Virus record (IMG/VR): IMGVR_UViG_3300045747_000191
Span: 1-29,583 of that record
DNA length: 29,583 nucleotides
Source: a virus
Direction: 5' to 3' (one strand)
The notes below the pieces were generated by a model that searched no databases, had not been told where the DNA came from, and saw only the letters and a program-made list of their open reading frames with translations. Below, piece by piece: positions 1-29,583 of this stretch (position 1 is the stretch's first letter; each line of letters starts with the position of its first letter). The position numbers and the translations under genes were made by a program.

Positions 1-90
1 ATCATTAAAATAACCGCAGTAAATCGTGCGTCCGGCCAAGCGGTACGAGGCTTGATATTTCCCAGTGCGTTTGTTGTGCGATACTGACAT
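1..90 (-). CDS. AP2-type DNA-binding domain protein, N-terminal part (cut by left edge)
   Basis: Thirty codons of a leftward gene are visible, beginning at the ATG complementary to 88-90 and running off the window. The Shine-Dalgarno-like AAAAGGTG lies about 6 nt before the ATG. The peptide starts MSVSHNKRTGKYQASYRL and continues with GRTIYCGYFND. The pattern N-K-x-T-G-K-[YW]-x-A, a short strand, then hydrophobic-x-x-G-Y-F is typical of phage AP2 domains, a three-stranded sheet that binds DNA and is often found alone or next to HNH homing-endonuclease domains. A C-terminal HNH nuclease is therefore possible but cannot be seen. It is the first gene downstream (leftwards) of the AT-rich repeat region and may be controlled from it. 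The reading is direct; the family call rests on motif resemblance over 30 residues. Confidence 0.55.
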   Translation of the reverse strand, partial: MSVSHNKRTGKYQASYRLAGRTIYCGYFND

Positions 91-290
91 AATAAACACC
101 TTTTAAGTTACAGACGAGATTGTCGTAACGAAAGAGTACCGCAAGCAAACGCAAAAAACAAGAGATTTGTTGGATATTAATAGTTACACAACAGCAACTA
201 AATATTACATTTAACATCCTAATAGTATTCAACAAATCACTTGAAAATCGTGTAAAGGGGGCGTAAAACACCCAAAAACAGGGTAAAATG

Positions 291-390
291 GGGTAATTAT
301 CCAAGATTGCGGGGGTAATTATCCAGAGGCTTGGATAATTTCAAGCCCTTGATTGCAAAGGGAAATAATACATTTTGGGGGTAATTATCC
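291..390. repeat. GGGTAATTATCC near-palindromic repeats (three full copies plus a half)
   Basis: GGGTAATTATCC occurs exactly at 291-302, 313-324 and 379-390, all in the same orientation. A partial inverted copy (GGATAATT) lies at 333-340. The core GG-N-TAATTA-N-CC is palindromic, so each copy could bind a dimeric regulator or act as an iteron. Copy starts are 22 and 66 nt apart, close to two and six helical turns, which places the sites on the same face of the DNA. They sit between the leftward terminator-like hairpin and the AP2-type gene, so a repressor or initiator binding array is the natural reading. Function is inferred. Confidence 0.6.
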
Positions 391-454
391 GGGTTCAGAA
401 AAATGTATCCTTTATATAAATTAAATATTGTCGCGTTGACGCGCACCAACAATT

Positions 455-483
455 AAAAAAAGTTGCTAAGAGGGGCTCTCTAG
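455..483 (-). terminator. Leftward rho-independent terminator-like hairpin
   Basis: Read on the minus strand, CTAGAGAGCCCCTCTTAG (483-466) can fold into a 7-bp stem with one bulged G and a CCC loop, followed after four bases by seven U residues (complement of 455-461). It would end the leftward transcript of the 745-1610 genes. The gap between stem and U-run and the low GC content make it weaker than the terminator at 4101-4136. Confidence 0.4.
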
Positions 484-511
484 GTGTCTGGATATGTCTA
501 TTTGTCTAATT

Positions 512-538
512 TGTATATATATATACATAATTTATGTA
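512..538. other. Two overlapping AT-rich palindromes
   Basis: Positions 512-527 are a perfect 16-bp palindrome (TGTATATATATATACA). It overlaps a second palindrome at 524-538 (TACATAA-T-TTATGTA). Both lie between the repeats at 291-390 and the inverted copy at 638-649. Such DNA melts easily and could be a duplex-unwinding element of an origin, or part of a promoter; nothing in the sequence decides between these. Confidence 0.4.
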
Positions 539-610
539 TAAAGTTTTTATTTTTATCCTTTGGTTTCAGGCACTTAACCGTGTACACACCTGAACAAGTG
601 TTTAACTTGA

Positions 611-649
611 AATTATCCAAAAATGACTCTTGGTTCTGGATAATTACCC
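611..649. repeat. Inverted copy and half copy of the GGGTAATTATCC repeat
   Basis: GGATAATTACCC at 638-649 is the exact reverse complement of the repeat at 291-302, 313-324 and 379-390. AATTATCC at 611-618 is a half copy. They lie on the far side of the AT-rich palindromes, so the array flanks that core from both sides. Confidence 0.55.
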
Positions 650-683
650 GTAGCCCCGAGAACTTCATCAAAAAAATAAAAAG

Positions 684-704
684 TTGTCTAATCGTTTGTC
701 TAAT
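684..704. repeat. TTGTCTAAT direct repeats
   Basis: TTGTCTAAT occurs at 684-692 and 696-704, spaced 12 nt start to start, and again at 502-510. Shorter TGTCT elements lie at 485-489 and 495-499. This is a second repeat family, distinct from the TAATTA-centred one. A protein-binding role is possible but unproven. Confidence 0.4.
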
Positions 705-744
705 TGTAAATGATTAAACACTCGGCGGCATGATGAGTCGTCGG

Positions 745-930
745 CTAGTACTTGTTGATGTGGCACTTCGCACCGTTAGCCATGCGCCCAGTCAACGGGT
801 AGTGGATAATGGCGCTACTCATCTTGCACTTGCCGACGGTCGTTGCGTTGTCGCGCAGGCACATCCTGTCAGCGTACAACAAGGAAGTGGCGATGGGCTT
901 TCCGGTTCGGACTATCTTACGCTTACGCAT
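745..930 (-). CDS. Small Cys-containing phage protein (61 aa)
   Basis: The leftward frame starts at the ATG complementary to 928-930, chosen because AGGAG lies 5 nt upstream. Upstream extension of the frame to 978 would cross the hairpin at 969-988 and has no ribosome-binding site. The product is basic (starts MRKRKIVRTGKP) and has three cysteines, at about residues 24, 35 and 56, the last followed by His57; this could be a metal site or may mean nothing. I do not recognise the family. It lies 74 nt downstream of the 201-aa gene on the same strand and is probably co-transcribed with it, subject to the intervening hairpin. Confidence 0.65.
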   Translation of the reverse strand: MRKRKIVRTGKPIATSLLYADRMCLRDNATTVGKCKMSSAIIHYPLTGRMANGAKCHINKY

Positions 931-968
931 ACATTCTCCTATCTTGGCTGCGGGTTGAAAACCTCTGA

Positions 969-988
969 GATAGGGCAACCGCCCTATC
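969..988 (-). terminator. Intercistronic hairpin between the two leftward genes
   Basis: GATAGGGC (969-976) and GCCCTATC (981-988) form a perfect 8-bp stem with a 4-nt loop. On the leftward transcript it is followed by UCAGAGGUUUUC, which has only a short U-run. It begins 17 nt after the stop codon of the 201-aa gene and ends 38 nt before the next start. It is more likely a partial terminator or an RNA-stability/processing hairpin than a full stop. Confidence 0.5.
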
Positions 989-1004
989 CCCCAGACTTTC
1001 GGGT

Positions 1005-1610
1005 TTAGATCACCGACAACACCTTGCGGATGTTGGCTTGGTCTTGCGCTTCCTTGGTAGCGGCTTGCTCGGCGCGTTCCTTGGCAACCAAGGCGAGCTC
1101 GGCTTTCTCGGCGGACTTTTGCTCCTCGGTCATGTAGGCAAGCGTGAGTTTTCCGGACAGTGCGCTCAATTCCTTGAGTGCCTCAGCGTGTACAACGTTG
1201 CGTTGTCCGAGTGTGACTTCCTTCGACATGCGAGTAATGAAAGCCTGAAACGCTTCCATAACATCCAGCTCCTGCAGCACTTTAGCGGCTGGTGCAGTGC
1301 GACGGTTCCACGGATTGGCGTTGAGATATTCCGCGTTAAATTCGCCGTCGAAAGATTTGTTGAAAGTGAGAGCGTTGTTAACAACTTGCACTGGAGCGTG
1401 CGTGCACAGATATTTGACAATCGCTTTCAACTCCGCGCCAGACCCGTCGAGCGTAGCAACAAGGCGAATGCACGGATCGATATTCGAGTCGCATTCAATC
1501 GCGATGCGGATACACTCCACAAGCACTGCTTGCACTTCAGCCGACCACTTGGCAGTTTTGATGCCCAGTGATTTGATCATAGCGTAGACTTTCAGTTTTG
1601 GGGTAGACAT
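1005..1610 (-). CDS. Phage protein of unknown function (201 aa)
   Basis: The start ATG (complement of 1608-1610) has a strong AGGAG 6 nt upstream. The first two thirds look globular: a hydrophobic and charged N-terminus (MSTPKLKVYAMIKSLGI) and a central region containing NPWNRRTAP. Residues ~150-195 are rich in Ala, Glu, Lys and Gln, predicting a long helix or coiled coil. I recognise no family. Its leader region (1615-1740) has unusual folding potential and a possible short upstream ORF, suggesting control of translation. It is the first gene of the leftward transcript and diverges from the late genes, so an early or regulatory role is possible, but this is context only. Confidence 0.75.
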   Translation of the reverse strand: MSTPKLKVYAMIKSLGIKTAKWSAEVQAVLVECIRIAIECDSNIDPCIRLVATLDGSGAELKAIVKYLCTHAPVQVVNNALTFNKSFDGEFNAEYLNANPWNRRTAPAAKVLQELDVMEAFQAFITRMSKEVTLGQRNVVHAEALKELSALSGKLTLAYMTEEQKSAEKAELALVAKERAEQAATKEAQDQANIRKVLSVI

Positions 1611-1624
1611 GATGTTCTCCTAGA

Positions 1625-1736
1625 ATCAACGTCCTACCGCGCAGCTCGAATGAACCGTGACCAGCGGGGCGTTGATAGTAGGACGGTGCATAGCCAGTGC
1701 ACCGTAGGAAACCTAGGGGCTTTCGCCTTTTTACGG
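1625..1736 (-). promoter_or_regulatory. Structured leader of the 201-aa gene (alternative stems and pseudoknot topology)
   Basis: On the leftward RNA, in order: CCGTA (1736-1732, overlapping the stop codon of the short upstream ORF) can pair with TACGG (1706-1702). That TACGG overlaps the 5' arm of a perfect 8-bp hairpin, ACGGTGCA (1705-1698) with TGCACCGT (1690-1683), 7-nt loop, so the two are mutually exclusive. Next, GTCCTAC (1684-1678) pairs with GTAGGAC (1637-1631), and ATCAAC (1676-1671) pairs with GTTGAT (1630-1625). The order 5'-5'-3'-3' is that of an H-type pseudoknot. The Shine-Dalgarno sequence begins within a few bases of the last arm. The pairings are exact; regulation is inferred. 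Confidence 0.4.
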
Positions 1737-1814
1737 TTCCCCGAACCCTACCTTGCCTGTAATAGGTGCGTTTGACTGCACACCCGTCCGCGCTATGCTA
1801 TTGACGCGGCTCAT
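1731..1814 (-). CDS. Possible 27-aa leader peptide
   Basis: ATG (complement of 1812-1814) is preceded by GGAG with a 5-nt gap, and the frame runs 27 codons (begins MSRVNSIARTGVQ, ends GFGEP) to a TAA. The same frame extends upstream to a TTG at 1925, but that start has no ribosome-binding site. The GGAG is itself the 3' arm of a small hairpin, CTCCG-CCA-CGGAG (1832-1820), which could mask it. The stop codon overlaps one arm of the leader stem at 1732-1736. It lies 120 nt upstream of the 201-aa gene on the same strand. It may be an ordinary small protein, a regulatory leader peptide or chance. Confidence 0.35.
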   Translation of the reverse strand: MSRVNSIARTGVQSNAPITGKVGFGEP

Positions 1815-2036
1815 GTTCTCTCCGTGGCGGAGTGCGCTATGTGCGGCACCTAATCGTGCTGGCTTGCATAGCATAGGCGTTATCCCGTTTTTCGATTGGG
1901 TGTAATACGCGACGCGTGTTGACAATTTTTAATGCCCCGACGCGCCAGCACCCGAAACGCAAGTTTACTGACCTAGGTTTGCCCACATGACTAGCCGGAG
2001 CCGGATTGTCCTTTCCGTTGTTGCACCTATGGAAAA

Positions 2037-2054
2037 GTGTAAATTTGTAAACAC
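2037..2054. promoter_or_regulatory. Operator-like element, distal copy
   Basis: GTGT-N10-ACAC, with TAAACAC at 2048-2054 as one half. It shares its ends and overall 18-bp length with the better palindrome at 2144-2161, starting 107 bp upstream of it. It could be an auxiliary repressor site. Confidence 0.3.
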
Positions 2055-2143
2055 GACGGCCTGACGGGGCACAGGGACTCGCGACTTTCCGAGGCCCCCC
2101 CTGTCTTAGGCATCGCGCACATTACGCCCCTAAAAAATTACGT

Positions 2144-2161
2144 GTGTTTAGACTTAAACAC
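2144..2161. promoter_or_regulatory. Operator-like palindrome GTGTTTA-GACT-TAAACAC
   Basis: Perfect 7-bp arms around a 4-bp centre lie 10 bp upstream of the -35 box of the terminase promoter. A further half site (TAAACAC, 2198-2204) overlaps its -10 box. The position suits a dimeric regulator controlling the start of late transcription. As RNA it would be a weak AT-rich hairpin, so a DNA operator is the better reading. Confidence 0.45.
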
Positions 2162-2171
2162 CCCCCAGCTC

Positions 2172-2201
2172 TTGACTTCCCCCCACGCCTAGCGGTATAA
2201 A
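2172..2201 (+). promoter_or_regulatory. Sigma70-like promoter for the packaging genes, predicted leaderless
   Basis: TTGACT (2172-2177) and TATAAA (2196-2201) are separated by 18 bp, each one base from consensus. The expected start site is about 7 bases after the -10 box, at 2207-2208, which is the A of the terminase ATG (2208). No Shine-Dalgarno sequence precedes that ATG. The same -35/18/-10/6/ATG layout recurs at 14328-14364. Confidence 0.6.
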
Positions 2202-2207
2202 CACACA

Positions 2208-2612
2208 ATGAGTACAACTGAACTTCATGACGACGTTGCGACCTCCATTGCGCTCGGGTTTAGCCTAAGTGGCGAAGTGGATTTGAAACCCGCCAAGCAG
2301 CGGTACAGTGAATTCGCTGAAGACGTCCAGCTAAAAAGCATCCAGAATCTGGTGGTGTTGACGGAAGACTTGGCAAAACGCGCCGGGGACCCCGACGTGA
2401 CACTCCGGACACTGCTGGATATTGCCGATTTCAACTTCAAAGTGAGTGGCATGGCCGCGAAGAACGCAAAAGAAGCCACCCCTACCGGCGGCGGTGCATA
2501 CCAACTGTTCATAAATTTCAGCGGCACTTCCCCCAAAGAAACATTCACTGGGGTAACCATCGAGCACGCGCCACAAGTTCAGGCACAGCCGCAGATAAAT
2601 GCCAACATTTAA
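2208..2612 (+). CDS. terS: Probable small terminase subunit
   Basis: A 134-aa protein lies immediately upstream of the large terminase, whose ATG (2599) lies inside its last codons (14-nt overlap). Small terminases bind the packaging site on the phage DNA and present it to the large subunit. The N-terminal two thirds are predicted helical (residues ~10-85, e.g. LKSIQNLVVLTEDLAKRA), as expected for the oligomerising and DNA-binding core. The tail from ~92 is Gly/Thr/Gln-rich and extended. I see no definite helix-turn-helix signature, so the call rests on position and size. It begins directly at the predicted transcription start of the promoter at 2172-2201, without a ribosome-binding site. Confidence 0.55.
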   Translation: MSTTELHDDVATSIALGFSLSGEVDLKPAKQRYSEFAEDVQLKSIQNLVVLTEDLAKRAGDPDVTLRTLLDIADFNFKVSGMAAKNAKEATPTGGGAYQLFINFSGTSPKETFTGVTIEHAPQVQAQPQINANI

Positions 2613-4053
2613 TCCAATCCCCAGCACTGAACCGTTCATGCTGGCGGACAAGTTCGTCAACTTGATAATGGGCCCGGTGGGGTCGACGAAGACAACTGCT
2701 GCGATCATAAAAATCATTCACGAAGCCAAGCGCGTGGCACCGTGTCCAGATGGTATCCGGCGGTCTCGTGGGGTAGTGATCCGTAACACGCGCGCGCAGC
2801 TGTCCGACACGACAATTCCCGATTTCCTGAAGTGGTTCCCCGACGGCGACGCGGGGGTGTTCATGAAAACAAACTTGAACTTCACCATACGGCTCGACGA
2901 CGTGGAGTGCGAGATTCTGTTCCGGGGGTTGGACGACACGAACGACGTGCGGCGGCTGCTCTCGTTGCAATTATCGTTTGCGTTTATGGATGAGTTCAGG
3001 GAAATCCACCCGGAAATCTTCCATGCCCTGACTGGCCGTCTCGGTAGATACCCTGACAAAACAATGAACGGTGTGGGGTGTTGCGAAATTCAGCCGGATG
3101 GCACAGCCAAGCAGATACACAAAGTGTGGGGGGCGAGCAACCCACCAGACTCGGACACGTTCTGGGAAGAATACATAAACAACCCACCGAAGAATACAAG
3201 CATTACGATCCAGCCGTCAGGACGTTCCCCGGAGGCTGACTGGTTGCACTGCCTGCCCGAAGGGTATTACGAGAACCTTGCCGAAGGGAAGACGGAAGAC
3301 TGGATCGCCGTGTACATCGACGGTGAGTTCGGGCGTTCCCTCCACGGACAACCGGTGTTTCGTTGCTTCGACAGGGCGACACACGTTGCTAAGCATTCCA
3401 TAACGGCAAATTTTTCTGACACCCAGCAGTCGTTGCTCCCGTCGGTGCAGCCGACGACGTTGATAATTGGGGTGGATGCCGGGTTGAACCCGACGGCGGT
3501 GATCACGCAGCAGACGTACGATGGCAGAATGTTGGTGCTGGACTCGATCACAGGGCACGACGGTGGCATGGGCGCTTTGCGCTTTTGTCGTGAGAGGCTG
3601 AAACCGCTGCTGACAAATAAATTTCCGAGGCACAAACACCTTATAATCATCGACCCGGCGGCGTTCCAGCGTGCGCAGACGGATGAGAAAACCGTGGCTG
3701 ATATTTTCAAAGCGGAAGGGTTCGTGGTGAAGGCGGCGAAGACGAACAACATTGCGGCACGGTTGGCGTCGGTGGAAGCATTTTTGACGAAAACCGTGAA
3801 CGGAAACAGCGGATTTCTGGTAGACCCGTCGTGCGCGCCGATCATAAGCGGCCTTGCGGGGAAGTACCGATACAAAATAAACACCAAGGGTGAGCGCGAG
3901 GCTACCCCGGAGAAAGCCCACCCAGTGAGCGATTACATGGATGCGTTGCAGTATGCGTGTCTGCACAGCGACAACAGCGGGATTTTTGGTGGGAATTTAA
4001 TGAATGCGCAGCGCCGTGAGATTGCCCCTTCCCCTTTTCGGTGGGCTGTGTGA
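2599..4053 (+). CDS. terL: Large terminase subunit (packaging ATPase-nuclease)
   Basis: A 484-aa motor protein that cuts the DNA concatemer and drives DNA into the prohead through the portal; its length is close to that of P22 gp2. The ATPase domain has a Walker A-like GPVGSTKTT at residues 25-33, Walker B SFAFMDE with acidic D131/E132, and a coupling-type motif GASNPP near 178-183. The C-terminal RNase H-like nuclease shows three acidic clusters: GVDAG (D293), IIDPA (D352) and HPVSDYMDAL (D445/D448). The residue before the Walker A lysine is Thr30 instead of the usual Gly. ATG 2599 overlaps the preceding gene, implying coupled translation; an in-frame ATG 13 codons later is less likely. A strong terminator follows. 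Confidence 0.95.
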   Translation: MPTFNPIPSTEPFMLADKFVNLIMGPVGSTKTTAAIIKIIHEAKRVAPCPDGIRRSRGVVIRNTRAQLSDTTIPDFLKWFPDGDAGVFMKTNLNFTIRLDDVECEILFRGLDDTNDVRRLLSLQLSFAFMDEFREIHPEIFHALTGRLGRYPDKTMNGVGCCEIQPDGTAKQIHKVWGASNPPDSDTFWEEYINNPPKNTSITIQPSGRSPEADWLHCLPEGYYENLAEGKTEDWIAVYIDGEFGRSLHGQPVFRCFDRATHVAKHSITANFSDTQQSLLPSVQPTTLIIGVDAGLNPTAVITQQTYDGRMLVLDSITGHDGGMGALRFCRERLKPLLTNKFPRHKHLIIIDPAAFQRAQTDEKTVADIFKAEGFVVKAAKTNNIAARLASVEAFLTKTVNGNSGFLVDPSCAPIISGLAGKYRYKINTKGEREATPEKAHPVSDYMDALQYACLHSDNSGIFGGNLMNAQRREIAPSPFRWAV

Positions 4054-4100
4054 TACTGTTGGACTTGTAGTACTCCCTTGTGGCTCCTCGCCACCTTCCT

Positions 4101-4136
4101 CCCGGGCTGAGCGGTAACGCTCCCCGGGGTTTTTTT
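4101..4136 (+). terminator. Strong rho-independent terminator after terL
   Basis: CCCGGG (4101-4106), a 2-nt bulge and GAGCG (4109-4113) pair with CGCTC (4118-4122) and CCCGGG (4123-4128) around a GTAA loop, followed by seven T residues (4130-4136). This should separate the terminase transcript from portal and later genes, or be read through late in infection. Confidence 0.85.
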
Positions 4137-4146
4137 CTGCGCGGGC

Positions 4147-4175
4147 TTGCGGAATGAAAAACGGCGTGATAGCAT
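4147..4175 (+). promoter_or_regulatory. Weak candidate promoter for the portal operon
   Basis: TTGCGG (4147-4152) and TAGCAT (4170-4175) are separated by 17 bp, each matching consensus at four of six positions. It is placed directly after the terminator and 29 bp before the portal GTG, where a new promoter would be needed. The match is poor and may be chance. Confidence 0.2.
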
Positions 4176-4204
4176 TCCCTAACTAATTTGGCAGGGCATC
4201 CCCA

Positions 4205-6307
4205 GTGGCTCTTGGTCTTTTAATACCTGCGGCCTCAGCCGCATCGCTAGAAGCCGACGACGCGGCTCGGAGAGCATCCGAAGCCAATCAGAACACACCT
4301 CTGGTGCAATCGCTCGCCGCCCACGTAAAAAAACGTTGGGCTCTCGTCCGCGACACCCGCACCGTCGTCGAAGACCGCTTGTCGAAATGCTTGCGGCAGC
4401 GCGCGGGGAAATACGATCCCGAGACGCTCGCCGAGATACAGAAGCAGGGCGGCTCCGAAATTTACATGAACCTCACCAGCGTCAAAGTGCGCGGCGCGTC
4501 AAGCTGGCTGCGCGATACGCTGACCGGCACTGGTTCCGAAAAGCCTTGGTCCCTCGACGCCACGCCAATTCCAGAGCTCCCTCCGGAAGTGCAGAAAGGT
4601 CTTTTTGACGACTTGCACGCCGAAGTACTAAACCACATGCAGACCACCGGCGAGATACCGCAGGAAGCCGAAGTTCGCCAGTACGCGTTGCAGATGCGGG
4701 ATACCCAGCTACAAAAAGTACAGGATGCTGCGAAGCTGCGAGTGTCCCGTATGGAATTGAAGATGGAAGACCAGCTGACGGAAGGCGGGTTTGCCAACGC
4801 ATTCAGCGAATTCATCGACGACATTGTTACGTTCCCGACGGCCATACTGAAAGGGCCGGTTCCGCGCAAGCGTACACTTCTGAAGTGGGATGGAACGATG
4901 CTTGTCCCAACGGAAAGCATACGTCTGGAGTGGGAACGCGTCGATCCGTTTAAAGCATACCCTGCTCCGTGGGCGTCATCTGTACAAGATGGATTCTTTA
5001 TCGAACGCCACAAACTCACCCGTTCCGATCTTGAGTCCCTTATCGGCGTAGATGGGTACGATTCAGCGGCGATTAAGGCAGTTTTAGCCGATTTTGATGG
5101 CGGGATGCTGCGAAATTGGCTCTCTGTGGACTCGTTACAGGCTCAGGCCGAGAACAAAAACGCTGCAACAGCGGATACCGAAGAGATTGTTGAAGCAATT
5201 CAACTGTGGGATGAGGTTACCGGCGACAAATTGCTTGAATGGGGTATGCCGAAGACAGATATTAAGGACAAAACCAAGACTTACCCAGCCGAAGTGTGGC
5301 TTATCGGCTCGCGCGTGGTGCGCGCGGTGCTGAATTACGACCCGTTGGGCAGAAAACCATACTACGCATCGAGCTATGAGGTCCTCCCGGGTAGTTTTTG
5401 GGGCAACAGCGTGCCTGACTTGATTCGTGACTGCCAGAGTATGTGTAATGCGTCCGCAAGGGCACTCTCGAACAACATGGGGATCGCTTCCGGGCCGCAA
5501 GTGGGGGTAAACATCAGCAGATTGCCTGCTGGCGAGCAAATTACCAACATGTACCCGTGGAAAACGTGGCAATTTCAGAATTCTGACTACCAAGACAACT
5601 CGAAACCACTGGAATTCTTCCAACCAACGAGCAACGCACCCGAATTGATGGCTGTTTTCGAGAAATTCTCGACAATGGCTGACGAATACAGCGGAATCCC
5701 GCGATATATGACGGGCGAATCCACATCCGGGGCTGGCAGAACGGCTTCTGGCCTCTCCATGATGATGAGCAACGCCTCAAAAGGTCTGAAACAGGTAGTC
5801 CACAACATCGACTCTCGGTGTTTGACCCCCATGCTTGAGCGCTTGTACCAGCACAATCTGCGGTACAGCAAGGACCCAGAACTGGTCGGCGACGTCACTA
5901 TTGTGGCAAAAGGCGCTGTTTCTCTGGTCCTGAGAGAGACCACGGCGGTACGCAGAAACGAATTCTTGCAGTTGGTGCTGAATAGCCCTATAGCCCAACA
6001 GGTTGTTGGCTTACCGGGTGCTGCTGCGCTGCTGCGCGACGCGGCTAAACAGCTTGATATGCCAGCAGATAAAGTGGTGCCAAGCGAGCAGTCGATTGCG
6101 CAGATGATTGCGGACCAACGGGCACAGCAACAGGCCGCATTGCAGCAGTCCATGCAGCCCGAGTACGAAAAAATTGATTTCCAGAAGGATGCGTCGGGTG
6201 CTGTGACCGGGGCGACGAAGATGAAGCCAAAGGGTATGCTGCCCGACGGATCACCAGCGGGTGGTCGCGACGCTAATATTGTGCGCAACCGAGTTCAAGG
6301 CGGATAA
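4205..6307 (+). CDS. Portal (head-tail connector) protein
   Basis: A 700-aa protein forming the dodecameric ring at the capsid vertex through which DNA is packaged and ejected. Its size matches large P22-type portals (P22 gp1 is 725 aa), not the ~500-aa siphovirus portals. Portal-like stretches include ERVDPFKAYPAP (residues ~240-251), YDPLGRKPYY (~378-387) and GSFWGNSVPDLIRDCQ (~396-411). A long helical section follows, and the C-terminus (~630-665) is Gln/Ala-rich, as in the barrel of P22 portal. The start is a GTG; only a poor CAGGG-like ribosome-binding site precedes it and no in-frame ATG is available upstream. It is the first gene after the terL terminator. Confidence 0.9.
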   Translation: MALGLLIPAASAASLEADDAARRASEANQNTPLVQSLAAHVKKRWALVRDTRTVVEDRLSKCLRQRAGKYDPETLAEIQKQGGSEIYMNLTSVKVRGASSWLRDTLTGTGSEKPWSLDATPIPELPPEVQKGLFDDLHAEVLNHMQTTGEIPQEAEVRQYALQMRDTQLQKVQDAAKLRVSRMELKMEDQLTEGGFANAFSEFIDDIVTFPTAILKGPVPRKRTLLKWDGTMLVPTESIRLEWERVDPFKAYPAPWASSVQDGFFIERHKLTRSDLESLIGVDGYDSAAIKAVLADFDGGMLRNWLSVDSLQAQAENKNAATADTEEIVEAIQLWDEVTGDKLLEWGMPKTDIKDKTKTYPAEVWLIGSRVVRAVLNYDPLGRKPYYASSYEVLPGSFWGNSVPDLIRDCQSMCNASARALSNNMGIASGPQVGVNISRLPAGEQITNMYPWKTWQFQNSDYQDNSKPLEFFQPTSNAPELMAVFEKFSTMADEYSGIPRYMTGESTSGAGRTASGLSMMMSNASKGLKQVVHNIDSRCLTPMLERLYQHNLRYSKDPELVGDVTIVAKGAVSLVLRETTAVRRNEFLQLVLNSPIAQQVVGLPGAAALLRDAAKQLDMPADKVVPSEQSIAQMIADQRAQQQAALQQSMQPEYEKIDFQKDASGAVTGATKMKPKGMLPDGSPAGGRDANIVRNRVQGG

Positions 6308-6308
6308 C

Positions 6309-6488
6309 ATGACCCCAAGAGAATTAGCGTTCGTCAACGCGATTGCCAAGCAGCGGGACCAAGCACTCAACACTTCCGCGTCGTTGCAAGCCGATTTGTT
6401 TGAACTACAAGAAAAGTTCGACAAGTTGGAAGCCAGCAGCAAAGAAGCTGCTGTTCCACCCACTGACACATCGAAAGGAACACCATGA
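6309..6488 (+). CDS. Small helical phage protein (59 aa)
   Basis: Starts at ATG 6309 with AAGGCGG about 5 nt upstream, directly after the portal stop; an in-frame ATG at 6261 lies inside the portal gene and is less likely. The product (MTPRELAFVNAIAKQRDQ...) is a single predicted long helix with heptad-like Leu/Ala spacing through residue ~45, then a Pro/Thr-rich tail. This suggests a small coiled-coil accessory to head assembly or lysis. No family recognised. Its stop overlaps the next start (ATGA at 6485-6488). Confidence 0.7.
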   Translation: MTPRELAFVNAIAKQRDQALNTSASLQADLFELQEKFDKLEASSKEAAVPPTDTSKGTP

Positions 6489-6622
6489 AAAAGATGACTG
6501 AGAAAAAAGAACCTAAGGGCGAAGAAAAGAAAGAGTCCAAAATGCCTTCTTGGATGCAGAAAAGCGTCGAAAAGAAGGAAGGAGCCCACGGCAAAGTCAT
6601 GAAAAAAGGTAAGAAATGCTAA
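6485..6622 (+). CDS. Lys-rich small protein (45 aa)
   Basis: ATG 6485 overlaps the previous stop as ATGA, preceded by AAAGGAA. The 45-aa product is extremely rich in lysine and glutamate, with one hydrophobic patch, MPSWMQKS (residues ~20-27), and ends in KKGKKC. It could be an unstructured nucleic-acid- or capsid-associated peptide; the function is unknown. The next gene starts inside its last codons (ATGCTAA, 6616-6622), so the chain of overlapping genes continues and supports real expression. Confidence 0.65.
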   Translation: MKKMTEKKEPKGEEKKESKMPSWMQKSVEKKEGAHGKVMKKGKKC

Positions 6623-7008
6623 CTTCTGGCTTAACCACCAGCGCAAAAATGCTACTTCTAGAGCTGCTCGCGACTGAGCAGTTCAAGGTAGCGTTGTATT
6701 CTGTCGATGCCTACATCAGCCCAAGTACGGACTTTTATACGTCGCTTGGGGAGGTGGTTGGAAAGGGGTACAAAGCTGGTGGTTTACCCCTCAAAAACCC
6801 GAAGGTGTGGAACGACAACGGTGTTGCCTGCCTTACTTGGGACAGCCCAGTAATACCGGTGTCGACTATTTCTGCGAACGGGTTCATGATTTACTGCCCA
6901 TCGCGAGGGAATAAATGTATTTTTGTGGGCGACTGGAGCGGTACGTACTCGTCCACGGAGGGACCTTTTACAATCACCATAGCTGATGACCAGCTTTGTA
7001 TCGAGTAG
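6616..7008 (+). CDS. Small beta-rich phage protein, paralogue of the protein at 9183-9647
   Basis: A 130-aa protein starting at ATG 6616, overlapping the previous stop by 7 nt. After an N-terminal segment come FKVALY, YTSLGEVVGKGYKAGG, then TISANGFMIY and a closing FTITI. The same order (FKAALY, YTATGEATGTGYTATG, TIAAFDCVLLY, FTLTM) occurs in the 154-aa protein at 9183-9647, so the two look like diverged copies of one beta-sandwich family. Related small proteins are common in phage structural regions, but I cannot name the function. Placement between portal and lysis genes suggests a minor virion protein. Confidence 0.7.
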   Translation: MLTSGLTTSAKMLLLELLATEQFKVALYSVDAYISPSTDFYTSLGEVVGKGYKAGGLPLKNPKVWNDNGVACLTWDSPVIPVSTISANGFMIYCPSRGNKCIFVGDWSGTYSSTEGPFTITIADDQLCIE

Positions 7009-7037
7009 CTGATATGCCACCAACAGAGGAACATAAA

Positions 7038-7343
7038 ATGTTTGAGCCCAACAAGGAAGATCGCCGTAGCAACTCTTGGCATCTGTCCAAAGAAGTCCCC
7101 GTTGCGCTCATTACATCTCTCGCCATTAGCGTGATGACTGGTGTATACGCGGTATCGAAGCTTGACTCGCGAGTAGAGGCCTTGGAAAAAGCGATCTTAA
7201 AAACGGATGCAATAGCGGCAACGACCGATAACAAGATCGAAAGCAAACTGAACCAAATTCAGGCGAGCATTTCCGAGTTGAACAACAAGTTTATGCAAGC
7301 GCAGATTGATATGGCGCGTGAAGGAACAGGACATAAGAAATGA
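7038..7343 (+). CDS. Single-pass membrane protein with coiled coil (lysis cassette)
   Basis: I choose ATG 7038 because GAGG lies 8 nt upstream. Earlier in-frame starts (TTG 6996, ATG 7014) overlap or abut the previous gene and have no site. The 101-aa product has a charged N-terminus, one membrane segment at residues ~19-40 (VPVALITSLAISVMTGVYAV) and a long predicted coiled coil from ~41 to 95. Proteins of this shape sit beside holins in many phages and may be holins, antiholins or spanin-like accessories. It is coupled to the next gene by ATGA. Confidence 0.65.
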   Translation: MFEPNKEDRRSNSWHLSKEVPVALITSLAISVMTGVYAVSKLDSRVEALEKAILKTDAIAATTDNKIESKLNQIQASISELNNKFMQAQIDMAREGTGHKK

Positions 7344-7639
7344 ATGTAACCGACGCCTTTCGGTGGACAGAAACGCGTCTTGATGAGGGAGGGTGGATTC
7401 GTCGGATATACTTGCTGCTTGCAACTGCGATGACGTGGAAATATGTGTTGTGGGCGATGGGTTTTGCAACGACAAGCCCAAGAGCCGGTTCTGACGTAGC
7501 AATGATTATCGCAGCGGTAGGGGTTCCAGTTGCAGCAGTGCAGACTTTCGCGTTTAATGCATACTTGGACTCTCGAAAAATACAACCCGTTACAGCTTCA
7601 GCATCGACAACAACCAGCACCGTGGAAATAACCAAATGA
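7340..7639 (+). CDS. Holin candidate (two membrane segments)
   Basis: A 99-aa protein with two predicted membrane helices, residues ~20-42 (YLLLATAMTWKYVLWAMGF) and ~52-75 (VAMIIAAVGVPVAAVQTF), and a polar Ser/Thr-rich C-terminus. The size, topology and position directly upstream of the endolysin fit a class II-type holin, which opens the inner membrane at lysis time and releases the endolysin. It overlaps both neighbours by ATGA (7340 and 7636), giving a tightly coupled unit. The neighbouring 101-aa membrane protein could instead be the holin and this the antiholin. Confidence 0.6.
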   Translation: MNVTDAFRWTETRLDEGGWIRRIYLLLATAMTWKYVLWAMGFATTSPRAGSDVAMIIAAVGVPVAAVQTFAFNAYLDSRKIQPVTASASTTTSTVEITK

Positions 7640-8034
7640 TTATCACCAGCGAAGACTACTTTGGCAAACAATCCCGCATCGTGAAGCCTACCGACGACGT
7701 GATTGCGAACGCTGACGTTCTCATCGCGCGCGTAAATATTTTGCTGGTTGAAGTGTACGAAGTGAACGGCATCAACCCAGATGGAATCAATTCAGGCTGG
7801 CGTTCGGCGAACTACAACGCTATGGTTCCGGGCGCTGCGGTGAACTCGAAGCACATCACCGGGCAGGCGATAGACTTGAGCGATCCGGAAGGAGAGCTCG
7901 ACGAGTTCTTGTACAAAAATCAGGGGTTTCTTGTAGAAAATTCGTTGTGGCTGGAACACCCAGCAGCAACAAAGGGGTGGACTCATTTGCAGTCTATTCC
8001 TCCGCGTAGTGGTAACCGAGTATTTTTCCCTTAA
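7636..8034 (+). CDS. Endolysin, M15-type zinc peptidase
   Basis: A 132-aa enzyme of the Peptidase M15 (D-Ala-D-Ala carboxypeptidase-like) fold, cutting peptide bonds in peptidoglycan. Visible signatures are SGWRS (residues 53-57), SKHITGQAID (71-80) giving zinc ligands His73 and Asp80, and GWTHLQ with the third ligand His117. Glu107 lies where a catalytic acid is usually found. There is no signal peptide, so export depends on the holin next to it. The length fits single-domain M15 endolysins. ATG 7636 overlaps the holin stop. Confidence 0.9.
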   Translation: MIITSEDYFGKQSRIVKPTDDVIANADVLIARVNILLVEVYEVNGINPDGINSGWRSANYNAMVPGAAVNSKHITGQAIDLSDPEGELDEFLYKNQGFLVENSLWLEHPAATKGWTHLQSIPPRSGNRVFFP

Positions 8035-8042
8035 GGAGAACG

Positions 8043-8225
8043 ATGATGATTGATATAAATAACGAACGCGACAAAGCCATTGCCGCAGCAAAGCAGACCA
8101 TACAGGAAACACGCGATGCTGTACAAGGCATGGACGTGAAGGAAAAATCTGCTATGCGAGTGGTCGCCATCGTTGTGGTAGTGGTTTGCATCGCGTTGTT
8201 TGCCGCGTGGAAACTTTCGCACTAA
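8043..8225 (+). CDS. Small C-terminally anchored membrane protein (60 aa)
   Basis: AAGGAG lies 5-6 nt before ATG 8043 (a second ATG follows immediately). The first ~37 residues form a charged helix; residues ~38-56 are a strongly hydrophobic membrane segment (VVAIVVVVVCIALFAAW) and the protein ends KLSH. It lies between the endolysin and the spanins, so a lysis-accessory role is likely, for example a pinholin or antiholin-like protein. No specific family is recognised. The decamer TGATATAAAT (8051-8060) near its start also occurs in the scaffold-operon promoter, but a matching -35 box is missing here. Confidence 0.65.
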   Translation: MMIDINNERDKAIAAAKQTIQETRDAVQGMDVKEKSAMRVVAIVVVVVCIALFAAWKLSH

Positions 8226-8232
8226 GGTGGAT

Positions 8233-8415
8233 ATGGACGAACAAATTACCAGTGCCGTGCATAAGTTCCTCGACTGGGAGCTACCACACGACTTCGTCCC
8301 AGACGGCGGAATCTTGTATTATTCCTCTTGGGGGAAAGGTAAACTGAAAGGGTCGAATTTGTTCTCGGAAAGGCAGGCAAAAGAAATGTTTACGCACTGT
8401 CTATCAAATGTTTGA
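8233..8415 (+). CDS. Conserved-type small phage protein (60 aa)
   Basis: ATG 8233 has AAGGTGG just upstream and is preferred over an in-frame ATG at 8200 inside the previous gene. The 60-aa product contains FLDWELPHDFVPDGGILYY and ends GSNLFSERQAKEMFTHCL. I recall similar small proteins (LP-x-DF-x-PD-x-GI followed later by GTNL and a helix) beside lysis genes of several phages, with no assigned role. Its end overlaps the i-spanin start (8408-8415). Confidence 0.65.
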   Translation: MDEQITSAVHKFLDWELPHDFVPDGGILYYSSWGKGKLKGSNLFSERQAKEMFTHCLSNV

Positions 8416-8938
8416 TTTTCTAGGACTGTGGCGATTCGCCATCTACGCCGCCGTGATCGCATCTTTTGCGGGAGCTATTTACTATGCCAAAGGTAAATAT
8501 GATGCAGGACAACAGGAAATTGGAGCAGCGCCTTACAAAATTGCAATCGCAAATCAAAAACAAGAAGCGGCTGAAAAATTGGCGGCGGCAATCGCAAGCG
8601 TCGAAGCGCAGGTTCGCGAGCGAGACGGACGAATAGCATCAATTGTGGAAGGGTACTCAGATGAACGAATTAAAAGTGCTGCTGATTTTGACCGTCGCCT
8701 TGTTGCTGCTGGTAGGTTGCGCGACCCCGAAGCCCCCAGATGTTGGGGTAGTAGTGGTAGCCCCCCAAGCGGCAAGACCGCAAATGCCGCCACAACTGAA
8801 AGCGCCAGTGGCGGAGAAGGCGGCTTCCTCTCTGTCCGCTTTGATAGACTTCTTAAAGATTTGATCCGCGACACCGACGCGTTGATAGCTCACGACCGAC
8901 TTTGTGTAGCCTACGCCCGTGAAATAAGCGCAGAATAG
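8408..8938 (+). CDS. Rz: i-spanin (Rz-like inner membrane spanin)
   Basis: A 176-aa protein with an N-terminal membrane anchor (residues ~7-26, LWRFAIYAAVIASFAGAIYY) and a periplasmic Ala/Glu/Lys-rich coiled coil (~45-105), the shape of lambda Rz. With the outer-membrane partner it spans the periplasm and fuses the two membranes in the last step of lysis. The second half is Gly/Ser-rich (~113-140), where the DNA also encodes the o-spanin in the +1 frame, so composition there is constrained by two proteins. It overlaps the preceding gene by 8 nt. Confidence 0.85.
   Translation: MFDFLGLWRFAIYAAVIASFAGAIYYAKGKYDAGQQEIGAAPYKIAIANQKQEAAEKLAAAIASVEAQVRERDGRIASIVEGYSDERIKSAADFDRRLVAAGRLRDPEAPRCWGSSGSPPSGKTANAATTESASGGEGGFLSVRFDRLLKDLIRDTDALIAHDRLCVAYAREISAE
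8661..8864 (+). CDS. Rz1: o-spanin lipoprotein (Rz1-like), embedded in the i-spanin gene
   Basis: Lies wholly inside 8408-8938 in the +1 frame. ATG 8661 has GGAAGGG 7 nt upstream and is preferred over an in-frame ATG at 8643. The 67-aa product has a signal peptide ending in lipobox L-V-G-C (Cys20; MNELKVLLILTVALLLLVGC), then a Pro-rich mature part (PKPPD, PQMPPQLKAP). This is exactly the lambda Rz1 design: an outer-membrane lipoprotein that binds the i-spanin C-terminus. The embedded arrangement and lipobox make the call strong, and it demonstrates a Gram-negative host. Confidence 0.85.
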   Translation: MNELKVLLILTVALLLLVGCATPKPPDVGVVVVAPQAARPQMPPQLKAPVAEKAASSLSALIDFLKI

Positions 8939-8986
8939 TAGACACACCCGCTACCAACATTTACACTTACTCCCAAAGGTACTCGA

Positions 8987-9181
8987 ATGAAAGTTTTTAC
9001 AACTAAAGGCGTTCTGGATTTCTCCGAATTGGATGTGACCGATACGGTCGAGCTGAACGATACCGCGAGAGTAATTGCAACTGAGTGGCGGCTTAAAGGG
9101 ACGGACGAAATTGTCCGACGTGACGTAAACGCAAACATTCTCGTCGGCCACTTGGTCGGTGGGGAGCAAGGAGAAATCTAA
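8987..9181 (+). CDS. Small phage protein of unknown function (64 aa)
   Basis: ATG 8987 is preceded by AAAGG at 7-nt spacing. The product (MKVFTTKGVLDFSELDVTD...) is acidic and mostly predicted beta strand. It is separated from the following 154-aa gene by one nucleotide and appears to open the first appendage cluster after the lysis cassette. No family recognised; a small chaperone or adaptor for the following structural proteins is possible but unsupported by motifs. Confidence 0.65.
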   Translation: MKVFTTKGVLDFSELDVTDTVELNDTARVIATEWRLKGTDEIVRRDVNANILVGHLVGGEQGEI

Positions 9182-9182
9182 C

Positions 9183-9647
9183 ATGGCTAACACACAAGCA
9201 GTCTGCAATTCTTTCCGGCCTGAACTGCTGAATGCAGTGCATCAATTCGGGGCTCCGACAATCGTGTCGCGTGGTAGCTTGACCGCACCAGCAGCAGACA
9301 CGTTCAAGGCGGCGCTCTACTTCGCTACCGCGACGATTGACTCGACAACTGCGGCCTACACCGCAACTGGTGAGGCAACAGGAACCGGGTACACCGCGAC
9401 GGGTGTGACTTTCACTTGGGTTGCCCCCAGCAACACGACGGGTACGGCGTTCACTACGCCAAGTGCCTCGCTCGCGTGGACGACTGCAACTATTGCCGCG
9501 TTCGACTGCGTTCTGCTTTACAACTCGACGCAAAGTGGAAAAGCGGTAGCCGTTTATACGTTCGGTTCGCAGACGGTAACGGCGGGTAACTTCACACTCA
9601 CCATGCCGACCAACAACTCCACAACGGGGCTCTTGAGGCTCGCGTGA
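9183..9647 (+). CDS. Beta-rich structural protein (154 aa), paralogue of 6616-7008
   Basis: ATG 9183 has AAGGAG about 9 nt upstream; an in-frame ATG at 9159 lies inside the previous gene. The protein is rich in Thr, Ala and Ser with alternating hydrophobic strands and contains FKAALY, YTATGEATGTGYTATG and FTLTM in the same order as the protein at 6616-7008. Such sequences form beta-sandwich virion proteins. It overlaps the next gene as TGATG (9645-9649). Confidence 0.75.
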   Translation: MANTQAVCNSFRPELLNAVHQFGAPTIVSRGSLTAPAADTFKAALYFATATIDSTTAAYTATGEATGTGYTATGVTFTWVAPSNTTGTAFTTPSASLAWTTATIAAFDCVLLYNSTQSGKAVAVYTFGSQTVTAGNFTLTMPTNNSTTGLLRLA

Positions 9648-10015
9648 TGCTCGCAGATCGCTGCCTTGAAACCTCAACAACGACCGGCGTAGGAGATTTC
9701 ACCCTCGCCGGTGCGGTGGCTGGTTTCCGCACACTGTACGGAACAGGTGTTGACCAACTTAAGGTTAACGACCCGTTCTCCTATGCGATTGAGGCAGTAG
9801 ATGCAAGTGGAAATCCCACGGGAGCATTTGAAAATGGTAACGGTGTGTTGCTCACGTCTACCACGTTTTCAAGATCGCCTAGTGTTTCATCAAATAGCGA
9901 TGCGCTGGTTAGTTTTTCCGCTGGTACGAAATACGTTTACATCAGCCTAAATGCCGATGACATTATGACGATAGGCAAAGTCCTTGCGCTTTCCTACAAC
10001 ATCGCCACACCGTAA
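9647..10015 (+). CDS. Conserved-type phage structural protein (122 aa)
   Basis: ATG 9647 shares its A with the previous stop (TGATG). The N-terminus, ETSTTTGVGDFTLAGAV, followed by a YAIEAVDASGNPTGAFE segment and a closing SFSAGTKYVYISL, resembles a family of ~120-aa proteins found upstream of tail-fibre genes in many phages and prophages. It is probably a beta-barrel virion component or fibre adaptor. A GTG three bases upstream in the same frame is an alternative start. The precise role is unknown. Confidence 0.7.
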   Translation: MLADRCLETSTTTGVGDFTLAGAVAGFRTLYGTGVDQLKVNDPFSYAIEAVDASGNPTGAFENGNGVLLTSTTFSRSPSVSSNSDALVSFSAGTKYVYISLNADDIMTIGKVLALSYNIATP

Positions 10016-10024
10016 AGGAACATC

Positions 10025-10807
10025 ATGGCCGCACCAAATACAGCCCCAATTTACACTCGCGTAGGCTCTATCGGACAGTCGATGATTCTCACGACTGCCG
10101 CGAATGACTACACCGGAATTTCACCATATAACCGTGAAATTTTTACAGCAGACGCAACAAACGGCGGCTTATGTGGCGGTGTGCGCTTCAAAGCGCGCGG
10201 AACGAACATCACGACGGTTGCCCGAATTTACATCAATCGTGGCGGAATAAACACCCAAATTTGCGTAGCGCCTACCGCCCCAACTGGAACACCAAGCACA
10301 ACAGGCGGAACAATCATCATTGGTACGTACTATGCCTGCGTGATCGCAATCATGGCGAACGGTTCACAGTCCCCAATCGGCGCGTTTTCGGCGGCGGTGT
10401 CCACCGTCACCACGGCGACAAGTTCGATTGCGTGGGCATGGACAGCGGTTCCCGGTGCAGTCTCATATCGCCTCTATGTTTCGCCGTGGGTTGCTGCCGG
10501 TGCGACCTATGCGACATTTGCGCAGAGATATTTCACCAGTGCAACAAACAGTTATTCGCAGACCGCGATGGGTGAAACGGGAACGTTCGACGACCCGACA
10601 GTTGGCAATCAATTTTTGTATGGCGAAGTAACGCTGCCAGCGACGACAGCATCGGCAGTCGCAGCCACACCGGATATTGACTATTTGTTCATTTCCCCCA
10701 CCGGCGCGGTTGGGCTATTGCTGCCGCCCGGTTATGAGATTTATGTTGGACTTGGAACAACGGTTGCAGCCGGATGGAGCGTAGGTGGACTTGGGGGGGC
10801 ATACTGA
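10025..10807 (+). CDS. Beta-structured appendage protein with fibronectin-like centre (260 aa)
   Basis: AAAGGAA precedes ATG 10025. The protein is Thr/Ala/Gly-rich. Residues ~85-185 read like a fibronectin type III/Ig-like domain (TYYACVIAIMANGSQSP, IAWAWTAVPGAVSYRLYVSP), where W-x-x-V-x-G-A-x-x-Y-x-x-Y is the usual strand pattern. The end (PPGYEIYVGLGTT) resembles capping strands of fibre proteins. It belongs to the appendage cluster 9183-14342 and overlaps the next gene as TGATG (10805-10809). Confidence 0.7.
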   Translation: MAAPNTAPIYTRVGSIGQSMILTTAANDYTGISPYNREIFTADATNGGLCGGVRFKARGTNITTVARIYINRGGINTQICVAPTAPTGTPSTTGGTIIIGTYYACVIAIMANGSQSPIGAFSAAVSTVTTATSSIAWAWTAVPGAVSYRLYVSPWVAAGATYATFAQRYFTSATNSYSQTAMGETGTFDDPTVGNQFLYGEVTLPATTASAVAATPDIDYLFISPTGAVGLLLPPGYEIYVGLGTTVAAGWSVGGLGGAY

Positions 10808-11007
10808 TGACTCGCTATATTTTGATTGAGATTCAAGACTACGGGCGCGCCTATCAAAAGGTGCAGAACGAAGCAGCCATTGCTTACCTTTCAGAGAACG
10901 GCGATTTTTTGTATGATGCCGTCCCTATTGGGAAAAGCTCTTATGTAGTTGATGACCGCCCACCGACGCTTCCGTGGATGGTTGAGCCTGTTATTCAGGC
11001 GGCATAA
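10807..11007 (+). CDS. Small protein between appendage genes (66 aa)
   Basis: ATG 10807 overlaps the previous stop (TGATG). The 66-aa product (MTRYILIEIQDYGRAYQ...) is acidic with mixed strands and helix and ends just before the next ATG (11008) with no gap. The tight placement in front of the Gly-rich adhesin-like gene suggests an assembly helper or minor component. No family recognised. Confidence 0.65.
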   Translation: MTRYILIEIQDYGRAYQKVQNEAAIAYLSENGDFLYDAVPIGKSSYVVDDRPPTLPWMVEPVIQAA

Positions 11008-11943
11008 ATGGACTACGGACACATCCCACGTCCAGAAGGCGCAATCACCCAGATATTTTATGGCAATTGCCTTGTCGCCGGTACGCAGTGGCAGACCATT
11101 GTTAAGCCTCGCGGCAAGTCTATGCTCATGGTCAATATGTTCGGCAAAGGCGGACGTGGTGGCACAGGCGTAGTCGGTGCGAACTCGGTATCGGCAGGCG
11201 GTGGCGGTGGCGGTTCAGGCGGTCAGACCAACCTGCTCATGCCAACCTACATGCTTCCTGACGTGCTGTATCTGTCCCTCGCGGGTGATGCGGCCACGAC
11301 GACAATGGCGAGTTACCTTGCCGTTGCGCTCAACCCGACAGCGGTCACTGTGCCAGCAGCAAATAATATTTTGTGTATCGCCAACGGCGGCGGTAACGGC
11401 GGTAACGCAGCGGCAGGCACAGGCGGCGCAGCAGGGGCAGCAGGTGCTATCGCAACGCTTGCCACAATGCCGCTTGGCTTCGCATACGCAACCGCGCTTG
11501 TTGGGCTAGCGGGTATCGTCGGCGGTGCGGCAATCGCAGGTGCGGCGCTCACGCTTCCGTTAACTGGCCTACTCCTGACAGGCGGCACAGGCGGCGGCGG
11601 ACTTCCAGCGGCAGCGGCGGTAGGAACAGCAGGCGGCGCGATCACTGGTGCGGGTGTATTCCCGACTATTGCCGGTGGCGTAGGTGGAGCAGCCGCAACT
11701 ACTCCTCCGGGTTTTGGTCAGCCCGGTTTCTCACAGATCAATAGTCTGCTCTACAACATGGGCGGCACAGGCGGCGGCTCGACGCACGGCACTGCGCTAA
11801 CGACCGGCCTTGTGCAGTCAGTCGGCGGTAACGGTATGCCCGGATGCGGCGGCGGCGGTAACGGTGGTGCATTGACCGGCTCAACAGTCGCGCCCGATGT
11901 CGGTCATGGCGGAGTTGCGTTCTGCATTCTTGTGTGGTTCTAA
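11008..11943 (+). CDS. Gly-rich tail tip/adhesin-like protein (311 aa)
   Basis: Residues ~1-45 form a compact N-terminal domain (QWQTIVKPRGKSMLMVNMFG). Almost all of the rest alternates glycine-rich runs (GGGGGGSGG, GGGNGGN, GGTGGGG, CGGGGNGG) with short hydrophobic or variable segments, closing GHGGVAFCILVWF. Gly-rich runs separated by variable loops are characteristic of phage receptor-binding tips such as the polyglycine-sandwich adhesins of T-even relatives, where the loops contact the receptor. Homology to that family is not claimed; the architecture is. The gene begins immediately after the previous stop. Confidence 0.7.
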   Translation: MDYGHIPRPEGAITQIFYGNCLVAGTQWQTIVKPRGKSMLMVNMFGKGGRGGTGVVGANSVSAGGGGGGSGGQTNLLMPTYMLPDVLYLSLAGDAATTTMASYLAVALNPTAVTVPAANNILCIANGGGNGGNAAAGTGGAAGAAGAIATLATMPLGFAYATALVGLAGIVGGAAIAGAALTLPLTGLLLTGGTGGGGLPAAAAVGTAGGAITGAGVFPTIAGGVGGAAATTPPGFGQPGFSQINSLLYNMGGTGGGSTHGTALTTGLVQSVGGNGMPGCGGGGNGGALTGSTVAPDVGHGGVAFCILVWF

Positions 11944-11984
11944 GTGAATACGCCAGCGGGAGTGTTTAGCGCCGAGGTGAAATA

Positions 11985-14342
11985 GTGGCAACCTTTGGCA
12001 ATACATCAATATCGTCAGGCGGATACCCGCTTAGTGATGATAGGTGCGTCGGCTCTAAATTCACACTTCCCGTTGCCGGTGACATTACCAAACTATCTAT
12101 CTATTTCCACTCGGATTCGGTGGGAGTAGATAACTACAAGCCCGTAATTTACGCAGATAATGCAGGCGCTCCCGGCGCGTTAAAAGCAGTTGGAACCTCT
12201 GCGCTTATTGGTGTTGCTTCAACGTGGAATGATCTTGCAATAACGGTATCGCTGGCCGCTGGCGACTATTGGCTATGCGTTGTAGAGGCCGGAAGCGGAT
12301 ACGGAACGCATATAGGTACTTCGGCGGGTTCTGGCTCAATCCGAAAGGAGGGGCTTACCTACGCCTCGCCGATGGACCCGATGACCGCGCCGGACGATTC
12401 TGCTGTCGCGGTTACATATTGCATTTACGCGACCTATACAGCGACGCTGACCGGCCCAACAATCAACACCCAGCCCGCATCAACTTGGGGTCACGTCGGC
12501 GGCACATCAGCAGCAATAACCGCAGCCGCAACAACCTCTGGCGGCGCAATGACTGCGCAGTGGTATGACAATTCAAGCGGGTCATTCGCAGCGATCACTG
12601 GAGAAACGAACACCACGACGCTGAACCCCGGCACGATCACCCAAGCGATGGTCGGGCGGCAGTATTACGTTATCTACACCGACAGCAATGGCAGCACGCA
12701 GTCCAGCACGATCACGCTGACAAATATTCCATTCACGTTTGGCACAGGCCCAAGACGTAGAAATATTGTAGGTGCTTATTCGGTAGGGACGCATAGATGG
12801 TTAGGGGTATCTGGTTCAAGTCCAGATGTAACGGTTGCACTGTCCGGGCAGGCCGCGACATTTGCCACCGGCACTACAACGCCAAACATTGACAAGGCAC
12901 TGTCTGGGCAGTCTTCCACTCTCAGCACCGGCACTGTAACTTATAGTGCATCAACAAACGTTACGGTCGCGCTGTCCGGTCAGGCCGCTACGTTCGCTAC
13001 CGGCACCGCGACGCCAGTTATCGACAAGGCGCTTTCTGGGCAATCTGCGGCATTTGCACAAGGTTCAGTCGTTCCTGATACCGGTAAAGCAATTTCAGGG
13101 CAAGCAATAGGGCTGGTGAGGGGAACGCTAACCCCAACGGTAGATAAAGCCTTATCCGGTCAGGCCGCAACGCTCGCCGCCGGTACCGCAACGCCGACTG
13201 TCGATAAAGCACTGTCCGGGCAGGCCGCGACATTTGCCACCGGCACTACAACGCCAAACATTGACAAGGCACTGTCTGGGCAGTCTTCCACTCTCAGCAC
13301 CGGCACTGTAACTTATAGTGCATCAACAAACGTTACGGTCGCGCTGTCCGGTCAGGCCGCTACGTTCGCTACCGGCACCGCGACGCCAGTTATCGACAAG
13401 GCACTATCCGGTCAGGCGGCAACATTCGCAACTGGCGTAGCAACGCCAACCATTGATAAATCTTTGTCTGGTCAGGCGGCAACGCTTTCCCAAGGAACGA
13501 TCACTTACGCTGCGTCGCCAGACGTTACGGTTGCCCTGACTAGCCAGAGTATTGGAACTGCGCAGGGGTCGTTGGTTCCTACGGCGGACAAAGCAGTTTC
13601 GGGGCAGAGCGCATCCCTTGCTCAGGGCGCAACCTCAGCAGCGCTTGATAGAGCGATAACAGCGCAGTCGGTAACAACTGCGCAAGGGCAACTGACTCCC
13701 ACGACGGATACGGCTCTTGCAGGCCTTCCTGCTACGCTTGCGCAGGGGTCAGTCACGTACGCTCCTGAGGGCGATCTGACAGTTGCCCTTACCGGGCAGC
13801 AACTGGGACTGACACAAGGAAACGTCGCTTACTCTGACGATAGCGCGCAATCAGCACTTGTTCCTGCCGGGTTGTTTAGACCCATTCGCGCTGCTGTTTC
13901 CCCAGCTACTAAATGCGTCATAAATGTAAAAACGAACATCTTTTTTGTTCCGCCGGTCACGAAGGTCGCCGACGTAGACTTTTTCGCTAGGCCAATACCT
14001 CTACCGCCACTGGTTTTGCCGGTTGCCACAGAGGAAGTTTTTTCTGGGGTGCCGCGCGTCACCGCGAAAGTAAGAGCCTATTCTGGCATTAAAGCTCCTT
14101 GCGCCGGGGTCACAGCCCAACCAGTTCGCGCGCGAGGGATTTCTCGGGCTACTGCGGCGCGCCCAACGTCAGGTTGCTCTGCTCACGTCCCGCGTTCCCG
14201 AGCGCGCATGAACTTTTCCGTGGCTAATCCCACGTGCGGTGCCGTATCTCGATCTGTCTTTGGCAAATACCATTGGGCTGGGTACGTGCACTCGCCAGTA
14301 ACAGTGCAAAATCCTACCCCCGAAATGTTGACAATGCTTTAG
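11985..14342 (+). CDS. Large repeat-containing appendage protein (785 aa)
   Basis: The GTG start at 11985 has GAGG 7 nt upstream. The N-terminal ~150 residues form a beta-sandwich-like domain (WNDLAITVSLAAGDYWLCV). Residues ~155-246 are Ig-like (TAQWYDNSSGSF). Residues ~280-620 hold sixteen repeats of about 20-24 residues of the form ALSGQAATFATGTATPTVDK. The C-terminal ~160 residues are Pro/Arg/Ala-rich and unlike the repeats. Repeats of this type occur in phage tail fibres and likely form a beta-strand stalk. Two repeat blocks are identical at DNA level over 194 bp. The promoter for the head module starts inside its 3' end. Confidence 0.75.
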   Translation: MATFGNTSISSGGYPLSDDRCVGSKFTLPVAGDITKLSIYFHSDSVGVDNYKPVIYADNAGAPGALKAVGTSALIGVASTWNDLAITVSLAAGDYWLCVVEAGSGYGTHIGTSAGSGSIRKEGLTYASPMDPMTAPDDSAVAVTYCIYATYTATLTGPTINTQPASTWGHVGGTSAAITAAATTSGGAMTAQWYDNSSGSFAAITGETNTTTLNPGTITQAMVGRQYYVIYTDSNGSTQSSTITLTNIPFTFGTGPRRRNIVGAYSVGTHRWLGVSGSSPDVTVALSGQAATFATGTTTPNIDKALSGQSSTLSTGTVTYSASTNVTVALSGQAATFATGTATPVIDKALSGQSAAFAQGSVVPDTGKAISGQAIGLVRGTLTPTVDKALSGQAATLAAGTATPTVDKALSGQAATFATGTTTPNIDKALSGQSSTLSTGTVTYSASTNVTVALSGQAATFATGTATPVIDKALSGQAATFATGVATPTIDKSLSGQAATLSQGTITYAASPDVTVALTSQSIGTAQGSLVPTADKAVSGQSASLAQGATSAALDRAITAQSVTTAQGQLTPTTDTALAGLPATLAQGSVTYAPEGDLTVALTGQQLGLTQGNVAYSDDSAQSALVPAGLFRPIRAAVSPATKCVINVKTNIFFVPPVTKVADVDFFARPIPLPPLVLPVATEEVFSGVPRVTAKVRAYSGIKAPCAGVTAQPVRARGISRATAARPTSGCSAHVPRSRARMNFSVANPTCGAVSRSVFGKYHWAGYVHSPVTVQNPTPEMLTML
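12837..13402 (+). repeat. 194-bp exact direct repeat inside the 785-aa gene
   Basis: Positions 12837-13030 and 13209-13402 are identical by base-by-base comparison, offset 372 bp (124 codons), so any unequal exchange keeps the reading frame. The region between (13031-13208) encodes diverged repeats of the same type. Lack of silent differences across 194 bp indicates a recent duplication or gene conversion. Confidence 0.9.
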
Positions 14343-14357
14343 GCGGCGTGATATAAA
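14328..14357 (+). promoter_or_regulatory. Near-consensus sigma70 promoter for the head module, predicted leaderless
   Basis: TTGACA (14328-14333, full consensus), an 18-bp spacer and TATAAA (14352-14357), with a TG one base before the -10 box (extended -10, 14349-14350). The expected start site, about 7 bases after the -10 box, is 14363-14364, i.e. the A of ATG 14364. The -35 lies within the last codons of the preceding gene. It should drive the 78-aa gene, scaffold and coat, the most heavily needed proteins. Confidence 0.75.
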
Positions 14358-14363
14358 TCGCCC

Positions 14364-14600
14364 ATGAAAGGATTTAATCAGGCTGGAAGGCAAGTTTTGG
14401 AGTCTTTGCACAAGATGAAGTCGCCAGAAATGCGTCCACTGACTACGTTCTTGCAAGAGGTGTTGAAAGATACCACCGCAGCTTTAATCACCGCAAATGC
14501 AGACACAGTTCAGCGACTGCAAGGGCGGGCAGCAGTGTTAAAAGAGATGACTGAGGCGATAGAAAATGCCGCCCCGGTTATGGAGAAGTTAAACAAGTAG
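14364..14600 (+). CDS. Small helical head-module protein (78 aa)
   Basis: Begins at the predicted transcription start with no Shine-Dalgarno sequence (TATAAATCGCCC before the ATG), so a leaderless message is predicted. The product is all-helical in appearance (FNQAGRQVLESLHKMKSP...LQGRAAVLKEMTEAIENA). Its place directly before the scaffold suggests a role in prohead assembly. No family recognised. It is followed by a 77-nt gap before the scaffold gene, which has its own ribosome-binding site. Confidence 0.7.
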   Translation: MKGFNQAGRQVLESLHKMKSPEMRPLTTFLQEVLKDTTAALITANADTVQRLQGRAAVLKEMTEAIENAAPVMEKLNK

Positions 14601-14677
14601 TTTTGAGCTGACCATTACGTTTTTATGGCATACCCACCGTGGAGCCGTAACGGAGTCTGGAGCTAAAGGAGTAGTAA

Positions 14678-15640
14678 ATGTCTAGTTTGCCAAAGCAAGT
14701 GATTCAGGATCAGTTGGAGATTGAAGCGTACGAACGGCAGCTTGAGGAGGACAAAAAACCACCAAAAGCAGAGCCCCCCGCTGAAGCACCAGTTGCAGAG
14801 ATCACCCCGCAGGCACCGGCATCACCGGAAGTACCACGACCGGATAACGTAGTCGAGTTTACGCCCGAATCTAAAGTTGACTGGGAGCACAAGTACCGCA
14901 CCCTTCAAGGAATGCATGACAAGCAAGTTCGCACCGACAAGGAACTGGCTGGTCAGATTCAAACGTTGCAAGCTCAGATCATCGAGTTGCAGAAAAAGCC
15001 CGCAGACGCACCCGTAGTGGAACGACTGGTAACAGAGCAAGATGAGAAGGATTTTGGTACGGATTTGCTGGACGTACAGCGGCGCGTTGCGAAGGAAGTA
15101 ATGCGCGAGTTTGTAGCCCCGCTTCAAGCCGAACTTAAGCAGCGCGACGAAAAGATTCAGCAGTTGGAACAGCAAGTTCAGAAGACCGGTGGAGATGTAA
15201 CCACCATGTCGTTTGAGCAAAAACTGTTTGCCGTTGTACCGGATTTTGCGGCCATAAACAATGATCCCAAGTGGATCAAGTGGCTGGATGAACCGGATGG
15301 CTACACTGGGGAACCGAGACGTGCGTTTGCCGAGTTTGTGTACGGGCAAGGGGATGTTGCGAAAGTTAAGCAAGTGGTAGATTTGTTCAAACGGTCTAAC
15401 AATGCTAACGCGCAGCAAGAGCTAGTAGATCAGCGTGACCAAGAGTTGTCTCGTCAGGTTCAGCCAACGCGTACTGTGTCTAGTTCAACACCGGCTACCC
15501 AAGTAAAGATTTATACGGAAGCCGAAGCAAAGCGAATTTTTGAGAAAGTCCGCCAGTTGAACATAGCCCACAAATACGACGAGGCAAACACCCTTGAAGC
15601 TGAGGTAACTGTTGCGTATCAGGAAGGCAGAGTTCGGTAG
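14678..15640 (+). CDS. Capsid scaffolding protein
   Basis: A 320-aa protein directly upstream of the coat gene with AAAGGAG before ATG 14678. Composition is typical of scaffolds: a Pro/Glu/Ala-rich N-terminus (~25-60), a long Gln/Glu/Lys coiled coil (~65-175, e.g. ELKQRDEKIQQLEQQVQ), a short globular section (~180-235, KWIKWLDEPDGYTGEPRR) and a basic helical C-terminus that would bind coat protein. It directs assembly of the prohead and leaves before DNA packaging finishes. The call rests on position and composition; no protease is visible. Confidence 0.8.
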   Translation: MSSLPKQVIQDQLEIEAYERQLEEDKKPPKAEPPAEAPVAEITPQAPASPEVPRPDNVVEFTPESKVDWEHKYRTLQGMHDKQVRTDKELAGQIQTLQAQIIELQKKPADAPVVERLVTEQDEKDFGTDLLDVQRRVAKEVMREFVAPLQAELKQRDEKIQQLEQQVQKTGGDVTTMSFEQKLFAVVPDFAAINNDPKWIKWLDEPDGYTGEPRRAFAEFVYGQGDVAKVKQVVDLFKRSNNANAQQELVDQRDQELSRQVQPTRTVSSSTPATQVKIYTEAEAKRIFEKVRQLNIAHKYDEANTLEAEVTVAYQEGRVR

Positions 15641-15693
15641 TCTGATTCGCGCGGGGACCGAGGCAAACCCAAACCTCGTTAAGGAGTAACACC

Positions 15694-16740
15694 ATGGCTA
15701 TTTTGGCCCCCGCCGCACCCTTCCTCACCAGTCCTACCATGTCAGCAGCGTTCAACCCGCTGCTCTGGTCCAAAAAACTCAACGCGAAGTACTACGTTGA
15801 CAACCAACTTACTGAAATCGTTAATACCAACTGGGAAGGCGAAATCAAAAACCAAGGCGACACCGTACGCATCCGTACCGCGCCGACCCTGACCATTTCC
15901 GATTACCAAATCGGCGGCAGTCTTCAGTATGAAGTGCCAACCCCCGTTTACCAAGACATGTTGATTGAGAAAGCCAAGTCGTTCGCTTTCCAATGCAACG
16001 ACGTTCAAGAAGCGCAAGCCGACATGAACCTGTTGAACATGTACATGGACGACGCTTCCAAGCAGCTAAAGCTGGCCATCACCGAAGAAGTTTTCTTCTC
16101 GATGTTCTGCACCACCGCCGGTAACACCGCAGGTACAGACCCGCAAACAGTTTCCACCACAGCGGCTAGTACCCGTGGCTGCGCTGCCGTCAACCAAGGT
16201 GCTACCGCTGGTGCCAAGTCCGGCGTGTTGAACTTGGGCGTGGATGGTACCCCCATCGCTACCTCAACTCCTGCCAACTTGCTGACCCTCATCCTGAACA
16301 TGGGTGCCGTGTTGGACGAGCAGAACGTTCCAGAAGCTGGCCGGTTCCTGCTTTTGTCTCCGTACGACCGCCAAGTTCTCATGTCCACCAACCTCGCGCA
16401 AGCGTATTTCACTGGCGACTCGTCCAGCATCGTTCGTACCGGCAAGATCGGCATGATCGACCGCTTCACCGTCTACGTCAGCAACATGCTGCCACGCGGT
16501 GGTTTGAACAAGGGCTGGGTTACTGGCTCCGCTGCAACTTCTACCGGTGTTGCCAACACATCGGCAATTCGCCGCTGCGTCATCGCTGGTCATAAGGATG
16601 CGATCAGTTTCGCTGCGCAGGTCAACAAGACTGAGCAAGTTCGCAACCCGTCTGACTTCGGTGACTTCGTTCGCGGCTTATCTGTATATGGCCGTAAAGT
16701 TGTTAAACCAGAAGCCTTCGCCTTCGGCGTGGTGGCTTAA
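15694..16740 (+). CDS. Major capsid (coat) protein
   Basis: A 348-aa protein with a strong site (AAGGAG) before ATG 15694, in the canonical place between scaffold and decoration/adaptor genes. It contains NTNWEGEIKNQGDTVRIRT (~45-63), ending with the early-strand motif QGDTVRIRT often seen in P22/N4-type HK97-fold coat proteins, and SPYDRQVLM (~223-231) in the region corresponding to the A-domain. Codon choice is noticeably biased to C-ending codons, consistent with high expression. An exact family (P22-like or N4 gp56-like) cannot be fixed without a search. Confidence 0.85.
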   Translation: MAILAPAAPFLTSPTMSAAFNPLLWSKKLNAKYYVDNQLTEIVNTNWEGEIKNQGDTVRIRTAPTLTISDYQIGGSLQYEVPTPVYQDMLIEKAKSFAFQCNDVQEAQADMNLLNMYMDDASKQLKLAITEEVFFSMFCTTAGNTAGTDPQTVSTTAASTRGCAAVNQGATAGAKSGVLNLGVDGTPIATSTPANLLTLILNMGAVLDEQNVPEAGRFLLLSPYDRQVLMSTNLAQAYFTGDSSSIVRTGKIGMIDRFTVYVSNMLPRGGLNKGWVTGSAATSTGVANTSAIRRCVIAGHKDAISFAAQVNKTEQVRNPSDFGDFVRGLSVYGRKVVKPEAFAFGVVA

Positions 16741-16749
16741 TACATAGGT

Positions 16750-16769
16750 GGGGGCCTGTTAGGTCCCCC
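16750..16769 (+). other. Hairpin between coat and decoration genes
   Basis: GGGGG-CCT-GTT-AGG-(T)-CCCCC forms a strong stem with one bulged T but no following T-run (GTTCAAC). It is better explained as an mRNA stability/processing hairpin or partial terminator lowering expression after the coat gene. Confidence 0.5.
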
Positions 16770-16795
16770 CGTTCAACTTCTTCAGGAGAAACATC

Positions 16796-17149
16796 ATGGC
16801 CGGTTCAGGTATCTCAAATCAAAATCTTTCAGTTCTTACTGGCATCACGGCTCTTGCCGGTGGTGCTAACTCGGCGTCGACTCCAGTCTTGACTGGCAAG
16901 ATCAACGTCGTGTCCGTCTGCGCAACTGCGGCAGATAGTGCTGCTCTTCCTGCGGCGCAGTCACAGGGTACCGAGGTTGTCATCCGCAACAACGGTGCAG
17001 CAGCGTGCGCGGTGTTCCCCAACACTGGCGGTACCATTAACGGCGGCTCGGCCAACGCGTCTGTCAGCGTTACCAACGCCAAAGGCGCTACGTTCTTCCA
17101 AGTCGGTACGGATGGATTGACGTGGGTCACGGCTGCTCTCGCTGCGTAG
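16796..17149 (+). CDS. Capsid decoration protein candidate (117 aa)
   Basis: CAGGAG precedes ATG 16796, just downstream of the coat gene. The product is small, neutral, Ala/Gly/Thr/Ser-rich and beta-structured (VVSVCATAADSAALP, GTEVVIRNNGAAACAVFP, GATFFQVGTDGLTWVTA). Small beta proteins in this position usually decorate or stabilise the capsid surface. It resembles a family of ~100-aa proteins seen after coat genes, but no diagnostic motif exists. It is bracketed by two hairpins (16750-16769, 17165-17184), suggesting separately tuned mRNA levels. Confidence 0.6.
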   Translation: MAGSGISNQNLSVLTGITALAGGANSASTPVLTGKINVVSVCATAADSAALPAAQSQGTEVVIRNNGAAACAVFPNTGGTINGGSANASVSVTNAKGATFFQVGTDGLTWVTAALAA

Positions 17150-17164
17150 TACTTTTGTTAAACC

Positions 17165-17184
17165 TAGGGGGCTTCGGCCCCCTA
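17165..17184 (+). terminator. Strong UUCG hairpin after the decoration gene
   Basis: TAGGGGGC-TTCG-GCCCCCTA is a perfect 8-bp stem capped by a UUCG tetraloop, 15 nt after the stop at 17149. No T-run follows (ACTTGG), so it is a partial terminator or 3'-end protecting hairpin. It ends the high-expression head block. Confidence 0.55.
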
Positions 17185-17197
17185 ACTTGGATTGAAC

Positions 17198-17443
17198 ATG
17201 ACCATATCTGTAGCCGATCTATCTGTTCTGTTTCCTATGGGGGAACGCGGGTTTGACAAAACAGAGTTCGTCGTCAAAGACGGGCAATACTGGTGGCCGG
17301 TAGCCACCATTTCCGGCAATGAGGTTACTCTGACCGCTCTTGGGGAGAAAGTTCTCCAGAAGGAAGAGAAGCCTGCGGAGGTCGTAGCCCCGCGCAAAGC
17401 CAAACGCTCTGCTGTTCCTGATATAGACTCCCTCGATGGCTAA
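17198..17443 (+). CDS. Small head-joining region protein (81 aa)
   Basis: ATG 17198 is chosen over an in-frame TTG at 17192; the ribosome-binding site is weak (GGAT). The N-terminal half is beta (DKTEFVVKDGQYWWPVATISG, residues ~20-40); the C-terminal half is a basic, Lys/Ala-rich tail. Its end overlaps the adaptor gene by 8 nt, coupling the two. Its place between head and adaptor genes suggests a minor head-completion protein; no family recognised. Confidence 0.65.
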   Translation: MTISVADLSVLFPMGERGFDKTEFVVKDGQYWWPVATISGNEVTLTALGEKVLQKEEKPAEVVAPRKAKRSAVPDIDSLDG

Positions 17444-18074
17444 TGCAGCTTTCAGTGACTTCCTTCCAGAAATCTCCCACCTGATCGCTGGGTGCCCAGA
17501 GCCTACGGCCATAAATGCCGTTCGCAACGCAACCATTGAATTCTGTACAAGAACCAATGTGTGGCAGGAAACGCAAGACGCTGTTACTTTAACGGCCACG
17601 GACTTTCCTTACACATTGGAAGCCCTCACTGGAGCCACGGTGGTGACCGTACTTGATGTATCGGTGGAAGGTCGTAGTATCGACCCCACTACGATAGATG
17701 CGCTAGACAAAAATTCGTACAACTGGAGGGCTAATACGGGCCCAATGCCAGAAGGATACTACCAGCCGAACCCAGACGAAGTGGTGCTTTACCCCGCGTT
17801 GTCCGAGGCTAAGTCTGTTGTTTTTCGCGTGTCGTACGCTCCCACGCGCGCGGCCACTGGAGTAGTGGACCACATCTACCAGATTCATTTAGAGGCTATC
17901 GCTGCCGGTGCTTTGGCACGGCTTATGGCTATCCCCATGCAGCCGTGGTCTAATCCGAAGATGGCGTTGTACTACAGCAGTGTGTTTAACACTGCGAAAA
18001 ATTCTGCGGCTATGGACGTGAACAAATCATTCACCAGAGCCCCCGTTATGATTCAAATGCGGCGGTTTGCTTAG
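17436..18074 (+). CDS. Head-tail adaptor protein (212 aa)
   Basis: A 212-aa protein following the head genes, starting inside the preceding gene. The N-terminal helix bundle (FSDFLPEISHLIAGCPEP, NAVRNATIEFCTRTNVWQ) and a later beta section (DEVVLYPALSEAKSVVFRVSYAP) are the pattern of adaptor proteins that dock beneath the portal ring (P22 gp4/lambda gpW-gpFII class functions in phages of varied family). C-terminal residues ~150-210 form helices. No sequence motif separates the adaptor subfamilies, so the call is by order and shape. Confidence 0.65.
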   Translation: MANAAFSDFLPEISHLIAGCPEPTAINAVRNATIEFCTRTNVWQETQDAVTLTATDFPYTLEALTGATVVTVLDVSVEGRSIDPTTIDALDKNSYNWRANTGPMPEGYYQPNPDEVVLYPALSEAKSVVFRVSYAPTRAATGVVDHIYQIHLEAIAAGALARLMAIPMQPWSNPKMALYYSSVFNTAKNSAAMDVNKSFTRAPVMIQMRRFA

Positions 18075-18082
18075 GAGTTCTT

Positions 18083-18772
18083 ATGGCGATTACAGGCCAA
18101 AATATCGCAGATAAAATGTGGACAGTAGTGCAGGACACCTCCGGCGCGTCCGGCGTTCGCTGGCCGGTTGCTGAAGTCCTTGGGTGGATCAACGACGCAC
18201 AGCGCGAAATTGTTTTGTATCACCCGCAAGCCAGTACTACGACGCTCTCTCGAACTGTTGATGTTGGAACACGGCAATCCCTTTCCGGGCTGCTGGAGAC
18301 CAATGACCCAGCGGGCATACGTATTCTAGACGTGGTTCGCAACATGACCAGTGCCGACGTCCCGGGGCGCGCGATTCGCGGCATACCGCGCGAAGTGCTG
18401 GATGCTCAACGACCTAACTGGCATTCTGAAACTGGTACTTCCATAATCCATTGGATGTACGACCCACGCGATACCAAGAGTTTCTTCGTGTACCCAGCGT
18501 TGAACGCGGCGACAATCCTCGCGGCGGCGAGACTTGAGTTCGTCTACTCCTCGGCCCCAGCAGACCTCGCTGCTATAGGAAGTGGCATTTCCTTGGATGC
18601 TATTTACTCGAACACGATTCTCAACTATACGCTGTTTCGGGCGTACAGTAAGGACGCAGAGTACGCTCAGAACGTAGAGCTTTCCAAAACCTACTACCAG
18701 TTGTTTATCGGCTCTCTAACTGCAAAATCCGCACTGGATTCCGCAACTAAACCCACTGTCCCACCGGCGTAA
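18083..18772 (+). CDS. Phage adaptor protein (DUF6682-like, 229 aa)
   Basis: GGAG precedes ATG 18083. The N-terminal pattern, W-[PT]-x-x-E-x-L-G-W-I-N-D-A-Q-R-E-I (VAEVLGWINDAQREIVLYHP, residues ~29-48), is what I recall for the DUF6682 adaptor family of podovirus-like phages. The centre contains HWMYDPRDTKSFFVYP (~114-129) and the C-terminus a helix ending in an Ala/Pro tail. It presumably forms the second connector ring between portal and tail nozzle. The family name is from memory of sequence pattern, not from a search. Confidence 0.7.
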   Translation: MAITGQNIADKMWTVVQDTSGASGVRWPVAEVLGWINDAQREIVLYHPQASTTTLSRTVDVGTRQSLSGLLETNDPAGIRILDVVRNMTSADVPGRAIRGIPREVLDAQRPNWHSETGTSIIHWMYDPRDTKSFFVYPALNAATILAAARLEFVYSSAPADLAAIGSGISLDAIYSNTILNYTLFRAYSKDAEYAQNVELSKTYYQLFIGSLTAKSALDSATKPTVPPA

Positions 18773-18787
18773 TAAGGAGTAACACTC

Positions 18788-19186
18788 ATGTCTGGATTTT
18801 CCACATACCTAGCTCAGCAGATCATTCAAATTACGCTTCGTGGGGTTTCGTATACGATCCCAGCGGGGCACTATTTGGCGCTATTCACCAGCGACCCTAC
18901 GGATAATAACACCACCGCAAACGAAGTCGCGGGTACTTGGTACGCGCGCCAGACTACTGGTGCTTGGACTGCTCCTGTGGGAACTGGTAACTCCACATCT
19001 AACACCTCGCAGATTACGTTTCCTGCGGTCACTACTGCTGCGGTAACGGTTACGCACTGGGGGATGTATGATGCGGTCACTCTCGGTAACCTCTTGTACA
19101 GCGGCGCGCTAACGTCGTCTAAGACTCTAGGTATTGGTGACGTTCTTGTTGTCGGCGCGAACCAACTTGTTCTCACGATTGAGTAA
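18788..19186 (+). CDS. Beta-sandwich tail/fibre protein (132 aa)
   Basis: AAGGAG before ATG 18788. The sequence has the order typical of a widespread ~130-aa phage family: an N-terminal Leu/Ile-rich part, HYLALFTSDPT (~31-41), a G-x-W-Y-A-R-Q segment, TVTHWGMYDAVTLGNLLYSGAL (~88-109) and a final GDVLVVGANQLVLTIE. These are usually annotated as tail or fibre-associated proteins. It starts the second appendage cluster; its stop overlaps the next start (TAATG, 19184-19188). Confidence 0.7.
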   Translation: MSGFSTYLAQQIIQITLRGVSYTIPAGHYLALFTSDPTDNNTTANEVAGTWYARQTTGAWTAPVGTGNSTSNTSQITFPAVTTAAVTVTHWGMYDAVTLGNLLYSGALTSSKTLGIGDVLVVGANQLVLTIE

Positions 19187-19740
19187 TGAACAAGGCTCAG
19201 CTAAACGCGGAGCCGTTCGGTGCGGCAGCGGCCAGCGGCTTTGTAACCACTTCAATGGCGGTATCTGGGTACGCCACTAGCACAACCTGCAATGCGTATT
19301 TGATTTACCACCTAGCCGAAAGCGTAACTTGCTCGGCTACGACCAGTCCGGGTTTCAAATACATAACCCAGTGCGCGTCAGAAATTACGGCTTCGGTAAC
19401 TTCCTCGGTAGCGTATTTCACGCAGGTAGCGATATACGCGTCCTCAGCACTCACAGCCTCTGCGTCGGCGGTCCTCGAAGTTATACGCAGTACGTACGCT
19501 GAAGCTTCCCAGCAAGCAGTGGCTTCGGCAGAAGTTGCCACGTTCAAGGCCGTTGTGTGGGCTTCAAACGTAGTTTGCGGTGCCTCGTCGGATGCTGCTT
19601 TTTCTTTGTTTTACGGTGTAGCGTCTAGTACATCGTGTGTAGCCACATCGACGTTTAGCTGGGATACTACCGGGTACCACGCATCACCCGACAGAACGAT
19701 GGTCGTTTCTGCGGAAGATAGAACAATGGCGGTGACATAA
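19186..19740 (+). CDS. Ser/Ala/Val-rich structural protein (184 aa)
   Basis: ATG 19186 overlaps the previous stop. After MNKAQLNAEPFG the sequence is almost uniformly alternating small and hydrophobic residues (TSMAVSGYATSTTCNAYL, ASEITASVTSSVAYFT), predicting beta strands, with several cysteines. An M-N-K-x-x-L-N-x-x-P-F-G opening is familiar to me from small structural proteins in related phage clusters. Function unknown; probably a fibre or baseplate accessory. It overlaps the next gene (TAATG, 19738-19742). Confidence 0.65.
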   Translation: MNKAQLNAEPFGAAAASGFVTTSMAVSGYATSTTCNAYLIYHLAESVTCSATTSPGFKYITQCASEITASVTSSVAYFTQVAIYASSALTASASAVLEVIRSTYAEASQQAVASAEVATFKAVVWASNVVCGASSDAAFSLFYGVASSTSCVATSTFSWDTTGYHASPDRTMVVSAEDRTMAVT

Positions 19741-20027
19741 TGGCTATTATTGGGCGCATGACCAAGCAACCGCTAGAGGTTCTTGACTACGACGTTGATT
19801 TCTCTGAGTGGTTACCCACCACTGATTTTATTGCTACTGCCAGCGCTGTTGTTTCCCCAGCGACGAGTCTAGCCATTGGCACTGTTTCCGTGTTTGACAC
19901 CACTTGGGTAAAGGTGTGGCTTTCCAGTGGGGTCACAGGCACTAAGTACAAAATTACCGTTACCGTTGTGACGGACGACGGACGTACAAAAGAAGCTGAG
20001 TTCTATGTAAACGTGAAAGAGGTTTAA
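19740..20027 (+). CDS. Fibre-tail adaptor-like protein (95 aa)
   Basis: ATG 19740 overlaps the previous stop. The protein reads TKQPLEVLDYDVDFSEWLP (residues ~8-26), a long Ser/Thr/Val beta section, VKVWLSSGVTGTKYKITVTV (~57-76) and T-x-D-G-R-T near the end. K-Q-P-x-E-V-L-D-Y-D-V-D-[FW] with a later W-L-x-x-G-x-x-G-x-x-Y is what I recall for a small family annotated as phage fibre-tail adaptor proteins. The position directly before the large fibre gene agrees. Confidence 0.7.
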   Translation: MAIIGRMTKQPLEVLDYDVDFSEWLPTTDFIATASAVVSPATSLAIGTVSVFDTTWVKVWLSSGVTGTKYKITVTVVTDDGRTKEAEFYVNVKEV

Positions 20028-20030
20028 GCC

Positions 20031-22319
20031 ATGGCTACCACGCACCAACTATTCAAGAATAACGCCAACACCACTCTCACTGGTGCCGCTGGTAGCGCTA
20101 TAGGAATTGGCGGCACGTCGCTTGTGCTTACTGCTGGACACGGAGCCCGTTTTCCTGCTATCGCCGCCGGTGAATATTTCTACGTATCGCTGTATGAGAA
20201 GAGCGGTGCAGCCGGAACCGGCAACGAAATAACTTACGAGATCGCCAAGTGCACAGCGCGCTCCACAGATACGTTGACGCTGGTACGAGACATTGAGGGC
20301 ATCGTAGTGGCCGCTGGGGGAACTTCCGGAGGTTGGTCCTACCCATCAGTGGTTGGCACAAACCCAGACGGCATTACGTACATCCAGTTGCGGTGGACTG
20401 CTTTTGGTGCCACAAATTCTCTGGCTAAAGACGGTAACCTTGAGGGTTTGGAAAGCGCTGCGACTTCCAGAACCAATCTCGGGCTTGGGACGATAGCGAC
20501 ACAAGCCGCAAACTCCGTGGCGATCACCGGCGGTTCTATCACTGGCGTTACTTTGGCTGGGAACACAGGGCTTCCTGTCGCTACTGGCATTTCTGGACTG
20601 GGAACAGGCATTGCTGCATTTTTAGCGACCCCATCCAGTGCTAACCTCGCGACCGCGTTGACTGACGAAACAGGTACCGGCGCTAACGTCTTCGCTACAT
20701 CGCCAACACTGGTCACCCCAGTTCTCGGTACGCCAACATCTGGCACGTTGACGAACTGCACACTCCCCGTCGGCGGTGTTACTGGCCTCGGCACAAGCGT
20801 TGCTGCGTTCCTAGCGACACCATCTAGCGCGAACTTGGCCGCTGCGTTGACTGACGAAACAGGTACCGGCGCTAACGTCTTCGCTACATCGCCAACACTG
20901 GTCACCCCAGTTCTCGGTGCAGCAACTGCCACGTCACTTGCACTAACTACGGACCTCGATGTTGTCGACGGCGGCACTGGGCGTTCCACTAGCACGACGG
21001 CGTACGCCTTGATTGCAGCTGGCACAACGGCAACCGGTCCACACCAAACTCTAGCCGTTGGGGGCACCACAGATATTCTGGTTGGCGGCGGCGCTGCTGC
21101 ACTCCCGGTATGGACTGCTGCCACTGGAACTGGTTCTCCTGTTCGCAATACATCTCCAACATTTGTCACACCCGTTCTCGGCACCCCGACTTCTGGCACG
21201 TTGACGAGTTGCACCGGACTTCCGGTTACCACTGGAGTTACGGGGCTAGGCACCGGTGTTGCTGCGTTCTTGGCAACTCCATCGAGCGCGAACCTGATTG
21301 CAGCGATTACCGATGAGACTGGTTCCGGCAATTTAGTGTTCAGCACCAGCCCAGCGTTTACCACCCCAGTTCTTGGCACGCCAACATCTGGCACGTTGAC
21401 GAACTGCACACTGCCAGTTGGTGGAGTTACGGGGCTAGGCACCGGTGTTGCTGCGTTCTTGGCAACTCCATCGAGCGCGAACCTGATTGCGGCGGTTACC
21501 GATGAAACTGGCACAGGGTCGCTAGTGTTCGCCACATCACCAACATTTGTCACCCCTGTTCTCGGCACGCCAACATCTGGCACGTTGACGAACTGCACAC
21601 TCCCCGTCGGCGGTGTTACTGGCCTCGGCACCAGCGTTGCTGCGTTCTTGGCCACCCCATCGAGCGCCAACCTGATCGCGGCGGTTACCGATGAAACCGG
21701 TACTGGAGCGCTTGTTTTTGCAACGTCTCCAACGCTCACCACCCCAGTGATCGGTGCTGCAACAGGTACAAGCCTTTCAGTGTCAGGACAGCTTACCTCA
21801 ACGGTGGCCACTGGCACTGCACCTCTAGCCGTCACGTCCACTACGCTCGTCGCTAATTTGTACACCGCGCGGTCGGCGCTAACAGATGCTCTGAAATCAG
21901 CCACAACGTCTGTAGACGTATCGGCGGGTGCGGCACCGGCAGTTGGGCAAGTCCTTACGGCTACATCAAGCACCACGGCGACGTGGCAAGCACCCAGCGT
22001 TCCACAAAACTCACCCTCGGTAGCATACCCAATAGTGCTTAGTGATGCTGGCAAGCATCTTTTGCATCCTTCAGCGGATACAACGGCGCGGACTTTTACT
22101 ATTCCAGCGAATGCGTCTGTTGCGTTCCAAGTCGGAACTGCGCTTTCGTTTGTCAATCAAAGTGGTGCCGGGGTTCTTACCATAGCGATCACTACTGATA
22201 CAATGCGGCTTGCTGGTGCTGGCACGACAGGGTCTAGAACACTTGCTGCAAACGGGGTTGCAACTGCATTGAAAATCACTACTACAGAGTGGATCATTAG
22301 CGGAACAGGACTAACCTGA
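20031..22319 (+). CDS. Repeat-built tail fibre protein (762 aa)
   Basis: GAGGT precedes ATG 20031. Residues ~1-150 are an N-terminal attachment domain. Residues ~180-590 are built from tandem 63-residue modules with the core VTGLGTGVAAFLATPSS, then an A-x-T-D-E-T-G-x-G segment, then FATSP-x-x-x-TPVLGTPTSG. Residues ~660-762 form a C-terminal beta domain (LSDAGKHLLHPSADTTARTF). Such modules are common in side-tail fibres and form a trimeric stalk. Several module segments are identical at DNA level (see repeats), so recombination is active here. There is no visible autoprotease or chaperone domain. Confidence 0.85.
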   Translation: MATTHQLFKNNANTTLTGAAGSAIGIGGTSLVLTAGHGARFPAIAAGEYFYVSLYEKSGAAGTGNEITYEIAKCTARSTDTLTLVRDIEGIVVAAGGTSGGWSYPSVVGTNPDGITYIQLRWTAFGATNSLAKDGNLEGLESAATSRTNLGLGTIATQAANSVAITGGSITGVTLAGNTGLPVATGISGLGTGIAAFLATPSSANLATALTDETGTGANVFATSPTLVTPVLGTPTSGTLTNCTLPVGGVTGLGTSVAAFLATPSSANLAAALTDETGTGANVFATSPTLVTPVLGAATATSLALTTDLDVVDGGTGRSTSTTAYALIAAGTTATGPHQTLAVGGTTDILVGGGAAALPVWTAATGTGSPVRNTSPTFVTPVLGTPTSGTLTSCTGLPVTTGVTGLGTGVAAFLATPSSANLIAAITDETGSGNLVFSTSPAFTTPVLGTPTSGTLTNCTLPVGGVTGLGTGVAAFLATPSSANLIAAVTDETGTGSLVFATSPTFVTPVLGTPTSGTLTNCTLPVGGVTGLGTSVAAFLATPSSANLIAAVTDETGTGALVFATSPTLTTPVIGAATGTSLSVSGQLTSTVATGTAPLAVTSTTLVANLYTARSALTDALKSATTSVDVSAGAAPAVGQVLTATSSTTATWQAPSVPQNSPSVAYPIVLSDAGKHLLHPSADTTARTFTIPANASVAFQVGTALSFVNQSGAGVLTIAITTDTMRLAGAGTTGSRTLAANGVATALKITTTEWIISGTGLT
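20655..21631 (+). repeat. Tandem 189-bp fibre modules with exact DNA matches
   Basis: Exact repeats, compared by eye: 20655-20729 = 20844-20918 (75 bp, offset 189); 21233-21301 = 21422-21490 (69 bp, offset 189); 20730-20794 = 21567-21631 (65 bp, offset 837). All offsets are multiples of 3, so crossovers preserve the frame and would change the number of 63-residue modules. Confidence 0.85.
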
Positions 22320-22320
22320 T

Positions 22321-23499
22321 ATGTCGGCTATTCAGCAAATGATGCTTGGGACTTCTGGGTCTACAGCTCCCGGGCCACCTTTGAGTGTGAGCGCGGCGGT
22401 CACGGGCGGCACGTCTGCGTCGGTATCCTTTTCGGCTCCGACTAACAACGGCGGCTCCGCTATAACGGGCTACACTGTTACATCATCCCCCGGCGGCGGT
22501 ACAGACACCAATGCTGGTTCAACGTCGTTGACTCACGCTATCTCAGGACTGACCCAAGGAACGACGTACTCTTTCACCGTCACTGCAACCAATGCTATTG
22601 GTACTGGCGGGGCGTCAGCAGCGTCTAATTCAATTGTTCCGGCCACTGCGCCAAGTGCTCCCACGATTGGCACTGCGACGGCGAGCAACGGACAGATTTC
22701 AGTTACCTTCACCGGCGGGTATGATGGCGGGTCTGCGCTCTTCTACTATACAGCGACGGCGGCGGGGGGGTCGGGTGGTTCCGCAAACGGCACATCTCCA
22801 ATCGTAATAACCGGGCTGACCAACGGAACGGCGTACACAGTGTCTGTTACTGCAACTAACGCATACGGCACCAGTGGGTCATCAGCCGCGTCTAATTCGG
22901 CCACGCCATCGACCGTACCAGATGCACCAACTATTGGAACCGCAACCGCAGGAAATGCCCAAGCTTCAGTTACGTTTACCGCTGGCGGTAACGGCGGTTC
23001 TACTATCACTGGCTTCACGGTTACGTCGTCACCGGGCTCATTTACTGGCACAGGCGCGTCGTCCCCAATTGTGGTGTCCGGCTTGACGAACGGCACTGGG
23101 TACACATTCACTGTCACGGCAACAAATGCGAACGGAACAGGGTCGGCGTCAGCTGCATCGAATAGCGCTACACCGTCCAACCCTGCGGTTACCGCATCGT
23201 ATAGCACATCTTTGTGTTCTGGCTCTGCGGTTGGTCCCTCCAACGCTACCACCAATTCGGTAACGTGTATTGCAACAGGCGGCGTCGGACCGTTTACTTA
23301 CGCGTGGACGTTCCCGGTAGACCCCACAAACACCACCATCAACTCATCGACGAGCGCAACAACTACGTTTACAGTGACTAATAACGCAGTGGCTACATAT
23401 ACCGGAACTGCCCGCTGTACGATTACAGATACCGGCAATGGCGGGTACTCTACATTCTTCACTGGTTACGACGTTGACATACTAATAGACATTTCTTAA
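22321..23499 (+). CDS. Fibronectin type III repeat protein (392 aa)
   Basis: ATG 22321 comes one base after the previous stop. Three fibronectin type III domains are clear at residues ~18-108, ~109-196 and ~197-285, each with a P-x-x-P-opening or A-P-S/D-A-P start, the ITGYTVTSSPGG-type strand, and G-L-T-x-G-T-x-Y-x-x-x-V-x-A-T-N-x-x-G-x-G-x-x-S at its end. Residues ~287-392 are a PKD/Ig-like domain (GGVGPFTYAWTFP). Such domains decorate virions and help weak binding to cell-surface carbohydrate. The first three domains are similar enough to suggest internal duplication. Confidence 0.8.
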   Translation: MSAIQQMMLGTSGSTAPGPPLSVSAAVTGGTSASVSFSAPTNNGGSAITGYTVTSSPGGGTDTNAGSTSLTHAISGLTQGTTYSFTVTATNAIGTGGASAASNSIVPATAPSAPTIGTATASNGQISVTFTGGYDGGSALFYYTATAAGGSGGSANGTSPIVITGLTNGTAYTVSVTATNAYGTSGSSAASNSATPSTVPDAPTIGTATAGNAQASVTFTAGGNGGSTITGFTVTSSPGSFTGTGASSPIVVSGLTNGTGYTFTVTATNANGTGSASAASNSATPSNPAVTASYSTSLCSGSAVGPSNATTNSVTCIATGGVGPFTYAWTFPVDPTNTTINSSTSATTTFTVTNNAVATYTGTARCTITDTGNGGYSTFFTGYDVDILIDIS

Positions 23500-23501
23500 A
23501 C

Positions 23502-25421
23502 ATGAGCGTAATCCGATTCACTCCTTTCGGTGGGCTGATACCAAAATCTGACCCGTCCATGCTTCCTGCTCCTGCGGCGCAGATTGCTCACAACTGCCGC
23601 TTTTCGTCAGGGCAGTTAGAGGCGTTCAACCTAGCAAGCGAAGTTATGGATTCCAACAATACTTCGGTGAATTTTTTAGATGCCAGTGTTGCTACGCGGG
23701 TGAAGTCCCTCTACAGATTTGGGCAGTCCACCAACTCAGACTCGGAGTACTGGCTTGCCAGTATCAACGACACCAATTTCGTGAAAGGGCCGATAGCCGG
23801 AGACACGGAAGAACGTACACTGTTCACTGCCGTAGGACTGAAAAAGCCGCAGATTACGCTTACCGGGCGAGTTGGTATCCAAGGGTTACCAAGACAAACT
23901 GGGTCGTACGATCTGGGTATCCCCCCGCCAACCATTCAGCCGATAGCAACAGTGTCGGGGGATTTTTCTCCAACAGCTATTCCTGAAACACGGTACTACA
24001 TTTACACGTTCGTAAACAGCCTCGGCGAAGAGAGCCCACCATCCCCTGCGTCTAACGAGATTATCGTTCGCCCAGCTAGTACGTTGGTTACCCCGGGTAC
24101 GCCAGCGGTCGAAGGTGTAACAGCCGTGGCACCGCAGGCTGCGGTTGCCGCCACTCCTGATAGTAGAGACCCCACAACTGGAGCCGTTATTCCGGGCACC
24201 CCGTACATTCCAGCAGTAATAGAAGTACGCGGTGTGACCGCAGTGCCCGCGGTAGCTGGAACGACGACCGAATATGACCCTCAAGTTGTTTCCTTGAGCA
24301 TGAACGCCCCGCTAACTGGGTCGTATGCCCCTTTGACCGAACGACGGGTGTACCGCACTTCAACCGGCGCGACCGGCACGGATTACCTGTTGGTGGCAAC
24401 GATGTTGCCCGGAACAACAATTTACGAAGACCGTATCGACAGCAGTGTTCTAAGCGAAGCCTGCCCTACCATCGGCTCAGCGAACATACCAGAATTCGCG
24501 CAAGGATTGACGGCGCTACCAAATGGAACAATGGCGTGCTTCAAGGGGTATGACGTTTACCTGTGCGACATTTTCAAACCATACTCGTGGCCTGATGCAT
24601 ACCGGCAAACCACGGACTTTCCTGTCGTTGGATTGGGTGCTTTTGGTCAGTCTATAGCTGTGCTCACCACCGGCGTGCCGTACGTTATCAGTGGTACCGA
24701 CCCGCAATCCATGTCAATGGAAAAACTCAAAGTACCGTACGCGTGCTTATCCAAGCGCTCCGTCGTTCAGGCGTTTGGTGGGGTTATTTACGCGGCTGCG
24801 GACGGGTTAGTAGTGATCGACAACAGTGGCCCGAGGGTACTCACAGAAGCTTTATTCACTAGGCGCGAGTGGCAATTACTGAACCCAGCATCCATGATGT
24901 GCTGTGTGTGGGACGACCGACTCTTTATTTTTTACGATACTGGGTCTGTGCGAGGCAGTCTTATTCTTGATTCGACGAATGGCCTTACCACCACCAGCTA
25001 TTACGCTAACGCGGCCTTTACCGATACAGTCACTGGCTCCATGTTCTTCGCTGCTGCTGGTAAATTGTGGAAGTGGGACGCTGGCGGGGTTGGACAGTAC
25101 CAGTGGAAGTCCCGCCGCGATGTACAACTGATGCCTAAGAATTTTTCCTTTGGGCAAGTTGTTGCAACGCAGTATCCAATAACAATGAGTGTGTACGCTG
25201 ACCTTGAAGTGACGGCTGAAGCAGCGGCAGTGGTAGCGGCTAACGCTGTGTTAACCCGCTCCGGTTCTGTAGTGAAATACACGACGACGGTTTCTAACAG
25301 CCGCCCTTTTCGCCTGCCTTCCGGGTTTTGTTCGAGATATTGGGAGGTTGAATTGAGTGGCGCTGGGCGCGTACTCTCCGCTCTGATAGCGGGCTCTGCA
25401 CAAGAAATTCAGAATGTCTGA
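23502..25421 (+). CDS. Tail nozzle/beta-propeller-like protein (639 aa)
   Basis: No Shine-Dalgarno sequence is evident; the gene starts two bases after the previous stop and is probably coupled. The N-terminus, FGGLIPKSDPSMLPAPAAQ (residues ~8-26) followed by A-x-N-C-R-F-x-S-G-Q-L-E, is the pattern of podovirus tail proteins with a beta-propeller, the type that forms the distal nozzle (T7 gp12/P22 gp10 role). Residues ~190-265 are a Pro/Val/Ala-rich insertion of low complexity. Later stretches (ERRVYRTSTGATGTDYLLVA) are propeller-like blades. The family call is by pattern and position. Confidence 0.7.
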   Translation: MSVIRFTPFGGLIPKSDPSMLPAPAAQIAHNCRFSSGQLEAFNLASEVMDSNNTSVNFLDASVATRVKSLYRFGQSTNSDSEYWLASINDTNFVKGPIAGDTEERTLFTAVGLKKPQITLTGRVGIQGLPRQTGSYDLGIPPPTIQPIATVSGDFSPTAIPETRYYIYTFVNSLGEESPPSPASNEIIVRPASTLVTPGTPAVEGVTAVAPQAAVAATPDSRDPTTGAVIPGTPYIPAVIEVRGVTAVPAVAGTTTEYDPQVVSLSMNAPLTGSYAPLTERRVYRTSTGATGTDYLLVATMLPGTTIYEDRIDSSVLSEACPTIGSANIPEFAQGLTALPNGTMACFKGYDVYLCDIFKPYSWPDAYRQTTDFPVVGLGAFGQSIAVLTTGVPYVISGTDPQSMSMEKLKVPYACLSKRSVVQAFGGVIYAAADGLVVIDNSGPRVLTEALFTRREWQLLNPASMMCCVWDDRLFIFYDTGSVRGSLILDSTNGLTTTSYYANAAFTDTVTGSMFFAAAGKLWKWDAGGVGQYQWKSRRDVQLMPKNFSFGQVVATQYPITMSVYADLEVTAEAAAVVAANAVLTRSGSVVKYTTTVSNSRPFRLPSGFCSRYWEVELSGAGRVLSALIAGSAQEIQNV

Positions 25422-28269
25422 AACTAAAGTCCCGGCCATCCCATCGTCGTCCTCCGAGAAATTCAGTGACGCTGTAAAGGAACTGATCGAAGTGCGGGAA
25501 GGGTTGCGCGGCGACCCGCTTGACCAAAACGTCACGCTTCGTCAGTTGCAGGACGCTGGCATTGCTTCCGTTTTAGTCAGCGGCGGTAGCGGTGGTAGCG
25601 GCAGACCGCCCGTCACGATCAGCCCGTTCAACGAGCCGGGGTTCATGAATGTTCCGCCCGGGCTATCAGATTTCTCTGTTGCTGGCGGGTATACGGCAAT
25701 GTTCATCTCTTGGACGCCCCTGACGTACAGCAACCACTCGTACGTAGAGATAAAACGTTCCATCACGGACAACGTAGCTGGTGCCATTGTAATAGGCCAG
25801 TCTTCCGGCCATGTATTCACCGACGCCTGCGGCTCTGGCAAGACGTTCTACTACTGGGGTCGCCCAGTGTCCACAAGTGGCGTAAAAGGGCCCTACAACG
25901 CTCAGCGAGGCACTAAAGGCACCACTGCTCAAGACGTGTACTACATGCTTGAGGTTCTTAATGGAAGGCTCACCCAAAGCCAGCTGCATTCAGACCTCGC
26001 CACGCGGGTCGACAAGATTGACATTGACTCCATAGTTGGGTCTGTCGGGAGCCGCATCGCCGCCGCAAGCACGACGCTCTCGGCGGGAATCGCCGTAGTG
26101 GACGGTCGCATTACTTCCACGCGCAACGAAGTCTTAGACCGACTGGACAGCCTGATTATAGCCAATGCGACAGGCGACGCAGCTCTCGTCATGACAGAGC
26201 AGACAGCCAGAATTTTTGCAGATGCTGCGCTCAGTTCGCGCATTGACTTGGTAGCAGCAGTCTCCGACGGCAACACCGCTGCCATTATTGTGGAGTCGCA
26301 GGCTCGGGCGGATGCTTTTAACACTGCTTCGTCGCAGGTTACTTCTGTCCTTTCCCAATTCAATACGCTGTCGAGCGCCATACAAAACACGTACTCCACC
26401 ATAGCAAATACCAATGCCGCTATCGCGACGGCTACGAACTCCCTCACTTCTAGGCTGAACAACGCTGGGGGCCCTAGCGTTTCCATCGAAAGCTTTGCTC
26501 TAACGCAGGTGGGGATAAACGGCTCCTTGTCGGGGGAGTACACCCTGAGAATACAGACCGATGGTGGGGGAACGCGCCGCATCTCTGGATTTGGGCTGTT
26601 CGCTACCGCTAGTACTAGCAACTTTGAGGTTATGGCGGATAGCTTTGTTATCAGTGCCCCCTCAAATACTTCTCCGCGCGCTGGGGTTCCGTTCTACCAC
26701 TTGACTACACCCGCTACAATTGACGGCGTGACTGTTCCCGCAGGTACGTGGATACACACAGCGTTCATCGCTGACGCCACCATAAGAAGCGCGCAAATCA
26801 AAGAGCTCGTTGCCGACAAAATAACCTCCGGCGATATAACCGCAGACCGCATGAAGGCTAACGTCGTGGACGCTGCAAATTTGTCTGCGACGTACATCAG
26901 GGGCGACAGGATCGACACAAAGAGCTTGAACGTAGTCGACAGCCACGGTAATTTGATTTTGTCTTCGTCCACGAAGGGTACTTTCAGCCCACACAAACGT
27001 TGGGACTTCATCGGATCGTACGACGAATGGACATGGAGCGGCGGCGTTTCCGTCTCTCCCGGCACTGACGCATTGCGTTTGATCTACTCTGGCATCTTGT
27101 CTGCGCAGCTTACCAGCCCGGCGATTGATACCCCGGGCATTCAGGGAGCCTTGTACCCACTGGTGCGTATGCGTATCCGGGCCGAATCTATTGTCGTTGG
27201 ATCGGGCGGAAGCTGGCTGGGTCGGCTGCACTTTTTCGCAAACGGCGCTTGGAGGACTTTTGACTTGCCGACTGTTGCCAGCGAGGATTACTCTGCGCAA
27301 CTGGGAACTCTCGCCGCCGGGGATCGCACCGGCCCGATAGGGACTGAGTGGGTCGAGGTAGAGTGGGACTTGCGGGAAGTGAATGAGTGGATAAATTACA
27401 CCGTGTCTCAGATCGCGTTCACACTGATCGACTTCAGCATCCCGCAACGGCCAACGCTCAACATCGACTGGATAGCCATCGGCGGTATAAAGACCGGCGT
27501 GATGATCGACGGTGTAAGTGTAAGCACCTTCATCAAAGCGGGTACGATAACCAACGCGTACATCGGGAACGTGATCCAGTCTACGGACTACGACGGAGAT
27601 TCTTCGTTCAACCCCGGCGGCGCAGTCACTGCTAGGGGCGGCGGCAACTTTCCCGGCACTACAGGGTGGGTGATTACCAAAAACAACGGCTTGGTCGGCG
27701 GTGTAGCCGTGTTCCCGAACGCGTACGTCCGTGGGAATATACAGGCGAACAGCATTTCCACCGACACCCTCACCGCGATAACAGCTACCGTCAAGGGAAC
27801 ACTCACCGCCGCCGATATTGAAGCGCTCAACATCAACGTCACCACGCTTAACATCGCTGGAGATGCAGTAACCGTTCCCCGCTCCGTCACTCTGTCTTCA
27901 GGCATAACCATACCGGCGTATCCAAACCCAGCCACGGTAGGTACGATCACGATGGATATGGGCGCGTATTCGTCAGCCATTTACATGCACGCGGTTCTAC
28001 AGGTAGCTCAAGTATCCGGCCTAGCTGACAACTCAATACGTCTGCATTTGTACGAGTCCGGCAACCAGATGGCCTTATTTTCGCAGTCTTTCCGTGCTGG
28101 GTTCAGCGGGCAGGTAAACGCCGTGGCCACGTTCTTGATGCCAGCCGGTTCCGGGCCAAAAACGTATTACGCGAAAGTGTCTATCGTTGTCGATTCTGGA
28201 AGTACAGTTATGCAAACGCAAGGCGGGGTTTTGTACGTCAGCGGAGTCAAACGAACCTCTATCCTGTAA
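25414..28269 (+). CDS. Central tail fibre, lambda gpJ C-terminus-like (951 aa)
   Basis: ATG 25414 overlaps the previous gene by 8 nt. The order is: an N-terminal segment VREGLRGDPLDQNVTLRQL (~29-47); a fibronectin-like domain (~77-165); a long helical/coiled-coil region (~170-350, TQSQLHSDLATRVDKID); a segment like the DUF1983 part of lambda gpJ (~350-480, ending in IKELVADKITSGDI); a jelly-roll-like insertion (~525-690); IQSTDYDGD with GWVITKNNGLVG (~718-760); and a C-terminal beta domain. This is the host-range type central fibre seen in lambdoid phages and also attached to short-tailed particles. The C-terminal domain is the likely receptor-contacting part. Confidence 0.8.
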   Translation: MSETKVPAIPSSSSEKFSDAVKELIEVREGLRGDPLDQNVTLRQLQDAGIASVLVSGGSGGSGRPPVTISPFNEPGFMNVPPGLSDFSVAGGYTAMFISWTPLTYSNHSYVEIKRSITDNVAGAIVIGQSSGHVFTDACGSGKTFYYWGRPVSTSGVKGPYNAQRGTKGTTAQDVYYMLEVLNGRLTQSQLHSDLATRVDKIDIDSIVGSVGSRIAAASTTLSAGIAVVDGRITSTRNEVLDRLDSLIIANATGDAALVMTEQTARIFADAALSSRIDLVAAVSDGNTAAIIVESQARADAFNTASSQVTSVLSQFNTLSSAIQNTYSTIANTNAAIATATNSLTSRLNNAGGPSVSIESFALTQVGINGSLSGEYTLRIQTDGGGTRRISGFGLFATASTSNFEVMADSFVISAPSNTSPRAGVPFYHLTTPATIDGVTVPAGTWIHTAFIADATIRSAQIKELVADKITSGDITADRMKANVVDAANLSATYIRGDRIDTKSLNVVDSHGNLILSSSTKGTFSPHKRWDFIGSYDEWTWSGGVSVSPGTDALRLIYSGILSAQLTSPAIDTPGIQGALYPLVRMRIRAESIVVGSGGSWLGRLHFFANGAWRTFDLPTVASEDYSAQLGTLAAGDRTGPIGTEWVEVEWDLREVNEWINYTVSQIAFTLIDFSIPQRPTLNIDWIAIGGIKTGVMIDGVSVSTFIKAGTITNAYIGNVIQSTDYDGDSSFNPGGAVTARGGGNFPGTTGWVITKNNGLVGGVAVFPNAYVRGNIQANSISTDTLTAITATVKGTLTAADIEALNINVTTLNIAGDAVTVPRSVTLSSGITIPAYPNPATVGTITMDMGAYSSAIYMHAVLQVAQVSGLADNSIRLHLYESGNQMALFSQSFRAGFSGQVNAVATFLMPAGSGPKTYYAKVSIVVDSGSTVMQTQGGVLYVSGVKRTSIL

Positions 28270-28280
28270 ACTACTGTTTG

Positions 28281-28289
28281 TGGTATAAA
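28281..28289 (+). promoter_or_regulatory. Extended -10 promoter for the acetyltransferase gene, predicted leaderless
   Basis: TGGTATAAA (TG-n-TATAAA) has its -10 box at 28284-28289, five bases before ATG 28295. No good -35 box is present at 17-18 bp, which an extended -10 can tolerate. No Shine-Dalgarno sequence precedes the ATG (CCTCC). The 9-mer GGTATAAAC also precedes the terminase ATG (2194-2202). Confidence 0.4.
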
Positions 28290-28294
28290 CCTCC

Positions 28295-28738
28295 ATGGAA
28301 TACGCACTAGAGTCAATTGCTACCGACCCCAAGGCCACCACCGAATTGTGGCTTGCCCACTGGGAAGAAACTGAAACACAGTACCGCATCGCCCCGCTAA
28401 ACCCGGATATTGATCTGATGAAGAGAATGGACGAAAACGGAAAACTTCGGTACTTCACTGCTCGCGATAATGGAGCATTGGTGGGGCACTTACTTTTTGC
28501 TGTCGGCAACGACCGGTTGACCATGACTCCATCAGCTGGCGAAGAATTTTTTTACCTTACCCCAGAGCACCGCAAAGGCCGGAACGCTCTACGTTTGATT
28601 AATTTCGCGATAGCGTATTTGAAAGCCGAAGGTATGCGTAGCATAACCATGACCTCTAAGCTGACCACCAATCGCGGGATTGATTCTCTCCTCAAACATG
28701 TTGGGTTCCGACATGTTTCAAATCTTTATGTCTTATAG
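28295..28738 (+). CDS. GNAT-family N-acetyltransferase (147 aa)
   Basis: Shows the GNAT order: an N-terminal helix (ATTELWLAHWEETE), strands with RYFTARDNGALVGHLLF (residues ~48-64), strand beta4 EEFFYLTPEHRKGRNALRLI with the acetyl-CoA pyrophosphate-binding R/Q-x-x-G-x-[GA] loop as RKGRNA (~87-92), then helix alpha3 and a closing strand GFRHVSNLYV. Members move an acetyl group from acetyl-CoA to an amine. Phage copies beside internal virion proteins are common and their substrate is generally unknown. It has its own promoter-like element and lacks a ribosome-binding site. Confidence 0.8.
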   Translation: MEYALESIATDPKATTELWLAHWEETETQYRIAPLNPDIDLMKRMDENGKLRYFTARDNGALVGHLLFAVGNDRLTMTPSAGEEFFYLTPEHRKGRNALRLINFAIAYLKAEGMRSITMTSKLTTNRGIDSLLKHVGFRHVSNLYVL

Positions 28739-28749
28739 CGGAGGTCACC

Positions 28750-29529
28750 ATGTGTGGCTCTACACCCCAAGTTGATCCCGGTCCTTCTAATGCAGCGAAC
28801 GCGAATGCTGCGGCAGACCTTGCTTTCAGAACTAAAGTCTACGACGAGTCGAAGCCGTGGCAGGAAGAGTTCCAAGGTCTTACACGAAACGTGGCCAATA
28901 GCGCCCTCGAAGACGCTCGTATTTCCAGAGAACGAGGAAACGAGCAGTACGACCAATACCAGCAAACGTTCCGACCCATCGAACAGAAAATGGCGGCAGA
29001 GGCTATGGACTACGGTAGTGCAGCCGATCAGGAGCGTCAGGCTGGGTCGGCGGTTTCGGATGTTCGTCAGCAGAGCGCAATTGCTCGTGGCATCAGTGCT
29101 AGGGCTATGGCTTCCATGGGGGTTAACCCCAACTCAGGGCGGTTTGCCAGTACCGAAGCAGGCAACACTCTCCGCGAATCAGCTATGGCGGCAGGCGGCG
29201 CAAACAATGCTCGCACTCTTGCTCGTGACAAAGGAATTGGACTGCGCGCTGGCGCTGCGGCCTTCGGTCGCAACCAAGTAAACACCGCTGGTCAGATGAC
29301 TGGTTTGGCGGGAGCTTCCGGCGGCGGCGCAGTGAACGCAGGTAATGCCGGAATGATGGCTGGCCTTCCGTACGCGAACTTCCAAGCGGGTGGTTACGCT
29401 TCCGGGATGCAAGCAGCCGGTATCGGGCAGAGCGCGGCGAACGCAAACGCAAGCTTGGCTGGGCAGTCGCAAGCTGGTACCAGTGGCTTGATTATGGGTG
29501 GGGTTACCGCCGCAGCGACGATATTCTGA
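28750..29529 (+). CDS. Ala/Gly-rich internal virion (ejection) protein candidate (259 aa)
   Basis: GGAGG lies about 5 nt before ATG 28750. Residues ~10-85 form an acidic/charged helix (EEFQGLTRNVANSALEDAR). The rest is Ala/Gly/Gln-rich (GGANNARTLARDKGIGLRAG, GAAAFGRNQVNTAGQMTGLA) and ends in a hydrophobic VTAAATIF. Amphipathic, Ala/Gly-rich proteins after the tail genes are typical of podovirus proteins ejected with the DNA, forming a trans-envelope channel (the T7 gp14 role). The MCGS start could be read as a lipobox fragment, but there is no signal peptide. It shares one base with the next start (TGATG). Confidence 0.65.
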   Translation: MCGSTPQVDPGPSNAANANAAADLAFRTKVYDESKPWQEEFQGLTRNVANSALEDARISRERGNEQYDQYQQTFRPIEQKMAAEAMDYGSAADQERQAGSAVSDVRQQSAIARGISARAMASMGVNPNSGRFASTEAGNTLRESAMAAGGANNARTLARDKGIGLRAGAAAFGRNQVNTAGQMTGLAGASGGGAVNAGNAGMMAGLPYANFQAGGYASGMQAAGIGQSAANANASLAGQSQAGTSGLIMGGVTAAATIF

Positions 29530-29583
29530 TGACACTAGAATGCAAATCTGGGTGTGGTAAATGCTGCGAAGTCGGCGGTACCG
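29529..29583 (+). CDS. Cys-cluster (YkgJ-like) protein, N-terminal part (cut by right edge)
   Basis: ATG 29529 overlaps the preceding stop (TGATG, 29527-29531). Eighteen codons are visible: MTLECKSGCGKCCEVGGT. C-x3-C-x2-C-C within the first 13 residues is the start of the YkgJ/UPF0153 zinc- or iron-binding cysteine cluster family, seen occasionally in phage genomes among virion genes. Its biochemical role is unknown. The call depends on 18 residues. Confidence 0.5.
   Translation, partial: MTLECKSGCGKCCEVGGT

Follow-up and report, generated by a model that had tools for sequence, protein, structure and literature searches.

The window analysed here, that is, the whole stretch of DNA under study, is a virus record of 29,583 bases that encodes a terminase, a portal, a capsid and an internal virion protein. 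Close to its left end, at positions 291-649, an array of short repeats occupies an intergenic gap amid leftward open reading frames (one running off the left window end and reaching in to about 90, the others at 745-930 and 1005-1610). The array lies upstream of the rightward late genes (terminase at 2599, portal at 4205), at the place where the leftward early block ends, near the boundary with the late genes. The portal protein is matched by 36 cultured records, all at less than 60 % identity, the best being RHph_TM3_14A (35 %), with HMO-2011 at 26 %; a related portal protein thus places the window in the HMO-2011-like group. Elsewhere, a GNAT acetyltransferase gene lies among the structural genes at 28295-28735 (Pfam 2.1e-08; also PHROG), and a 605-residue frame at 20339-22156, antisense to a 762-residue tail-fibre-like frame at 20031-22319, is probably a by-product of codon use. 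The window gave no Rfam match to an RNA element at gathering thresholds. Directly left of the array there is a 25-nt inverted repeat (159-183 / 219-243), its arms 84 % complementary and 35 nt apart.

Repeats and AT-rich core of the window

The 12-bp repeat GGGTAATTATCC is a near-palindrome composed of AATTATCC (written '<') and its complement GGATAATT ('>'). Exact copies are found at 291-302, 313-324 and 379-390 on the + strand and at 638-649 on the - strand, with half copies at 333-340 (GGATAATT) and 611-618 (AATTATCC), just as the initial annotation had described them, and the search outside the array that it had called for returned no further exact copy in the 29,583 bases. With up to two mismatches allowed, GGGTAATTATCC has 10 matches in the window (eight of them the four exact sites, each read on both strands), whereas 100 dinucleotide shuffles average 1.27 and never reach 10. 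Additionally, TTGGATAATTTCAAG at 331-345 and CTTGAAATTATCCAA at 606-620 form a perfect 15-bp inverted pair with one half copy inside each arm. The copy spacings of 22 and 66 bp had been taken as close to whole helical turns; this holds for the first pair only (22 bp, 2.1 turns), since 66 bp corresponds to 6.29 turns at 10.5 bp. Two features had escaped the initial annotation. One is a degenerate tandem triplet, GGATAT-GTCTATTT-GTCTAATT, at 490-511, of which 496-511 is one mismatch away from the doublet GKMTAATTGKMTAATT, a match seen in 0 of 100 shuffles. The other is an integration host factor (IHF) consensus at 342-354, which alone is not significant, as the window holds three such matches and 8 of 100 shuffles reach three. 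Taking the strand of the late genes as +, the site order is < 291, < 313, > 333, < 379, >>> 490-511 (degenerate), < 611, > 638. The features are listed below with the slots (S1 to S7) that they occupy and the filling of those slots among 48 distinct arrays.

291-302, + strand: slot S1 ('<', AATTATCC on the + strand), full near-palindromic iteron GGGTAATTATCC, exact; S1 filled in 35 of 48
313-324, + strand: slot S1, second full iteron, exact; two S1 copies about 20-24 bp apart also occur in some relatives
333-340, - strand: slot S2 ('>'), inverted half-iteron GGATAATT, within the inverted partner of 606-620; S2 filled in 31 of 48
342-354, + strand: IHF consensus YAANNNNTTGATW (CAAGCCCTTGATT), left-hand slot; a consensus match, alone not significant in the window
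379-390, + strand: slot S3 ('<'), full iteron, exact; S3 filled in 44 of 48
490-511, - strand: slot S4 ('>>>'), degenerate triplet of 8-bp iterons, GGATAT-GTCTATTT-GTCTAATT on the + strand; exact triplets were the search key in relatives
507-556, no strand: AT-rich core (92 % AT) with palindromes at 512-527 and 524-538; candidate melting site, by composition
611-618, + strand: slot S5 ('<'), half-iteron AATTATCC, here about 64 bp (about 6 turns) past the usual +58; S5 filled in 36 of 48
638-649, - strand: slot S7 ('>'), full inverted iteron, exact; S7 filled in 38 of 48
686-705, - strand: two more GTC-class half-sites, GTCTAATC (686-693) and GTCTAATT (698-705) on the + strand, a possible right-hand extension seen in the window sequence only

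The AT palindromes placed by the initial annotation within 512-538 are present, as TGTATATATATATACA at 512-527, which is perfect, and TACATAATTTATGTA at 524-538, which pairs seven bases with seven around a single base. The stretch 507-556, at 92 % AT, is the highest 50-bp value of the window (the next peak reaches 70 %), and, whether taken over 50, 100 or 200 bp, the AT maximum of the window falls inside the array. In a 100-bp scan, nothing was more AT-rich than the array in the window or in the relatives' records G003, G004, G005, G007 and G009, and the array was near the top in G001, G002 and the RHph_TM3_14A piece; in GC-rich relatives, a separate AT core was not evident. Two traits of iteron origins are present: a short repeat recurs in a cluster at a single place, and beside it, by composition only, lies an AT-rich stretch. 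Of six records tested for GC skew, only G002 and G004 have a minimum 2.4 kb away from the array, and the signal is confounded by gene strand.

Arrays in related phages

A portal scan yielded 561 relatives, of which 80 loci were kept. The exact 12-mer is present in four of these (L030, L043, L064 and L081), 4.4-5 kb upstream of portals that are 54-56 % identical; many of the other 76 loci end before reaching that far upstream. The intergenic gaps of the four hold sites of this kind together with an 8-mer repeated three times in tandem. The initial annotation had regarded absence of the motif from relatives as a finding that would speak against its proposal; the exact motif is instead shared, at the homologous position, by independent relatives. 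Of 15 long records, seven contain GGRTAATTATCC, confined in each to one short region. A scan for the triplet gave 55 viral stretches, 48 of which match at least one protein of the phage group, with four more lying in group records by other evidence. Among the seven triplet loci without a group protein, L126, L163 and L166 are in records with a DUF927 relative and L131 is in the contig of portal locus L014, while L142 and L168 have no DUF927 match, and L151 is the seventh. A genome scan for the triplet returned 118 stretches, and several among the 80 listed carry many tandem copies; none was counted as a relative. Searches at the DNA level were negative: two GGGGTAATTATCC copies 5-30 bp apart had no match in viral contigs (a search from which the window's own record may be excluded), window positions 1-1650 showed no DNA similarity to cultured phages, and the array of one relative showed none to phages and plasmids.

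The order of slots is kept across the arrays: <, >, <, >>> (8-bp tandem), [IHF consensus], <, >. Besides the slot counts given above, the triplet is present in 45 of the 48 distinct arrays, a figure that is partly so by construction, because the triplet was the search key for 40 of them, and S6 ('<') is filled in 18. The counts were anchored on the triplet, with slot limits set after the arrays had been inspected; in G030, G038 and G039 the wrong run served as the anchor, so that they register as misses in most slots, and G055 has two tandem copies rather than three. Left out of these counts, and of the IHF-block and IHF-slot counts below, were L140, L142, L151, L168, duplicate arrays and the triplet-less loci L083 and L088. 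In the window, S5 and S7 are about 64 bp further out than is usual in relatives, and the order < < > < >>> < > is kept.

Of 40 distinct GGA/GTC arrays, 34 carry a full IHF consensus in a slot (the right-hand slot in 32, the left-hand slot in 3), where a background of 0.040 per kb predicts 0.0012 for a 31-bp slot or 0.0020 for a 51-bp slot; the 40 arrays form 12 clusters at 80 % identity and are therefore not 40 independent events. The consensus was in neither slot in six of the 40 (L082, L085, L129, L144, L145 and L146). Aligned, 26 distinct blocks between the triplet and S5 (six loci being without such a block) read YAA (1.6-2.0 bits), NNNN (0.4-1.0), TTGATT, T, with the strong YAA and weak NNNN that are characteristic of IHF; as TTGATT and two near variants were used for picking the blocks, the independent parts are only YAA, the weak spacer and T. 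The consensus WATCAANNNNTTR appears together with IHF in published literature. Since lambda attP likewise combines tandem arm sites with IHF sites, the array could be read as the recombination site of a temperate phage, and a tyrosine integrase does occur in G016 and G017, two of 11 records, so some members of the group may be temperate. In the other nine, all array carriers (the window, G001-G005, G007, G009 and G018), no tyrosine integrase (PF00589) was found, though the records may be fragments; with the cognate gene not found in the window and eight other array records, the attP reading was rejected as highly improbable.

While the geometry is kept, the repeat word changes. A scan for 8-mer clusters with no word preset turned up AT-rich clusters in 22 of 34 records, some of them made of other words, namely GGATAATA (G037), AATATTCC (G036, G056 and G057), AATATTCT (G039), ACTAGACA (G055), AATTAGACA (G016, G031 and G034) and TAATCCAA (G030), and sites of GGATAATA, GGAATATT and TGTCTAGT lie within the slot ranges of the GGATAATT arrays. 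Locus L068, whose portal is 63 % identical to that of the window, carries tandem GTGATAAA, inverted TTTATCAC and an IHF consensus. The scan did not list an array in 11 of the 34 records (G008, G010, G012, G014, G041, G045, G051-G054 and RHph_TM3_14A); G010, G012 and G014 carry a distant DUF927, and the eroded array of G008 and the weak one of RHph_TM3_14A were seen by eye only. In G005, whose array is known from another search, the list was filled by a different repeat. G045 has another cluster, GCCGTAGC in 16 copies, and a cluster of five GGGTAAAA in G054 is without an IHF consensus. In Pseudomonas phage Rollin (L290:1-500), which has a distant DUF927 protein, several AAAAGGTAG...CTACCTTTT palindromes accompany an IHF consensus and are possibly a further iteron array with another word. 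L006, with a portal 60 % identical to the window's and 10 kb of upstream sequence present, has weak, spread GTGTCAA words near an IHF consensus in a region that is not AT-rich. There, at L006:5155-5690, an IHF consensus at 5485 is surrounded by four GTGTCAAC words, or five if a 7-mer is included, in both orientations; this cluster, which precedes the portal by about 4.5 kb, is weak and possibly represents another word.

The changing word also bears on whether the array mimics a host oriC that depends on DnaA. The E. coli R3 DnaA box is TTATCCAAA, and the half-sites AATTATCCAA contain TTATCCAA, which resembles it; IHF and an AT-rich stretch are also parts of oriC (PMC5043065). Against this, the strict box TTWTNCACA is missing from 291-649 and occurs once in the whole window, against 2.19 expected; the GTC-only arrays L129, L145, L146 and L162 have AATTAGAC words and no AATTATCC, which breaks the pattern; and other relatives use AATATTCC or ACTAGACA. 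A DnaA-box array is therefore very unlikely and was rejected.

Other conserved sequences lie within or beside the arrays of relatives. Between S2 and S3 in L030, L064, L087 and others (e.g. L030:703-781), alignment of the relatives' sequences reveals conserved non-iteron sequence, with the block AACCCGCATGGATACTGG and a 12-bp palindrome, AGGGTWWACCCT, whose centre varies and in whose place L145 has a different palindrome, CTGCCTAAATTTTAGGCAG; this is perhaps a second dimer site, and it was not seen in the window. Another palindrome, GTGTATACAC, occurs 6, 6 and 4 times in G003, G005 and G009, respectively, and not at all in several relatives; beside the arrays of L030 and L064 it lies, by eye, near gene starts, and it may be a promoter or an operator of the phage.

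The cultured Rhizobium phage RHph_TM3_14A has an array-like intergenic gap at 19356-20124. It shares with L030 a run of 21 letters of the IHF block, CTAACCCATTGATTTTAAAGG, and has a second, inverted IHF consensus, AT-richness and a distant DUF927 gene. It differs in that its repeats (approximately CATAATT) are weaker, going unlisted in the 8-mer scan, and in that the IHF block is oppositely oriented relative to the early genes. Judged by these comparisons of sequence, the repeats of the window are one instance of a conserved, precisely ordered control site in related bacterial viruses, and the conserved element belongs to the phage group related to HMO-2011 and RHph_TM3_14A.

Candidate initiator and promoter-like sites

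Among the early gene products of relative G001 are a DUF927 protein (1014 residues), an SNF2-type helicase, a DNA polymerase of family A, a PD-(D/E)XK nuclease and a further protein, SSB-like by inspection, whose tail is acidic. The DUF927 primase-helicase is present in 21 of 26 records. In its structural model (mean pLDDT 82, pTM 0.47), residues 1-222 form a primase-polymerase fold (S-2L PrimPol 6zp9, Z 16.1, 175 aligned, 2.8 A), and the region from about 391 to 997 resembles SCCmec Cch (5dgk, Z 31.1, 488 aligned, 6.3 A) and SaPIBov1 Rep (8tch, Z 25.9, 463 aligned, 8.1 A); a sequence profile built from 31 relatives retrieved the same two helicases from the PDB (1.2e-17 and 5.4e-6). Folded alone (mean pLDDT 78), the C-terminal 153 residues best match residues 452-561 of SaPIBov1 Rep (Z 9.2, 101 aligned, 2.9 A), followed by a relaxosome accessory protein solved with oriT DNA (Z 7.6) and, among lower matches, winged-helix DNA-binding proteins; in a Foldseek search by itself, this domain had nothing under E 0.001, the best match being 8tch (E 0.025). 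SaPI Rep recognizes iterons through its C-terminal domain (PMC7581432). The relatives thus have a helicase of the SaPI Rep/Cch type with a C-terminal DNA-binding domain, by predicted fold. With its N-terminal primase of archaeo-eukaryotic type, SaPI Rep/Cch-type helicase and C-terminal winged helix, all as modelled, the DUF927 protein is the likeliest candidate initiator. The window, a fragment without early genes, gave no match to a relative's DUF927 protein, and its phage would be expected to have the same protein. In RHph_TM3_14A, the product of EVB41_076 (L292:30240-33323) is labelled 'putative integrase' and matches the DUF927 primase-helicase (21 % identity, E 1e-20), so that, going by this match, the label is probably wrong.

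Several observations count against an origin served by this protein. In G001, the DUF927 gene lies 20,081 bp from the array, at the far end of the leftward block, and no second 8-mer cluster was listed. G008 has a DUF927 that is 82 % identical, yet its array is eroded (by eye), and the array of G030, with a DUF927 80 % identical, is weak; of 29 records picked by DUF927 likeness, only three have the GGA/GTC doublet within one mismatch. When iteron and protein changes were compared, no protein stood out; the C-terminal window of DUF927 ranked first of 98, with P 0.0015 taken alone and 0.33 after correction. Operators and their regulators co-diverge too.

That last point belongs to a different account, in which the array is only an operator or enhancer of a leftward early promoter, where a phage regulator binds, IHF loops the DNA and early transcription is switched. 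The element lies upstream of leftward genes, the GATAAT within GGATAATT resembles a -10 box, so that the sites overlap promoter-like sequence, and a single 20-bp bin on the minus strand collects 20 promoter-like hits from 41 arrays, with the -10 over S3. However, sigma70-like promoters are barely above shuffles (1.83 versus 1.40 per array); about 10 sites over 350 bp, a contiguous 8-bp triplet, AT-richness and the lack of any other copy in the tested records go beyond an ordinary operator; and no repressor-like protein is named among the early proteins scanned, a scan that many small early frames fell outside. Control of transcription and nothing else is accordingly an unlikely role. Rather better placed, if still on the doubtful side, is a dual role that overlaps with the origin reading, in which the array serves both as the origin and, as iteron plasmids do, as an early promoter under autoregulation, the initiator repressing it when the sites are full. 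This would combine the data that favour an origin with the recurrent promoter-like hit over S3; the 20 kb between the array and the DUF927 gene of G001, at the far end of the leftward block, argues against it. Because promoter-like sites recur over S3, a part for transcription control, alone or with replication, is to be kept in mind.

The array as a putative replication origin

Taken together, the layout and the matching viral protein suggest a site where copying of the virus DNA starts, and the element from about 290 to 650, perhaps to 705, is probably a phage replication origin of the iteron type with IHF. The initial annotation had offered an origin or a master switch; conservation of the motif, slot order, IHF consensus and AT-richness, along with the initiator-type helicase of relatives, favours the origin half of that proposal. 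As a mechanism, the phage initiator, most plausibly the conserved DUF927 protein of relatives, would bind the ordered 8-bp iterons; host IHF would bend the DNA between the groups of sites and bring these together; the AT-rich core next to them would open; the initiator's own helicase and primase domains would load there; and forks would leave both ways, leftward along the early genes and rightward along the late genes. Each of these steps, from binding and IHF use to melting, initiation and fork direction, is deduced from the layout and from the predicted protein.

Several known systems share parts of this plan. The iterons of the lambda origin lie inside the O gene. Lambda ori, served by the O protein, is like the array in being a phage origin with iterons beside an AT-rich stretch (PMC5043065), and differs in that its iterons are 19 bp long (same paper), as opposed to 8-12 bp, intergenic and with an IHF consensus here. 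R6K gamma and pSC101 also unite iterons and IHF with an AT-rich region (same paper), whereas here both site orientations occur in fixed slots, the candidate initiator is a primase-helicase and there is no strict DnaA box. The origins of E. coli phage-inducible chromosomal islands (PICIs) have two iteron sets flanking an AT-rich region (PMC6092414), and in the window, too, an AT-rich stretch has short iterons to its left and right. The likeness to SaPI/PICI replicons and SCCmec Cch extends to the relatives' initiator-type helicase with DUF927 and a predicted C-terminal winged helix. In contrast to SaPIs and PICIs, the array has a contiguous 8-bp triplet and an IHF consensus in a fixed slot, and it belongs to a phage with its own terminase, portal, capsid and internal virion protein, i.e. 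not to a satellite. Whereas the SaPI origin is directly 3' of rep, the array of G001 is 20,081 bp from the helicase gene. Since the origin is not beside the helicase gene and the phage has its own structural genes, the element is not a SaPI/PICI replicon; most likely, the array functions as iteron origins do, with a SaPI-like initiator. A literature search, subscription papers aside, found no reported origin for this phage group, and the string GGATAATTATCC turned up only in work on mammalian and fungal subjects (by title). The best reading is a previously undescribed form within the iteron/IHF kind of origin.

A broader proposal, with chances slightly short of even, is that a widespread family of phages replicates from origins of fixed geometry, in which the seven slots and the IHF bend are conserved and the 8-bp word is rewritten between phages, to be read by a primase-helicase of the SaPI Rep/Cch fold. 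If the origin reading is right, both an origin and an initiator would be at hand at once for a phage group whose portal has hundreds of relatives among viral contigs, and the origin would be testable in the cultured Rhizobium relative. There would also be natural variants in which the site geometry is constant and the recognition word changes, which could be used to learn how a winged-helix initiator changes specificity while keeping origin function. If the broader proposal is true, the family would amount to a natural series of switches in initiator-iteron specificity and of replication compatibility groups.
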